Assembly: GCA_002085155.1 (NCBI GenBank)
Contig: NASX01000001.1
Location: 1-64,000, forward strand
Source of the DNA: Sorangiineae bacterium NIC37A_2
Lineage (GTDB): Bacteria; Myxococcota_A; Polyangia; Polyangiales; Polyangiaceae
DNA: 64,000 nucleotides
Reading direction: 5' to 3'
Part shown: piece by piece, positions 1 to 64,000 of the stretch
Position numbering within the stretch: position 1 is the first letter of the stretch
Layout of the letters: every line of letters begins with the position of its first letter
Position numbers and translations under genes: made by a program
The notes under the pieces: model-generated
The model's database searches: none
The model's input: only the letters and a program-made list of their open reading frames with translations
What the model was told of the DNA's origin: nothing

Positions 1-933
1 GCTGGAGGAGCGGTTGCCGCAGGTGGGGCACCGACTGCGAGTGGTGGCGCGCCCGTTGTGAGCGGCGGCGCACCGGGTGCTGGAGGTTTGGTATCGGCGG
101 GCGGCGCGCAGGCGGGAGGCGCACCCTCAGGAGGAGCGGCCGCGGGTGGCTCCCAGGCCGGTGGCGCACCGAGCGACGGCGGAACGAGCGCCGGTGGAAC
201 CGATGGCTCCGGCGGTGACGCAACGGGCGGAACCGACGGAAGCGGAGGTGAGCCCGGCGTCAATTCGCCCTGTCCCGAAACGGGCCCCTGCAAGATCTTG
301 CCGCTCGGAGACTCCATCACCGAAGGATGCTGCGGTTTGCAGCCGGGAGGGGGCTATCGCGTCGAGCTCTTCAAGCAAGCGGTGCTCGCCGGCAAGGAGA
401 TCACGTTCGTCGGGACCCAGACCAATGGCCCCAACATGGTCGAAGGGAAGGCGTTCCCCAAGAACCACCAGGGGCACGGCGGCTATAAGATCTCCGGGAA
501 CATGGGGATCGGAGGCGACATCACGAACAATGCGCTCAGCATGTTCCAGCCCCACATCGTGCTTTTGATGATCGGAACCAACGACGTCAACGAGGGTGGC
601 TCGAACGTCCCGGACGTCCTGAATCGGCTCGATGGTCTGCTCGACTCCATCACGAGCAAGGCTCCCGACACACTTCTGGTCGTGGCGTCCATCATCCCCA
701 TTGGGAACGGCAACAATCAGAAGGCCATCTCCTATAACGCAGGACTGAAGGAAGCCGTCGAAGAGCGCGCCGCCGCAGGCAAGAAGATCCTCTTCGTAGA
801 CAACTACAAGGTCATCGAGAGCCAGCCGAACTATTCGCAAACGGTCATGGCCGAGTCTCTGCACCCGAACGACGCTGGCTACAAGCTGCTCGGGCAATCC
901 TTCTACGACGCGATCGAGTCCTACCTGCGCTGA
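1..933 (+). CDS. SGNH/GDSL hydrolase (CE3 acetylxylan-esterase-like) with N-terminal Gly/Ala-rich linker; 5' truncated by window edge
   Basis: Frame stays open to base 1. Contains LPLGDSITEG (block I), IGTNDVNEG (block III) and LHPND (DxxH-like block V), preceded by GGAxxGG low-complexity linker. Confidence 0.85.
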   Translation, partial: AGGAVAAGGAPTASGGAPVVSGGAPGAGGLVSAGGAQAGGAPSGGAAAGGSQAGGAPSDGGTSAGGTDGSGGDATGGTDGSGGEPGVNSPCPETGPCKILPLGDSITEGCCGLQPGGGYRVELFKQAVLAGKEITFVGTQTNGPNMVEGKAFPKNHQGHGGYKISGNMGIGGDITNNALSMFQPHIVLLMIGTNDVNEGGSNVPDVLNRLDGLLDSITSKAPDTLLVVASIIPIGNGNNQKAISYNAGLKEAVEERAAAGKKILFVDNYKVIESQPNYSQTVMAESLHPNDAGYKLLGQSFYDAIESYLR

Positions 934-1114
934 ACCCGGCGCCACAGCGCTCGGGCGCGTGCCCACGGCGCGCGCTCGGCGCGGCCCTTGACGCAAGCGG
1001 TACCCTCCTGGCGTGCGCAGAGCGCCCCAGCGAGGCGAGTTGCGCTCCGAGGTCAGCGGCACTAAGGGGCGTTCGTCATCGTTGCTCGCCCTCGTGGGCG
1101 GGCCTCCCGCGGAG

Positions 1115-1295
1115 TCGCGCCGAACGGTCGGTGTGTTCTCCCCGGGAAACGAGGGAATCCGGTGTGAATCCGGAGCTGCCCCGCAGCGGTATTGGGAACG
1201 AAACTCACCCCGAAGCACTGAGCGAAGAGCTCGGGAAGCGGTGAGGAGTAGGAGACTCGGAAACGGGTCGAGCCCTGAGCCCGAAGACCTAACGA
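1115..1295 (+). ncRNA. Cobalamin riboswitch (approximate bounds)
   Basis: gGGGAAtccGGTGtGAATCCggagctgCCCCGCagCGGTa, then GAAGCACTGAGC, GGGAAGcGG and GAGCCCGAAGACCT in consensus order, upstream of a TonB-dependent receptor. Confidence 0.93.
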
Positions 1296-1379
1296 CGACG
1301 GCGAGATCCTTCAGGGTTTTCGTCTCTCCGAGTCCTCCGCGGGAGAGGTTCGGAGGCGGTCCAAAGAGACCCGTCTGTC

Positions 1380-3422
1380 ATGCCCTTCTCCTTCCTGTCC
1401 ATCCCTCCCGGGAGGCGCTCGCTCGTCCTCGGGTCGCTGCTCGGCCTCCTGTCGCCCGACCTCCGGGCGGCGGAGCCCTTCGTCGTGCCCGCTGCGGAGC
1501 AGGCCCTGAGCGAGAGCGAAGAGGAGCCCTCCGAGGCAGAAGAGGAGGTTCTCGTCTCGGGCCAAAGGCCGCCGCCGACCCGGGGAACAGACCCCAGCGT
1601 CGCCCACTTCACGATCCGACGCGCCTCTCTCGAGACGCCCGGCCTGCCCATCGGAGACGCGCTGCGTGACGCTCCTGGGATCCAGGTGAGCCAGCTGGGA
1701 GGACTCGGGAGTCCCACGACAGCTCGCCTCCGCGGCGCGACCGCGGCGCAGACTCCTGTCTACTTCGGACGGGTCAAGCTGAACGACGAGGTGGGAGGGG
1801 TGGCCGACCTCGGCTTAGTCCCGACTCACTTCGTCGAATCCATCCAGATCTACCGCTCGAGCGCGCCTCGGACCGCGGCCGAGTTCGGCATCGGAGGCGC
1901 GATCTTCCTCGTCCCTCGCAAGGCACCGGAAACCGGAAGGCTGCTTCGGATGGATCTCGGCAGCTTCGGGACCCGCGGTCTCTCCTTGTCGCGCGGCTAT
2001 TCGTCCGAAGAGCGCACGACTCAGGTATTTGTGAGCTTGGACGGAGCCAAGAACGACTACTCCTTCAAGGACACTCGGGGAACCCTGTTCACTCCCGACG
2101 ACGACCAAACGACCACGCTGAAGAATGCCGACAGCCGAGGTCTCGGAACCTGGATCCACCATCGGGAGCGATTCGGAAAAGTCGAAACCGAGTTCTTCTT
2201 CGGACATGCCAGCCGTGAGCAAGGGGCGGTGAAGTTAGCTTTGGTCCCGACGCGAGAGGCACGTGTCGCCTACGACCGAACGATGGCGCAAATTACGAGC
2301 ACCATCCGCGGCGATCGCTCTCGTTTTGAGTTGCTCTCCGCGGCCATCGTTTCTGAGACCGCCGTGAGCGATCCGCTGCGAGAGCTGAGCCCTTTTTCCG
2401 AGCGGCTCACGACTCCCGGAGAGCGCTTCGAACAAGCGATCCTCGCCGAACAGGACCTCTCCGAGGACATCACGCTCTTCGAACGCCTCAGCGCGAGCAT
2501 CGAGCGCTTCCGCCGCTTCGAACAGCGGGACGGCGCACCGACCGAGGTCCTCTCAGCGGAGCGACTCTCGACCCGCCTCGCCGCTGGTCTTCACTACCGT
2601 CCGACCTCGCTTTTGACCTTCTCGGTCCTCGGCGAGCTCCGTTGCGTCTCGACGACGCCGCTCTCGGCATGCGCTGAGCCCGTTCCCGGGGGGCGAGCCA
2701 GCGCCACCTTCAGTCGCGGCTCCTTCGATGCCTTCGCCTCGCTCGCCCGCGCGGTACGTGTACCGACGCTGAGCGAGCTCTACGGATTCAGTCCCATCAT
2801 GCGCGGCAATCCGCGACTCGAACCCGAGGAAGCGACGACAGGGGAGATCGGCGTGCGCTACGCGGGCCCGGTTCGCGGCGGGCTTCCGCTCTTCTGGATG
2901 GACGCGTCCGCGTTTATCCGAAGCTCGGAGAACCTCGTCTTGTTCCTACGCAGCACGCAGGGATACCTGACGCCCCAGAACCGCGCGTCCTCAAGAACCA
3001 TCGGGGCCGAGCTCGCTCTCGGCCTGAACCCTGGACCCTTTGCCTTCACAGCACAGGCGAGCTGGCTCGATCCCCGCGACACCAGCCCGAATCGGACGAC
3101 GAAGAACGATTTCCTCCCGTTCCTCTCGGCGGTGACCGCTTCGGCGACGGCCCATGTCCGCGTGCTGCATGTTCCCGAAAGCCAAGCGCGCATCGGTGCC
3201 CGCGCCTTCGTTCAATCCTCCCGCTTCTCAGATCCCGCTGGCCTCGGAGTGATCCCGGAACAAGGCAACGTCGACCTCGAAGCCGAGGCCGGCTTTGCTC
3301 ACGGAGAGCTCACTCTGCGAGCCAGCTTGCGCAACCTGTTCGACTCTGCCCGCTTCGACGTCGTGGGGTATCCGCTCCCCGGCAGGAGCCTCTTCTTCAG
3401 TTTGGAGACCCGATTCAAATGA
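1380..3422 (+). CDS. TonB-dependent receptor, BtuB-like
   Basis: 680 aa with plug-like N-terminus (GDALRDAPGIQVSQLGGLGSPTTARLRG) and beta-barrel-like C-terminus; downstream of cobalamin riboswitch and upstream of BtuFCD-like genes. Confidence 0.9.
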   Translation: MPFSFLSIPPGRRSLVLGSLLGLLSPDLRAAEPFVVPAAEQALSESEEEPSEAEEEVLVSGQRPPPTRGTDPSVAHFTIRRASLETPGLPIGDALRDAPGIQVSQLGGLGSPTTARLRGATAAQTPVYFGRVKLNDEVGGVADLGLVPTHFVESIQIYRSSAPRTAAEFGIGGAIFLVPRKAPETGRLLRMDLGSFGTRGLSLSRGYSSEERTTQVFVSLDGAKNDYSFKDTRGTLFTPDDDQTTTLKNADSRGLGTWIHHRERFGKVETEFFFGHASREQGAVKLALVPTREARVAYDRTMAQITSTIRGDRSRFELLSAAIVSETAVSDPLRELSPFSERLTTPGERFEQAILAEQDLSEDITLFERLSASIERFRRFEQRDGAPTEVLSAERLSTRLAAGLHYRPTSLLTFSVLGELRCVSTTPLSACAEPVPGGRASATFSRGSFDAFASLARAVRVPTLSELYGFSPIMRGNPRLEPEEATTGEIGVRYAGPVRGGLPLFWMDASAFIRSSENLVLFLRSTQGYLTPQNRASSRTIGAELALGLNPGPFAFTAQASWLDPRDTSPNRTTKNDFLPFLSAVTASATAHVRVLHVPESQARIGARAFVQSSRFSDPAGLGVIPEQGNVDLEAEAGFAHGELTLRASLRNLFDSARFDVVGYPLPGRSLFFSLETRFK

Positions 3423-4771
3423 AAACTATACATTTTAGCACGATCCTCTTCAGTTTCACGTTTGCCCTCGGAGGATCCCTCCTCAGCCTCGCCTGCCAAG
3501 GCGACACCACGGACGAAACGGGCCAAGCAGGCGCTCAGGGGCTCGGCGGCGCCGATCGGGGCTCCGGCGGCAGTGCGGGCGAAAGTGGCTCAGGGGGAAG
3601 CGCGGGCGAGGCGGGCGATCCCGAACCTGCCGAAGGCTGCCCCTCAGGCGTCGCTCTGTTGATGAGCGACTTCCTCTCCACGGAGATCGCTCTGCTCGAT
3701 CTCTCGGGCAGAGTGCAAAATCCCTCCTTCCTGTCGACAGGTTCGACGGCCACGGACGGGCTCGCCTTCCCCTTGAGCGGCGACGTCTTCGTCCCCCTCG
3801 GCCTTGCAGGCGAGCTCGTCGTGCTCGATCGCCACGGAACGAACGTCGTGAGCTTCGTGAATCCGGAGACAGGCAAGGTCCGCGCACAGCTGCCCGTCGG
3901 CATGGGTTTCGAGTCGAATCCTTACGACTACCTCCAGCTCAGCAAAGACGAGGGCGTGCTGCTCCGTTTCGCTCAGAACCCGAACCCGGGCAGCCTGGAT
4001 TTCGACGAAGGAGGAGATCTCCTCTTTATCGACAGCAAACAGGCCAAGATCACGTCGAACGTCGTCTTTGAAAGCTACGAGGGCCTCCCCCCAGGTCCCT
4101 CTCACGTCACCCTTCTTGGTGACGATTTGTTCGTGACGCTGGAGCGCTTGTCCGCGGATTATACGAAGACCGGAGAGGCCATGATCGTGCCGGTGCCTCT
4201 TGCGACGCGGACGATCGGAGAACCGATCGCGCTTGCGGGTCTCAAGTCCTGTGGTGCGCTCGTTCCGGTACCCGGTCGTGACGAGGTCGCCACCGCCTGC
4301 ACCGGACGCATCGATACGACGGGGGAAGCCGAAGACCTGAGCCAGAGCGCTCTCGTCTTCTTCGACGCGGGCTCGCGGCCCCTCCGAGAGCTCCGCCGCA
4401 TCCCCGCGAGCGCCATCGCCGGCGAACCTCTTCAAGCTCAGATCGCCTTTGCGAGCGAGAAGGTCGCGCTCGTGAAAACCCTCACGGCCTACGGCGGCGA
4501 CAAGCACAATCGGCTCCTTGCGGTGGATCTCGAGACCGAAGAGACGACCGAGCTTCTCGAAGCTCTCCCGGACAGCATGGGTCGGGGACGAGGCGTGAGC
4601 TTTGGCACAATCCATTGTGCGCCCGGCTGCGCAGACGTCTGTCTCATGCCAGACGGGAGCCGAGGTGAGGTCGCGAGGATCAAGGTGCAGAGCGGACGAG
4701 CTCGCCTCCAGAGCCCCACGCTCCTCGAAGACACAGCCGGCTTGCCCCCCGCGAACCTCGGCAGCTACTAA
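3419..4771 (+). CDS. Lipoprotein with Gly/Ser-rich linker and probable beta-propeller-like domain, in B12 uptake operon
   Basis: Signal peptide with lipobox LSLAC, linker GAQGLGGADRGSGGSAGESGSGG; ATGA overlap with the receptor stop codon. Confidence 0.75.
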   Translation: MKTIHFSTILFSFTFALGGSLLSLACQGDTTDETGQAGAQGLGGADRGSGGSAGESGSGGSAGEAGDPEPAEGCPSGVALLMSDFLSTEIALLDLSGRVQNPSFLSTGSTATDGLAFPLSGDVFVPLGLAGELVVLDRHGTNVVSFVNPETGKVRAQLPVGMGFESNPYDYLQLSKDEGVLLRFAQNPNPGSLDFDEGGDLLFIDSKQAKITSNVVFESYEGLPPGPSHVTLLGDDLFVTLERLSADYTKTGEAMIVPVPLATRTIGEPIALAGLKSCGALVPVPGRDEVATACTGRIDTTGEAEDLSQSALVFFDAGSRPLRELRRIPASAIAGEPLQAQIAFASEKVALVKTLTAYGGDKHNRLLAVDLETEETTELLEALPDSMGRGRGVSFGTIHCAPGCADVCLMPDGSRGEVARIKVQSGRARLQSPTLLEDTAGLPPANLGSY

Positions 4772-4795
4772 TCACTAGGGGACTCACCGCTCACT

Positions 4796-5701
4796 ATGAA
4801 ACAAGAGCTCTTCGCCTTCGGCGTTTGCCTTCTGTCGGCTGTCTGGGCGAAGAGCATCGGCCTGAGCGGTTCTCCCGTTTCCGCAATTCATTCCGGCGAC
4901 CTCGCTACCCGTGAGCTCAGGCTGCCCGAAAGGGCCCCCGAGCGCGTCGTGACCGCCGCGCTCTACCCAGAAGAGCTCTTGCTCGATTTGCTCGAACCCG
5001 AGCGCTGGGTCGGGATCTCCCGCATTGTGGACTGGCCCGGTTCCTCGGCCGTTTCCTCGCGCTTTCCGAAGAACAGTCGACGGGTGAGCGGATCTCCTGA
5101 AGCGATCCTGAGCCTGAATCCGGACCTGGTGATCGTCTCCGATTACACCCTCGCCGCGACCGAGGTACTCCTCAGGAGCGCTGGGGTGCCGGTCTGGCGC
5201 GTGCCCACACCTCGAACTCTCTCTGAGCTCTTCGAGCAGTGGCGACGGCTCGGCGACCTCGTGCATCGAAGCCCCCGAGCCACCGAGCTCGTGAACGCCG
5301 CTCAAGCGCGCCTCGAAAAGCTTCGAGGCGCGCTGCCCCCTCTCGGGGCCCTCTTCATCCAGGGCCGTTATGCCTACGCGAGCGGCGCGCTCCAGGTCGA
5401 TTGCCCGACCCAGGCAGGACTCCAGAACCTCCTGTCCGACGACGGGCGCGGTCCGACTCCCCTGCTCTCGGAAGAGGAACTCGCTGTCCTCACGCCCGCT
5501 CTCGTATTCCTCGGAGCCCCCGTGGAAACAGCGCGAAAACTCGAACCGAACGAGCCCCTTCCCGAGCTGCCCCCGGGGGCTTTTCTCGGAAAGAAGCCGC
5601 GGGTGTTCCTGATCCCGTCGAGCCTCATGGGCTCCATGAGCCAGCTCGCCCTCGATGCCTGTGAGCTTTACGTGAGCTTGGTGCAAGAGGAGGAGTCATG
5701 A
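4796..5701 (+). CDS. ABC transporter substrate-binding protein, BtuF-like
   Basis: RVVTAALYPEELLLDLLEPERWVGIS ... ILSLNPDLVIVSDY, typical of the BtuF/FepB periplasmic fold; followed by permease and ATPase. Confidence 0.85.
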   Translation: MKQELFAFGVCLLSAVWAKSIGLSGSPVSAIHSGDLATRELRLPERAPERVVTAALYPEELLLDLLEPERWVGISRIVDWPGSSAVSSRFPKNSRRVSGSPEAILSLNPDLVIVSDYTLAATEVLLRSAGVPVWRVPTPRTLSELFEQWRRLGDLVHRSPRATELVNAAQARLEKLRGALPPLGALFIQGRYAYASGALQVDCPTQAGLQNLLSDDGRGPTPLLSEEELAVLTPALVFLGAPVETARKLEPNEPLPELPPGAFLGKKPRVFLIPSSLMGSMSQLALDACELYVSLVQEEES

Positions 5702-6696
5702 TGCCTGCCGGGCGTCTTCTCTCTTGGCTCGCTGGGCTCAGTACCCTCGTGCTCCTCGCCGCGCTCGTGGGGCCTGTGCTTGGTCCCGTGGAGACGGTCC
5801 GCGAGCTCCTCATGGGATCTCCCAATTCTCTCGTGCGTTCAATCGTCGTCGACATGCGCCTGCCGCGCGCTCTTGTCGCGGCGCTGATCGGCGGCGCCCT
5901 CGGAGCTTCTGGCGCCGCGCTCCAGGGCCTCTTCCGCAACCCCCTCGCCGATCCCGCCATCCTCGGCGTCTCCCCGACGGCTGCCTTCTTCTGTCAGCTT
6001 GTGCTGTTCCTGTTCGGCGCGGCGAGCGCCCTCTTCACGCTCCCACTCGCGGCCTGTTTCGGCGCGTTGCTCTCGACCGCGCTCTTGACCTTCCTGCTCC
6101 GGCCGAGATCCTTCTCCAACCGGGACCTCTTGCTCCTCGCCGGTATCGCTCTCGGACAGGTCATGGGGGCGGCGAGCGCTCTCTTGCTCTCCCTCTCCGT
6201 CTCCGATCACTCCCGCGCTCAGCGTTTGCTCCTCTGGATCCTGGGCAATCTCGACGGAAAAACCTGGGCGCAGGTCGCGCTGGGCCTTTTGCCTGTCACA
6301 GTCGGAGTCGTCAGCTTGCTGCGCACAGGTCCCGCTCTCGACGCGCTCACTTTCGGCTCCGCTACCGCCACCTCCCTCGGAGTCGATATTCGACGCACCG
6401 AACGCGCTGTCGCCCTCTGGGCTTCCGTCTTGAGCGGGCTCACCGTAGCTCTCGGAGGCATCATCGGCTTCGTCGGCTTGCTCGCTCCCCATTTCGTCCG
6501 CAGCTTCGGCAGCTCCCGGCACCAGCGCGTGATCGCCGAGAGCGCCCTTTGTGGTGCGTGTTTGCTCGTCGGCGCTGACGCTCTCGCACGCTGTGTCCTC
6601 GCCCCGGTCGAGTTGCCCGTCGGGGTCATCACCGGCACGCTGGGCGCACCCGTGTTCGCCTTCCTCCTTTGGCGCCGGTTCCGGGGGGCCTCGTGA
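5698..6696 (+). CDS. FecCD/BtuC family ABC transporter permease
   Basis: RLPRALVAALIGGALGASGAALQGLFRNPLADPAILGVSPTAA is the classic FecCD signature; 4-nt overlap with upstream gene. Confidence 0.93.
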   Translation: MMPAGRLLSWLAGLSTLVLLAALVGPVLGPVETVRELLMGSPNSLVRSIVVDMRLPRALVAALIGGALGASGAALQGLFRNPLADPAILGVSPTAAFFCQLVLFLFGAASALFTLPLAACFGALLSTALLTFLLRPRSFSNRDLLLLAGIALGQVMGAASALLLSLSVSDHSRAQRLLLWILGNLDGKTWAQVALGLLPVTVGVVSLLRTGPALDALTFGSATATSLGVDIRRTERAVALWASVLSGLTVALGGIIGFVGLLAPHFVRSFGSSRHQRVIAESALCGACLLVGADALARCVLAPVELPVGVITGTLGAPVFAFLLWRRFRGAS

Positions 6697-7466
6697 CAGA
6701 GATCACTCAGCGCTCCACAGAGAGCCCCCTCCTGGAGCTCGACGTCGAAAGTGTCGAGCGAGGGGGCCGCAGCGTGCTCTCCGACGTCCGCTTCGCGCTC
6801 CAGCCGGGCGAGCTCCTGTTCGTGGTCGGACCCAACGGTTCCGGCAAGTCGACGCTCATCGACGTCTGTCTCGATCTGGTGCCCGCTCCTCGCGCGAAGG
6901 TGCGCTATTCGGGCCTGCTCTTCTCCAGCCTCCCCTACCGCGAGCGCCCTCGCCTCGCGTCCCTCGTCGGTCGTGAAGAAAACGACGCCCTCGGCTTCAC
7001 CGTCGACGAGGCGCTCGCTCTTGCTTCCGCGCAGAAGCAAGATGGTCCGGGACGCGCAGTGGCCCGCAGTCTCCCCTGGCTCACCGAAGAGCTCCGCTCA
7101 CGCAGACTGGCCCATCTTTCTCAGGGCGAACGCCAGCGCGTCCATCTTCTGCGCGGCTTCCTCCAGGACGCGAGCGTACTGTTCTGGGACGAAGCCACGG
7201 CGCACCTCGATCTCTCCCACCGGGAGGAGGCCCTCAGCGCGCTCCGCGCCTTCACCGCGAGCGGACGGGCGGCCCTCGTCGTCGTCCATGAGCTGGAGCT
7301 CGCCCTCCGCTACGCGACCCGGCTGCTCGTACTTCACCACGGGAAAATGGTCGCCCTCGGGACACCGGAGCAATGCCTGTCCCAGGGGCTCCTCCGAGAG
7401 GTGTTCGGATTGAACGCCGCGGTGGCCCCGAGCGGTGCATCACTCACGCTCAGTTGGCTTCCTTGA
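6693..7466 (+). CDS. ABC transporter ATP-binding protein, BtuD/FepC-like
   Basis: Walker A GPNGSGKST, signature LSQGERQRV, Walker B VLFWDEATAHLD; GTG start overlaps the permease stop (GTGA). Confidence 0.93.
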   Translation: MTEITQRSTESPLLELDVESVERGGRSVLSDVRFALQPGELLFVVGPNGSGKSTLIDVCLDLVPAPRAKVRYSGLLFSSLPYRERPRLASLVGREENDALGFTVDEALALASAQKQDGPGRAVARSLPWLTEELRSRRLAHLSQGERQRVHLLRGFLQDASVLFWDEATAHLDLSHREEALSALRAFTASGRAALVVVHELELALRYATRLLVLHHGKMVALGTPEQCLSQGLLREVFGLNAAVAPSGASLTLSWLP

Positions 7467-7625
7467 CGCGTCGGCCCCGGGGCGCTCGTCTGGTGACAGC
7501 AGAACCCGGCGACCCGCGCCCAGGCGGCAAAAATTGCTTGAATCAGAGACCTCGAGCCGGCAGGCCCCTCCGGCGGCCATGTTTTGGTTGTCAGACAGGA
7601 AGAAAAGAGCCAGCTTCCGAGCCCC

Positions 7626-10600
7626 ATGTCTGCGCCCCTGGCTGCCACCCTCCGAGAACTCGCCAAAAACCGCATCCTGATCATCGATGGTGCGATGGGA
7701 ACCTGCATCCAAGGCTACGGGCTCAAGGAAGCGGACTACCGCGGGGAGCACTTTCGGAACTCGAAGCAGGATCTCAAGGGCGACAACGAGCTGCTCGTTC
7801 TGACCCGTCCCGACGTCATCACCGACATCCACGAGCGCTACCTCGCGGCCGGCACGGACATCATCGAGACCAACACCTTCAACGCGACGCGCATCTCCCA
7901 GTCCGAGTACGCCCTCGGGGACATCGCCTACGACCTGAACGTGGCCGCGGCCCAGCTCGCCCGCAAAGCTGCGGAGAAATACTCGACCGCCCACAAGCCT
8001 CGTTTCGTCGCTGGCGCCATCGGACCGCTCAACCGGACGTTGAGTCTCTCGCCCGACGTCAACGATCCCGGTTATCGCGCCGTGACCTTCGATCAGGTGA
8101 AGGACGCATACAAAGAACAGGTCCGCGCGCTGCTCGACGGCGGGGTCGACCTATTTTTGGTCGAGACGATCTTCGACACGCTGAACTGCAAGGCAGCGCT
8201 CGTCGCCATCGACGAGGTCCAACAGGAGCGCGGCGTGGAGCTGCCGCTCATGATCAGCGTCACCTTCTCCGACAAGAGCGGCCGCACCCTCTCCGGCCAA
8301 ACCGTCGACGCGTTCTGGGACTCGGTAGCCCATGCAAGGCCCTTCTCTGTCGGCGCTAACTGTGGGCTCGGCGCTTCCGAGATGCGCCCCTACATCGCCG
8401 AGCTCAGCGCCCTCGCGCCGACCTTGGTCAGCTGTTACCCGAACGCCGGCTTGCCGAACCCGCTCGCACCGACCGGATACGACGAGCTCCCGGAGCAGAC
8501 AGGCGCGCTCCTCGGCGAGTTCGCCCGCGCCGGCATCGTCAACATCGTCGGCGGCTGCTGCGGCACGACTCCCGCCCATATCGAGAAGGTCGCCGAGGCT
8601 GTGCGAGACGTCGAACCCCGTCCGATCGCCGAGCCCAAGATGGTCAGTCGCTTCTCGGGTCTCGAGTCGCTCACGGTCCAAAGCGGTTCCTCGAATTTCA
8701 TCATGGTGGGCGAGCGGACCAACGTCACCGGCAGTAAGAAATTCGCTCGCCTGATCCGCTCCGGTGACTTCAACGCAGCCCTCGAGGTCGCCCTCGAGCA
8801 GGTGCGCGGCGGCGCCAACGTGATCGACGTCAACATGGACGAAGCCATGCTCGACTCCGAGCAGGCGATGACGCGCTTTTTGAACCTTGTCGCCTCTGAG
8901 CCGGAAATCTCCCGCGTTCCGATCATGATCGACAGCTCGCGCTGGTCGGTCATCGAGGCTGGACTCAAATGTGTTCAAGGCAAGTCGATCGTGAACTCGA
9001 TCAGCCTGAAAGAGGGCGAAGAGGAGTTCCTCGAGCGCGCTCGGAAGGTCCGAAGCTACGGCGCCGCGGTCGTGGTCATGGCTTTCGACGAAGAGGGTCA
9101 GGCGGAGAGCGCCGATCGTAAGTTCGCGATCGCCAAGCGCGCCTACGACTTGCTTGTAAACAAGGTCGGTTTCCCGGCCACCGACATCATCTTCGATCTC
9201 AACGTGTTCGCGGTCGCGACCGGCATCGAAGGACACAACCGCTTCGCCATCGAGCTGATCGAAGCGATCCGCCGTGTCAAAGCCGAGCTACCCGGCGCGC
9301 TCACGAGCGGCGGTATCTCGAACCTTTCCTTCTCTTTCCGCGGCAACGACGTCGTCCGCGAGGCGATGCACTCGGCCTTCCTTTATCATGCGACCAAAGC
9401 CGGCCTCGACATGGGCATCGTGAACGCGGGTCAGCTCGCCGTCTACGAAGACATTCCGAAGCCCCTGCTCGAGGCTGTCGAAGATGTCATCTTCGATCGG
9501 CGCCCGGACGCGACCGAGCGCCTTGTCGCGCTCGCCGATCAAGTCAAAGGCCAAGGCCAAAAGCGCGAGCTCGATCTCTCCTGGCGCGAACAGCCCGTCG
9601 AAGGGCGCATCTCCCACGCGATGGTGCACGGCTTCGTCGAGTTCATCGAAGCCGATTGCGAAGAGGCGCGCCAGAAGCTCGGCTCGCCCCTCAAGGTCAT
9701 CGAAGGCCCCATGATGAGCGGCATGAGCATCGTCGGCGACCTGTTCGGCGAAGGAAAAATGTTTCTGCCGCAGGTGGTCAAGAGCGCCCGCGTCATGAAG
9801 AAGGGCGTCGCCTATCTTGAGCCCTATATGGCCGCCGAGCGCGTCGAGGGCCAAACGCAGGGGCGCGTGCTCATGGCCACGGTGAAAGGTGATGTCCACG
9901 ACATCGGCAAGAACATCGTGGGTGTGGTCCTCGGCTGCAACAACTACGAGGTCATCGACCTCGGCGTCATGGTGCCTTGCGACAAGATCCTCGACGCGGC
10001 TATCGAGAAGAACGTCGACGTGATCGGCCTCTCCGGGCTCATCACGCCGTCGCTCGACGAGATGGTCACGGTGGCGCGCGAGATAAAGCGCCGCCAGATC
10101 AAGAAGCCCCTGCTCATCGGCGGCGCCACCACGAGCCGCCAGCACACGGCGGTCAAGATCGCTCCCGAGGCGGACGTCCCGGTCATCCACGTGCTCGACG
10201 CCTCCCGCGCCGTCAACGTCGTCGCCAGCTTGCTCGACGACAAGCAACGGGACGACTACCTCGCGAAGAACGCCGAAGAGCAGGTCCGCTTGCGCGAGGT
10301 CTTCGGCGGCAAGCAGAAGCGCCCCCTCATCACGATCGAAGAGGCCCGCAAGCGCCGAGAAAAGCTAGACTTCTCGCCTCAGAACCTCGCCACTCCGAGC
10401 TTCTTCGGACGTAAGGTTCTCGCGGATATTCCGCTCTCGGAGCTGGTTCCCTTCATCGACTGGTCGTTTTTCTTCACCGCCTGGGAAATTCCGGGGCGTT
10501 ACCCGCGTATCCTCGAGGATGAGAAGTACGGTGCTGCGGCCCGCGAACTCTTCGAAAACGGCCAGAAGATCCTGAACAAGCTCATCGAAGACGGTCGCCT

Positions 10601-11303
10601 GAAAGCGGCCGCGGTCTATGGCTTCTGGCCTGCGAACTCGGACGGCGACGACATTGTCCTGTACGAGGATGAACACAGCTCGAAGGAAGTCGCGCGCTTC
10701 CCGATGCTCCGGGAGCAGTCGAGCCGCGGTGAGAACGATCCCTGCGTTTGCTTGGCCGATTTCATCGCGCCTCAGGAACTCGGCCTGCGGGACGCGATCG
10801 GTGCCTTCGCCGTGACTGGTGGCATCAACTCAGAGGAAATCGCCCGCGAGTTCCAGAACGACCACGACGACTATTCATCGATCATGGTCAAGGCGCTCGC
10901 CGACCGCCTCGCAGAGGCCGGAGCCGAGTATCTCCACGCTCGGGCCCGCCGCGAGTGGGGTTACGAGAACGAGAGCTTGAAGAACGAAGACCTGATCGCC
11001 GAGAAGTATCGTGGCATCCGACCGGCCTTCGGCTACCCCGCTTGCCCCGATCACACGCCGAAGAAGACTCTCTTCTCTCTGCTCGGGGCGAACGAAGTCG
11101 GCATGTCCCTCACCGAGGGTCTCTCCATGCTGCCCGCCGCTTCTGTGAGCGGTCTCTACTTCGCCCACCCCGATGCTCACTACTTCAACGTGAATCGGGT
11201 CGGCCGCGATCAGCTCGAGGACTATTCTCGAAGGGTCGGCCGCACGCTCTCTGAGAGCGAAAAGTGGCTCGCATCCAATCTCGGCTACACCCCCGGGAGC
11301 TAA
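7626..11303 (+). CDS. metH: Cobalamin-dependent methionine synthase
   Basis: Homocysteine-binding ([26 protein letters not shown]), pterin-binding, B12-binding ([29 protein letters not shown]) and AdoMet-activation ([15 protein letters not shown]) domains. Confidence 0.97.
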
Positions 11304-11854
11304 CCATCTGATCGGGAGCTCCAGGTCACTTCTGGGGCTCCTGCTCGCGCATTTGCCCGACGCGCGAGCACGAAGAGCAGGTCGCTCAACCGGTTCAAGT
11401 AGACGCCGAGCTCGCTCCGAAGCCCTGCTTCGCTCGCGACACGGAAAAACTCGCGCTCTGCCCGGCGACAAACGGCCCGTGCGAGGTGTAGCCGGGCGCC
11501 CGCTTCCGAACCTCCCGGCAGGATAAAATTCATGAGCTTTGGAAGTTCGGCCTCAGCGCGGTCGATGAGCGCTTCGAGCTCCTCGATGTCGTCACGATCG
11601 ATGAGCTTGAGTCGGAGTTTTTCAGCCGCACCGGGAGCGCAAGCCAGCTCTGCTCCCAAGACGAAGAGGTCTCTTTGGATCCCTTGAAGATCTGCGGCTT
11701 GCTCACCGTCAAGAGCGACGCACGCGAGACCGAGCGCAGCATTCAGCTCGTCCACAGTCCCATACACTTCGACGCGAGCCTCTCCCTTGCCCACGCGCTC
11801 TCCCCCAAACAGGCCCGTCTCTCCCGCGTCGCCGGTCTTTGTATAGATCTTCAT
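11300..11854 (-). CDS. Cob(I)alamin adenosyltransferase, PduO/MMAB type
   Basis: [23 protein letters not shown] ... [11 protein letters not shown] ... [25 protein letters not shown]. Confidence 0.95.
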
Positions 11855-11952
11855 CGAGCTTCGACTGTACAGCGCTCCGCTCCCGGGAGCGCCTCGTGCA
11901 CCTCGACCGCGAGCCGATTTGCGCTTCGCATGCGGCGTTCTAAAAACGGCCC

Positions 11953-12963
11953 ATGGGGAGGCGGAACCTTATTCTTGACTATCGTCTTTTGTCTTGGCTC
12001 GTGTGGGCTGCGCTCGCCACGAGTCCTGCTTGCGGCCCGAGCGGAGAGGATGACACGTCGTCGAGCGGAGGAGATGCCTCTGTGGGTGGAAGCGCGAGCG
12101 GAGGAGATGGTCCGGGCGCGGGTGGAGCGCCGGGTGGGGGCGGAAGCGCGGCGGGGGGCGCCTCACCCGACGGAGGCACATCGAACGGTGCCGCGTCGAG
12201 CGGCGGCGCCGAGAGCGGTGGCGCCGACAGTGGTGGCGCGCCGAGCGGCGGGGGCAGAGTGGGCACTGGAGGAGATGGGGCCGGCGGCGGCTGCGTGGAA
12301 AGCACAGAACCTCGGGCTCCCGGGCGAGCGCGCAGTCATGGCTTCTCGGGTACGGACTCGGACTATTCGAAACTGTACGACGATCCCTGCTCGGTCCCCT
12401 CTGATTGCGTGGCGCCTTGTGTCGAGCGGGGAGGAACGACCGAGTTTTGCAGCACATCGATCTGCCAAGAGTCGGACACTGACTACTGTCTCCCGCCCAC
12501 GAAATGGCGAGGAGTTGACGGTGCTCTGAGCGAAAGTGGAACGATCGAATCTTCGGCGGTCACGTCGCTCTCTCTCTCCAATGGCAACGATCACGATCGC
12601 CTCATTGTCGATGACTTCGGCTTCGCGATCCCGGACGACGCGACGATTCTCGGAATCTCGGCCACGATCCACCGCGCCGCTGGCGGGCCCCAAGAAGCCT
12701 CTGACCACGCGGTCCGTATCATCAAGAACGGCGCCATCGGCGAAACCAAGCGCGAGAAGCAGGGATATTGGCCCACGACCGTGACACCGGAAGACTACGG
12801 GGGCGAAACGGACCTGTGGGGCGAGACCTGGACCCCTGCGGACATCAACGCCGAAAGCTTCGGCCTCGCCATCGCGGCGCTCCCCGCCAAGGGCGCGGGG
12901 CGGGCCTATGTGGACGTCGCCTACCTGCGCGTGCACTACCAGTTGCCTTCCTGCGACGAGTGA
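11953..12963 (+). CDS. Lipoprotein with Gly/Ala/Ser-rich linker, unknown C-terminal domain
   Basis: Signal peptide/lipobox TSPAC, GGAxxGG linker, then a Cys-containing domain and a beta-rich C-terminus. Confidence 0.7.
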   Translation: MGRRNLILDYRLLSWLVWAALATSPACGPSGEDDTSSSGGDASVGGSASGGDGPGAGGAPGGGGSAAGGASPDGGTSNGAASSGGAESGGADSGGAPSGGGRVGTGGDGAGGGCVESTEPRAPGRARSHGFSGTDSDYSKLYDDPCSVPSDCVAPCVERGGTTEFCSTSICQESDTDYCLPPTKWRGVDGALSESGTIESSAVTSLSLSNGNDHDRLIVDDFGFAIPDDATILGISATIHRAAGGPQEASDHAVRIIKNGAIGETKREKQGYWPTTVTPEDYGGETDLWGETWTPADINAESFGLAIAALPAKGAGRAYVDVAYLRVHYQLPSCDE

Positions 12964-12976
12964 GGCGAAAGGCGGG

Positions 12977-14182
12977 TTAGGGCAAATTCGCGGAGCGAAC
13001 GTCCCAGGCGGCGTCCGAGCAGTAGGGACAGCTCGGGCCGACGAGGAGCCCTTTCCCGCTCATCGATTCATCACCTTTGAGCCACCAGTTCAACCAAGCG
13101 AGGTTGATTTTGGTGAAGTCTCCTCCGCCCTTTTGGAACAGGTCCCCTCCGTGCCCCCGGTCCACGCTGAACCAAAGAACGGTGACCCCTGTCTTGACGG
13201 TAGCCTCGTATCCCTGCAAGGCCCCTTGGTACGCAATGTCCTCTTCCCCTCCCTCGACAAATAGGACGGGCGTCTTGATCAGGTCATAAAAGTCCTGCGT
13301 CGCGCCGGCCATACCGCTACTGGTCACTCCCCAAGTCACGATGCGAGGGTCCGTCACGGTCCCCTGGGCCATAAGACCGCCGCAGGAGAACCCGTTGGAG
13401 GCGACCTTTTCCGTATCGAGGCTCTGATAATAAGCGCTGCAGGGCTTATGATTCTCGGCGATCGCCCAGTCGACATAAGCGAGCAAAGGAGCTCCCATTT
13501 CCGCAAGCTTCGAGCGATCCATCATGCGACCGCCCTCGCCTCCCGGCGTTCCGTCGGCGATGACGAAGTAACCGTGGGATGCGATCTCCGCCATCGCGTC
13601 CGCGTTCGAGAGACCGTTTTGCGAACAGCCCCCCTGCCCCCAAACGAAAATCGGAAACTTCTCTTCTCCATCGAGCTCGGCCGGGCGAAAGATGGTGCCT
13701 TCGGCGATGCCGGGATCTGAGTTCGTCTCGACAATCACCTTGTGCGGCCCCGAGCCGGACGCGCTGCTCTGAACGGGACTAGACGGCGAACAAACCCCTG
13801 GCGCACCTCCACTGCCGGATGGAGCCCCGCCCGCTGAGACCGCGCCTCCAGCGTCGCCGCTCGCGCCGCCTGCGGCTACATCACCTCCGACGCCCTGAAG
13901 GCCCCCTGGACTCGAGCCGCCCGGCTCACTCGCTCCCCCCGCGCTCGCTCCTCCCGCACTCGCGGCTCCCCCCGCGCTCGAGCCACCTGCATCACTCGTT
14001 CCTCCAGTGCTTTCGGCTCCAGGAGCGCTGCTATCGCCCGTGCCCGGCGCAGCTGTCTCGCAGGCAAGAGCGAGCGCCGAGAGGACGAGAGCTCCTGTGA
14101 ACCTTCGCTGGCTCCCCTGACGTCGCGATTGCCCAGACAAAGTCATTCTCTTCCTGAAAAGGCCGAAGTTTGCGCGGGACAT
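12977..14182 (-). CDS. Alpha/beta-hydrolase lipoprotein with Gly/Ala/Ser-rich linker
   Basis: Lipobox ALAC; FPIFVWGQGGCSQNGLSNADAMAEIASHGYFVIADGTP; ASNGFSCGGLMAQG nucleophile-elbow-like region. Confidence 0.75.
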   Translation of the reverse strand: MSRANFGLFRKRMTLSGQSRRQGSQRRFTGALVLSALALACETAAPGTGDSSAPGAESTGGTSDAGGSSAGGAASAGGASAGGASEPGGSSPGGLQGVGGDVAAGGASGDAGGAVSAGGAPSGSGGAPGVCSPSSPVQSSASGSGPHKVIVETNSDPGIAEGTIFRPAELDGEEKFPIFVWGQGGCSQNGLSNADAMAEIASHGYFVIADGTPGGEGGRMMDRSKLAEMGAPLLAYVDWAIAENHKPCSAYYQSLDTEKVASNGFSCGGLMAQGTVTDPRIVTWGVTSSGMAGATQDFYDLIKTPVLFVEGGEEDIAYQGALQGYEATVKTGVTVLWFSVDRGHGGDLFQKGGGDFTKINLAWLNWWLKGDESMSGKGLLVGPSCPYCSDAAWDVRSANLP

Positions 14183-14375
14183 GATGACCGTGGGCAGCCT
14201 GCCAGAGAACGAATCCGCCGAAAACCGGCGCGCTCAGCGAACGCGTAACCGCGCCGGACCATTGGACGTTTCGGAGGCAGCTGGGCGGGAGCGCGCCCCC
14301 CAGACCCGGAAAAATTCCAGCCATTGCACCAACGTTCAGACGCTCTCGACCAATGCGCTATACCTTCTGTCCCTG

Positions 14376-14789
14376 ATGTGGAATCCCTACGAAAAGCTCG
14401 GCGGGCGCGAAGCCACCATTCTGCTCTCAGAACGATTTTATGATTTGATGAGTGAGCTCGAGCCGGACCTCGCGAGGCTGCACGAGCTCGACGAGAGCGG
14501 TAGAGTCAGTCGCCGTTCGCGCGATCGCTTCGCTCTTTTTTTCATGGGCTGGCTGGGCGGACCCGACGACTACGTCCAGCAGAATGGGCATCCTCGGCTC
14601 CGGATGCGCCACGCACGAGTGCCCGTCGACATTCGGATGCGCGACGCATGGCTCCGCTGCATGTTTCAGGCCATGGATGACCTCGGCGTCGACCCCGAAC
14701 TGCAAGCCTTTCTCCGTCCGCGCCTGGCCGAAGTGGCCAATTTCCTGCGCAACGTAGTTGAGGAGGCCCCCGCGGCCGGCCCCCACTGA
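14376..14789 (+). CDS. Group II truncated hemoglobin
   Basis: MWNPYEKLGGREATILLSERFYDLM ... RFALFFMGWLGGPDDYVQQNGHPRLRMRHARVPVDIRMRDAWLRCM. Confidence 0.88.
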   Translation: MWNPYEKLGGREATILLSERFYDLMSELEPDLARLHELDESGRVSRRSRDRFALFFMGWLGGPDDYVQQNGHPRLRMRHARVPVDIRMRDAWLRCMFQAMDDLGVDPELQAFLRPRLAEVANFLRNVVEEAPAAGPH

Positions 14790-14882
14790 CAATCCCCGCC
14801 TGAAAGGCTAAAGGGAGCTCCCGAAGGGGCCCCGCGGGGCCGAGAGAGTTCTGCTCAACTTCTGAGGTATGTTCTGTCTGCC

Positions 14883-15668
14883 ATGACTTTCAAGATGGCT
14901 GCCCTCGTGACGCTTGGCCTCTTGGTCGTCCCCGCGACAGGTGTCTTGGTCACGCTCGCTATCGGCGACAAGCCCAAAGCCACGGCCGAACCATCCAAGC
15001 CGCCCGCGCCGAAACCGGTGCGCGCAGAGAAAAAGGCCAAGGCGGAGCCAGTCGAAAAACCGCTCGCCCCGCCCGACAAGACGAAGACGAAGACGAAGGC
15101 GAAAACCAAGGCCAAGCCGAAGAACGTCGTCACCATCGCCGGGACCAAGGCCATCGGAACCGACCTCAGCGGCAGCCTCTTTTGGACCGCTGATAACATG
15201 GGCGCCAAGATCGAAAACCCCTGTGCCTACGCGGCTTGTCTGGGTCCCGACGAGCAGGAAAAGGCCTGCGCGAAAGGGACCGTGATCCGCGCGAAGAAGA
15301 CCACGCCGAAGAAGAGCTGGGGCGCCGGGATCAACTGGAACCTCCGGGAGGATGACAAGGGCGTGCACGCGCTCGGCAAGACGACCAGCAAAGGTCTCTC
15401 TTTCCATCTCGACGCCAAAGGGAAGGGCATCAACTACCTCTTCGGTGTGACGGTGAAGGGAGAAGACTACTGCGTCGAGATGAAGCCGGGGAATAACCGG
15501 ATCAAATGGACCAGCCTGCGCAAGGGGTGCACGGAAAAGTCCGTCGAAGGAAAACGCAACCTCGGGGACCTCTTGAGCTCCGTGACCCAGGTGTATTTCC
15601 GGGCTCAAGCGACCAAGAGCAAAGAACAGAAGTTCGACTTCTGCGTCTCTGACATCAAGGTGCTTTGA
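14883..15668 (+). CDS. Hypothetical secreted/membrane-anchored protein with Lys/Ala/Pro-rich spacer
   Basis: N-terminal hydrophobic segment, KTKTKAKTKAK spacer, globular Cys-containing C-terminus. Confidence 0.6.
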   Translation: MTFKMAALVTLGLLVVPATGVLVTLAIGDKPKATAEPSKPPAPKPVRAEKKAKAEPVEKPLAPPDKTKTKTKAKTKAKPKNVVTIAGTKAIGTDLSGSLFWTADNMGAKIENPCAYAACLGPDEQEKACAKGTVIRAKKTTPKKSWGAGINWNLREDDKGVHALGKTTSKGLSFHLDAKGKGINYLFGVTVKGEDYCVEMKPGNNRIKWTSLRKGCTEKSVEGKRNLGDLLSSVTQVYFRAQATKSKEQKFDFCVSDIKVL

Positions 15669-15760
15669 GCCGCAAGGAGGTCACATCCACGCCCCACAAG
15701 GGGTCCCACTCGCGCCGCACAAAAGCAATCCTGCAACGCTCACTGTCGCGGTGGGCTCCG

Positions 15761-15824
15761 ACGGCGTTTCACGGCGTTCACGGCGTTCACGGCGTTCACG
15801 GCGTTCACGGCGTTCACGGCGTGC
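15761..15824. repeat. 9-bp tandem repeat (ACGGCGTTC)n
   Basis: Five perfect copies of acggcgttc at 15771-15815 with degenerate flanking units. Confidence 0.95.
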
Positions 15825-17535
15825 AAGCAAACCCGATATCCCAGAAGTCCGAGGTCCTTTGGTAAGTCGAGCTGTCGGCGAGACTCTCGCCGACACACTG
15901 TCCCGCGCTCGCGCTCATCACTCGCTCGTCCGCGTGAATCTCAAGCGTCCCGTTTGTGATCTCGAGCTCGCGCCTCGATTGCGCCGTCGACGACCCCGGA
16001 GCGCAGAGTTCCCGATAGGGGACGACAATGCTCGCCACAGGATCTCCGCCGAAGGTGAGGTCGAAAATCTCATCCGTGAGCCAATCGGGAAGACTCATGC
16101 GCATCTGGTCCGAGAAGTTCGAGATCATGAGCGCCGCGCCCATGTCGAGGGCCGGAGAGAACGTGAGCAGAAAACCTTCGGGGGACCGGGACACCTGCGC
16201 GGTCGTCTTACCTCCTTCGCCGGCGCGGCCCAGGCCGCCCTCAGCGACGCGATCGGCGGCGACGCTGGCCGACAGCGGCCCGCGCGTTTGCACATCGAGG
16301 GAGAACAACTCCGCGCTCGCCTCGGGCGCTTGAGTCAGACGGAAAGCGCTATCAGGGAGCGCAAAGTGGAAAGGTCCCGTGCGCTCCTTGTCCCCGCAGT
16401 CCATCGAGCCCTCGTGGCAAAAGGAAGAACCCGGGGCCGTGACGTCGAGCGTCCCCAACTGGACCGAGTAGCTGCTCCCGACGGAACGCGGGCCCACCTG
16501 GAATTCGAAGCCAGTACAACCTTCGCTCTTGCTGTCGACCACCTGCTCTGGCTTGTCCTCGTTCGGTTGAAACCTGAGACCTCTGACGCCGACCGACCCG
16601 CTCATATTTCCTTGAGCGTCGCGCCGAAGCCCCACAGTCACAGTCCCGCGGGAGCGCGAATACTCCGTGCGACCTTCGCGCGCCGCGGCCGACGCTGTGC
16701 GAGCCCAGTCCGTCAGCGTCTCGAGGTTTGCTTGAATCGTCAGCTCATTCGGCGAAATGGTCACCTTCTTCGTCCAGGCGGCGCCCTCGGTCAGCTCAAG
16801 CTCAAAGAGCAGCTTCCCCGACGTAGTGCGCCGCACGTTGAAGAAGAGCGGCGTTTGTCCGATCGCTTCACTTGAGCAGGAACACTCGTGGAAGGACAAA
16901 CGCAGAACTTCTCCGCTCGATATTTCGACGGCGCTGTCCAAGAACCCAACGACCTCCCCCCGAATCCGCGCCTGCTCTGACGCGTCGGTCAGCGACTGGC
17001 TCGGAGAGAACACGTCGTAGTTCGTCTCGGCACGACAGCTCTTAGAAACGGCGACGGAAAGCAGCTCCGCGAAGGCGTCGAAGATCCCCACGTCGTTGAC
17101 GTTCGTAAGAGCCCCGTGAATCGGCGTCATCCAATCGATGAACTGATCTCCAAGGAGCTCGATGAGCTCCGCTTTCGTGAGAGGAACGAGGTCATTTTCC
17201 TCGGTCTCCGTAACCTTGCACAAGGAGCTCACGCGATAAGAAGACTGGCCACTGGCCTCCGATGGTTCTCCACCATCGCCAAATGGCTCTGCCCCGTCGT
17301 CGGACAGCCCTCCATCATCACCGAATGGCCCTCCGCCATCGCCGCCTGCCCCTTCCTGACCACCACAACCTGCTAAGGCCAAAGCAACGACAAAACCACC
17401 CCAAGGAAGTCCCCTCGAAAGCACCGAACGAAACACTAGCCCCCCTCCTTGAGCTCCCGAGCGGGAGATCACATCTTGCTCCTCAAGCATAACACGAACG
17501 GTCCGCACGTCGCATCGCGCGCTTTTCCGCCTCAA
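15814..17535 (-). CDS. Lipoprotein, unknown function
   Basis: Lipobox LAGC followed by GGQEGAGGDGGG; 573 aa; start uncertain (17490 also possible). Confidence 0.65.
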   Translation of the reverse strand: MRRKSARCDVRTVRVMLEEQDVISRSGAQGGGLVFRSVLSRGLPWGGFVVALALAGCGGQEGAGGDGGGPFGDDGGLSDDGAEPFGDGGEPSEASGQSSYRVSSLCKVTETEENDLVPLTKAELIELLGDQFIDWMTPIHGALTNVNDVGIFDAFAELLSVAVSKSCRAETNYDVFSPSQSLTDASEQARIRGEVVGFLDSAVEISSGEVLRLSFHECSCSSEAIGQTPLFFNVRRTTSGKLLFELELTEGAAWTKKVTISPNELTIQANLETLTDWARTASAAAREGRTEYSRSRGTVTVGLRRDAQGNMSGSVGVRGLRFQPNEDKPEQVVDSKSEGCTGFEFQVGPRSVGSSYSVQLGTLDVTAPGSSFCHEGSMDCGDKERTGPFHFALPDSAFRLTQAPEASAELFSLDVQTRGPLSASVAADRVAEGGLGRAGEGGKTTAQVSRSPEGFLLTFSPALDMGAALMISNFSDQMRMSLPDWLTDEIFDLTFGGDPVASIVVPYRELCAPGSSTAQSRRELEITNGTLEIHADERVMSASAGQCVGESLADSSTYQRTSDFWDIGFACTP

Positions 17536-17540
17536 TTCGC

Positions 17541-18929
17541 CTAGGAAAACGCGGGCAGGTCGATCTCGAGGACAGTACCCCGAGCTACGGGGAGGTAGCG
17601 CAGTTCACCGCCATGGGCGCGTGTGACGTGCTGCATGAGCGCGACGCCGATCCCGTGTCCCGGGATTTTGGACGCGCGCGCCCGCGCGGATCGATAGAAC
17701 CCGATGAACGCTCGCTCTCGCTCGCTCTCGGTCATCCCGACGCCATGATCGGTCACCCGCACCACGATCCGGCCCTCGCGCTCGGAGATCTCGACGATGA
17801 CCCGCGAATCCTCGGCTCCCTCAGAGAACTTGAGCGCGTTTTCGATAGCGTTGAAGAGTACACTGCGGAGCAGCTGTTCATCGCCGCGCACGACGGGATC
17901 TTCGATGAGGTGGAGCGTGACACGCGCGCTGCGCTCTTCGAGGTCGCGCATCACCTCTGACAGAACGTCCGCAAGATCCACAGCGCGCCCCGTACGGTGC
18001 AGGTCGTCGCCCGGTGTCGCGAGGGTCAGGAGGCGCTCAACCAGCTCATTCAAACGCACGAGCCGCTTCTGGATCGTGCCAAGTTCCTTCAGGTTTGGCT
18101 CCGCCTCAGCCAGGAGCTCCATTTCCCCGCGCAAAGCCGCGAGCGGCGTGCGGAGCTCGTGAGCCGCCTGGAACGCGAAAGCGCGCGCACGGTCGAGCGC
18201 ATCGGCGAGACGCTCGACCAAGTCGAAGATCGCGCCCCTGAGCTCCTCCAGCTCCGCATAGTGCACCGGGGTGCGCAGCTCGTCGGGACACGGCCGCTCG
18301 GAGCGCACCGCCCTCACGCGTGCGAGCAACTGGTCGAGCGGAGCCAGCGCCCAACGGGCTACAAATAAGCTGCCTAGCCCCGCGAGAATGGCTGCGGAGA
18401 TGATGCCCAGGGCGACAGCCGCGAGAAAGCTCGAGCGGCGCTCGAGCTCGCCGGCTGCGCTCTTGGCGAGAGCGAGCCGATGTCCCAGAAAAGAGCTCCC
18501 ACACACGCGGAGGGGGGCCGGTCCCGTGGTGTTGACGCACTCACCAGGGTCCGGATCGGGGAGCCCCTCTTCGCCCGCCACGACGATGCCCCCCGCGCGC
18601 ACCGCCGCGCGCGGCTGACGCAGCCGAACGCTCTCGAGCTCGTGCACGAGAATATTGTGGAGCGTGCGGGGACCGTGGACGTCCTTGAAGTGCCGCCGCT
18701 CGTCCGGCGAGTCATCCTCCTCCCCTTCCTCGAGTTCTTCTTCGAGCTCGTCCGCGAGCTCGTGGGTCACCCGCAAGAGCTCCCGATCTTCGGCGCGCTC
18801 CACCCACATCTGACCCATGAAGCCACTCACGGCGGACGCGAGCAGTCCTCCCACCGCCGCCGAAACGGCGCTCGACCAGGCGACGCGGTGAGCGAGGCGC
18901 GGGCGGCCTTTATCCTTCGTCGACGACAT
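17541..18929 (-). CDS. Sensor histidine kinase
   Basis: HAMP-like segment, H-box AFQAAHELRTPLAALRGEMELL, N-box ALFNAIENALKFS, G-box VRVTDHGVGM. Confidence 0.93.
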   Translation of the reverse strand: MSSTKDKGRPRLAHRVAWSSAVSAAVGGLLASAVSGFMGQMWVERAEDRELLRVTHELADELEEELEEGEEDDSPDERRHFKDVHGPRTLHNILVHELESVRLRQPRAAVRAGGIVVAGEEGLPDPDPGECVNTTGPAPLRVCGSSFLGHRLALAKSAAGELERRSSFLAAVALGIISAAILAGLGSLFVARWALAPLDQLLARVRAVRSERPCPDELRTPVHYAELEELRGAIFDLVERLADALDRARAFAFQAAHELRTPLAALRGEMELLAEAEPNLKELGTIQKRLVRLNELVERLLTLATPGDDLHRTGRAVDLADVLSEVMRDLEERSARVTLHLIEDPVVRGDEQLLRSVLFNAIENALKFSEGAEDSRVIVEISEREGRIVVRVTDHGVGMTESERERAFIGFYRSARARASKIPGHGIGVALMQHVTRAHGGELRYLPVARGTVLEIDLPAFS

Positions 18930-19569
18930 AGCCCTCCCCGCGCACGGTCCGCACCAGCGAGCCCCCCAGCTTCCTGCGCAATCGAGCCATGATCACATCG
19001 AGGCTCGCGCTCGCCCCCTCATCGGCGTCGCCCCAAACTCCCTCAAGGATGGCCTCCCGGGAGACGACACGCCCCCTCCGACTCAAGAGAAACTCGAGGA
19101 CCGCCCACTCACGAGCGGTCACAGGGACCTCACGGCCCTCAAGGAACGCACGCCGCGCCCCGAGATCGATCTCTACGCCCGCGATCACGATCGAGACAGG
19201 TCGCTCGACGGGTCCACGCCGCCCCAGAGCACGCACACGCGCGCGCAGCTCCGCGAGAGCAAACGGCTTCGGGAGGAAATCGTCCGCCCCGGCGTCAAGC
19301 CCCGCGACTCGTTCGTGCACAGCTCCATGGGCTGTCAGGAGGAGTACAGGCCAGTTCTTTCCCTGAGCGCGGAGCTCGCGACAGAAGTCAACACCGGAGC
19401 CATCCGGAAGCTCCACATCCAAGATGATGGTGTCGGGGAAGAAGTCCTGAAGGTGTCGTCTGGCTTCTCCGAGGCTCTTCGCCAGGCGTAGCTCATGTCC
19501 CTCGCCGCCAAAGCTTCGACCCAAGAGATCCAAGAGCTCTTCGCTGTCGTCCACGATGAGAAGCCGCAC
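18910..19569 (-). CDS. OmpR-family response regulator
   Basis: MRLLIVDDSEELLDLLGRSF, phospho-Asp LDVELPDGSG, DDFLPKPFALAEL, winged-helix C-terminus. Confidence 0.95.
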   Translation of the reverse strand: MRLLIVDDSEELLDLLGRSFGGEGHELRLAKSLGEARRHLQDFFPDTIILDVELPDGSGVDFCRELRAQGKNWPVLLLTAHGAVHERVAGLDAGADDFLPKPFALAELRARVRALGRRGPVERPVSIVIAGVEIDLGARRAFLEGREVPVTAREWAVLEFLLSRRGRVVSREAILEGVWGDADEGASASLDVIMARLRRKLGGSLVRTVRGEGYVVDEG

Positions 19570-19694
19570 GCCCTGAACTTACCCGATCAGCGGGCGCGCC
19601 GCTGCCCCTCTCCCCGCTTACATTTAGGAGTCGTTCAGGTCCCCCGCCCCGTTCAGCTCCCATTGGCTTTCGAGGTTCAGGGTGGTGACCAGCC

Positions 19695-20402
19695 ATGCAC
19701 AAAGGGCCGGCCAGCGTCCTGCTATCGATCTTTCTCTTCGCCGGCCCCGCCCGCGCGACGGACCACGCTCTTCACGTTCACGAACCCCTCTCCTTCGACC
19801 TCGTCCGCAGCCTCGGGGCCCGAAAAGGAGAGCTCGAAGTGAACACACTGCTCAGCTGCACGGGAACCGGAGCCGGCTGCGAGCCGACCTGGGCTCCCGA
19901 GATAGAGCTCACCCTCTTCGACGGCGTCGGCCTCGAGCTCGAGCTCCCCCATCAAGGAGACCGTCTCGAGTCCGTCAAGACGGCCTTTCAGCTTACGCTC
20001 CCTGGAAAAAGCGCGTCGTTCCGCCACGGGCTCCAGGTCATCGAAGAGCACCTGCTTCATAGCCCCCTCGAGCAAGTGAGCGCCCTTTACCTGCTCGGAC
20101 TCGGATCCGGTCGCTTTTCTTCGCTCTCAATGTGGGGAGCGAGCCTCCGAACCGAACCAAACGGTCCTGAGCTCCGTTCCCTCGTCAACGTGAGCTTTTT
20201 TTACGAATGGACAGAGAGCCTGACGCTGGGGTTCGAGACGAACTGTAAGCTCGGAGAGAGGGGCTTCGAATCAGTTCGCTTCTTGCCTCAGGTTCAGAAA
20301 GATCTGACCGACCATGTCACAGTCCAACTCGGGGTCGGCCTCCTGTTGCGCCCGGAAGAGGCTGCGCCTTTTGGGTCAGTGCGCGTCGTCCTGCAACTAT
20401 GA
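19695..20402 (+). CDS. Hypothetical secreted protein, possibly outer-membrane
   Basis: Signal peptide (LLSIFLFAGPARA) and alternating beta-like segments. Confidence 0.6.
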   Translation: MHKGPASVLLSIFLFAGPARATDHALHVHEPLSFDLVRSLGARKGELEVNTLLSCTGTGAGCEPTWAPEIELTLFDGVGLELELPHQGDRLESVKTAFQLTLPGKSASFRHGLQVIEEHLLHSPLEQVSALYLLGLGSGRFSSLSMWGASLRTEPNGPELRSLVNVSFFYEWTESLTLGFETNCKLGERGFESVRFLPQVQKDLTDHVTVQLGVGLLLRPEEAAPFGSVRVVLQL

Positions 20403-20415
20403 CGGTCGAGAGGGG

Positions 20416-20691
20416 TCATGAACGCGGCGCGAAACGCCGCGCGTTCTGCGCTCGTCTCTTCTCTTCGTAGGCAGCGCGGCTCTTGGGCTCCGCGTCTGTG
20501 ACGAGAGAATCGATGAGCCTGCGCGCCGCCGCGCTCACTTCGAGCACCGCCTCTTCAAAGACAGCTTCGTTCGCCTTCGAGGGCCGCGTGAAACCGCTCA
20601 ACTTGCGAACGAATTGGAGCGAAGCGCTGACGATCTCTTCCTCGGTAGCCGGAGGATCGAAGTTGAAGAGAGGTTTGATGTTGCGGCACAT
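20416..20691 (-). CDS. DUF2277-family protein
   Basis: MCRNIKPLFNFDPPATEEEIVSASLQFVRKLSGFTRPSKANEAVFEEAV. Confidence 0.85.
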   Translation of the reverse strand: MCRNIKPLFNFDPPATEEEIVSASLQFVRKLSGFTRPSKANEAVFEEAVLEVSAAARRLIDSLVTDAEPKSRAAYEEKRRAQNARRFAPRS

Positions 20692-21093
20692 GACGTCTGG
20701 ACCATGAAACGGCCCGAGGGCCGGCTCGACAACCCCGAACGACCGGCCGCCTCCCTTGCGCACCCCGGGGCGCCCCCGGCCTCGCTCCCCGAGACGCCCC
20801 CAAGACCGCGATTTTCCTGAATCGACACCGCTGGAAAGCCCTTCCCCGCCCGGAGAGCGTTCGCTCGGGAGTAGAAACGGTCCAAACTTCGACTACGGTG
20901 AAGGGTCCTCTTCGCGAGACCCGGACCGGGCATCGCGAAAAGGGGGCCGGCTTCCCGAACGAAAGACTCGGGGAAGCACCCGTCACCCGGAGCAGGGAGG
21001 TCGCGCTCGGCGAGCTCTTGGCAGGGAAGTGAGCGACCCCCGCGCGAGCGCGGGCACTACCGATAAGTTACAGAAAGCATAGGTGAAGAGGTT

Positions 21094-22425
21094 ATGAGCG
21101 TTGTGATTGGCGATAAGGAATACTTCCCCGGAGTCAGCAAGATCGCGTATGAGGGTCCGGAATCGGACAACCCGCTCGCATTCCGGTGGTACGACGAGAA
21201 TCGCGTCGTCGCGGGAAAGACGCTGAAGGAGCACTTCAAGTTCGCGGTTTGTTACTGGCACACGTTCTGCGGCGCAGGCGCGGACCCGTTCGGTCCCGGC
21301 CCCTTCCAGTTCCCGTGGAACGAGGGCAAAGACGCCCTCTCCCGTGCGAAGATGAAAGCTGACGCGGCTTTTGAGTTCATCACCAAGCTCGGTGTCCCCT
21401 ACTACTGCTTCCACGATGTCGATCTGATCGAAGAAGGTTCGAGCCGCGCCGAGACCCAGAAGCGCGTCATGGACATCGTCGAGTACGCCAAGCAGAAGCA
21501 GGCCGCTTCCGGCGTGAAGCTCCTCTGGGGCACGGCGAACCTCTTCTCGAACCCCCGCTACATGAACGGCGCTTCGACGAACCCCGACTTCTCGGTCGTC
21601 GCCTACGCCGGCGCTCAGCTCAAGGACGCTCTCGACGCCACGATCGCTCTCGGCGGTGAGAACTACGTCTTCTGGGGCGGCCGTGAAGGTTACATGAGCC
21701 TCCTCAACACGGACATGAAGCGCGAACTCTCGCACTTCGCCCGTTTCCTCGCGATGGCTCGTGACTACGCGCGGAGCCAGGGCTTCAAGGGCACCTTCTT
21801 CATCGAGCCGAAGCCGATGGAGCCGAGCAAGCACCAGTACGACTTCGACTGTGCAACGGTGATTGGCTTCCTGCGCGAGCACGGTCTCGACAAGGACTTC
21901 AAGCTCAACATCGAGACGAACCATGCAACCCTCGCTGGCCACACGATGGAGCACGAGATGCAGGTGGCAGCCGACGCGGGCATGCTCGGCAGCATCGACG
22001 CCAACCGCGGCGACTACCAGAACGCCTGGGACACCGACCAGTTCCCGAACAACATCAACGAGACCGTGGAGATGATGCTCGTCCTGCTCCGCTCGGGCGG
22101 CCTCCAGGGCGGCGGCGTGAACTTCGACGCAAAGCGTCGTCGTAACTCGACGGACCTGAACGACACGTTCTACGGCCACATCGGCGGCATGGACACCTTC
22201 GCTCGCGCGCTCATCATCGCCGACGAAATCCTCCAGAAGTCTCCGATCGAGAAGATGCGCAAGGAGCGTTACTCCTCCTTCGACAGCGGCAAGGGCGCAG
22301 AGTTCGAAGCTGGCAAGCTCGACCTCGTTCAGCTCGCGGAGATCGGCAACAAGGGCGGCGAGCCGCCTCTCAAGAGCGGCCAACAGGAGCTCTACGAGAA
22401 CATCATCAACCGCTACATCCGCTGA
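21094..22425 (+). CDS. xylA: Xylose isomerase
   Basis: [34 protein letters not shown]-like [35 protein letters not shown]. Confidence 0.97.
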
Positions 22426-22466
22426 TGATGTCCGGAGCCTTCCCTTAAAAGGAAGGACCGATCACC

Positions 22467-23687
22467 TCAGGAGCCCGTGCTGCTCGAAGCGGCGCGGGCT
22501 CTTCCGTTTTGTCCTCCCTCGTCTTGTTTGAGACGGAGCGCCAGGGCTCCGAGCGGCAATAGCGCAACGAGGCTCACCGCGACGAGGCTCTGCTCGATCA
22601 GGCCCAAGGCCGAGAGCAGACCCAGGAGCAAACTGCTCCCGGCGCGCACTGAACCGTACCGGCGAAGGATCTGACCCGGCCTCGCGAAGAACAGCAGGTC
22701 CGTCGGGGGCAAGAGAAGCAGCGTCCAGTTCGGCGTGAGCGACGGAAGGGAAGTCGAGAGCGCGGCGAGGGGAACCAGCGAGAGAAAGGCGAGCCAGAGC
22801 CCAACGAGCCCGCTCTTCGCCCGAAGAGTCGTCTTCTTGGCCCGCCAGATGAAGAGCGCGAGGCCGCCGGAAAGGACAAGCAAGGCGACCCTTCCTGCGT
22901 GAACGCTGGTCGGGGGCGGCGCATCAAGACGCGTGAAGAGGCGCTCCTTGGGGGCGTTCAGCCTTTTCTCGACCGAATCCATGAAGTCGATCGGAAAGGC
23001 CATCCGCTCCCACTCGGAGCTCTTCCGATCGAGCCGCGCCCCGCCGCCGAGGGCCAAGGCTGCGAGCGGAATCCATCGGCCCCGAAGGCCTTCTTCCGCG
23101 AAGGAGCGAAGCGGCGCTCCATCACTCGCCTCGGAATCTTTGCGCAGCGTGCCTGAGGTCACCTCGTCGACAACGTCACGGAGGCGAGTCGTGCAGTTAT
23201 CGAAGACGGGCTCGTAAGCGTAGGCGCGCTCCTCGTTCACGTCAGCGCGAAGACGCGCGAGCAGCTTCTCGGTCTGTTCAGGAGTGAGCTCGAGCTTCTG
23301 CTTCCAGACGTCCCGGAACTGGTACACGGCGAGCATGCGCTCCGCGGGAAAACTCGTCGGGACGAAGAGGCGCTCGCCAGAGAGCGTTCCGACGATGAGC
23401 TTTGAGACGTCGAGGGCCGGGCTCCACCCATAGTCATAACAAACTCCCTTTTCGAACTCGCCGGAGCTCACGCAGAGAGCAGAGTGGCCCCAAAGCTCGA
23501 GCATGTCCGAACCCGGTCCTACGGTCAGGAGCGTGAGGGTCGGTTCGTCCGCCTCAGCTTGAACGGCCGAATGGTCATTCGCTCCCTCGCTCTCCTCGGC
23601 CCGGACGGGTGCCGCCACGCCGAGCAAGATGCCGAGCGCTATTGCAATCCACCCCGCGACCTTCCAAAAATCCCCATGAGCTCGCAT
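22467..23687 (-). CDS. DUF4105 (Lnb-like) membrane protein
   Basis: LLTVGPGSDMLELWGHSALCVSS ... CYDYGW ... YEPVFDNCTTRLRDVVDE, then several TM segments. Confidence 0.75.
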   Translation of the reverse strand: MRAHGDFWKVAGWIAIALGILLGVAAPVRAEESEGANDHSAVQAEADEPTLTLLTVGPGSDMLELWGHSALCVSSGEFEKGVCYDYGWSPALDVSKLIVGTLSGERLFVPTSFPAERMLAVYQFRDVWKQKLELTPEQTEKLLARLRADVNEERAYAYEPVFDNCTTRLRDVVDEVTSGTLRKDSEASDGAPLRSFAEEGLRGRWIPLAALALGGGARLDRKSSEWERMAFPIDFMDSVEKRLNAPKERLFTRLDAPPPTSVHAGRVALLVLSGGLALFIWRAKKTTLRAKSGLVGLWLAFLSLVPLAALSTSLPSLTPNWTLLLLPPTDLLFFARPGQILRRYGSVRAGSSLLLGLLSALGLIEQSLVAVSLVALLPLGALALRLKQDEGGQNGRARAASSSTGS

Positions 23688-24028
23688 GCTTCGGCTCGTC
23701 CCCTATCACGGCTCGCGCTCCGAAGGGGAGCCCGGGGACGCTCCCAGGTGGAGATCCAAGTGGCGCCGCTCAGCTCGGGGCGCGAGCGAATTTCCTTGAC
23801 CGAAGACCGAAAAGAGTTCAGAGCTCTGATTCTTGCCGAGTTGAGAGGCGTCGGACATCGGGTCCGGGGCAGGCGAGCGTCTCGAAAGAACGAGTCACCT
23901 CAAAGGGGGCGCGTTCACTAGGGGGTCGACAAGCGCACACGGACCGTATTCGACGGCCGACTTTGCGCCGGGGGCCTTCCCTTCCGAGGGAGATGTGAGC
24001 TGGCAAGAAACGAAAAGTAGAGAAAGAA

Positions 24029-24394
24029 ATGTCAATGAAACTATTCGTCGGTGGTCTGAGCTTCAACACCGACAACGATGGCCTTCGTCGCGGATTCGAA
24101 AAGTTCGGTGAGGTCGTCGATGCAGCGGTCATCATGGATCGTGATACCGGTCGCTCGCGCGGGTTCGGCTTTGTCACCTTCGCTAACGGTTCCGACGGCA
24201 AGGCTGCCATCGAGGGCATGGACGGCAGGGACTTCGACGGTCGTACCGTTCGCGTGAATGAAGCACAGGAGCGCGCTCCCCGGAGCGGCGGCGGTGGTGG
24301 CTACGGCGGCGGCGGTGGCGGCGGATACGGCGGGGGACACGGTGGTGGTGGCCATAAGGGCAGCCGCCGCGGTGACAGAAGCGAGCGTTGGTGA
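24029..24394 (+). CDS. Glycine-rich RRM RNA-binding protein
   Basis: KLFVGGLSFNTDN (RNP2), RSRGFGFVTF (RNP1), GGGGGYGGGG tail. Confidence 0.95.
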   Translation: MSMKLFVGGLSFNTDNDGLRRGFEKFGEVVDAAVIMDRDTGRSRGFGFVTFANGSDGKAAIEGMDGRDFDGRTVRVNEAQERAPRSGGGGGYGGGGGGGYGGGHGGGGHKGSRRGDRSERW

Positions 24395-24401
24395 GGTTTC
24401 T

Positions 24402-24590
24402 TTGAAACCTCGCTCCACGACCGGAAAACGGATTCGCGAGCGCGAGCGCGTCGAGCACCAACAGGAGAAGCTAGAGAAGCGCAAACTTCGAAAGCTGAAC
24501 CGCGAAAACCAGCCAGCGGCTGAAAACGGCGAAGATCCCGATCTGATCGGGATCAAACCCGGCCCTCAGCCTCAGCTGTTCGTTGACTGA
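24402..24590 (+). CDS. Small basic protein directly downstream of RRM gene
   Basis: TTG start with GAGG five bases upstream; MKPRSTTGKRIRERERVEHQQEKLEKRKLRKLNRENQPAAENGEDPDLIGIKPGPQPQLFVD. Confidence 0.5.
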   Translation: MKPRSTTGKRIRERERVEHQQEKLEKRKLRKLNRENQPAAENGEDPDLIGIKPGPQPQLFVD

Positions 24591-24645
24591 ACGCACCGGG
24601 GCCTTCCCCGCGAAACCGTAAGGGCTTTTCACCAAGCCCCACTTG

Positions 24646-24676
24646 AGGGCGGACTCTCCGTGAGTCTGCCCTTTTC
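24646..24676 (+). terminator. Rho-independent terminator
   Basis: agggcggactc-tccgt-gagtctgccct hairpin followed by tttcc. Confidence 0.7.
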
Positions 24677-24704
24677 CTATTTCTCTGCGAGATCCGAAAA
24701 GGTC

Positions 24705-25028
24705 TTAGGACTCGGGGGAGGTGAGCTTGAGGCCGATGATCGAGACCACGAGCAAGCCGAGGAACGCCATCCGCGCGGCTGTCACGGGCTCGTCATAAAG
24801 GACGACCCCGCCGATCGACGCTCCGACCACTCCAACACCAACCCAAACAGCGTAGGCTGTCCCGATGGGGAGCGTGCGCGATGCATGGGCCAAAAGCACC
24901 ATGCTGCCGACGATGGCCGCCCCTGTCAGAAGGCTCGGGACCGGGCGCGTAAAGCCCTCCGTGAGCTTGAGCCCGAGCGCCCACGCCACTTCGAGAAGGC
25001 CAGCGATAAAAAGGACAAGCCACGCCAC
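24705..25028 (-). CDS. SMR-family exporter, SugE/Gdx type
   Basis: MAWLVLFIAGLLEVAWALGLKLTEGFTRPVPSLLT ... LPIGTAYAVWVGVGVVGASIGG. Confidence 0.92.
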   Translation of the reverse strand: MAWLVLFIAGLLEVAWALGLKLTEGFTRPVPSLLTGAAIVGSMVLLAHASRTLPIGTAYAVWVGVGVVGASIGGVVLYDEPVTAARMAFLGLLVVSIIGLKLTSPES

Positions 25029-25106
25029 GGGTTTATCCTATCACCGTACCGCCCGAGGCCTAGCGACCACCGGCAAAACCGCGGGCTCTCTGAAAGAGCG
25101 ACCCCC

Positions 25107-25964
25107 TTAGTCGCAGCCCGTCAGGTTTCCCCGACCTCTGAGTCGAGCCACCCCGAGCAAATCGGGATGTTCGGAAAGCTGGAACCAGACGAGCACCGCG
25201 GACTCCGTATCCATCGGAGTGAGCTTGTTCGTCGCGAGAGCGTACAGCTGAAACTCGTAGACGTTACAGGGCACGTGAGGTCCGTAGTAGCCGTGCTCCG
25301 AGGTCGTCGCGAAGTTCGCGTTCGCTTGCTGGGAGCCGGCGGGCACCGCCGGATTTGCTGTGTCTTGCGCGATGTTTGCCGGAAGCATCGTGAGGTCAGG
25401 AGGGATGTTCCAAAGGACCCAGTGCGCTTGTCCGTAGGAAACGTCGAACAAGGCGAGGGCGAAGCTCTGCGTTCCTTCCGGCACGCCCGTCCAATGAAGC
25501 TCCGGAGAGATGTTCGCATTGTCGAGGTAGACGACGTTTTCGTCCGGGATGACCTGACAAGCGCTGATCCCCTCGACGGAACAGCCCTCAACGTTCTCGA
25601 AAGCAGGATTCGACAGGACGAAGGAAGAGGTCCCTCCCGTAGGACTCGCGCCGCCCGAAGCATCTCCGCCGCTGCCAACGATGTCCCCTCCGGAGCCGAC
25701 GTCACCGCCGCTCGCGGCGCCGCCCGCAGAGTCCAGGCCACCTGATGCGGCTCCTCCGGAAGGAACCAAACCACCTGCTCCCGGTGCGCCGCCCGAGTTC
25801 GTCTCTGCGCCGCCACTCGCTTCTGCGCCACCAACACCGGACGGCACCCCGCTCTCACTTTCGCACGCGGCAAGCTGAGAAAACGCAAAGAGGAGAGCCG
25901 CGCTCAGGGCGCGGCTCTGGCTCATCTGACGGGAGATTCTGGATCGCTCAAGTCTCAAGCTCAT
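25107..25964 (-). CDS. PEBP (YbhB/YbcL) family lipoprotein with Gly/Ala/Ser-rich linker
   Basis: Lipobox QLAAC; NISPELHWTGVPEGTQSFALALFD ... HWVLWNIPP ... GYYGPHVPC. Confidence 0.87.
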   Translation of the reverse strand: MSLRLERSRISRQMSQSRALSAALLFAFSQLAACESESGVPSGVGGAEASGGAETNSGGAPGAGGLVPSGGAASGGLDSAGGAASGGDVGSGGDIVGSGGDASGGASPTGGTSSFVLSNPAFENVEGCSVEGISACQVIPDENVVYLDNANISPELHWTGVPEGTQSFALALFDVSYGQAHWVLWNIPPDLTMLPANIAQDTANPAVPAGSQQANANFATTSEHGYYGPHVPCNVYEFQLYALATNKLTPMDTESAVLVWFQLSEHPDLLGVARLRGRGNLTGCD

Positions 25965-26021
25965 CGCTCCAATGATGACTCTCCAGCCCCCAGCCGTCTA
26001 CATTTGCGACTTTTTCTCGCA

Positions 26022-27059
26022 TCAAGGAGCGACGCAGTTTTCCTCCATCGAATCCCAGATGGCCTTGGCCGTCGGGGCGTTACCGGGACCCGCCACGTGA
26101 ATACCGTCTTGCTGGGCATACTCGTTGTGGCCATTCCAGGTCTCTCGTAAGTCCACCCAATAGCACTTCGGGGACCCCTGTTCGTCGCAAAGCTTCTTCA
26201 TCTCCGGGCGGAGAAGGTCGAGACAAGCCTTGAGAGAAGCGTGCTGGCTACCGACCGGATCTGGATAGAAGTGGTAGACGATCTTCTCGACGCCGTTCTG
26301 ATCCATCTCCTCGAACAAGGCCTTGGCCGCGTTCAACGCGTTGGTCCGGTCGGACTCCTTCCCGCCTTGCCAACAGTCGTTTCCGCCTCCGTTCATGATG
26401 ACGAAGCGCACGCCGTTCTTATTGCTCTTGTATTGGTTCGGGATCGAGTTCCCCGCCCCGTTGCCGATCCAAGTCCCGGACACCGACTTGTCGACGTACG
26501 AGTCGTTCGCCGCGAGAGACCCAGCCGCTCGAGCGAGTTTCGTCGTCTCTTCCGGAATTTCACTGAGTGCGATGAATGACTCGCCGATGAAGAGGACTTC
26601 GTTCCCCTTGGTCGTGCCTTTCACGCACTCACCATTGCCGCTACCGCCAGCGCCCGGGGCGCCACCGGTGTCCGAGCTGCCACCAGCACCATCCGTTCCT
26701 CCGGCTGCTGGAGCACCGCCATCAGCCGTGGGAGCACCGCCCGCAGCAGGAGCACCGCCCGCAGCAGGAGCACCGCCCGCAGCAGGAGCACCGCCCACAG
26801 CAGGAGCACCGCCCGCAGCAGGAGCACCACCGGCCGCTGCGCCGCCGGTCGCCACTGCACCACCGGCCGCTGCGCCGCCGGCCGCCGCGCCACCTGAGCC
26901 AGCATCAGCGCCCAAGTCCGCACCAATGTCTCCGGCCTCGCTACAGGCGCCCAAGGCAACGCCAAGGCCGACGCTCACGGACAACAGCGCGAGGCGCTTT
27001 CCAAGCTTTCGCGAGTGAGTCTTAGAAGATTCGTGGAATTCTCGTCGGGACATGCGCAT
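26022..27059 (-). CDS. SGNH-hydrolase-like lipoprotein with APAAGG tandem linker
   Basis: Lipobox ALGAC; VLFIGESFIAL, GTWIGNG, MNGGGNDCW, QDGIHVAG correspond to SGNH blocks I, II, III, V. Confidence 0.75.
   Translation of the reverse strand: MRMSRREFHESSKTHSRKLGKRLALLSVSVGLGVALGACSEAGDIGADLGADAGSGGAAAGGAAAGGAVATGGAAAGGAPAAGGAPAVGGAPAAGGAPAAGGAPAAGGAPTADGGAPAAGGTDGAGGSSDTGGAPGAGGSGNGECVKGTTKGNEVLFIGESFIALSEIPEETTKLARAAGSLAANDSYVDKSVSGTWIGNGAGNSIPNQYKSNKNGVRFVIMNGGGNDCWQGGKESDRTNALNAAKALFEEMDQNGVEKIVYHFYPDPVGSQHASLKACLDLLRPEMKKLCDEQGSPKCYWVDLRETWNGHNEYAQQDGIHVAGPGNAPTAKAIWDSMEENCVAP
26735..26840. repeat. 18-bp tandem repeat encoding (APAAGG)n linker
   Basis: Near-identical units gcaggagcaccgcccgca repeated head-to-tail. 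Confidence 0.85.
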
Positions 27060-27341
27060 TCGGTTCCTTTGCTGGGGCTCAGGGTAGGACCCAAACCCAT
27101 CGCGCAAAGGGGGCGAGATCGTCCCCTCTTTGTGCATGCAAAATTCCACCAGAAGGACACCCCTCAGCCGACTTCACGCAACGGGGCTTGTCTTCGAAAA
27201 CACCAACGCGCTCTGCTCATCCTGCGCTCTCGTCGCCAACTCCCTGCCCTCACGCGCGGGCTCGGAGGGCTCAAATTTCTCGCTTTCCGCTGCGCCTTGG
27301 AAGCGCTCTCCAAAGCGCGCGGCGGGAGCAGCTCACCGTTA

Positions 27342-27986
27342 TCACTCGCGACAGTCTCGCTCGCCGCAATGGGGCCGGCAGTTCGAAACGGCAAAGGGGA
27401 CGTCCGAGGTCCACTCCTCAAAGGGCAGACTAAAACTGAGCTCTAGATCGATCACAGGTCCCTCTTTCACCTGGACCGCACCAGTAGCGATATATTCGTT
27501 CGCGCCCTCTCGAGACTCGGACGCGCACGATGGATCGTCCGGAGAATAACGAACCGCAACGACACAATAGCCTTTCGAGCTCTCGGGCTCTTCGTGACAG
27601 CGATCGGGGGCTATCGCCCGCTCGAGCATCACAAGCCAGCAGCTCATCCCTCGAACGCCGCGCACCTCAACTCGATTTTCCTCGGTCTCGCAGGCGAAAA
27701 AGTGCACGGGCAGAGGCTCTTCGGGAGCCGCAGGGGCGCCCGCATCTCCGGATCCGCCGCAAGCCTCAGGAGGCCGTCCGCCGGAAGCTTCGGGAAGCTG
27801 TCCCCCCGAAGCACCTGTGACGTTTCCTCCGCTGCCTCTCGACTCGTCGTCCGCTTCTTTGACGTCAGGCGATCCAGTCCCGCTCACCTGATCGACGCCA
27901 CAGCTCCACACCGTCAAGAAAACACTCGCCGTCATCCCTCGGACAAACGGGAGTCCACGCCCCCTTCGGGTTCGACGCTCCTCCAT
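27342..27986 (-). CDS. Small lipoprotein with Gly/Ser-rich linker, unknown function
   Basis: Signal peptide with VWSC; GGNVTGASGGQLPEASGG linker; ~110-aa Cys-containing domain. Confidence 0.6.
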   Translation of the reverse strand: MEERRTRRGRGLPFVRGMTASVFLTVWSCGVDQVSGTGSPDVKEADDESRGSGGNVTGASGGQLPEASGGRPPEACGGSGDAGAPAAPEEPLPVHFFACETEENRVEVRGVRGMSCWLVMLERAIAPDRCHEEPESSKGYCVVAVRYSPDDPSCASESREGANEYIATGAVQVKEGPVIDLELSFSLPFEEWTSDVPFAVSNCRPHCGERDCRE

Positions 27987-28117
27987 GTGCAGAGATGTAC
28001 CGCATCACGCCGCCCTCGTCGCCCCCCCGGACCACTCCCTATCTCGGCGCGCAGAGAGGCGACGGTTGAGCTCGGGGCACAAGTGTTCGGCTTCCTCCGG
28101 AGAAGGTCTTCTGAGGC

Positions 28118-31100
28118 TCAGAGCTGCCAGCCGAGATCGAGGGACCAGGTCGAGCCAGGCCCGTATTGAGCCGTCGAGAAGAAGTTCTTCGGATAGTAGA
28201 ACTCGAGGAGCACGCCGTAGTTGACGGTCGCTCCGGACCTCGAGGTCCTTCTGGTATCGCCGGACGATTCCCGCGCCACGATGCCTTCCACGTAGACGCC
28301 GGTGATGACGTTCTGAAGAAAAGGAGGCACGAGCGAATCGAGCTCGAAGCCGGCGCGCACTCGACCCTCGCCGGCTTTGTCGCCAGGTTCGATCATGATG
28401 ATCGGCGCCGCGGCGCCGAGCTCTCTGCGCGCAGAGGTCGCGAGCAGGCCCGCGGTGAGTCCGCCGATGAAACCCGCCGCCTGCTGGGGGGCGCTCTTGG
28501 CGCTTTGGTTCGTGCCCTGAGAGCCATAAATCGCGGCGAAAGCATCGCCGGCTTCGCCGCGTTTGTCGTTGACCAAAAACTCGATCACAGGTTTCGAGCC
28601 GCGCCCGGTGATGTGAACTTTGACGATGTCGCCGGTACGGCGATTGTTGAAGACGGCGGTGAGGTCGATGACTGGATCCGGTTCGCCGCCAATGAACGAG
28701 AGCTTTCCGCCGCGCTCGAAGTCGAAAGTCTTTCCAATCAGGGTCAGATAGCCGCGCTCAATCAAGACCTCTCCTTGAACATTCACGCGCTCCCCGCTGA
28801 GTTCTGTGTCGAGGTTTGCGCTCAGGTTCACAGCGAAGTCGTCCCGTTTGATCCAGAAGCGGTCGTAGGACTTGAGCACGAGGCGCGTCACGTGCGGCAC
28901 TTCTTCCGCGGGCGCCCCCCCTTTTGTCTCGGTCCCCTGCGCGCTCGCGGCCGCTCCTTGCCCTTTCGCTCCGGCCCCCTTCGCGTTCGCTCCCGCTTGC
29001 TTTGCGCCGCCGCCTGCCCCTGGGTCGCCGTCCCCGAGCGCCGCAGCATGGTCGCCGAGCCGCTCATCCTCCGGATCCGTCGAGCCCTCGGGCCTCACGC
29101 CATCGACGACAAAATCTGGATGCGCTTTGAGGGAGATCCCGGCGCGGAGCTTCGTGTTCTCGAGCCACATGTCCGAGGAGCGGATGCCGACTTCGACGTC
29201 CGTTCGCTCGGGCAAGACGAGCGTCTTCACCTCCGCGTCCATATCGAGCTGCGCGACGACCTGACCGAGCTGACGGAGCGGGAACTTTTCGGCCCGCACC
29301 CGGAGCTCTGCCGCGATCCGGTCGAGCTCGTGGAAGCGAGCCCCGCCTTCCATGTGGAGCCTGCCGTCGCGGTCGTAGGCCTCAAAATTTTCGAGCCGCG
29401 CTTCCCTCTCCGAGAAGACAATCTTCGCCTGAACGTCCCGCAGAGGCTGGGCAAGGTCGGTCGCCGTAAAGGCGACCTTCTCGAGCTCCAGTTGTCCGTC
29501 GAGCTTCGGCTGAGCGCGTGTGCCGCTCAGGCGAGCTTGACCATGAACCGTCCCCGTCGCGTAGGAAACTGCTCCACGCGGGTTCAGAAGCGGCGAGATC
29601 GGCAAGTGAACGAGGCTCAACCGAGCGTCGAGAGGCGCGTCTTCGGCGAGCATGACCACCCCGCGCTCGTATTGGATCGGAAGGGTCGCCTGGAACGTGG
29701 AGCGATGTTTTCCGGCCATGAGCTCGGCCTTGAGCGCGGCGCGCGTCGCATCCGCCTCAAGATGGGCCTGAAAGTCGAGCAGCTCTTCCCGAACCGAAAC
29801 GTTGTACTTCGGGATCGGAGAGGCGCGAAAGCGGCGTAAGCTGACGTCACCCTGGAGCTCAGGCCGCTCCCCGAGCGGATCTTTGACCGACACGTTCGTC
29901 GTGAGCTCACCGCGTGCGAGAGAGCACACGTAAGGCACATTCTCGAGCTTGAGCTCTTTCGCGACGAGCTCACCCTCGATCGGTCCTAGTTCGAGCGTTC
30001 CTCCAGCGAGCGCGCGAGCGAGAGCGACGCGCGCGGAGGCACGACTCGAGAACAGGAGCTCGTTCTTTTTGCGCCCTTCGAGCCCCAAGCGCCACTCGGC
30101 GTCCTTGCCGTCGAGGTTCAGGAGGATACGGAGGTCGCCGCTCTTGCATCCTTCGTCCTGCTCGGAGTCAGCGAGCTGTGCCAGCTCGAGGGAGACATGG
30201 CCGCTTGGCTCTTGGCCGGGTTCATGGGCGAGCTCGACGAGCCCAGAGAGCGTCCCTTCGGGCAGATCCTGGAGCCGCACCAGCGGCAATTCGGAGGTTC
30301 TCCTCGGCTCGGCGAACAGCCGTGCTTGCCACCTACCGTCGGCCGGGATGAGCGCGAGTCGGCTGAGGAATGGACCGCCCACCCGCGGACCCGGCGGCGT
30401 CAGAGCGTCGGCGGAGAAGGTGAGCCACTGTCCTTTTGGATCACTGACAGTCACATGGGTGTCCCAGCGTTCGTCTCGAAGCGACAGCCCGCCATCAACG
30501 TCGACAAGACGGGGATCCCCAGCAACTTTGATCTTCGACTTGAGCGCCAACAACAGACTCGGATTCTCCAGGGTCCCGCCGGCGTCCAGCGTCGCCCCCA
30601 AGTGACCGCTCACAGGAAGCTCAGCCCCGGACCAAGCTTCGACGAAGGCGAGCTCGAGGGAACGCAGCTCGAGCTTCCCCTCCGGCCGCCCTCGGGCGAG
30701 CTGTTTCAGGTAGCCGCGCCCCGGCTGGAAGGAGTGTTCGAGCTCGCCCTCCAGATCGAGCGGGCGCCAGCCGGATTTTCCCTTGTCGCTCGCCTGGACC
30801 AGGCCCGAAAAGAGCAACTGACCCCGAGCTGCATCGAGCCCAACGCGCAAATCCCCGCTCAATGGCGGCCGCTCTCCGAGCGTCACCCGATCCAGCTTGG
30901 CGCGGATGTCGACCACCGGAACCGTGAGACTTCCTTGGGCTCGGCCGGAGAGCTCCGCGCGGCCCGAGAGCTTCTCCTCGAGGGGCAAGAGATCGGAGAG
31001 GAGCCCAAGATCAATGGGCCCGTCTGTCTTGACCTCGAGATCGCCGTCCTTTTGACCGAGATAGCCCTGCACGGTCAGCTTGCGCTCGCCGAGTTTGAGC

Positions 31101-32908
31101 GTCACGCCTTCACTTCGATAAGACTTCTTCGCGGCGTCGTAACTGGTCGGCGCAAGCGCTACGTGGAACGGGACATCGCCGAGCTTTCCGTCGATGACTC
31201 CTTGTCCGCCGTATTCGCTCTGGCCCAAGCTCACCTCGAGACTCGTGCGCAGGGCCATCTTGGTCCGCCCCTCGAGCTCGACCTCGTTCACGTCAGCGTC
31301 GACTTCATATTGCTCTGGGCCCCCTCGCGCAGCGAGTCTGACCTCGCCGAGCTTGTTTTCTCCGAAGGCGATGCCGCGCCCTTCGAGGTGCACCTCGCCG
31401 CTCAGTTGCGGCGGCTGACCCTCGAGCTGGAAGGATAAGTCCGCCGACCGCGCCCGCTGCTCATCGAAGACGACGTCCCGAAGCTCCGCTTTGCCGCGAG
31501 CCACAAGGAAACCGTCGCCCTTCCTCGTCGCTGAAACACTCCCGCGCAGCTCGCCGCGGGTATTTCGAGGAAGGTCTGAAAGGCGCGCGAGAGTCTCCAC
31601 GGTCCTCGGCAGGAGCGTGAGCTCCGTCTCCGCATGCAGCGACCCGTCAAAGCCGAACCGGCCCTGCGCGCGGAGTCGGCTCCCTTCATCTTGCAGGAGC
31701 ACGGACGCATCACGGACCTCTTCCGGACTCACGATGCCGCTGCCCTGTACCTCGGGGAGTCGATAGGGACCGAGCTGACCGCCCTCGAGCGAAAAACGGG
31801 CGACCAGGGCTTGCCGATCCCGAGCATCCACCTCCGCCTCGAGAGAGATAGTGAGCGGATCGCTCGGAAGGCCCTCGCGCACCTGACTGCCCAAAAATTC
31901 CCGCGTCTCGAGGCGCAGCTTCCCGCGCTCGAACTCGGTGAGGTGCCCCCCGAGCTCCGCTACCCCGCCCGCCGTCGCGAACTTTGCCCGCAGATCAGCC
32001 TCGTGGGCCGACCCCGAAACATCGAGCTCCACGCTCGCCTTGCCTCGAAATGCGCTCCCCAGCTCCGGGTTCCGAAGCAACGTCGAGAGGTCTTCCGCGC
32101 TGAGCTCGCTCACCTCGACGTGCGCGCTGAGCGGCGCCCGCTCCCAGTCCGGCAGGTTCGGCATCATTGCGCTGAGCCGCGCCTGCACCCGGCTCGAAAG
32201 CATTGTGAGCTCGAGCTCAGCTTGCGCCGGCGCCGCCCCAGAGGTCCAAGAGCCCCTCAGTCGCTCAACTCCCCCGAGCAAAGTTCCCTCCCGCTCGAAG
32301 CGCAGGCTCGCCGCATCGAGCTCAGCGAACGACTCGCCGTCGAGCCGATAGTTCCCTTGAAGTTCGAAGTCGAAGACATCGAGCTGCCCCACCTCAGCAA
32401 GCTCCGGCAACCTCACAGCGCTCCGCTCGAGCTTCGCCTTCTTCACCTCCACATAGGGCAAAGGGCCCTCAGACGGGGGACTCTTGGGCGCGCTCGGGTC
32501 AACAAAAGCGGAGACGATCCCGCGGTTTTCCTCGGCGATCGTGCGCAAGTCCGCCCAGACTTCTTCGAGCAGGACACTCGAAACGACGTAACGCCCGGCC
32601 CCAATCTCCGAGAGCTCATAGTCGGCGCGGAGCTTCTGAGCACGAAGCACCACGTCCCCTTGAGCGTCCCTGAGAACGATGCCCCGAAGCACGACGCGAG
32701 AAGTCCCGATCTCCTCGAGAGCCTCGAGCTCGAAAGAACCAGGCAGCGCCTGATTGGCGATCGAAAGGCCGAGCCGAACCACAACCGCGCGCCCAGGTCC
32801 GGTCCCGAGTCCGAGCCCGAGCACCAGAGCCAAAGCGACGACGAGCCCGAGCAACGTCCAGCCAAGCCCTTTGCCCACGAGGAGGAGGACACGCAGCGCC
32901 CCTTTCAA
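28118..32908 (-). CDS. TamB/DUF490 translocation and assembly module protein
   Basis: 1596 aa with N-terminal TM and long beta-rich repeats; C-terminal domain ERGYLTLIGKTFDFERGGKLSFIGGEPDPVIDLTAVF; translationally coupled to upstream BamA-family gene. Confidence 0.9.
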   Translation of the reverse strand: MKGALRVLLLVGKGLGWTLLGLVVALALVLGLGLGTGPGRAVVVRLGLSIANQALPGSFELEALEEIGTSRVVLRGIVLRDAQGDVVLRAQKLRADYELSEIGAGRYVVSSVLLEEVWADLRTIAEENRGIVSAFVDPSAPKSPPSEGPLPYVEVKKAKLERSAVRLPELAEVGQLDVFDFELQGNYRLDGESFAELDAASLRFEREGTLLGGVERLRGSWTSGAAPAQAELELTMLSSRVQARLSAMMPNLPDWERAPLSAHVEVSELSAEDLSTLLRNPELGSAFRGKASVELDVSGSAHEADLRAKFATAGGVAELGGHLTEFERGKLRLETREFLGSQVREGLPSDPLTISLEAEVDARDRQALVARFSLEGGQLGPYRLPEVQGSGIVSPEEVRDASVLLQDEGSRLRAQGRFGFDGSLHAETELTLLPRTVETLARLSDLPRNTRGELRGSVSATRKGDGFLVARGKAELRDVVFDEQRARSADLSFQLEGQPPQLSGEVHLEGRGIAFGENKLGEVRLAARGGPEQYEVDADVNEVELEGRTKMALRTSLEVSLGQSEYGGQGVIDGKLGDVPFHVALAPTSYDAAKKSYRSEGVTLKLGERKLTVQGYLGQKDGDLEVKTDGPIDLGLLSDLLPLEEKLSGRAELSGRAQGSLTVPVVDIRAKLDRVTLGERPPLSGDLRVGLDAARGQLLFSGLVQASDKGKSGWRPLDLEGELEHSFQPGRGYLKQLARGRPEGKLELRSLELAFVEAWSGAELPVSGHLGATLDAGGTLENPSLLLALKSKIKVAGDPRLVDVDGGLSLRDERWDTHVTVSDPKGQWLTFSADALTPPGPRVGGPFLSRLALIPADGRWQARLFAEPRRTSELPLVRLQDLPEGTLSGLVELAHEPGQEPSGHVSLELAQLADSEQDEGCKSGDLRILLNLDGKDAEWRLGLEGRKKNELLFSSRASARVALARALAGGTLELGPIEGELVAKELKLENVPYVCSLARGELTTNVSVKDPLGERPELQGDVSLRRFRASPIPKYNVSVREELLDFQAHLEADATRAALKAELMAGKHRSTFQATLPIQYERGVVMLAEDAPLDARLSLVHLPISPLLNPRGAVSYATGTVHGQARLSGTRAQPKLDGQLELEKVAFTATDLAQPLRDVQAKIVFSEREARLENFEAYDRDGRLHMEGGARFHELDRIAAELRVRAEKFPLRQLGQVVAQLDMDAEVKTLVLPERTDVEVGIRSSDMWLENTKLRAGISLKAHPDFVVDGVRPEGSTDPEDERLGDHAAALGDGDPGAGGGAKQAGANAKGAGAKGQGAAASAQGTETKGGAPAEEVPHVTRLVLKSYDRFWIKRDDFAVNLSANLDTELSGERVNVQGEVLIERGYLTLIGKTFDFERGGKLSFIGGEPDPVIDLTAVFNNRRTGDIVKVHITGRGSKPVIEFLVNDKRGEAGDAFAAIYGSQGTNQSAKSAPQQAAGFIGGLTAGLLATSARRELGAAAPIIMIEPGDKAGEGRVRAGFELDSLVPPFLQNVITGVYVEGIVARESSGDTRRTSRSGATVNYGVLLEFYYPKNFFSTAQYGPGSTWSLDLGWQL

Positions 32909-35094
32909 AACGCGTCTCCAATCGTGAGCTGGAACGCGCCGGGCACGTTCGAGTTGAAGAAATAGGTCGGGTTACTCTCGCTTCCGATGTCGTATCCGGG
33001 CTCGTTCAGTCGCTGCAAGCTCGGAATGCGAAAGCCCGTGTCGAGACGGATCGCTCCGAGCACCGTGTAAAAGCGGAGCCCCGGCCCGAGCGACATGTTC
33101 CAATAGTCGAAGCGGAACTCTGGGTCTTCGTTCACGTCGCCGATGTCGACGAACCCTGCGAGGACGAAATCCCGCCCGAGCGGGATGCGCAGCTCTGCCG
33201 ATGCTTCCCAGCGGCGAATGCCGCCCGTCGGCCCCGGTCCCACGACGCCAGCGAGAAAACCACGGTTACCGTTCGGGCCACCGCCGCGCAAACGATAGAC
33301 GAGAGGCCCGAGCCGCTGGGATTCGTTGTCGAGCTCGCCGTCGGCGTCTGTGATGAAGATGGAAGCGAGCGCGACCTTGGTCGCGAGGACAACTCCGAGC
33401 GGAAGAGGGAGATAGAAGCGCAGCTCCGGTGCGATACGGAACGAGGTCCAGTCCGACGCCGCCCACTTGGGAGCTTGGGTTGCGTTCAGGGCGGCGTAAA
33501 AACCGCGCCGGGGCCGGATCGGATTGTCGCGCAGGTCGAGGCGTAGATCTTGTTCGACGTAGAGGTACTCGTAGGAGCTCGCCAGGGGATCGGTGACGCC
33601 CTCCGGCGGGACCCAGTCCTGCTCCGGAACGATGTACAAATCCTGTTGTACGGCCAAAGTGCCGACGAGCTTCCTCGAGAAAAAGCCGCGCCGCGCCGCG
33701 ACCCGGAAAAACACGTCCGAGCGGATGAAATTCAGGTAGGGATCAGGTCCATAGTCCCAGCCGACGGTCTCGCGAAGGTCGGTGCGATGTTCGACGAGGC
33801 CCGGTTGGTTGAGGTTTACGGTGATGATGTTACCGGGTTGGGCCGCGAGGCTCCCGTCAGGACGATTCGGGATGATCGGGAACGGGCCGAGAAAGATGAG
33901 GCGCGGCCGCTCGTCGATGCTGAAACGTCCGAGCGTGCCGACGACGTGCCTTCGCTCGTAACGACCGAAGAGATGCACGTCCCACTGGGGGATGCTCGTC
34001 TGGTCCGTTGTGTCGACGCGCTGCGGGTTGCCGCTCAAGATGCCGACACCGGTGCGGAAGGCGTGGGGTCCGAGGGGAGTGACTTCAACAATGACGTCGA
34101 CGACATCACCGCTGACTTCTTCGCGCACGTCGACGGCCGAGAAAGCTCCGAGCGCAAAGACTTCCGCCTGAATCTCGGCGAGCACCGCTGGATCGTATTT
34201 CCTGCCTCGCGCGAGCCCCACGGCCGAAATGATGGGCGCCGTAGGCAACTCTCCGGCCCCAGTGACGCGCAGCTCCCCAAAGGAACAAGCGGGCCCCGGT
34301 CTCAGATGAAAGACGACGCGCGCCGAAAGCGCGCCGCTGTCGATCTCGACCGTCCCTTTGACCTCGGCGGACGCGTAACCTCGCTTGCGGAGAAACTCCT
34401 CGAGGGCCTCCTTGTCGCGCTCGTACTCGACCTCGTCGATGCGCTCTCCTTCCCGGAGCTCAATGACCTTGGCGAGGCGCTCCCGAACCTCGACCTCCAG
34501 TTCGTCCGCTCCTCGGATCTCGATCGCAGCGATCCGAGTCGGCTCGCCTTCTTCGATGGTAACCAGGACAGAGACCTTGCAGGAGTCGGCTTCGGGATCA
34601 CACTCGCCGAGTCCTCCCGGCGACCCCGCTTCTGGCGGGTCGTATTCGATGTCGACGACCTTCGCCTGATAATAGCCCCGCGCCCGGTACCAGCGCAGGA
34701 TGCGCTCGATGTCGCGGTCGAGCACCGCATGATTCAAGCTCGGCCACTCGGTCCAGGGCCAGCGCCAGAGGCGCACCGTGGGAGGAGCGCTCGTGAAGGA
34801 AGGCTGACCGCAGGTGGGCTCACCGAGACCGAGAACGAGGGAAAAGTTCTCGCGCTCCCGGGTGATGAGACAGGCCTCCACGGCCCGGCGGTTCATGTCC
34901 CGGGTCCCTTGGACCCGAAACTCGGTCACCCCGTAGCGTCCCTTCTCGACCGAGGCGCAGGCGCTGACAAGAGCGAGGCAGCCGAGAGCCATGAGGGACC
35001 TGAGCGACGCGCGCTCGCCCAGAGCCAAGAGCGACCTGAGCGACGCGCGCTCGCCGGGAACAGTTCGACCCGCCACGCGACTCCGAGCGTACAT
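32905..35094 (-). CDS. BamA/TamA-family outer-membrane protein with lipobox (TamL-like)
   Basis: Signal segment LMALGCLALVSAC, POTRA-like repeats, C-terminal barrel (DLRDNPIRPRRGFYAALNA, GGGPNGNRGFLAGVVGPGPTGG). Confidence 0.85.
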   Translation of the reverse strand: MYARSRVAGRTVPGERASLRSLLALGERASLRSLMALGCLALVSACASVEKGRYGVTEFRVQGTRDMNRRAVEACLITRERENFSLVLGLGEPTCGQPSFTSAPPTVRLWRWPWTEWPSLNHAVLDRDIERILRWYRARGYYQAKVVDIEYDPPEAGSPGGLGECDPEADSCKVSVLVTIEEGEPTRIAAIEIRGADELEVEVRERLAKVIELREGERIDEVEYERDKEALEEFLRKRGYASAEVKGTVEIDSGALSARVVFHLRPGPACSFGELRVTGAGELPTAPIISAVGLARGRKYDPAVLAEIQAEVFALGAFSAVDVREEVSGDVVDVIVEVTPLGPHAFRTGVGILSGNPQRVDTTDQTSIPQWDVHLFGRYERRHVVGTLGRFSIDERPRLIFLGPFPIIPNRPDGSLAAQPGNIITVNLNQPGLVEHRTDLRETVGWDYGPDPYLNFIRSDVFFRVAARRGFFSRKLVGTLAVQQDLYIVPEQDWVPPEGVTDPLASSYEYLYVEQDLRLDLRDNPIRPRRGFYAALNATQAPKWAASDWTSFRIAPELRFYLPLPLGVVLATKVALASIFITDADGELDNESQRLGPLVYRLRGGGPNGNRGFLAGVVGPGPTGGIRRWEASAELRIPLGRDFVLAGFVDIGDVNEDPEFRFDYWNMSLGPGLRFYTVLGAIRLDTGFRIPSLQRLNEPGYDIGSESNPTYFFNSNVPGAFQLTIGDAF
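34985..35056. repeat. 36-bp tandem duplication at the 5' end of the TamA-family gene
   Basis: agagccatgagggacctgagcgacgcgcgctcgccc / agagccaagagcgacctgagcgacgcgcgctcgccg. Confidence 0.9.
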
Positions 35095-35379
35095 CAGGCA
35101 GCGCCGAGCGGGAGACGATGCGCGCTCAGCGCGCGAGAGCGCGGCAATTCGCCACAATCGTGCCCTCCTCCCCTGCAAAGAGCCAACCTCCCCCCATAAG
35201 CGTCTCCGGGCCACTTTCGGCCATTTTATGCGCAATTCTCCGCTTCGTCCCCGTCGCTCTCTCGCTGCATCGAACTCCGGCGCCCGGCATCCTGCCCGGA
35301 CTCTAGCCGGATCCATGCCAGGCAAGAGAGCCGCCTCGATGGAGCGCGCAGCCTGGGCTCCATCCGCAGTGCGCAAGGT

Positions 35380-36690
35380 TCAAGGACAGAACTTCGGCGT
35401 GGCGAGCTGCGATCGAATCGAGGCGATCGTCTGACCCCAGTTCGCGTTCGGATTGTACTGGGCGATACCGATCACGCCGTCGTTGATGCGCGCGTTGATG
35501 TTTCCTACCACGTCCCAGATCGCGTCGTGCCCTGCCGAGGCACCGTTCACTCCGTAGCCGGTGTCAGCGAGGATGCCCTTGCCAGTGACCGAGCTCACTC
35601 CGGCCCAGGTCATGTTGTTCGTCGAGCGGATCTTGGTGTTGTTCGCTTCGGTGCCGCCCCCTGAGGTGTTGATGAAGGTGAACAGCGACATGTCGAAGTT
35701 CTTGTACCAATCGGCGCCGTTGTCGCTGCCGTTGTTCGGCGGAACCCAGGGCGAGATATCCATCGAGAAATAGGCGTTCGGCAGGTGTTCTTTCATGGCC
35801 TGCACGTAACGGGTCATGATCTGTCCAGCTTCCGCGGGCGTGAGCGGGCTCGTCTGATTCGAGAGCGTGTACTGATACCAATCGGGCTCCATCTCGAAGA
35901 TGATCGGCTTCCCCCCGAGACACTCCGCGTAGCCGCGCGCGTAGTTACGGTAGATGCCGACGATCGTCTCGAGGTGATCTTTGATGATCTTGGACCCGTA
36001 AGCGCAAAGGCTCGGCTCACCCACGTTGCAGTCGTGGAGGTTCTGCTCTCGCTTTGCATAAAACGCCGAAACGTAGGCCACCACAACGGGAACCTTCCCC
36101 GCCAAAGGACCGTTCAAGTCTTCACACACGTACCCTTGGTCGAAGGTGTTCTGCAGACCCATCCAGCCGGGCGTAAAGTAGTCGATCTGTTCGCGGATCG
36201 AGGGATGGTCGAGGGCGTACTCACGGATGGCTCCGAAATGGAACCGGCACTCCGAGAAGAGCTTCTTGTCGTTGCCCCCGCCTCCAGACCCGCCTCCCGT
36301 CCCACCGGTCGAGCTCATCCCTCCGGAGCCCACGGGAGCGCCGCCGACACCCGAAGGCTGCCCGCCCACTCCGCTCGGACTGCCCCCCGAGCCGCCAGGC
36401 CCGCTCACGCTCCCCCCGCTGCCCCCGGCTCCGCTGAGAGTCCCTCCGGCGCCGACCTGAGTGCCTCCGGCGCCGAGCCCTCCCGCGCCGGTCGAAGCTC
36501 CTCCCGCCGCTGAAGAACCGCCGCTCGGCAGACCTCCGCCGTCGCTACTCGGGCTCCCTCCGACCCCGATCGCTCCGCCCGCACCGGGCCCTTCGAAGGG
36601 CCCTTCGCCGCCCGCACCCGAGCAGGCAGCGATCGACAGGAGTGCAAAATTGAGGGGGAGAGCCCGAAGAACGCGAAAAGAAAGGCCCAT
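35380..36690 (-). CDS. Lipoprotein with Gly/Ser-rich linker and glycoside-hydrolase-like domain of unknown family
   Basis: Lipobox SIAAC; linker GAGGLGAGGTQVGAGG; KPIIFEMEPDWYQYT and NAYFSMDISPWVPP resemble TIM-barrel strand ends. Confidence 0.6.
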   Translation of the reverse strand: MGLSFRVLRALPLNFALLSIAACSGAGGEGPFEGPGAGGAIGVGGSPSSDGGGLPSGGSSAAGGASTGAGGLGAGGTQVGAGGTLSGAGGSGGSVSGPGGSGGSPSGVGGQPSGVGGAPVGSGGMSSTGGTGGGSGGGGNDKKLFSECRFHFGAIREYALDHPSIREQIDYFTPGWMGLQNTFDQGYVCEDLNGPLAGKVPVVVAYVSAFYAKREQNLHDCNVGEPSLCAYGSKIIKDHLETIVGIYRNYARGYAECLGGKPIIFEMEPDWYQYTLSNQTSPLTPAEAGQIMTRYVQAMKEHLPNAYFSMDISPWVPPNNGSDNGADWYKNFDMSLFTFINTSGGGTEANNTKIRSTNNMTWAGVSSVTGKGILADTGYGVNGASAGHDAIWDVVGNINARINDGVIGIAQYNPNANWGQTIASIRSQLATPKFCP

Positions 36691-36794
36691 GCCTCCTGCA
36701 TGCCCGAGCCGCCGCTTTCGATCAGAAAGAATCGCCTCCTCGGCCTTGTGGCCCGAGGCCCCTACGTGTCACGCACTTCTCGGAAGCAGACCGG

Positions 36795-37901
36795 ATGTCC
36801 CTCCCTTTGCATCAAAGAGGAGCTCTCGAAGAGCTTCGCCAAGAGTTCGGATTCGATCCAGAGCACCTGCGCCTCTTCCGCAACGCTCTCTACAAGCGCG
36901 GGCTTCCTCTCGAAGAGGCACAAGCTCTGCTTCCGCCTACCGTCCACGAAGAGTTCCGCGCGCGCTTCGGACAGCCTTGTTTGACTCTCGCCGAGCGTCG
37001 CGACTCGAGCCGGGACGGCGCCACGAAGCTCGTCTTTCGCACGCAAGCGGGCCTGCTGCTCGAAACGGTGATCTTGCGCATCTTGAGTGGCAGGACTTCG
37101 GTCTGCGTCTCGAGCCAAGTCGGGTGCGCCGCGAAGTGTGCCTTCTGTGCGACGGGGCAGATGAAGCTGGCGCGCTCCCTCCGCGCTCATGAGATCATCG
37201 AACAAGCCCTTATAGCTCGGCAGATTCTCCGGACGGAAGACAAAACGCTGCGCAACGTCGTGTTCATGGGCATGGGCGAGCCGATGCACAATCGCGCCGA
37301 GGTCACAGAGGCCATCGAGCGACTCCGCGATCCGCGCTGGCTCGACTTGAGCGAGAGTCACATCCTCGTTTCGAGCGTCGGGGTTCCCGAAGAGCTCATC
37401 GCCTTCGCTCGGGTGATGCCCCGCGTCCGTCTGGCCTTGAGCCTCCACGCCGCGCGCCAAGAAGTGCGACAGGAGCTGATGCCGCTCGCGAAACAGACGC
37501 CGATCGATGACCTCCGCAAGATGGTGGTCGAGCTCGAAAAGATCCGGAAGCAGACGATGATGCTCGAGGTCTTGCTCCTCTCGGGAGTCAACGATCGCGA
37601 CGAAGACGTCGAAGCGCTGATCGAATTCTGCGAAGGCCTCGACGTCCACGTGAACTTGATCCCCTATAACCCGGTGAGCGGAGCAGAGCTCCCCGGCGGC
37701 CGTCCTCTGAGAGGCACCGACTCTCGGCGCCGTCAGAAAATCTCCGAGCGCCTCAAGAGCGTCGGCCTTCGCGTCACCACCCGAGTTTCCCTGGGCGAAG
37801 ACATCGCCGCCGCCTGTGGCCAGCTCGTGAAGACTCACGAACCCCGAGCGCTCGGTCGTCGGGCGAGTGAAGTCAGCGGGCCGACCAGCGCTCAAGAGTG
37901 A
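36795..37901 (+). CDS. rlmN: RlmN-family 23S rRNA (adenine-C2)-methyltransferase
   Basis: Radical SAM CAAKCAFCATG; VVFMGMGEPMHN; C-terminal methyl-accepting Cys motif GEDIAAACGQL. Confidence 0.9.
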   Translation: MSLPLHQRGALEELRQEFGFDPEHLRLFRNALYKRGLPLEEAQALLPPTVHEEFRARFGQPCLTLAERRDSSRDGATKLVFRTQAGLLLETVILRILSGRTSVCVSSQVGCAAKCAFCATGQMKLARSLRAHEIIEQALIARQILRTEDKTLRNVVFMGMGEPMHNRAEVTEAIERLRDPRWLDLSESHILVSSVGVPEELIAFARVMPRVRLALSLHAARQEVRQELMPLAKQTPIDDLRKMVVELEKIRKQTMMLEVLLLSGVNDRDEDVEALIEFCEGLDVHVNLIPYNPVSGAELPGGRPLRGTDSRRRQKISERLKSVGLRVTTRVSLGEDIAAACGQLVKTHEPRALGRRASEVSGPTSAQE

Positions 37902-37906
37902 GAGGG

Positions 37907-39178
37907 CTACCGTCTGTCCGCCGCGGCCGGGAGTTTCTCCTCCTCGGTCCAGGAGACCGGCGGAGCCGATTCAATCACCTGATCAGGAGCCGGTTGATGC
38001 GCGCTCGGAGAAATCCGGCGCTTGAGTCGGAGTGCAGGCCCTTCGACGAAGGTCCACGATCCGAGAGCCGCGAGACACGCGAGCAGCAGCGAGATGAGCG
38101 AAAAGAGATAGGGGTTCATCTGGCGCCCGAGGTAGGCGGCTAAGATGAACTGAACAGGCCAGCCGTAGAGATAGATGCCGTAGGAGAGGTCCCGCTTCTT
38201 GGCGAAGTCGGCGATGGGAAGACCCGGGTAGAAGCCGACGAAAGCGACCAGGTAGGCCATCGCTGGCGGGAACAAAAGGTAACCAGTGCCCGTAGCTGCG
38301 CCGAGCGCGAACACAGCGAGCGCACCAAACGCCCAGGAAGGCCGATAGGGAATGCGGTCCCGCATCAGGTAGCCCAGCGCGCCGATGAAAAAGAAGGTCG
38401 CGAAGCGGAAATGGCTATTCAGGAAGGCGATCGTTCCCTGCGCCGGCAGCCGCGAGAAAACCGCAGGGAAGAGCGGCAGCGCCATCAGCGCCCAGGCCAC
38501 CACAATCCCGAGGGTGACGATGCCCTGATTCAAGAGCCGCGCGCCGCCGATGATCCCGAGCAGCACGTAGCAGAGAAACTCGATCTGGATCATCCAAAGG
38601 GTTCCGTTCACCGAATAGGGCGCCTCAAATGCCGGGGGCATGTCCACGACCTCGAGCAGGAGCGCGTCCGTGATGAAGCGGAGGGGAGAAATCTCGGAAT
38701 AATAGGCTCCGACATCTGACGCTGCGATGGGCCCGACGACAAGCAAACAAATCGCACAGCTGACGATGAACCCCGGATGGACGCGCAGAACTCGCTTGCG
38801 GAAGAAGTCGAAGACGCTCTTCGAATTGCGCCAGCTGGCCGTGACGAGATAGCCGCTCACCAGGAAGAAGACGCCCACGGCGAACGCGCCGGACGTGAGC
38901 TGCCCCCGCGTCAAGAAGGTCAACGGTTCCGGTAGCTTCGTCTCGATGAAGACATCGAACGCGTGCGTCAGGATGACCAGGCTGGCCATAACAACGCGAA
39001 TGAAGTCGAGGTTGTTGCTCCTTGAATTACTCGCCTCGAGAAGTGTCCTCGGCAGACCAAGCGCAGACGAGCGCCCGCGCCGACTCCGCGGCACCTGCTC
39101 GCTCACGAGCTCCTCCCCGGCTGATCCCCAAGATGCAATACGCCGCGCAGGCGCACCCTTGCGCTTCGACCCCATCAT
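37907..39178 (-). CDS. Acyltransferase-3 (OafA/YrhL) family membrane protein
   Basis: NNLDFIRVVMASLVILTHAFDV ... GVFFLVSGYLVTASW ... WMIQIEFLCYVLLG. Confidence 0.92.
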   Translation of the reverse strand: MMGSKRKGAPARRIASWGSAGEELVSEQVPRSRRGRSSALGLPRTLLEASNSRSNNLDFIRVVMASLVILTHAFDVFIETKLPEPLTFLTRGQLTSGAFAVGVFFLVSGYLVTASWRNSKSVFDFFRKRVLRVHPGFIVSCAICLLVVGPIAASDVGAYYSEISPLRFITDALLLEVVDMPPAFEAPYSVNGTLWMIQIEFLCYVLLGIIGGARLLNQGIVTLGIVVAWALMALPLFPAVFSRLPAQGTIAFLNSHFRFATFFFIGALGYLMRDRIPYRPSWAFGALAVFALGAATGTGYLLFPPAMAYLVAFVGFYPGLPIADFAKKRDLSYGIYLYGWPVQFILAAYLGRQMNPYLFSLISLLLACLAALGSWTFVEGPALRLKRRISPSAHQPAPDQVIESAPPVSWTEEEKLPAAADRR

Positions 39179-39728
39179 CCCCCCTTTTCTCCCCCTCGGA
39201 CGAAAACCCTAATTTAACAAATAACAGTTATACCCCCGAACACGACACCTGTCACTTTCCAGAAGTCGCTCTGCCAAATACTTCTCGTCGCGCGCAACAG
39301 AGTCCGGTCCTGATATGTTACCTATTTATGCTCGCTCAAGGACAACCTCACCCTGAACTACTCCCCACAGAAGAGCATCACGCATTCGCGTTCTGCGGCA
39401 GACTCAGAACTCATCCCGAACAATCATTCAAAGGCTCGCGGCTCGGCATCGCGGCCCCCTCCCGCCGCGGGCGCCCGTCACAACCGGCGGCCCCCTCCTC
39501 ATCCCTCCCCCGTCACCTCGCGTGCACCCCTCCGAGTCTCTGTGCCAGGCGCCCTTTCGGCGGTGCTCCCCCTGGGGGCGCAGGCGCCCCGGGGGGAGCC
39601 TCGCAAAGCAGCCGCGCGGCCGTCGAACCTTTAGGTTTTCCGAAACCCTAAAGCCGTTCTCCACTCCTCCGTTAGGCGCTCCGGGCGCAGGTTTGCCGCT
39701 CCGCGCCCGGCGCCGTACATCCGGGTCC

Positions 39729-40142
39729 ATGAGCACAACGCGACAGCTCCTCGAGGCTTATTACGGTGCATTCAACGCCGGGGACCGGGAAGGGCTCCTC
39801 GCCCTCCTCACCGACGACGTGGTCCACGACGTGAATCAAGGACCCCGCGAGATCGGCAAAGAGGCCTTCCGGGCTTTTCTCGCCCGCATGGACGCGAGCT
39901 ACGAGGAACAGATCACCGAGCTCGCCTATCTGACGAGCGAAGACGGGAGCCGCGCCGCTTCTGAGTACGTGGTGCTCGGGAAGTACCTGCGCACCGACGA
40001 GGGCTTACCGGAAGCCAAAGGCCAGACCTATCGCCTGCCCGGCGGAGCGTTCTTCGAGATTGTCGGCGGCAAGATCGCTCGTGTCACCAACTACTACAAT
40101 CTCGAAGATTGGCTGCGGCAGGTGCGGAGTTCGGGGACATGA
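39729..40142 (+). CDS. Ketosteroid-isomerase-related / NTF2-like protein
   Basis: LLEAYYGAFNAGDREGLLALLTDDVVHDVNQGPREIGKEAFRAFLARM ... VTNYYNLEDWLRQV. Confidence 0.88.
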   Translation: MSTTRQLLEAYYGAFNAGDREGLLALLTDDVVHDVNQGPREIGKEAFRAFLARMDASYEEQITELAYLTSEDGSRAASEYVVLGKYLRTDEGLPEAKGQTYRLPGGAFFEIVGGKIARVTNYYNLEDWLRQVRSSGT

Positions 40143-40741
40143 GCCTCCGCGTCGAGACGCGTGACGGCGAGGCGCTCTGGAGCGCTCTCGGCCCCCTCGC
40201 GGAGCTCCGCATCCGGGTGTTCCGCGAGTTCCCCTACCTCTACGAGGGAAGCCTCGCATACGAAGAAGGGTACCTCGAGCACTACGCTCATTCGCCGCGC
40301 TCGCGAGTGGTGCTCGTTTGGGACGGGGACCGGGTGGTGGGCGCATCGACCGTCATTCCGCTCGCCGATGCCCAAGCTGACGTGCAGGAGCCGTTCACCC
40401 GCGCGGGCATCGATCTCTCGGGCATCGACTACTTCGGAGAGTCGGTCCTGCTCCGAGAATATCGGGGGCGAGGCTTCGGCGTGCGCTTCTTTGAGCTGCG
40501 CGAGGCGCACGCCCTTGAACACGGGCTCGGGGTGTGCGCGTTCTGCGCCGTCGAGCGCCCGGCAGATCATCCGCTGCGCCCGAAGGACTACGTCCCGAAC
40601 GACGCGTTCTGGGCCAAGCGGGGCTACGAAAAGGTCCCCGAGCTCCGCACGACCTTGAGCTGGCTCGATCTCGGGGAAATGGAACAAACCGCGAAGCCGA
40701 TGACCTTTTGGCTGAAGCGCCTCGAAGGGAGCGCTTCGTGA
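40139..40741 (+). CDS. GNAT-family N-acetyltransferase
   Basis: VVGASTVIPLADA ... ESVLLREYRGRGFGVRFFELREAHA; ATGA overlap with upstream gene. Confidence 0.88.
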   Translation: MSLRVETRDGEALWSALGPLAELRIRVFREFPYLYEGSLAYEEGYLEHYAHSPRSRVVLVWDGDRVVGASTVIPLADAQADVQEPFTRAGIDLSGIDYFGESVLLREYRGRGFGVRFFELREAHALEHGLGVCAFCAVERPADHPLRPKDYVPNDAFWAKRGYEKVPELRTTLSWLDLGEMEQTAKPMTFWLKRLEGSAS

Positions 40742-41712
40742 GCGCGTTTGTCGTCGCCGCGGCGCAGTTTCCGGTCTCGGCGCCTCGCGACTTCGCCGAG
40801 TTTGCCGAGACGCTGACGACCTGGGTCCGGGAGGCAGCCGAGGCTGACGCGAAGCTGCTCGTTTTCCCCGAGTACGCTGCGCTCATTTTGGCCTCGCTCT
40901 TTCCCGACGACGTTCGTCAGGATCTCGATCGCCAGGTCCAGGCGCTCCAGACTGTGCGCGACGACTACCTGCGCCTCCACGCGCGCCTCGCGGAGGAGCA
41001 TGGGGTCTACATCTTAGCGGGGAGCTTCCCGTGGCAGGTCGAAGCGACGGAGAGTTCGAAGAGCGCAAAGCTCGTCAACCGCGCTTGGTTCTTCTCCCCT
41101 GAGGGAGCTCGCTCCTTTCAGGACAAGCGCATCATGACGCGCTTCGAGCGCGAGAGCTGGAACGTGAGCGCGGGAGAAGGTCTGCGGGTCTTCGACACCC
41201 GTCTCGGAAAAATCGGCGTCACGATCTGTTACGACAGCGAGTTCCCGCTGCTCGCCCGAGCTCAAGCGGAGGCTGGCGCTCTCTTATTGCTCACGCCGAG
41301 CTGCACCGACACGCGCGCCGGCTACGAACGTGTGCGCATCGGCTGCCAAGCCCGCGCCCTCGAGAACCAAATCTACGTGGCCCAGGCGCCCCTCGTCGGC
41401 GAGCTCCCCTGGTCCCCCGCCATTGACGTCAACGTCGGCCGCGCCGGCGTCTTCGGGCCCCCCGATCGGGGCTTCCCCGACGACGGCGTCCTCGCCCAGG
41501 GCGACCTGAACGAGCCCGCCTGGGTCTACGCCGCGATCGACCCCTTCGCCGTCGCTCGCGTCCGAAAAGAAGGCCAAGTCCGCCCCTTCACCCACTGGCC
41601 CGAACAGGACGGCGCCGACCTCCTCCACGGTGGAACTTCCGAAGTCGCGCCGTCGCGCCTCAGCGAACGCGTCGAGGTCGTCCACCTTTTCCCCCTGCAA
41701 GAGAACGATTGA
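40738..41712 (+). CDS. Carbon-nitrogen hydrolase (nitrilase superfamily)
   Basis: Catalytic triad motifs LVFPEYA (Glu), FQDKRIMTRFE (Lys), VTICYDSEFP (Cys); GTGA overlap with GNAT gene. Confidence 0.92.
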   Translation: MSAFVVAAAQFPVSAPRDFAEFAETLTTWVREAAEADAKLLVFPEYAALILASLFPDDVRQDLDRQVQALQTVRDDYLRLHARLAEEHGVYILAGSFPWQVEATESSKSAKLVNRAWFFSPEGARSFQDKRIMTRFERESWNVSAGEGLRVFDTRLGKIGVTICYDSEFPLLARAQAEAGALLLLTPSCTDTRAGYERVRIGCQARALENQIYVAQAPLVGELPWSPAIDVNVGRAGVFGPPDRGFPDDGVLAQGDLNEPAWVYAAIDPFAVARVRKEGQVRPFTHWPEQDGADLLHGGTSEVAPSRLSERVEVVHLFPLQEND

Positions 41713-41913
41713 AGCGGGGATGCCGGGACCCTCTGGGCGGAGGGATCAGGCGCGGAGCGCCGAGTGGCGCCCCGTCCTCATCGTGAGCCCAAGGAGGGCG
41801 CCTTCGGGGCCCATACCCCACAAATTGTACCAATGTAGGCGTTTCGGCCCCAGGAACATCCTGGACACGATGCTCGTGAATTCAAAGGGTTAGGAAAGGT
41901 GCGTCAAAGAAAA

Positions 41914-41930
41914 CTTGACGAACGGTCAAG
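41914..41930. promoter_or_regulatory. Inverted repeat, candidate operator of TA module
   Basis: CTTGAC-gaacg-GTCAAG, about 25 bp before the DUF4258 start. Confidence 0.45.
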
Positions 41931-41954
41931 TCGGCCGAAGCTTAGCCGTATCAA

Positions 41955-42215
41955 GTGAACCAGGATGACGCTCTCAGGGAAGCCAAGCTCGTCGGAGGGC
42001 TTTGTCGATTCGAAGTTCGAATTCACGCAATCGAACGTATGGCGAGCCGAGGGGTATCGCGATCTGACATTGCAAATGCTCTTAAGACCGCCACGGTGGC
42101 CCTCTACCAGGAGGACGGCTGTTGGAGGTTCGAAGGTGGAGTCGATGAAGAAAAGGATCCTCTCATCGTCGTTGCCAGGTTCACCCAAAAGTGCGTGATC
42201 ATCACCATCTTTTGA
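41955..42215 (+). CDS. DUF4258 protein, putative toxin of type II TA module
   Basis: FEVRIHAIERMASRGVSRSDIANALKTATVALYQED ... PLIVVARFTQKCVIITIF; adjacent YgiT-type antitoxin. Confidence 0.8.
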   Translation: MNQDDALREAKLVGGLCRFEVRIHAIERMASRGVSRSDIANALKTATVALYQEDGCWRFEGGVDEEKDPLIVVARFTQKCVIITIF

Positions 42216-42338
42216 AACCCTTCCTTAACCCCAACTCCTGAGAAACAACACGTCGCAAAGCACAAGTCATCAAACACATTTTTGCGCCAGACACTACGCA
42301 TCGAGAGACACCACAAGTCACCCATAGGAGAGAGACCA

Positions 42339-42755
42339 ATGACATGCCACGAATGCGGGGGCGAGACGTTCGAGCGTCGAACGGTTGAAATCCCCGTCCA
42401 AGTCGGCCCCTACCGAGTCGTTGACCGATCGGTAGTTCTCCCCGTCTGCAAAGCATGCGGGGACGCGGTAATCCCCGCTGAAACCCACGAACAAGTGGAA
42501 CTGAGAGCCGCCCTGGTGGCCCTTACCGACGCCCCGACCATGACGGGGCCCACGCTTCGCTTCGCACGCAAGGCCCTTGGCCTGACCCAGACGGAGCTGG
42601 CCGGGAAGCTCGCCACCACGGGAGAGAGCATCTCTCGATGGGAACGAGAGGAGCGCCTCACCAACGAAACCATGCTCCGGCAGGCCGTTAGAGCCCTCCT
42701 CATGGAGCGACTGATGCCCCCTACAAAAGACGTGGAGCTTCGCAAAGTCGGGTAG
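42339..42755 (+). CDS. MqsA/YgiT-type zinc-finger XRE antitoxin
   Basis: MTCHECGG ... VLPVCKACGD zinc-binding Cys pairs, then XRE HTH LRFARKALGLTQTELAGKLATTGESISRWERE. Confidence 0.9.
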   Translation: MTCHECGGETFERRTVEIPVQVGPYRVVDRSVVLPVCKACGDAVIPAETHEQVELRAALVALTDAPTMTGPTLRFARKALGLTQTELAGKLATTGESISRWEREERLTNETMLRQAVRALLMERLMPPTKDVELRKVG

Positions 42756-42777
42756 CCCACACTCACAAATGGAGACG

Positions 42778-42818
42778 AGAAAGCCCTCAGAGCATAAGGT
42801 TCTGAGGGCTTTCTTCTC
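42778..42818. terminator. Bidirectional intrinsic terminator
   Basis: Perfect 14-bp stem AGAAAGCCCTCAGA / TCTGAGGGCTTTCT between convergent genes. Confidence 0.85.
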
Positions 42819-42900
42819 TCGCTTGCAACTCCTCAGGGAGGGCCGGTGTGCACTCTCCGGAAGAAGACCCGTCCCGTAGCCCCAAGGACTACCGCACCTC

Positions 42901-44619
42901 TCACTCCAAGTGCCAAGAGTCGATCTCGAAGCTCGGATTGCCTGTGAATTGAAGGCAGAGATCCTGCGGGCCCGGCGGGCCTGCGATCGCGCAAGTGAGC
43001 TCCGCGTACGTTTGGGCGCCTCCGGTCGGGGCGACCGTGCAGGTCCCGATCGAAGTCCCCGGCTCACCCGTAAACTCCCCACAGCCGCCGACGCGCACAT
43101 CGATCTGGCCGCCGCCCTCCGCCGACGCGACCCGAAGCACAAGCTTCGTCGCACCGTCTCGGAAGTCGACCTGGGAATATCCGACCCAGTCGCCGTCATC
43201 GAGCTCCCCCACTCGCACCGTTTGACCCGCCGTCCCGAGCACCTCGATCCCTTTCTCGGCCGCGAGAGTCTCCGCTTCGACCTCAGAGAAACCGTCGAGA
43301 CATTTGATCTGGTCCACCGTGAAGTCCTGGGTGCTCATGGTCGTGGACTTGAGTCGACCATCCGCCTCGTAGCCGAGCTCTTGAACGGCGACACTTCGGT
43401 TGTTCACCTTGTTCGTTCCGAGCTTCTGCATCAACTTCCGCGCATGATAGAAGAGATAGGTCTTCCCCTGGAAGTCCACGATCGACCCGTGGTTGTTATT
43501 CCCGTTATTGATATTGGCGTTCGGGAGGAACGTGCCTCGGTGAGTAAAGCCGGACATCGGGGACGTGCTCGTCATATACTGGAGCGACGCGTCATTGCCC
43601 GGCGTGAAGTCGGACGAATACTGGAGATAGTACGTGCCCTCTCGCTTGTGCACGAACATCGCTTCAAAGAAGTTCGGTATGACGATCTTCGTTGCTGAGG
43701 TGTCCTTGAGACTGATCATGTCGTCGTTCAGACGCATCACTCGTCCGTTATCGCCTGATTCTTCAGGTCCTCCGCCGAAGTACAGATACGCTTGCCCGTC
43801 GTCGTCCACGAAACAGGCCGGATCAAAGAGCCAGTCGACATCCTCCACGCCCGGGATCGCCCTCGTGATGAGGCTCTCGCCCAGCGGATCGACAAAAGGC
43901 CCGCCGGGGTTATCGGACACCGCGACCCCGATCGAGTCGCCACCGTTCGGCATGTAGAGGTAGTACTTCCCTCCCTTCGAACAGGCCCCAGGGGCATAGA
44001 GGTTCCCCGCCCAAGGCAGACTGTCCGCGTGGATCAAGACGCCGTGGTCCTGCCAGTTCACGAGATCGTCGCTCGAGAATCCTCGATAATCCACCATGTC
44101 GTAGTCCTCCTGACCATCGATGTCGTGGGACACGTAGAGGAAGATGCGGTCGCCGTAGACGACCGCGTTCGGGTCGGCGGTGAAGATGTGAGTGATCAGT
44201 GGGTTTCTGGCTTTCCCCTTGGGCACACAGCTCGACGCCCCGCCACTGCCCGACCCTCCGCCGTCACCCGAAACACCACCGCTTGGCGCTCCGCCGCTGC
44301 CTGGCCCGCTGCCGCCCGAGCCAGGCGCACCCCCCGCGTTTGCTCCGCCCACGCCGACTCCTCCAGAACTCGGCGCCCCCCCGTCGCTCCCGACCACATC
44401 GCCCCCGCTCCCGATGACTCCGCCTGCCCCGCCGGGCGCGCCGCCGCTCCCCGGAGAGCCTCCCGCTCCAACGTCACTCTCCCCCGAACCTGGCGAACAC
44501 GCCCAGGCGCTCGCGACCATCGCGAGAACGACGGAGCGCCACTGCACCTTCGAGGAGCGTCCTAGGACAGAGATCGTGAAGTTTCGGTGATGACGATCGA
44601 CGGCATGAAGCTCGGACAT
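42901..44619 (-). CDS. Glycoside hydrolase family 43 lipoprotein with C-terminal CBM6-like domain
   Basis: Lipobox AWAC, Gly-rich linker; NPLITHIFTADPNAVVYGDRIFLYVSHD, NLYAPGACSKGGKYYLYMP, DPACFVDDDGQAYLYFGG; CBM6-like tail LVLRVASAEGGGQIDVRVGG. Confidence 0.88.
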   Translation of the reverse strand: MSELHAVDRHHRNFTISVLGRSSKVQWRSVVLAMVASAWACSPGSGESDVGAGGSPGSGGAPGGAGGVIGSGGDVVGSDGGAPSSGGVGVGGANAGGAPGSGGSGPGSGGAPSGGVSGDGGGSGSGGASSCVPKGKARNPLITHIFTADPNAVVYGDRIFLYVSHDIDGQEDYDMVDYRGFSSDDLVNWQDHGVLIHADSLPWAGNLYAPGACSKGGKYYLYMPNGGDSIGVAVSDNPGGPFVDPLGESLITRAIPGVEDVDWLFDPACFVDDDGQAYLYFGGGPEESGDNGRVMRLNDDMISLKDTSATKIVIPNFFEAMFVHKREGTYYLQYSSDFTPGNDASLQYMTSTSPMSGFTHRGTFLPNANINNGNNNHGSIVDFQGKTYLFYHARKLMQKLGTNKVNNRSVAVQELGYEADGRLKSTTMSTQDFTVDQIKCLDGFSEVEAETLAAEKGIEVLGTAGQTVRVGELDDGDWVGYSQVDFRDGATKLVLRVASAEGGGQIDVRVGGCGEFTGEPGTSIGTCTVAPTGGAQTYAELTCAIAGPPGPQDLCLQFTGNPSFEIDSWHLE

Positions 44620-44950
44620 ACGAACAGCCGAATGGAACGAAAACCCGCCGAACGCAAGAACGGATCCGCAGGAGGACAGAACGGTCCCCTGCGCTCTTCG
44701 CGCTGCCGCCGAACAGCGGGCGCTCGACGAGAGCCTTCGTTGCCGCCGCCATGGCCAATGTTAGCGTTCACATTCTCGCACCACGGCTCGATTCGGCTCT
44801 TCACGCGCAACGCCATAGAACCGAGACGCAAAAGCTCCACGCTGAGAACGCTAACAATTCCGATGGTGCTTGCGCCGGATCAGCGCCGCTCCGCCGTCAG
44901 CAGGCACTGCTCGGCTGCAGCTTTGATTCAGTTGTCTTGAGGCCCCCTTG

Positions 44951-45047
44951 CAACGGCTCCTCGGCTTCGCCTCCGGGGCCGTTGATTCCCCCTGATCCGT
45001 GCTCGCTGCGTGGCTTTCGCCACGAAGCTCCGCGCGGATGGGGGAAT
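44951..45047. other. Two adjacent GC-rich hairpins in intergenic DNA
   Basis: caacgg...ccgttg (44951-44984) and attccccc...gtggctttcgccac...gggggaat (44985-45047). Confidence 0.6.
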
Positions 45048-45247
45048 GGGCGCGGGGTGCTCGAGTTATCTATTTATAAAATGAGGTTAGCGCTTCTTGA
45101 GAAGGTGCCACTTCGTTTGTGTCTTCACGCGCGCTCTCGCTGCGCGGGTGCTCGCGGGGGGGGCGAGATGTTTGCGCGGACCGGAGCGAGAAACACCTAT
45201 CAGGTTACCCGGACCGGTGAGTGTCAAGGTAGTTGCCGCCTGAGACC

Positions 45248-46195
45248 TCACGCGGCTGCGGCCTGAGGGTTCGAATCTTCGCTGCACTCTTTCGTCGGAT
45301 TCAACCGGACTTCGAGCGGGTTCTTCCAAGCGCGTGGCGAGCCGCTCCAGCGCTCTGCGTGCGCAGGCTCGCGCGTACACTGCACGACGGGCCGCCAAAA
45401 CAGCCTCAGAGCGTCCGGCATGACGCTCTGAGGGAGTGACGAAGCCGATGCCACTGTGGAGGTGCTTATGATTGTACCAGGCCACGAAACCACGGACCCA
45501 CGCGCGCGCCTCTTCAAGGCTCGAAAACGGCCGCCGCGGGTATTCTGGCCTGTACTTCAGCGTGCGAAAGAGCGCCTCAGAATACGGATTGTCGTCGCTG
45601 ACCCGAGGACGGCTGTACGAAGCAATCACACCGAGCCGCTCCAGCGTTGCGCCCTTCATGGGGGCTCCGTTGTCTTGGTGCACAACCAACCCTCTGCCAT
45701 TGATTCTCTCAGCCTCAAGAGCAGCCTTGAGCGACGATGCTGCAAGCTCTCCGCTTTCGCTCTCATTCACAGACCATCCGACAAGCTTGCGACTCCAAAC
45801 GTCAAGCGGCCCCGTTGCTACATGCTCCTTCGGCGGCTTCGACCTCGCCGCCTTCGCTCGGCCCCGATGACCCATGAGCCGCGCCTCTCGAAGCAGGCGA
45901 TAAAACGTCGACTCGGAAGCCACATAGCGGCCAGAATCTGCCAGCTTCGGCACGATTTGCTTCGGCGAAAGGTCCCGATGCTCCGGACTGCTTGCTAGCT
46001 CAAGCACACGCTTGCGCTCAGCAGCACTCAGCTTGTTTCGAGGCTCGCTCTTTGGACCATGACGCCCGTCCTCTCCCACTTCGCTCCTCCCTCGCCAGCG
46101 TTACACTGTTCGCTCATCGAGCCCAACCTCTGCGCACACACGCTCAAGACGCGCCCCTCCTCGCTGCGCTTCGGCGACGTTCTTTAGAATCACTT
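45248..46195 (-). pseudogene. IS3-family transposase OrfB (DDE), broken by a stop, an internal deletion and a frameshift
   Basis: GLVVHQDNGAPMKG and SDDNPYSEALFRTLKYRPEYP conserved. In-frame TAA at 46101-46103 (DERTV*RWRG); first-Asp segment missing at about 45808; C-terminus HAERWSGSPRAWKNPLEVRLNP in a different frame after about 45360. Confidence 0.88.
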
Positions 46196-46683
46196 GTCGC
46201 TCTCCTCGCTCATGTCGCCTTCCTCTCCCGCCGAGAAGAAGGCACTGAGTTTTTTTCGAAGCACCAATATCGCTGCGGTCTCCGCTAGCGCCTTCTCCTT
46301 GCGCCGAAGCTCTCGCTCTAGCTCCTTCACCCGGTTCGCTTCCGGACTCGCCCCGCGCCGTCCAGGGCGCATCGCAGAAACCACCGCGCCCTCTATCTCC
46401 TGGCGAAATCGCTCCAAGTCTGCCTCGTGAAGCCCCTCGCTCCGCAGAAGCTCACCGAGTCCTGCCTCGCCAGCAGCGGCCGCCGCTAGCACGCCTCCGG
46501 CGTCCAGCGCTTGCCTCGTGTCACCTTTCTCGTCGCCATCGCCGGGACTTTCGCCTCCCTCAGCCACTTCGACAACGTTGGCTGGCCCACGCCGCATTCC
46601 TTCGAAAGAGCGTTCGCGCTCACTCTCGACGGTCCCATCATCTTCGCGACCATCTTCTCCTTAAACTTCTCGCTGTGCTTCAC
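46190..46683 (-). pseudogene. IS3-family transposase OrfA, frameshifted
   Basis: MKHSEKFKEKMVAKMMGPSRVSANALSKECGVGQPTLSKWLREAKV...GKRWTPE in one frame, GGVLAAAAAGEAGLGELLRSEGLHEADLERF...RELERELRRKEKALAETAAILVLRKKL in another. Confidence 0.88.
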
Positions 46684-46836
46684 GGCCTCCTCGGCCTTCT
46701 CGCCCCGTCTCGTTTCTCCTCAACTCAGCCATAATCCGTCGCGCTCCGAAATTCGGCCGGCGGGTCAGGGGCGCCCGACCGTGAGAAGTTGGCGTGTTTC
46801 GTCTCGAAACGAACGGAAAGTCCGGCCGCAGTCGGT

Positions 46837-48999
46837 TCAGAATTCAATCTTGCCGTCGGGGGTGACGCGTGGTGTCCAAATCCCTTCAGGAACCTCGGCG
46901 TCGTTCCACAAGACAGTCTTCAGCTTCTCCCGTTCCCATTCCTCTGCCTCCTGGGCCGACATCGAGCGGAGAAGCATCGCTCGGGCTGCATCGCGATCGC
47001 CAGCTCGAAGCGCGAGTTCCGCGAGGGTTCGATGGGCTTCGGGATTGTCAGGAGGGTTCTCAAAGGCCGGACGGGCGACGGCGTAGGCCCGGCCGTAGGC
47101 GTGAAGACTCGTGAAAAACTGCGCCCCGAGCACTGGAGGAACACTTCCTCCCTTTAGGTACGGAGCGAGCTGCACGGCATCGGCAAAGGTCTCTGCCATC
47201 CTTCCCTGATCGGTAAACGGCACGAAACGGGAGAGGGCCTCAGTGAGCGCGAGCGTCTCTTCGACTTGCCCTGCTCGAGCACGCACCGTTCCTGCGCGCG
47301 CGAGAACAGTCCAGCACTGATCGCACTTGTCCATGGCGAGATCGACGCGGCGAATGGCCTTCTTATCGTCGCCAAGACGGCTCCAGATATCCGCCGACAG
47401 CAAGAGGATTCGCCGCCTGCTGCGCATGAGCTCGCGGTACAGCGTGGAGTCCTTGTTCCAGCCTATGCGAGCAACGCCAGGGACCTCGAACGTGAACGCT
47501 TTCCCCTGCACAAGGGCGTCGCAATACTCCGCCAATCGTCGAAGGGCGTCGACCTCCAGGTCGGGCGTGACGTCGGCGAGTGCCTCCATACTCCGGTAAG
47601 CGAGTTCACCATTGAGAGCCTGGTATCCGGTCCTTCGATTGAACTCAAGGAAGGCCTGCGCGAGTTGGAGCGCGCTTTTCGGGCGGTTGGCGCGTAGCTC
47701 GCGAGAGACGTAGTAGTCCTGCGCCGCGTTGTAGTACGGGTTCTGCGTGAGCTCTGCCTTCCAGAACTTCTCCGAAGATGAATAGTCGTCCGAGCGCTCG
47801 ATGGAGATCGTGGCAAGCGCCACTACAGGCGCAACAAGCCATAGAACTTGGCGAGAGCTAGTCCCGAGATCCACGAAGCGCTCAGCGAGCGCCCCGAACA
47901 TAAAGGCGATTGAAATCAGCGGGACGTAAAGGTAACGCGGAGAAATCAAGGAAAGCTCACCATGAGGCACAATCCCCGAGACGGGAAACCAGCATCCTAG
48001 GAAGCAAAGCCAACCGAGGCCGAAACGTGGAGTCGTCTTTCGCCAACGCCACGCGACAGCGTTGATGAACAGAAATGCGAGTGCGCCCAGGGCCGCATAG
48101 TCGTAACGAGGGAAGACGACGCCTTCCACGACCCGGGGGACGGCTCGACCGAGAGTCGTATCCAAAGGCCAGAACACCAGGACAACTGCCCGCCCGAAGG
48201 CTTCGAGGGCCGGAGGCATCGTGGTGACTCCGGCTATTCCTCTTTCCCCAAAAGGAGAACCGAAAAGCCAGGCCCGCCATCCGACGTAAGCCACGAGGAC
48301 CAAGCCGGAGACCAGGAGGTGTATGAGAACCTCGCGGCACCCGGCCCAGGTGAAGCTCGCGATTCTCCGCGATGCGAAATGATCCAGAAGAATCAGGAAC
48401 GGCAACACCACAGCCATTTCTTTCGCGCTGCACGCGATTGCGGTTCCAAGAAAAACTCCCAAGCCTCCGAGAGCCTTGTTTGCGCTGAACCAGTGCAGGC
48501 TGTGAATCGCCAGGAGCATGCCGAAGAGGCACATCGAGTCGCCGCGTCCGCTGATCCAACAGGCCACCTCAGTCTGAGCAGGATGGAGGGCGAACAGGGC
48601 AGCGAGAATCAGGGCCAGGCCCTTTGCGTCGAACCAACGGCGAAACATCGTCCACACGAGGACCGCGTTGACCGCATGAAACAGGAGGTTCGTGAGGTGA
48701 AAGACGGCCGCCCTTGCTCCGCCCAGCTGCCAGTCCCAAGCGAAGCTGGCGAGCACAAAAGGGCGCCAGAAGATCAGGGAGCTACCGTCAGAGGCGGGAT
48801 CGAAAGTTAGGTCCCAGATCGTTTCGGTCAGCCAGAGACGCCAATGGTCGAAGGACTGGACCTTGTAGTTTCCGGCGATGAGCAGACGGTCATCGAACAG
48901 AAACGGACCAGGGGCCGCCGGCGCAAAGACCGCTAGGGCGATCACAAAGAGGGCAGCCCCCAATAGCCAGGGGCGAACCCCGCGTTCCACATTGGACAA
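46837..48999 (-). CDS. TMTC/DUF1736-like polytopic membrane protein, putative protein O-glycosyltransferase
   Basis: Multiple TM segments; HLTNLLFHAVNAVLVW, LALHPAQTEVACWISGRGDSMCLFG, HGELSLISPRYLYVPLI; TPR-like C-terminus. Confidence 0.75.
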   Translation of the reverse strand: MSNVERGVRPWLLGAALFVIALAVFAPAAPGPFLFDDRLLIAGNYKVQSFDHWRLWLTETIWDLTFDPASDGSSLIFWRPFVLASFAWDWQLGGARAAVFHLTNLLFHAVNAVLVWTMFRRWFDAKGLALILAALFALHPAQTEVACWISGRGDSMCLFGMLLAIHSLHWFSANKALGGLGVFLGTAIACSAKEMAVVLPFLILLDHFASRRIASFTWAGCREVLIHLLVSGLVLVAYVGWRAWLFGSPFGERGIAGVTTMPPALEAFGRAVVLVFWPLDTTLGRAVPRVVEGVVFPRYDYAALGALAFLFINAVAWRWRKTTPRFGLGWLCFLGCWFPVSGIVPHGELSLISPRYLYVPLISIAFMFGALAERFVDLGTSSRQVLWLVAPVVALATISIERSDDYSSSEKFWKAELTQNPYYNAAQDYYVSRELRANRPKSALQLAQAFLEFNRRTGYQALNGELAYRSMEALADVTPDLEVDALRRLAEYCDALVQGKAFTFEVPGVARIGWNKDSTLYRELMRSRRRILLLSADIWSRLGDDKKAIRRVDLAMDKCDQCWTVLARAGTVRARAGQVEETLALTEALSRFVPFTDQGRMAETFADAVQLAPYLKGGSVPPVLGAQFFTSLHAYGRAYAVARPAFENPPDNPEAHRTLAELALRAGDRDAARAMLLRSMSAQEAEEWEREKLKTVLWNDAEVPEGIWTPRVTPDGKIEF

Positions 49000-49080
49000 G
49001 GTAGGAAGAGTCTAACGGGTTTCGAGAGAAATCGCGAAAGGGAGTATACGGAGCACTACCGAAGGGGTGCTCATCAAATA

Positions 49081-49114
49081 ACAATGGGCAGCCTCCGAAA
49101 AGGCTGCCCATTGT
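49081..49114 (-). terminator. Intrinsic terminator downstream of pilin gene
   Basis: Perfect 14-bp stem ACAATGGGCAGCCT / AGGCTGCCCATTGT with 6-nt loop. Confidence 0.8.
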
Positions 49115-49143
49115 GGCAATGCGCCGAGTTGCGCAAGAAGGGG

Positions 49144-49707
49144 TTATTCCTCCGGGAGCGTCTCGTTGATAGCGGGAGATACGCGGAGCGTTCCGTCAGC
49201 CTCGACCTTAGCTTCAATGCTGAAGAGCGAAGTTGTCGTATCGCCGTCAAGATCACCAACGGCTTGTGCCCAGAATCCGGCACCACTGCCGTTTGCCGAG
49301 GTACCGTCCGTGCCGGTGTAAGAGTACTGGTAGTACTGCGGGCCCTTCATCGAAAACTTCAGACAGCTCCACCCGGCACCACTCCAATCCGCGTCCGACG
49401 ACTGATACTTCTGTCCAGCGAGAACTGCGGCCGGGACAGCCGGAGCATTCGGACAGAACTTACGCGACGATCCCACGGAGCCACTCACGGAGAGAAGGGT
49501 GCCCTCCATCGTTTCGCCCTCGAAGGAGCTCACAGCACCCTTCCGGATCGCACCAAGCGAGTTCCGCGCTTCACCCGTCTTCGAGCTGGCTACGTATTTC
49601 TGCACGCCGTAGATGGCGAGGGAGGCGAGGATGCCGATGATCACGACCACGATCATGAGTTCGATGAGCGTGAAGCCGCGGAGTCGTTTCTTGGTCAGTT
49701 TCTGCAT
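49144..49707 (-). CDS. pilA: Type IV pilin
   Basis: Prepilin motif RGFTLIELMIVVVIIGILASLAIYGVQKYVASSK; C-terminal Cys pair. Confidence 0.93.
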   Translation of the reverse strand: MQKLTKKRLRGFTLIELMIVVVIIGILASLAIYGVQKYVASSKTGEARNSLGAIRKGAVSSFEGETMEGTLLSVSGSVGSSRKFCPNAPAVPAAVLAGQKYQSSDADWSGAGWSCLKFSMKGPQYYQYSYTGTDGTSANGSGAGFWAQAVGDLDGDTTTSLFSIEAKVEADGTLRVSPAINETLPEE

Positions 49708-49752
49708 ATAGAATCTCCTGAAAATTGTGGCCGGGGTTCCGACCGAGCCAAT

Positions 49753-49769
49753 AGCAGGGGCCGTGCCAA
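49753..49769 (-). promoter_or_regulatory. Candidate sigma-54 promoter of pilin gene
   Basis: Minus-strand TTGGCACGGCCCCTGCT: GG-N10-GC spacing, about 45 bp upstream of the pilA start. Confidence 0.75.
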
Positions 49770-50037
49770 CTCCTTCCGAGGACGGGGGGCCAATGAGTAT
49801 TTGGACGGCGGGTCAGGACGGAGCCGATTTGGCGCCCTTTCAGCAAAATCCAGCCGGGGTTTACGCAGGGAACTGTGGGAGAGGGGCCGAAAGGCCCCCC
49901 GAGGTGCGCCTGACGAAAATCGTCACCTGTCGAAATGCCCTGACAAACTGCGGCAGGAAGGGCATGAGGGTCGATGTATTCGTCGGGAGCCGCATCCTCC
50001 CTGATATTTCACTTCCGAAGTTGCGCTCTCAGCTGGC

Positions 50038-50055
50038 GGTGCCAATATTGACACC
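50038..50055. promoter_or_regulatory. Near-perfect palindrome, candidate HicAB operator
   Basis: GGTGCCAATATTGACACC (8 of 9 pairs), just upstream of hicA. Confidence 0.5.
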
Positions 50056-50082
50056 ATAAAAATCGAAGAACTGGTAGCCGCT

Positions 50083-50304
50083 ATGCGAACGGCTCCCCAG
50101 AACATCCGGTTTTCAGATGCTGTCAAAGTAGCCTGCCACTACTTCGGAGAACCCCGCCAAAAGGGAACCAGCCATTGTGTTTGGAAGATGCCTTGGCCAG
50201 GAGACCCTCGAGTGAACCTCCAGAACAAGAACGGGATGGCCAAAGCATATCAAGTGAGGCAGCTACTCGAAGCCATCGGGCTGCATGCAGAAAGACGAAA
50301 GTAG
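50083..50304 (+). CDS. HicA-family toxin
   Basis: NIRFSDAVKVACHYFGEPRQKGTSHCVWKMPWPGDPRVNLQNKNGMAKAYQVRQLLEAI; HicB-like partner overlaps. Confidence 0.8.
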   Translation: MRTAPQNIRFSDAVKVACHYFGEPRQKGTSHCVWKMPWPGDPRVNLQNKNGMAKAYQVRQLLEAIGLHAERRK

Positions 50305-50650
50305 AAAGGAAACCAAACCCATGGACCGAGCTGATCTCTATACGTATCGGGTCCTCTGGTCTTCAGAGGACGACGAGTTCGTTGGCCTCGTGGCTGAGTT
50401 CCCAAGCCTCAGCCACCTTGCGACGGAGCGACATGCCGCATTGGAGGGGATTGTCGGGCTCGTTCGAGAAGTTTTGCAGGATATGGAGACCTCAGGAGAG
50501 ATGCCACCCGAGCCTCTCGCTCAGAAGCAGTATTCGGGGGAGCTGCGACTCCGCATGCCACCCGCGATGCACAAGAAGCTTGCCATCGAGGCAGCCGAGG
50601 AGAAGACCTCTCTCAATGCCGTGATCGTTCGCCGGCTCGCCGCCTTCTAA
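50285..50650 (+). CDS. HicB-family antitoxin
   Basis: YRVLWSSEDDEFVGLVAEFPSLSHLATERHAALEGIVGLVREVL and C-terminal RHH-like ELRLRMPPAMHKKLAIEAAEEKTSLNAVIVRRL; start may be 50321. Confidence 0.87.
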   Translation: MQKDESRKETKPMDRADLYTYRVLWSSEDDEFVGLVAEFPSLSHLATERHAALEGIVGLVREVLQDMETSGEMPPEPLAQKQYSGELRLRMPPAMHKKLAIEAAEEKTSLNAVIVRRLAAF

Positions 50651-50702
50651 ACGTCCCCCCCTGCGCCTTCCGGGCCTACGGTCTCTCTGCTCGCGGAAAC
50701 AC

Positions 50703-50999
50703 TCACACCTTCGGCCCGTGCCCGCGGCGGGCACTCCACACCGAGTAGATGATCACGCACTCCGACTCCCGATCGTACCTGTAATAGATGTGGCAATTCG
50801 TCTTGGGCATTGGCCATCGGCGAATCGTTCGTTCTCGCCGGCGGATATAGATGGCTCCGGCTTCCGGTGCCGCTGTCAGCTGGTCCAGCGCAGCAAGAAA
50901 CTCCTCAACGAACAGCGTCGTCGCGTCGCGATTCTGTCGCCACCACGTATCTTGAGTGCGGAACTGGTCGCGAGCTTCTTTGAGGACCTTGAACTTCAC
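50703..50999 (-). CDS. RelE/ParE-family toxin
   Basis: ARDQFRTQDTWWRQNRDATTLFVEEFLAALDQLTAAPEAGAIY ... CHIYYRYDRESECVIIYSVWSARRG. Confidence 0.88.
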   Translation of the reverse strand: MKFKVLKEARDQFRTQDTWWRQNRDATTLFVEEFLAALDQLTAAPEAGAIYIRRRERTIRRWPMPKTNCHIYYRYDRESECVIIYSVWSARRGHGPKV

Positions 51000-51220
51000 G
51001 TCCCTGCGCGCACTTCGGCAAGAAACGCCTGAGTGTCAACGAAACGGCCCGAATCTTCGTCGTCGAATGCGCGATCCAATGAAGAATGGAGTCGCAATCG
51101 CTCCTCGTCGCTCAGCAGATCCCCGTCTCGAATCACAAGCTCCACCTCGGTGCCGTCTGGGAGGTTCGTCGGCTCGTCAAGTTTCAGGTGACCGTTTTCT
51201 ACGCGGGCTTTCAGGGCCAT
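50996..51220 (-). CDS. Antitoxin partner of RelE/ParE toxin
   Basis: MALKARVENGHLKLDEPTNLPDGTEVELVIRDGDLLSDEERLRLHSSLDRAFDDEDSG...; ATGA overlap with toxin. Confidence 0.82.
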   Translation of the reverse strand: MALKARVENGHLKLDEPTNLPDGTEVELVIRDGDLLSDEERLRLHSSLDRAFDDEDSGRFVDTQAFLAEVRAGT

Positions 51221-51293
51221 CGGGCGAAGCGTACCGCCTCTCGCCCCCTCGTGCACGTCGGGTGAGTTCAACGGCCAGGACGGCCACTTCCCC

Positions 51294-53114
51294 CTACCCC
51301 CCCGGCTTCGGGGGATTCTGTTCGCGCTCGAGGTGACGGAAGATCGTGCGGGGATCGACGCCGAGGTCGCGTGCTGTCTGAGTCCGGTTGCCGTTGTTGC
51401 GCTCGAGGGCTTCGAGAACGTAGCGGCGCTGGAATTCTTCTTTGGCGCGCTCGAGGGGAAGGATCGGCTCGGCCGCATCCGTGCCGAGATCGAGGTCTTC
51501 GGGGGTGAGAAGATCTTGGTCACAGAGGACGAGCGCCTTCTTGAGCCTGTTTTCGAGCTGACGAATGTTCCCGGGCCAGTAGTAGCGCTTGATGGCGCTG
51601 AGGGCCGCGGGGGAGAAGCCGCGAACCTTACTCCCGAGCTCGTCGGCGTATTTGCTGAGGAGGGCTTTGGCGATGATAAAGACATCATCTCCGCGCTCCC
51701 GAAGCGGCGGGAGCCAGAGGTTCACGACGTTGAGCCGATAATAGAGATCTTCGCGGAAGGTCCCTTCGGAGATCATGTCTTCGAGGTTCCGGTTCGTCGC
51801 GGAGACGACGCGGATATCCGCTTTTTCTGGCCGGCTATCGCCGACGCGGGTGACCATGCGCTCCTGGAGCGCGCGGAGCAGCTTGACCTGGAGCTGCGGA
51901 GTGAGCTCGCCGACTTCGTCGAGGAAGAGAGTTCCGCCGTTCGCCTGCTGGAAACGGCCGCCGCGGCTCGCGATAGCGCCGGTAAAGGCGCCCTTCACGT
52001 GCCCGAACATCTCACTTTCCATGAGATTTTCGGGGATCGCCCCACAGTTCACCGTCACGAAGGGACCGCTGGCGCGCTCGCTCCGCCGATGGATCTCGCG
52101 GGCAATGAGCTCCTTCCCGGTGCCCGTCTCGCCCGTGATGAGCACGCTGATGTCCGTCGTGGCGACCTTCTGGAGCTTCTTGAACACCTCGAGCATCGAG
52201 GGACAAGCTCCGATGATCTCTCCGAAGCGCTTGTCGCCGAGCTCTGCTTCGAGCTTCTGTTTGTCGGCGCGGAGGGCCGAGACGAGCATCGCGTTCGTGA
52301 GGAGCAGCGACGCCTGTCCCGCGAACACCGTGAGAATGTCGAGCTGCCGCTTTTCGAAGAGGCTCTTGATCTCGTCGTTCGCGACGTAGAGCGCTCCGAT
52401 GACCTCACCGCGCGCGACGAGCGGAGCGCACATGACGCTCGAGAGCTGGAGCGCGATGACGCTCTCGCTCTGGCTGAATTTCGTGTCCGTGAGAGCGTCG
52501 CTCACGATCACCGGGCGCTTGGATTCGATGACCTGACGCACGATGCTATCGGAGATGCCCCTGCTAGGGCCGTCGAGCTCTCCGGCCTGGACGTTTCGGC
52601 TGGCGCGCACAGTGAGCGAAGGGGCGACTCCCTCGTGCGTCTCGACGAGAAGGACCATACCCCGGGCGGCCCCGGTCATCTCGAGGACATTGTCGAGAAG
52701 AGTCTCAAGCAGCTGGTCCACGCTCTCGGTCGAGACGAGCTTCTCGCTGAACTGGTAGAGGCGATGGAGCGCTTCGAGGTCCCCGCCGGAGGCGGGGGCA
52801 CGGTCGCTCGCCGCCGGGAGCAGCTCGCTCAACATGCTGAAGGAGAACTGAGCGTCGCCGAGACAGAGCCGGTCGCCGTTGACCAGACGGGCTCGGCGCT
52901 TCCTCTTGCCGTTGATGGTGATGGCGTCGCTGCCAGAGAGGCCTTCGATTTCGAAATCGCGCCCGGAGAAGACGATCTGGGCGTGGTGAGACTCGAGGGT
53001 CGCGTTCGGGATGGCGATATCGTTCCCGGCCGCCCGTCCAATCGTCGTGATCGGTTTATGGAGCGGGTAGAGCTGCGGGGGTCCGCTGGGCGGGAAATAT
53101 CGCAGAGTCGCCAT
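51294..53114 (-). CDS. Sigma-54-dependent Fis-family regulator with FHA and GAF domains
   Basis: FHA (TTIGRAAGNDIAIPNATLESHHAQI), GAF, AAA+ (GETGTGKELIAREIH, GAFTGA, GGTLFLDEVGEL), Fis HTH (NNGNRTQTARDLGVDPRTIFRHL). Confidence 0.95.
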   Translation of the reverse strand: MATLRYFPPSGPPQLYPLHKPITTIGRAAGNDIAIPNATLESHHAQIVFSGRDFEIEGLSGSDAITINGKRKRRARLVNGDRLCLGDAQFSFSMLSELLPAASDRAPASGGDLEALHRLYQFSEKLVSTESVDQLLETLLDNVLEMTGAARGMVLLVETHEGVAPSLTVRASRNVQAGELDGPSRGISDSIVRQVIESKRPVIVSDALTDTKFSQSESVIALQLSSVMCAPLVARGEVIGALYVANDEIKSLFEKRQLDILTVFAGQASLLLTNAMLVSALRADKQKLEAELGDKRFGEIIGACPSMLEVFKKLQKVATTDISVLITGETGTGKELIAREIHRRSERASGPFVTVNCGAIPENLMESEMFGHVKGAFTGAIASRGGRFQQANGGTLFLDEVGELTPQLQVKLLRALQERMVTRVGDSRPEKADIRVVSATNRNLEDMISEGTFREDLYYRLNVVNLWLPPLRERGDDVFIIAKALLSKYADELGSKVRGFSPAALSAIKRYYWPGNIRQLENRLKKALVLCDQDLLTPEDLDLGTDAAEPILPLERAKEEFQRRYVLEALERNNGNRTQTARDLGVDPRTIFRHLEREQNPPKPGG

Positions 53115-53212
53115 TTACGGCGCCAACATACCAAAATCTCTGGAAAACTCCCATGTCCGTCGCCCGAGGCTTCCGGAGCGTTCTACGTTCGATCTGGACG
53201 CGAAAAGTTCGC

Positions 53213-54211
53213 TCATTCCCACTCCGCGTGGAGCGGGCGCGCGAGCAGAGCTTTCAGGGCCTCTTTCGGAGAACTCCCACCATAAAGCACGGAGTAGACG
53301 GCTTCGACGATAGGCATCGCCACGCCGTTCTGCTGACCGAGCTCGTAGGCGCTCTTCGCGGTCGTATACCCTTCGGCGACACCTCGGCTTTTTTCGAGAG
53401 CTTCCGCGAGGGTCGCCCCCTGGCCGAGTTTGTAACCGAGAGCGCGGTTGCGCGAGAGATCGCCGGTACAGGTCAAAATCAGGTCGCCGACGCCCGAGAG
53501 CCCCGCCACCGTCAACTGGGAGCCACCGAGGGCCATCGCCAGCCGGGCCATCTCGGCGATACCCCGCGTGATGAGCGCGGCGCGCGTGTTGTGTCCGAGG
53601 CCTAGTCCATCGATCGCCCCCGCAGCGATCGCGATCACGTTCTTCAGAGCCCCTCCGACTTCGACGCCGATCGGATCTTCGCTCGTATAAACGCGCAGCC
53701 ACTCGCTCGCGACAGCCTGCTGGACAAGCAGAGCCTGGGCTTTGTCGGTCGAAGCAGCGACGAGGTTCGTCGGCATCCTGCGGGCCACTTCGTCCGCGAA
53801 GCTCGGACCCGAAAGAACCACACTCGGCAAAGGCGCGCTCTTCGTTTCGTCTTCGACCACCTCGGTCATGAGCGAGAGGGAGTCCGTCTCGATGCCCTTG
53901 CTCGCGATCACCGCCGTCGGGCGCGCGGAAAGGAACGGAAGCGCCGAGCGCAGAGTCGCCCGGAGCACTGGAGAGGGCACAGCGAGCACGAAGAGCTCGG
54001 CCCCTTCGAGAGCTCGGCCTAAATCCGCTTCGATCGCGAGATTCTCAGGCAGCGCATGCCCCGGGAAAAAGGCGACGTTTTCGCGCGCCTGTTTCATGGC
54101 CGCGGCGTGGTCCGGCTGCCAGGTCCAGAGGGTGACCTCATGATCGCGTTCGATGAGAGACCGCGCGAGCGCCGTTCCCCAAGCGCCAGCGCCGAGAACT
54201 GAGATCTTCAT
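53213..54211 (-). CDS. gpsA: NAD(P)H-dependent glycerol-3-phosphate dehydrogenase
   Basis: MKISVLGAGAWGTALARSLIERDHEVTLW ... GGALKNVIAIAAGAIDGLGLGHNTRAALITRG. Confidence 0.97.
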   Translation of the reverse strand: MKISVLGAGAWGTALARSLIERDHEVTLWTWQPDHAAAMKQARENVAFFPGHALPENLAIEADLGRALEGAELFVLAVPSPVLRATLRSALPFLSARPTAVIASKGIETDSLSLMTEVVEDETKSAPLPSVVLSGPSFADEVARRMPTNLVAASTDKAQALLVQQAVASEWLRVYTSEDPIGVEVGGALKNVIAIAAGAIDGLGLGHNTRAALITRGIAEMARLAMALGGSQLTVAGLSGVGDLILTCTGDLSRNRALGYKLGQGATLAEALEKSRGVAEGYTTAKSAYELGQQNGVAMPIVEAVYSVLYGGSSPKEALKALLARPLHAEWE

Positions 54212-54340
54212 TTCCCCACGTCTATAGACGGGGCCGCGCCGGAAAGAAAACCCGCGACTATAGAGCTCGGGCTCTGCGCGACGAAGCGAGAAAATCCGGC
54301 CGACGCCCGCGACCTCAAATCGCGGGCAAACCGGCGAAGC

Positions 54341-54844
54341 TCACTGCGTCGTACCGACGACACCAGCCTCGAGGCGGTACTTCGTCGAGGTCATCACACC
54401 CTGCGCGCCCGGCGATTCACCCATGCTGACCCAAAGGCGATACTTCGGACTCTCGAGGAGCGCCCCACCGGACACAAGCGCATGCCCCGGAAGACCCGGC
54501 TCCCGGGGGATCGGCGCACCTCCCGCTCCCGACGCGTCCCCTCCCGTATTCGAAGCGCCCCCAGCGCCCGTCTCTCCGCCGCTGCTCGGCGCGCCGCCGC
54601 TGCTCGCCGCACTGCCACTGCTCGGGCTCCCGGCGAAGCCGTCGTCTTCGTCTTCCAGAACGGACCCGCCGCCCGCCTGCTTCTGGCCTCCGCTCGCCTG
54701 AACCTGGCCGCCACTCGACGGATCGCTGCCCCCGACGCCCGGCTCTTCAGCATCAGAGCTCCCGAGGCGCAGCCCCTCGCCACAGCCCGACGCGACGGAG
54801 AGGGCCCCGAGCCCGAGGGATAAGATCCAACCGTACCGCCTCAT
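54341..54844 (-). CDS. Small lipoprotein with Gly/Ala/Ser-rich linker
   Basis: Lipobox ASGC, GGEPS/GGA linker, short C-terminal domain ALLESPKYRLWVSMGESPGAQGVMTSTKYRLEAGVVGTTQ. Confidence 0.65.
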   Translation of the reverse strand: MRRYGWILSLGLGALSVASGCGEGLRLGSSDAEEPGVGGSDPSSGGQVQASGGQKQAGGGSVLEDEDDGFAGSPSSGSAASSGGAPSSGGETGAGGASNTGGDASGAGGAPIPREPGLPGHALVSGGALLESPKYRLWVSMGESPGAQGVMTSTKYRLEAGVVGTTQ

Positions 54845-55005
54845 TTTCGCCTCACGCGCGCACGAAGTCACCCTAAGCCTTCTTTCTCCTACACGTCAAT
54901 CGCTTTGGGTCGGTTTGGGTGTTCCCCGCTCGGCGGCCTCATGGCACGAACTCGCTCGTTCGGGGCGGCAGAGCACGGAGCTCTCACGGCCCGGCGGACC
55001 GGACC

Positions 55006-56235
55006 ATGAACGCATCTCCCCGCTTCACCCCGTACCAGAAGAAGCTGCTCGGCTTTTTGTCCGTGGCGACCTTCTTCGAAGGTTACGACTTCTTCGCCCT
55101 GACCCAGGTCTTGCCTCACCTCCGGACCGAGTTCGCCCTCGATCATGCGGAGGCGAGTCAGCTGCTCGGAGTCGTGAACATGGGCGCGGTGCTCGCCTAT
55201 GCCCTCGTCTCGAAGGCTGACCGCTACGGACGCAAAGCGGTCCTGAACATCACGATCCTCGGTTACACGCTGCTCTCCGCGGCGTCCGGTCTCGCGCCCA
55301 ACGTCATTGTATTCGGACTCTGTCAGCTCCTCGCGCGCATCTTCTTGATCGGTGAGTGGGCCACAAGCATGGTCATCGCCGCCGAGGAGTTTCCGAAGGA
55401 ACGGCGAGGGTTTGCGCTAGGGATGGTCGGGGCGATGGCGGGGCTTGGCTCCGTGCTCTGCGTCGCTGTGGTGCCCGCGCTCACGAAAGCCTTCGGCTGG
55501 CGCAGCGTGTATTTTGTCGGAGTGTTTCCGCTCCTGCTCGTGGCCTACGCTCGCCGAGGCCTCCGGGAGACCTCGCGCTTCGAGACGAAAAGCGAATCGA
55601 AAGAGGGCGAGAGCAACATCAAGGGCCTGCTCAAGAGCGCTTACCGAGGGCGGGCGATTCGCCTCGGGCTGATCTGGTTTCTGACCTACCTCGCGACCCA
55701 GAACGCCGTGAGCGTCTGGAAGGACTACGCGATGACCGAGCTCAATTTGTCCGAGACGGCCGCAGGCGGAACCATGACGATCGCGGCTCTCGTCGCCTTA
55801 CCCGTGGCCTTCCTCACGGGTCCTCTCATCGATCTCGTCGGAAGGCGCATCGGCGCGACCTTGATCCTGACTTTGACCTCTCTCGGCGTCTACGGCAGCT
55901 ACTCCCTCGCTCCCGGCGCCCTGCTCACCATAGCGCTGACCTTCGCGGTGATCGGCGTGAGCGCGGTCCTGACCGCTTTGAACGCGTTTACGACCGAGCT
56001 CTTCCCGACGGAGGTCCGCGGCTCCGCTTTCGCCTTCTCGAACAATATCCTCGGCCGCACAGGCTACTGGGTCTCCCCGTTCGTCGTCGGGGCCATCGCG
56101 AATCAAACGGGCTGGGGATTGCCCCTGCGAGTCGCGGCGCTGTTCCCGCTGATCGCGGTGGTTTTGGTCTGGCTCTGGCTCCCTGAGACGCGGGGCGTTG
56201 AGCTCGAAGAGGTCGAGAAACCGACCGAGGGCTGA
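55006..56235 (+). CDS. MFS transporter (sugar/organic-acid porter type)
   Basis: FFEGYDFFALTQVLPHLRTEF, SKADRYGRKAVL, VVPALTKAFGWRSVYFVGVFPLLL; 12 TM pattern. Confidence 0.9.
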   Translation: MNASPRFTPYQKKLLGFLSVATFFEGYDFFALTQVLPHLRTEFALDHAEASQLLGVVNMGAVLAYALVSKADRYGRKAVLNITILGYTLLSAASGLAPNVIVFGLCQLLARIFLIGEWATSMVIAAEEFPKERRGFALGMVGAMAGLGSVLCVAVVPALTKAFGWRSVYFVGVFPLLLVAYARRGLRETSRFETKSESKEGESNIKGLLKSAYRGRAIRLGLIWFLTYLATQNAVSVWKDYAMTELNLSETAAGGTMTIAALVALPVAFLTGPLIDLVGRRIGATLILTLTSLGVYGSYSLAPGALLTIALTFAVIGVSAVLTALNAFTTELFPTEVRGSAFAFSNNILGRTGYWVSPFVVGAIANQTGWGLPLRVAALFPLIAVVLVWLWLPETRGVELEEVEKPTEG

Positions 56236-56307
56236 ACGCCCGCCGCACGCGGAAGAGTCCCGACGCGCGAAGCCTGCCGGCCGCCTGCGCAGCCCCGCTC
56301 ATTGTCC

Positions 56308-56922
56308 TCAACCCATCACGGGAAGATCGGGCGGAATCGTCTCTTTCAGGCTCGGTCGCTCGAGAAGGCGCGCCTCATATTCGAGAAGGCTCGCGTAGTC
56401 CCCTGCGAGGAACTCGGGACGACGCAAGCGGCAATAGCCGAGGGCCGCAATGACTGCGATGTCCGCGAGGCTGAAGCGACCGCCCTCGAGGTAGGGCGAA
56501 CCAAGCGCCGCACGGTCAAGCTCAGCGAGAACGGCGCGCACCTTTTCGGTCAGTTTCGCGATCTGCGCCTCGTTTCGAACCTCAGCGGGGCGCGCCGTTT
56601 CGACCACGATCGGGATCAGGACATCACAGAGTCCATCGGCGAGCGCCTCAAAGCGGCGCACCCGAGCCCGGGCCATCGGATCGCCAGGAATCAGGACAGG
56701 ATGCGGATGGAGATGATCCAGGGTGTCGATGATGACCCGGGAGTCGAAGAGCGCGAGCCCGCTGTCGAGAACCAGGGTCGGCACTTTTCCGAGGGGATTC
56801 ACCTCGCTCGCCTTGCGCCCGGAGGTTCGGACATCCACCTCGTCCGCGCGCAGCCCCTTTTCTCTTAGAAAAACGCGAACCTTCCGCGAATAGGGGCTCG
56901 TCAGCGAGTGGTAGAGTTCCAT
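56308..56922 (-). CDS. Glutathione S-transferase family protein
   Basis: MELYHSLTSPYSRKVRVFLREKGL ... NPLGKVPTLVLDSGLALFDSRVIIDTLD. Confidence 0.92.
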   Translation of the reverse strand: MELYHSLTSPYSRKVRVFLREKGLRADEVDVRTSGRKASEVNPLGKVPTLVLDSGLALFDSRVIIDTLDHLHPHPVLIPGDPMARARVRRFEALADGLCDVLIPIVVETARPAEVRNEAQIAKLTEKVRAVLAELDRAALGSPYLEGGRFSLADIAVIAALGYCRLRRPEFLAGDYASLLEYEARLLERPSLKETIPPDLPVMG

Positions 56923-57021
56923 GAACGAAATCTACTCGCCTCCGGCCCCGGGACAACGAGAGAAACTCCTGACAGGGCGCAAACGATAGAAAACCGAGGA
57001 CCTTTTCGCTAGAGGAGGGGC

Positions 57022-57879
57022 GTGCCGAAGTCGGGCCAACCCTGGGACCAGAGCTTCCTCGCCGGACATCCGCTGTTCCGCGCGTTCGAGCCCTTTGCGC
57101 GTCCCCTGCGTACCCCGACCTGGCCCGGACCCGACGACTTTACACGTGTCTGTGCGGAGTTTTGCGCGCGCTCGGGTCTCGAGCTCCCGCCTCTCAGCTT
57201 CCGCGCCATGGAGAAGAAGTCACGCCGCGAGAAACGGACCTCCGTCGAGCTCGAGCGCCTGTATGACGGGAGCATCACGCTCTCCGGCGAGGTCCCCTGC
57301 CTCAGAGAGAGTTATCACGATCTCTTGAACGCGATCGTCTTCTGCGCCTTCCCCCGCGCGAAGCGGGCCCTGCACGCTCGGCAGTTTCGGGCGCTCAAGA
57401 CCTGGCTCGAAGAGAACGGTGTGCTCGGTGACGAAACGAGCGCCCCGCGTTTGCCTGGGGCGCGTTCCCGTGAACAAGACGCACTCACCATCTTCGATGA
57501 AGGCGGGACCGTGCTCCTCTTCACCGAGCGCGCTCACGAAAAGTGGAGAGGAGCTCGCACGCGGCTCAGCCTCGAGGACTTCGGTCCCGACCAGGTTCTC
57601 CCGCTCCTTTTCGGTCACGCCCTCCTCGAACACCTCGTCGAAGGCCAAAGGGCCCTCCGCTCGAGCGGCGTCGTCATGGTCCTGCCCGAACCCAAAGGAG
57701 AACTCCTCGCCCTAGCCGGTGAAAAGGACGTGCTCGAGCTCTTCGCCTATGTCGACGCGCGCCTCGCCGAGCGCCTCGAAGACCCCAAAGAATTCCGCCT
57801 TCCCGGCGCCGACTCGATCTTCGAGCTGTCTTCCGGAAAGGTCCTGGTCGGCCCGCCGAAGCCCGCTTGGCACCTGTGA
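57022..57879 (+). CDS. DUF3025-family protein
   Basis: FAIRPLSFRAMEKK-like segment then ESYHDLLNAIVFCAFPRAKRALHARQF and SREQDALTIFDEGG. Confidence 0.85.
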   Translation: MPKSGQPWDQSFLAGHPLFRAFEPFARPLRTPTWPGPDDFTRVCAEFCARSGLELPPLSFRAMEKKSRREKRTSVELERLYDGSITLSGEVPCLRESYHDLLNAIVFCAFPRAKRALHARQFRALKTWLEENGVLGDETSAPRLPGARSREQDALTIFDEGGTVLLFTERAHEKWRGARTRLSLEDFGPDQVLPLLFGHALLEHLVEGQRALRSSGVVMVLPEPKGELLALAGEKDVLELFAYVDARLAERLEDPKEFRLPGADSIFELSSGKVLVGPPKPAWHL

Positions 57880-57906
57880 CGCCCTCCGCTCTCTAGAGAT
57901 TCCCGC

Positions 57907-58458
57907 ATGATTCAGGACGACGACGATCTCACAGAGTTCTCCGAGGGACCTCGCGCCCGCTCGCGCACCTCGATGAAAGATGAACGCGTAGCGAGCGAGA
58001 CGGCGCTGCTTCGCATTTTGGATCGCCTCGGTCAGCTCCCGGAGACTGTTTGGGACAGGCTCGGGGTCTCCGAAGAAACCCAAGATGGGCTCCGCACGGC
58101 AAAGAAGATCAAAGACGCCGCCGCCCGAGCCCGTCACCTCAAACACGTTCGCGCGTCTTTGCGCGCCGAAGATTGGCAGGGCATCGAACGGCGCATTGAA
58201 CAGTTCGCCGGAGGCCAGGCCCTCGATCCCCTCGACCAAGAGACTCCGCCCCACGTCGCAAGAGCCGCTGAGCTCGTGATCCAAGGCGATCCGGGCCTTG
58301 CCCGTTTTCTCGAAGAATACCCCCGCGCGAATCGAACCCGCCTCCGCCAGCTCATCCGCGGTGTTCTCGAAGCCTCCGAAGCGAAACGTCCAAGAGCCCG
58401 CAGCGTCCTCGAAGCCGCCGTCTACAGCGCGATGGAAGCCGGTTCCGGCGAATCGTAA
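57907..58458 (+). CDS. DUF615/YjgA (DarP) ribosome-associated protein family
   Basis: ARARHLKHVRASLRAEDWQGIERRIEQ ... EEYPRANRTRLRQLIRGVLEASEAKRPRARSVLE. Confidence 0.85.
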   Translation: MIQDDDDLTEFSEGPRARSRTSMKDERVASETALLRILDRLGQLPETVWDRLGVSEETQDGLRTAKKIKDAAARARHLKHVRASLRAEDWQGIERRIEQFAGGQALDPLDQETPPHVARAAELVIQGDPGLARFLEEYPRANRTRLRQLIRGVLEASEAKRPRARSVLEAAVYSAMEAGSGES

Positions 58459-58844
58459 GCGCCACGTTTGCTCGTGCCTCCACCGAAGCCGATTTCTCGC
58501 GCGGCGGCGCCGTCAGACGTCCCAGCCGTTTTTCCGTGGGGCTCCAAGTGTTTTCTTTGGCCCCGGTCCATCACATCCATCACGGCCCGGCCGAGCCTTC
58601 ACCTGAGCGCAACATCTTCTTGCGCGCCCTCTGGCCGCCGATCCAACCATCGCCCAACGTCTCCGCGCCTCACCTCGCGCCCACCGGTAATTCCACCACG
58701 AGCCGAACCGAATCCATTTTTGCCCGTGAGGCAACAGACAGTGACGCGCCCATAAGTTGCAACTCGATCGCCGGCGCGCTTAAAGATCCTCCGCGGGGGC
58801 GCGGAGGCACTCCTATTTGCCCCCCTCTCACCCAAGGAACATCT

Positions 58845-59489
58845 ATGTCGACTCTCACGGTTCGCGTCTCCTCTACCCTTCTCGCCCTGGCCCTCGCCTC
58901 GGTCGCCTGCAACAACAATCCGACCGCAGGGAAGACTCAGGCCAAGACCTCCGAGGCCGTCACGCCCGCTCCGGCCGCAGCTCCCTCGGAGAACACCCAG
59001 ACGATCCCGCTCACCAAGGCCAGTGGTAAGGTCGGCTTTGTCGGCGCCAAGGTCACCGACAAGCACGAAGGCAGCTTCGCCGACTACTCCGGCTCGATCA
59101 CGCTCGTGGACGGTGCTGTCGAGAAGAGCTCGGTCAAAGTCACCATCGACATCAAGTCTCTCGAGATCGAACCCGACAAGCTCAAGAGCCACCTCCTCAG
59201 CCCCGACCTGTTCGACTCTGAGAAGTTCCCGACCTCCGAGTTCGCTTCGACCAAGATCGCTCCCGCCGACGGCGGCAAGTACGAGGTCACCGGAAACCTG
59301 ACGCTCCACGGCGTGACCAAGTCGATCTCCTTCCCGGCGGAGATCGCGGTGAGCCCGAGCGCCGTCACGGTCAAGGCCGAGTTCGGCATCAACCGCAAGG
59401 ACTTCGGAATCGTTTACCCTGGTATGCCCGACGACCTGATCAAAGACGACGTCCTGATCCAGCTCGACCTGAAGGCCGACCGCTCCTAA
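58845..59489 (+). CDS. YceI-family lipoprotein
   Basis: Lipobox SVAC; GKVGFVGAKVTDKHEGSFADYSGSI ... LKSHLLSPDLFDSEKFPTSEFAST. Confidence 0.93.
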   Translation: MSTLTVRVSSTLLALALASVACNNNPTAGKTQAKTSEAVTPAPAAAPSENTQTIPLTKASGKVGFVGAKVTDKHEGSFADYSGSITLVDGAVEKSSVKVTIDIKSLEIEPDKLKSHLLSPDLFDSEKFPTSEFASTKIAPADGGKYEVTGNLTLHGVTKSISFPAEIAVSPSAVTVKAEFGINRKDFGIVYPGMPDDLIKDDVLIQLDLKADRS

Positions 59490-59579
59490 TCCGACCCGTC
59501 GTCTTTCAAAAAGCGCGCATCCCGCCCGGGATGCGCGCGTTTGTTTTATGGGGACTCGAGTCGCGATAGCTTCCGCGCC

Positions 59580-60947
59580 ATGTCCTTGCTGACGATCGCT
59601 GCGATCCTGCTTGCATTGACCGGGCTCTTCGCCTGGATCAACCAACGCTTCTTCAAGCTCCCGGTGACCATTGGCTTGATGATCCTCGCCCTCAGCAACG
59701 CGCTCGGGCTCCTGGTCCTCGAACAGATCGAGCCGCGCTGGGTCGAGCCGGTCGAGCGCATGATGATGTCGATCGACTTCGACCGGACCTTGATGCACGG
59801 GATGCTGGGTTACCTGCTGTTCGCGGGCGCGCTCCATGTCGACATGGCCAAGCTCCGGAACCAGCGCGCGATCGTCCTCTTGCTCGCGACCGTGGGCGTC
59901 TTACTCACGGCCGTCCTCGTGGGCGGAGCGACCTGGTTCGTCACCCAGCTCTTCAACCTCCACGTTCCATTCGTCTTCTGCTTGGCCTTCGGTGCGCTCA
60001 TCGCGCCGACCGATCCGATCGCGGTGCTCGCGATCCTGAAGAAGGTTGGCGCTCCCAAGAGCATTGAGATCAAGCTGGCGGGAGAGAGCTTGTTCAACGA
60101 CGGCGTGGCCGTGGTGCTCTTCATCGGCCTGCTTCGCATCGCCGGGGTCGGAGGGCCGGCCGCGGTGGCTCGCGCTGCCCAGCAGGATCTCACGGACGAA
60201 ATCCTCCATCACGCCGAGGGCGTCCTCAAGCTGTTCATGGTCGAAGTCGGCGGCGGCATCTTGCTCGGCCTGGCTCTCGGCGGCCTCTTGGTTGCGCTCC
60301 TCGCGCGCATCGACGACTACAAGACAGAGGTGCTCCTGACGCTCGCGGGAGTGACGGGCGGCTACGAGCTCTGCACCGTGTTCCATTTCTCGGGACCGCT
60401 CGCCATGGTCATCGCGGGGCTCTTCATCGGGAACCGCGGACGCATGGCCGCGCTCAGTGAAGAGTCGGCTCGCCGGCTTGACGACTTCTGGGAGCTGATC
60501 GACGAAATCTTGAACTCCGTGCTCTTCGTCCTGATCGGACTCGAAGTGCTCATCATCACCCTCGAGCCGAGCTACCTGATCGCGGGCGCGCTCGTCATTC
60601 CCCTTGTGCTGCTCGGTCGCCTCGTGACAGTGGCCGGCCTGACCTGGCTCCTCAAGCGAACCCACGAGTTCTCAGCGGGCGCGACCCGAGTTCTCGCTTG
60701 GGCGGGGCTCCGGGGTGGCGTCTCCGTCGCGCTCGCCCTCTCTCTGAAGGGCAAACTGCCCCCTGAGATGAGCGCGGTCGGCGACCTGCTCGTCACGATG
60801 ACCTACGTCGTCGTCTGCTTCTCCATCATCGTCCAAGGCCTCACCATCGGACCCTTGGTGAAGAAGCTGGGTCTCGCGGGACTGCCTCCGAGCATGCCCC
60901 CGAGCATGCCGCCGGCTCCGGTTGCTCCGCCCCCGCCCGGACACTGA
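59580..60947 (+). CDS. CPA1-family Na+/H+ antiporter
   Basis: GALIAPTDPIAVLAILKK, GESLFNDGVAVVLF, AWAGLRGGVSVALALSL; Pro-rich C-terminal tail. Confidence 0.93.
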   Translation: MSLLTIAAILLALTGLFAWINQRFFKLPVTIGLMILALSNALGLLVLEQIEPRWVEPVERMMMSIDFDRTLMHGMLGYLLFAGALHVDMAKLRNQRAIVLLLATVGVLLTAVLVGGATWFVTQLFNLHVPFVFCLAFGALIAPTDPIAVLAILKKVGAPKSIEIKLAGESLFNDGVAVVLFIGLLRIAGVGGPAAVARAAQQDLTDEILHHAEGVLKLFMVEVGGGILLGLALGGLLVALLARIDDYKTEVLLTLAGVTGGYELCTVFHFSGPLAMVIAGLFIGNRGRMAALSEESARRLDDFWELIDEILNSVLFVLIGLEVLIITLEPSYLIAGALVIPLVLLGRLVTVAGLTWLLKRTHEFSAGATRVLAWAGLRGGVSVALALSLKGKLPPEMSAVGDLLVTMTYVVVCFSIIVQGLTIGPLVKKLGLAGLPPSMPPSMPPAPVAPPPPGH

Positions 60948-61072
60948 AGACGCGCTCGACCCACCGAACGCGTCCCCGCGACCTCTCAGCCCCTCGCCTG
61001 GGCGCGGGGAGCACGCGGCTCCCCGCGTTCGGGCGCGCTTTCAGAGACACCGCGCGCGCGAAAGGCGCGAGC

Positions 61073-62203
61073 TTACGCAATCTTTCTGATCGCCGTCCTG
61101 TGGAGGGCGACGCCGTAGAGCAGCAAAAAGCCGACGGGGACCACCACAAACTCCTGCCAGAGCTCCAAGCCAACATCCGCATCATCGATGAGCAGGAAGA
61201 CGCCGAGAGCGAGCAGGACGTGCGCACAGAAGACCGCGAGGGACTCTCGCCCGAGGCGCGCCAGCGCCCGCGCGAAGAGCGCCCGACCGAACTTCGGTCC
61301 TACCTGAGCCAAAACGATCAGCCAGGCGCCGAGATTCACGAGCCTGAGGGGCGCGAGCCTCCATTTGTCGAGCAGCGCGGGCGCGTCGACACTCATTCCC
61401 CAAAGCCGCTCCGCGTAGCGCAGGCCGAGGAAAAAGAGACAGGTCGCGATCGCCGCCGGAAGCAGTCCCCGCGGCAATGCCCCCGCGAGCGACGCGCGCG
61501 TCCCCTTCGATACTCCGAGAAACAGCCCCAGACACCAAAGCAGCTGCCACCCGAGCAAGTCGAACGCTCCAAACACGTACTCAGGCATCTCACCGAACAC
61601 CGCCAGAGCGAGAGCGTGACCGTGAGCGCGCGCTCCGAGCTGAGCCAGGCCCCAGAGGAGCGCGCTCGGAAGGAGGACAAATCGAGCGCCGCGCCGCACC
61701 ATGACCTCGAGGACCAGGGGAGTCAGCGCCAGAAACACCGCGTAGAGCGGGAGAATGTCGAAGAGCGGCGGCTCGTAGACGAGAAGCGGCGCGGCCACGA
61801 GCGCGCGTCCCGGCTCATCGATGAAGAAAGAGAGGACGTTGTAGATGGCGGGCCGATCCGAGAAGAAGCTGGCCAGCAGGAACGCGACGTAGAGGAGCGC
61901 GAGGTGCGCCCCGTAGATGAAGAGGGCGCGGCGCCAGAGTGCTTTTTGGACGGGAGCTGGGCCCTGCTGACGAAGACGCGGCGTGTAGATGTGCGCGACC
62001 AAAAAGGCCGAAAGAAAAACGAAGCCTTCGGCGGCGGAGACGAATCCGAACGCGTCGTGGCTATAGGTGCTGAAACGGGTCGGCAAGTGCGTCACGGTCA
62101 TGAGCACCAAAAACAGGCCACGCAGGGCGTCGAGCCCTGGGATGCGCTCAGGTTTTTCGAGCGAAGCCGCGCGAGCCGGCCCCGACAAATTCTCTAAAGC
62201 CAT
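61073..62203 (-). CDS. OpgC-domain membrane protein
   Basis: RIPGLDALRGLFLVLMTVTHLPTRFSTYSHDAFGFVSAAEGFVFLSAFLVAHIY. Confidence 0.85.
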   Translation of the reverse strand: MALENLSGPARAASLEKPERIPGLDALRGLFLVLMTVTHLPTRFSTYSHDAFGFVSAAEGFVFLSAFLVAHIYTPRLRQQGPAPVQKALWRRALFIYGAHLALLYVAFLLASFFSDRPAIYNVLSFFIDEPGRALVAAPLLVYEPPLFDILPLYAVFLALTPLVLEVMVRRGARFVLLPSALLWGLAQLGARAHGHALALAVFGEMPEYVFGAFDLLGWQLLWCLGLFLGVSKGTRASLAGALPRGLLPAAIATCLFFLGLRYAERLWGMSVDAPALLDKWRLAPLRLVNLGAWLIVLAQVGPKFGRALFARALARLGRESLAVFCAHVLLALGVFLLIDDADVGLELWQEFVVVPVGFLLLYGVALHRTAIRKIA

Positions 62204-62296
62204 TTCCTCGGATATCCCCACCTTGGCGCAAACCGTGCGCGAGGTCGACCCGAGGAGTGTTGGCGCACCGGCCCAAGGGGCTATAGAGCAGTCCAG

Positions 62297-62980
62297 ATGC
62301 GTCCTTGGCTCGCCGTGGAGAGCGCCACCATCCCCGGCGAAACCCAGGAACTGAAGCTGCTCCAGCGTGGGGACGAGTTTTCGATCCTGCTCGGGAACAA
62401 TGTGCTCATGGGCACGCGACTCTTCGGCTCCGAGGAAGCTCTGGCGAGTTTGAGCGCCGAGCGCGTGAAAAAGAAGAAGGGCGCTCACGTTCTCATCGGT
62501 GGGCTCGGCATGGGTTTCACGCTCCGTGCAGCCCTCTCAGCTTTCCCTCTCACTACGCGCTTCTCCGTCGCGGAGCTCGTGCCCGCTGTGATCGCCTGGG
62601 CTCGAGGGCCCCTTCGCTCCGTGCACGGCTCTTCCCTCGATAGCTCTCGGGTCTCGATTGTGGAAAGCGACGTGACAGCGCTGATTCGCGGCGCTGAAGC
62701 AGAGTTCGACGCGATCTTGCTCGACGTCGACAACGGTCCCGAAGGCCTGACGCGCCCCAGCAATCGCGCCCTCTACGGTCCGCGGGGACTCGAGGAGGCG
62801 CGCCGGGCGCTCTGTCCCGGTGGTGTTCTCGCTGTTTGGTCAGCAGGCCCCGATGGGCGGTTTGTTCGGCGACTCCGACAAGCAGGCTTTGAGGTCGAAG
62901 AAAAAAAGGTGCGCGCGAACGGCAAGCGCACCGGCGGACACCACGTGATCTGGCTCGCGGTCAAACCGAACGAACGGTAA
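62297..62980 (+). CDS. Spermidine-synthase-like methyltransferase-fold protein
   Basis: VLIGGLGMGFTLRAAL, VAELVPAVIAWAR, AILLDVDNGPEGLTRPSNRALY. Confidence 0.82.
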   Translation: MRPWLAVESATIPGETQELKLLQRGDEFSILLGNNVLMGTRLFGSEEALASLSAERVKKKKGAHVLIGGLGMGFTLRAALSAFPLTTRFSVAELVPAVIAWARGPLRSVHGSSLDSSRVSIVESDVTALIRGAEAEFDAILLDVDNGPEGLTRPSNRALYGPRGLEEARRALCPGGVLAVWSAGPDGRFVRRLRQAGFEVEEKKVRANGKRTGGHHVIWLAVKPNER

Positions 62981-63126
62981 GCGCAAAAGTCGCTCCGGGC
63001 CCCTCGGACCCTCCCTCGACGTGTTCCCCCCCGAGGCAGCGCACAAAAACAAAAGCGCTTCCGAAAATGTACGGAAGCGCTCGCGTCGATCTTCCCCGCA
63101 AAGGGCGGGTGCTCAGACGGAAAATC

Positions 63127-63294
63127 TTATTTCGAGTGGGGCGGCATCTTCATCTCTTTGAAGACGACATGCTGCCGAACGACGGGGTCGTACTTCTTCA
63201 GCTCGAGCTTGCCCTGCTGAGTACGCTTGTTCTTCGTCGTGTAATACGTGAAGCCGGTTCCGGCGGACGAGACGAGACGGATGTTGTCGCGCAT
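63127..63294 (-). CDS. rpmG: 50S ribosomal protein L33
   Basis: Manual translation [55 protein letters not shown] (below the ORF-track length cut-off). Confidence 0.96.
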
Positions 63295-63443
63295 GGGACC
63301 GGGGCCGTATCATGCCCCCTCGGCCTCGGCAACGAAAAATGCGCCTCCAGATCAAGAAAGACGCCTGCGAGCGCCTCATTTAGCTTGACGCTCCGGTAAG
63401 TCCGTGGCTGACTCCCCGCCCCCCCGGTACGAGGCTACGACCT

Positions 63444-63596
63444 ATGAGCAAGCGAACTTTCCAACCCAGCAACACCAGCCGCCTCCGCACCCATGGTTTC
63501 CGCAAGCGGAACAGCACGAAGGGCGGCCGCAAGGTGCTCAAGAATCGCCGTCAGCGTGGCCGGTGGCGCCTGGCCGTGACCGCGTACCAGAAGTGA
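63444..63596 (+). CDS. rpmH: 50S ribosomal protein L34
   Basis: Manual translation [50 protein letters not shown]. Confidence 0.97.
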
Positions 63597-64000
63597 CCCG
63601 ATCCGGGCCGCCGCGGGGAGAGGCCCACCGAGGCAATCTTGCGGAGTCTCCGGTTCAAGGCGCTCGCTTTGGGCCGGATCGGAAGCTCCGCAAGGCCTAT
63701 GAATTTCGCGAAGTCCAAGGGAACGCCCTCCGCGTTCCCACGGATGCGTTTGTCTTTTTGTTGCACAGGCGCGCAGACGCCCAGGGCCCCTCGCGCCTCG
63801 GCCTTGTCGCCTCCCGCAAGGTCGGCTGCGCCGTCCAAAGAAATCGCCTCAAGCGCTTGATGCGCGAGGCCTTCCGAAAAGGCGCCTTTGGGCTCCCCGA
63901 CGGGACAGACCTCGTCGTGATCTTTCGGCCCGGCTTCTCGGAGCTCGGGCTCAGTGATGTGGAAGCCGCGATCGAGCGCTCCCGGCCGCGGCTGAAAAAG
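63593..64000 (+). CDS. rnpA: Ribonuclease P protein component, 3' truncated by window edge
   Basis: GTG overlaps rpmH stop; [29 protein letters not shown] ... [30 protein letters not shown]. Confidence 0.94.

Follow-up and report, generated by a model that had tools for sequence, protein, structure and literature searches.

Downstream of a cobalamin riboswitch and a gene for a BtuB-like receptor, the window (the whole stretch of 64,000 nucleotides analyzed here) encodes a 450-aa protein (positions 3419-4771) that, judging from its modeled fold and conserved genomic context, is likely a beta-propeller lipoprotein, anchored in the outer membrane, that captures cobamides for BtuB in the manner of BtuG. 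The proposal gives a testable function to a family that lacks annotation and is spread over Myxococcota, and thereby new candidate cobamide binders. We infer that the lipoprotein binds cobamides, is exposed on the cell surface and forms a physical complex with BtuB. We describe it as BtuG-like rather than as a member of the BtuG family because sequence homology to BtuG was sought and none was found.

The riboswitch-controlled operon

The features of the cobalamin-related cluster are as follows.

1115-1310, + strand: cobalamin riboswitch aptamer RF00174, operon leader (83.8 bits; full-length match, 1-189)
1380-3422, + strand: btuB-like TonB-dependent receptor, 680 aa (Pfam Plug and TonB_dep_Rec)
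3419-4771, + strand: putative BtuG-like beta-propeller lipoprotein, 450 aa (ORF, lipobox, AlphaFold2 with Foldseek, homologs)
4796-5701, + strand: btuF-like periplasmic binding protein, 301 aa (PF01497, Peripla_BP_2, 44.3 bits)
5698-6696, + strand: btuC-like permease, 332 aa, ATGA overlap with btuF (PF01032, FecCD, 270.8 bits)
6693-7466, + strand: btuD-like ATPase (PF00005, ABC_tran, 69.6 bits)
7626-11303, + strand: metH, cobalamin-dependent methionine synthase (NF007024, 1960 bits; TIGR02082, 1652 bits)
11300-11854, - strand: PduO-type ATP:cob(I)alamin adenosyltransferase (PF01923, E 1.1e-57)

The riboswitch match (E 4e-19, against a bit-score cut-off of 31.5) lies 70 nt ahead of the receptor start and is the sole cobalamin riboswitch detected in the 5.0-Mb genome assembly; RNA folding of the operon leader (z -1.3) added nothing informative to the Rfam match. 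The order riboswitch-btuB-propeller gene-btuF-btuC-btuD is followed by metH, a B12 user that adjoins the operon, and each ORF junction across the operon is a 4-nt overlap except for the 24-nt gap between the propeller gene and btuF. At the first of these junctions, the ATG of the propeller gene (3419-3421) shares the four nucleotides ATGA with the TGA of the receptor gene (3420-3422). The btuD gene probably starts at the GTG at 6693, which overlaps the btuC stop; the mechanically delimited ORF begins with the TTG at 6669. The top NCBIfam model for the permease is BtuC (218.9 bits, under the equivalog cut-off). The adenosyltransferase gene is convergent with metH, so that the B12 cluster extends from about 1115 to 11854.

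CbiC/CobH and CobS were not found in the genome, which has metH, in line with a need for B12 from outside. Against this, the genome encodes MetE beside the B12-dependent MetH, so B12 may be non-essential, that is, advantageous but not strictly required for methionine synthesis.

In a comparison of the receptor with PDB sequences, the first nine matches are all B12 receptors, with the Bacteroides BtuB of BtuBG complexes in the lead (8bmx_C, 7e-20) and Bacteroides BtuB2 and BtuB3 ahead of BtuB of Escherichia coli. A profile of 39 receptor relatives likewise puts BtuB on top (E 8e-44), the next receptor type following at 1e-30. NCBIfam is ambiguous as to the substrate, given that the myxochelin-receptor model MxcH (102.7 bits) and the model TonB-B12 (71.4 bits) both score far below cut-off. 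Thus, the first-pass annotation, which had read from the DNA letters a cobalamin riboswitch, a BtuB-like receptor, a 450-aa lipoprotein with lipobox LSLAC and a Gly/Ser linker starting within the receptor stop codon, and BtuFCD-like genes downstream, is borne out by the same-strand RF00174 match, the PDB sequence and profile matches of the receptor, the ORF coordinates and protein sequence, and the Peripla_BP_2, FecCD and ABC_tran matches, respectively.

The lipoprotein and its predicted structure

The N-terminus of the protein encoded at 3419-4771, MKTIHFSTILFSFTFALGGSLLSLAC followed by QGD, is a signal peptide with the lipobox LSLAC at residues 22-26. The residues past the lipobox Cys are QGDTTDE; a signal for the surface export of lipoproteins has been defined only in Bacteroidetes. 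Residues ~35-70 form a Gly/Ser-rich linker to the propeller part (~71-450), which is acidic (computed pI 4.6), as would fit a cationic ligand, although this feature is non-specific. Strongly conserved in the family are G121, D122, R138, Q157, N167, D170, R183, D200 and C294.

The protein has no match in Pfam, NCBIfam, PHROGs or PDB sequences, and neither DUF4465 nor DUF4374 was matched in its family. No BtuG was found by phmmer, with the family profile or with single members searched against PDB chains at E values up to 10; the published BtuG search used BLASTP with E < 1e-10 (PMC6143338). This lack of detectable sequence homology counts against the BtuG-like reading.

AlphaFold2, run with 38 sequences, predicted an all-beta propeller (pLDDT 93.2, pTM 0.92). 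When this model was searched with Foldseek against 350,542 PDB chains, places 1-16 were all taken by XusB or BtuG, with XusB first (E 1e-11 to 2e-9, TM-score by target up to 0.77); the first other match was an archaeal YVTN propeller (2.5e-9). The alignment spans the whole of BtuG2, and the propeller assignment is based on this fold match, not on a blade count. The propeller suggested by the first-pass annotation is thus supported by model quality and by the XusB and BtuG matches. We also modeled L136, a divergent homolog from a different family within Myxococcota that is about 23% identical to the window protein (pLDDT 93.3). For this homolog, BtuG1, BtuG2 and BtuG3 fill ranks 1-14 (1e-12 to 5e-11); the next match is at 4e-9, and XusB, NirN and other propellers trail BtuG by about two orders of magnitude. 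No unrelated propeller lipoprotein suitable as a specificity control for Foldseek was found in the window.

Distribution of the family and linkage to riboswitches and btuB

The single-protein query detected homologs in 93 of 145 related genomes, the weakest matches covering the signal and linker alone, and the profile query in 107 of 379 sampled Myxococcota genomes. Named relatives, identified with the tighter alignment A2, are found in Polyangiaceae and other Myxococcota, including Sorangium cellulosum and Minicystis rosea. A scan of genome contigs with the single protein yielded no match; outside the phylum, the family was sought with two peptide patterns. One member of the otherwise myxococcal family is encoded on a contig titled Klebsiella pneumoniae (L133, CAMDBH010000008.1), which is probably a mislabeled metagenome bin.

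To assess the genomic linkage, we compared 60 loci encoding the family, with btuB status assigned by a profile search for a receptor directly upstream. Of these loci, 44 contain a cobalamin riboswitch, compared with an expectation of about 0.0035 per 11-kb locus calculated from 57 riboswitches in ~179 Mb (17 genomes). Both a riboswitch and btuB are present in 33 loci, a riboswitch only in 11, btuB only in 8 and neither in 8, so that 52 of the 60 loci have a riboswitch or an adjacent btuB; the eight with neither count against the B12-capture reading. In the 11 riboswitch-only loci, the propeller gene itself follows the riboswitch, in most cases at a distance of 25-165 nt. A riboswitch immediately 5' of the propeller gene, no more than about 165 nt away, occurs in the majority of these loci and also in three btuB loci; the loci with this arrangement are L047, L062, L063, L065, L066, L071-L074, L077 and L079. 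This placement is the strongest evidence that the propeller gene itself, and not just its neighbor, is part of B12 metabolism.

The same association was observed in a set of 61 places sampled across the phylum, only one of which (G089:C27) is shared with the 60-locus set: in 40 of them, a riboswitch lies on the same strand within 5 kb upstream, most often at 2.1-2.6 kb, a distance that leaves space enough for one btuB gene. Among 23 weak homologs (E 1e-8 to 1e-16), picked by sequence without the use of context, 15 likewise have such a riboswitch upstream on the same strand within 5 kb, at about 2.4 kb. A btuB-like receptor is encoded directly upstream on the same strand in 56 of 79 places; together with the riboswitches in the 60 loci, this confirms the co-occurrence with btuB in relatives that had been set beforehand as a test. 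Lipobox-compatible starts were identified in 59 of the 79 family loci and, when the lipobox-compatible codon nearest to the 4-nt-overlap position was chosen, the start coincides exactly with the overlap in 28 of the 56 places with btuB upstream, in addition to the window. The adjacency of BtuFCD is less conserved: at the sensitivity of tblastn, only some 12 of the 60 loci have btuC or btuD nearby.

Alternative roles of the propeller protein

The best surviving alternative, which we nonetheless consider unlikely, is a lipoprotein that faces the periplasm and either buffers cobamides and hands them over from BtuB to BtuF or, like BamB, assists the folding or assembly of BtuB. Given that the surface-export signal is defined for Bacteroidetes only, the protein could face the periplasm, and PQQ_2, the BamB family, was weakly matched by 2 of 39 members of the propeller family (best 3e-5). 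However, the folds closest to it belong to surface proteins capping TonB receptors, with BamB structures ranking far lower, and in several relatives the gene stands by itself behind a riboswitch of its own. Such solitary riboswitch-driven copies are more readily explained for a scavenger than for a factor that assembles BtuB and, together with the fold ranking, led us to judge the BamB-like role the less likely one.

Even less probable is a surface propeller that serves another TonB substrate, a siderophore or metallophore as in the case of XusB, and is merely located in this operon. Because XusB, the first Foldseek match of the window protein, binds siderophores, the ligand is not fixed by the fold alone, and the myxochelin-receptor model outscores the B12-receptor model on the adjacent receptor, both far below cut-off. 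Against this possibility, the linkage throughout the phylum is to riboswitches specific for cobalamin, some of them right before the propeller gene, the PDB profile of the receptor puts BtuB first, and the model of the divergent member matches BtuG two orders of magnitude better than XusB. Modification or remodeling of corrinoids at the surface, with the propeller as enzyme or accessory factor, appears highly improbable, because, although highly conserved Asp, Arg, Asn and Cys residues (for example, D122, R138, N167 and C294) could be catalytic, no enzyme family was matched and these residues equally suit a ligand site or blade structure.

Capture of cobamides for BtuB by a propeller lipoprotein therefore stands as the preferred reading, and the term 'analogous', which the first-pass annotation had used in comparing the protein with BtuG, is apt, as the searches revealed no homology to BtuG at the level of sequence.

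Other genes near cobalamin riboswitches in relatives

Several other genes were observed next to cobalamin riboswitches in related genomes. Lipoproteins encoded directly 3' of such riboswitches in three Polyangiaceae genomes (L195, 457-1707, + strand; L192, 4781-6085, - strand; L190, 4612-6102, - strand) share ~45-48% mutual identity, have no Pfam match and are candidates for a second B12-surface family. Two further lipoproteins directly under cobalamin riboswitches (L197, 312-1727, + strand; L207, 302-1744, + strand) show a distant relationship to the propeller family (hhalign probability 95%, E 1.8e-8) and form a diverged propeller branch driven by riboswitches. A small lipoprotein family near cobalamin riboswitches (L203, 321-1112, + strand; L193, 3136-4377, - strand; ~31% identity, no Pfam match) includes a copy located between the riboswitch and btuB in L203. 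By eye, the gene that follows a cobalamin riboswitch resembles class II ribonucleotide reductase in L188 and L200, and CbiM in L199 and L205.

Proposed mechanism and comparison with known systems

Under the proposed mechanism, low intracellular cobalamin would allow the riboswitch to permit expression of the operon, and a single mRNA would yield the receptor and the propeller by coupled translation. Tethered to its lipid anchor by the flexible Gly/Ser linker, the propeller would grab cobamides at the cell surface via its acidic domain and hand them to its partner BtuB for TonB-driven import, after which BtuFCD would complete their delivery to MetH and the adenosyltransferase.

BtuG, whose affinity for B12 is femtomolar, has been described as exclusive to Bacteroidetes on the basis of BLASTP homology, and was studied in the context of gut competition (PMC6143338); in BtuBG, B12 is passed from BtuG to the receptor (PMC10404256). 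BtuG1, BtuG2 and BtuG3 of Bacteroides (PDB 3dsm, 8bai, 8bmx, 8okv and 8ptd) are likewise propeller lipoproteins encoded next to btuB and associated with a cobalamin riboswitch; they are among the nearest solved folds to the window family, and the window receptor is closest to BtuB of BtuBG complexes. In contrast to BtuG, the window family belongs to another phylum, shows only 9-14% identity in structural alignments, and has, in the window protein, a larger domain (~380 aa compared with ~320-340 aa) along with a long Gly/Ser linker.

XusB is a seven-bladed propeller lipoprotein that partners a TonB receptor for siderophores (PMC13142918). XusB of Bacteroides (PDB 9hqe and 9hqk), the source of the top Foldseek matches, shares with the window protein the propeller lipoprotein architecture and the pairing with a TonB receptor but binds ferric siderophores (enterobactin and ferrichrome), whereas the context of the window family is cobalamin, not iron. 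This context and the lack of a DUF4374 match place the window protein outside the XusB family.

BtuH and BtuJ (DUF4465) are accessory B12-binding lipoproteins encoded in riboswitch-regulated loci (PMC8941943, PMC13398666); they are not known as propellers, and the window family lacks a DUF4465 match in Pfam. B12 binders of the DUF4465 (BtuJ) type reach Myxococcota (PMC13398666), which indicates that accessory B12 capture extends past the gut. The paper on DUF4465 was the only one found when open-licence literature was searched for BtuG in Myxococcota, so that a BtuG-like propeller lipoprotein appears to be new for this phylum, without an earlier description in the literature searched. A phylum-wide BtuG-like system would make capture lids of B12 receptors a general solution, environmental bacteria included. 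More tentatively, Myxococcota might combine a BtuG-type lid on BtuB, of independent origin or very anciently diverged, with several lipoprotein families under or beside cobalamin riboswitches, namely a diverged propeller and two families lacking Pfam matches; if so, these soil bacteria would possess a multi-component surface apparatus for B12 scavenging that parallels the BtuG, BtuH and BtuJ proteins of the gut.
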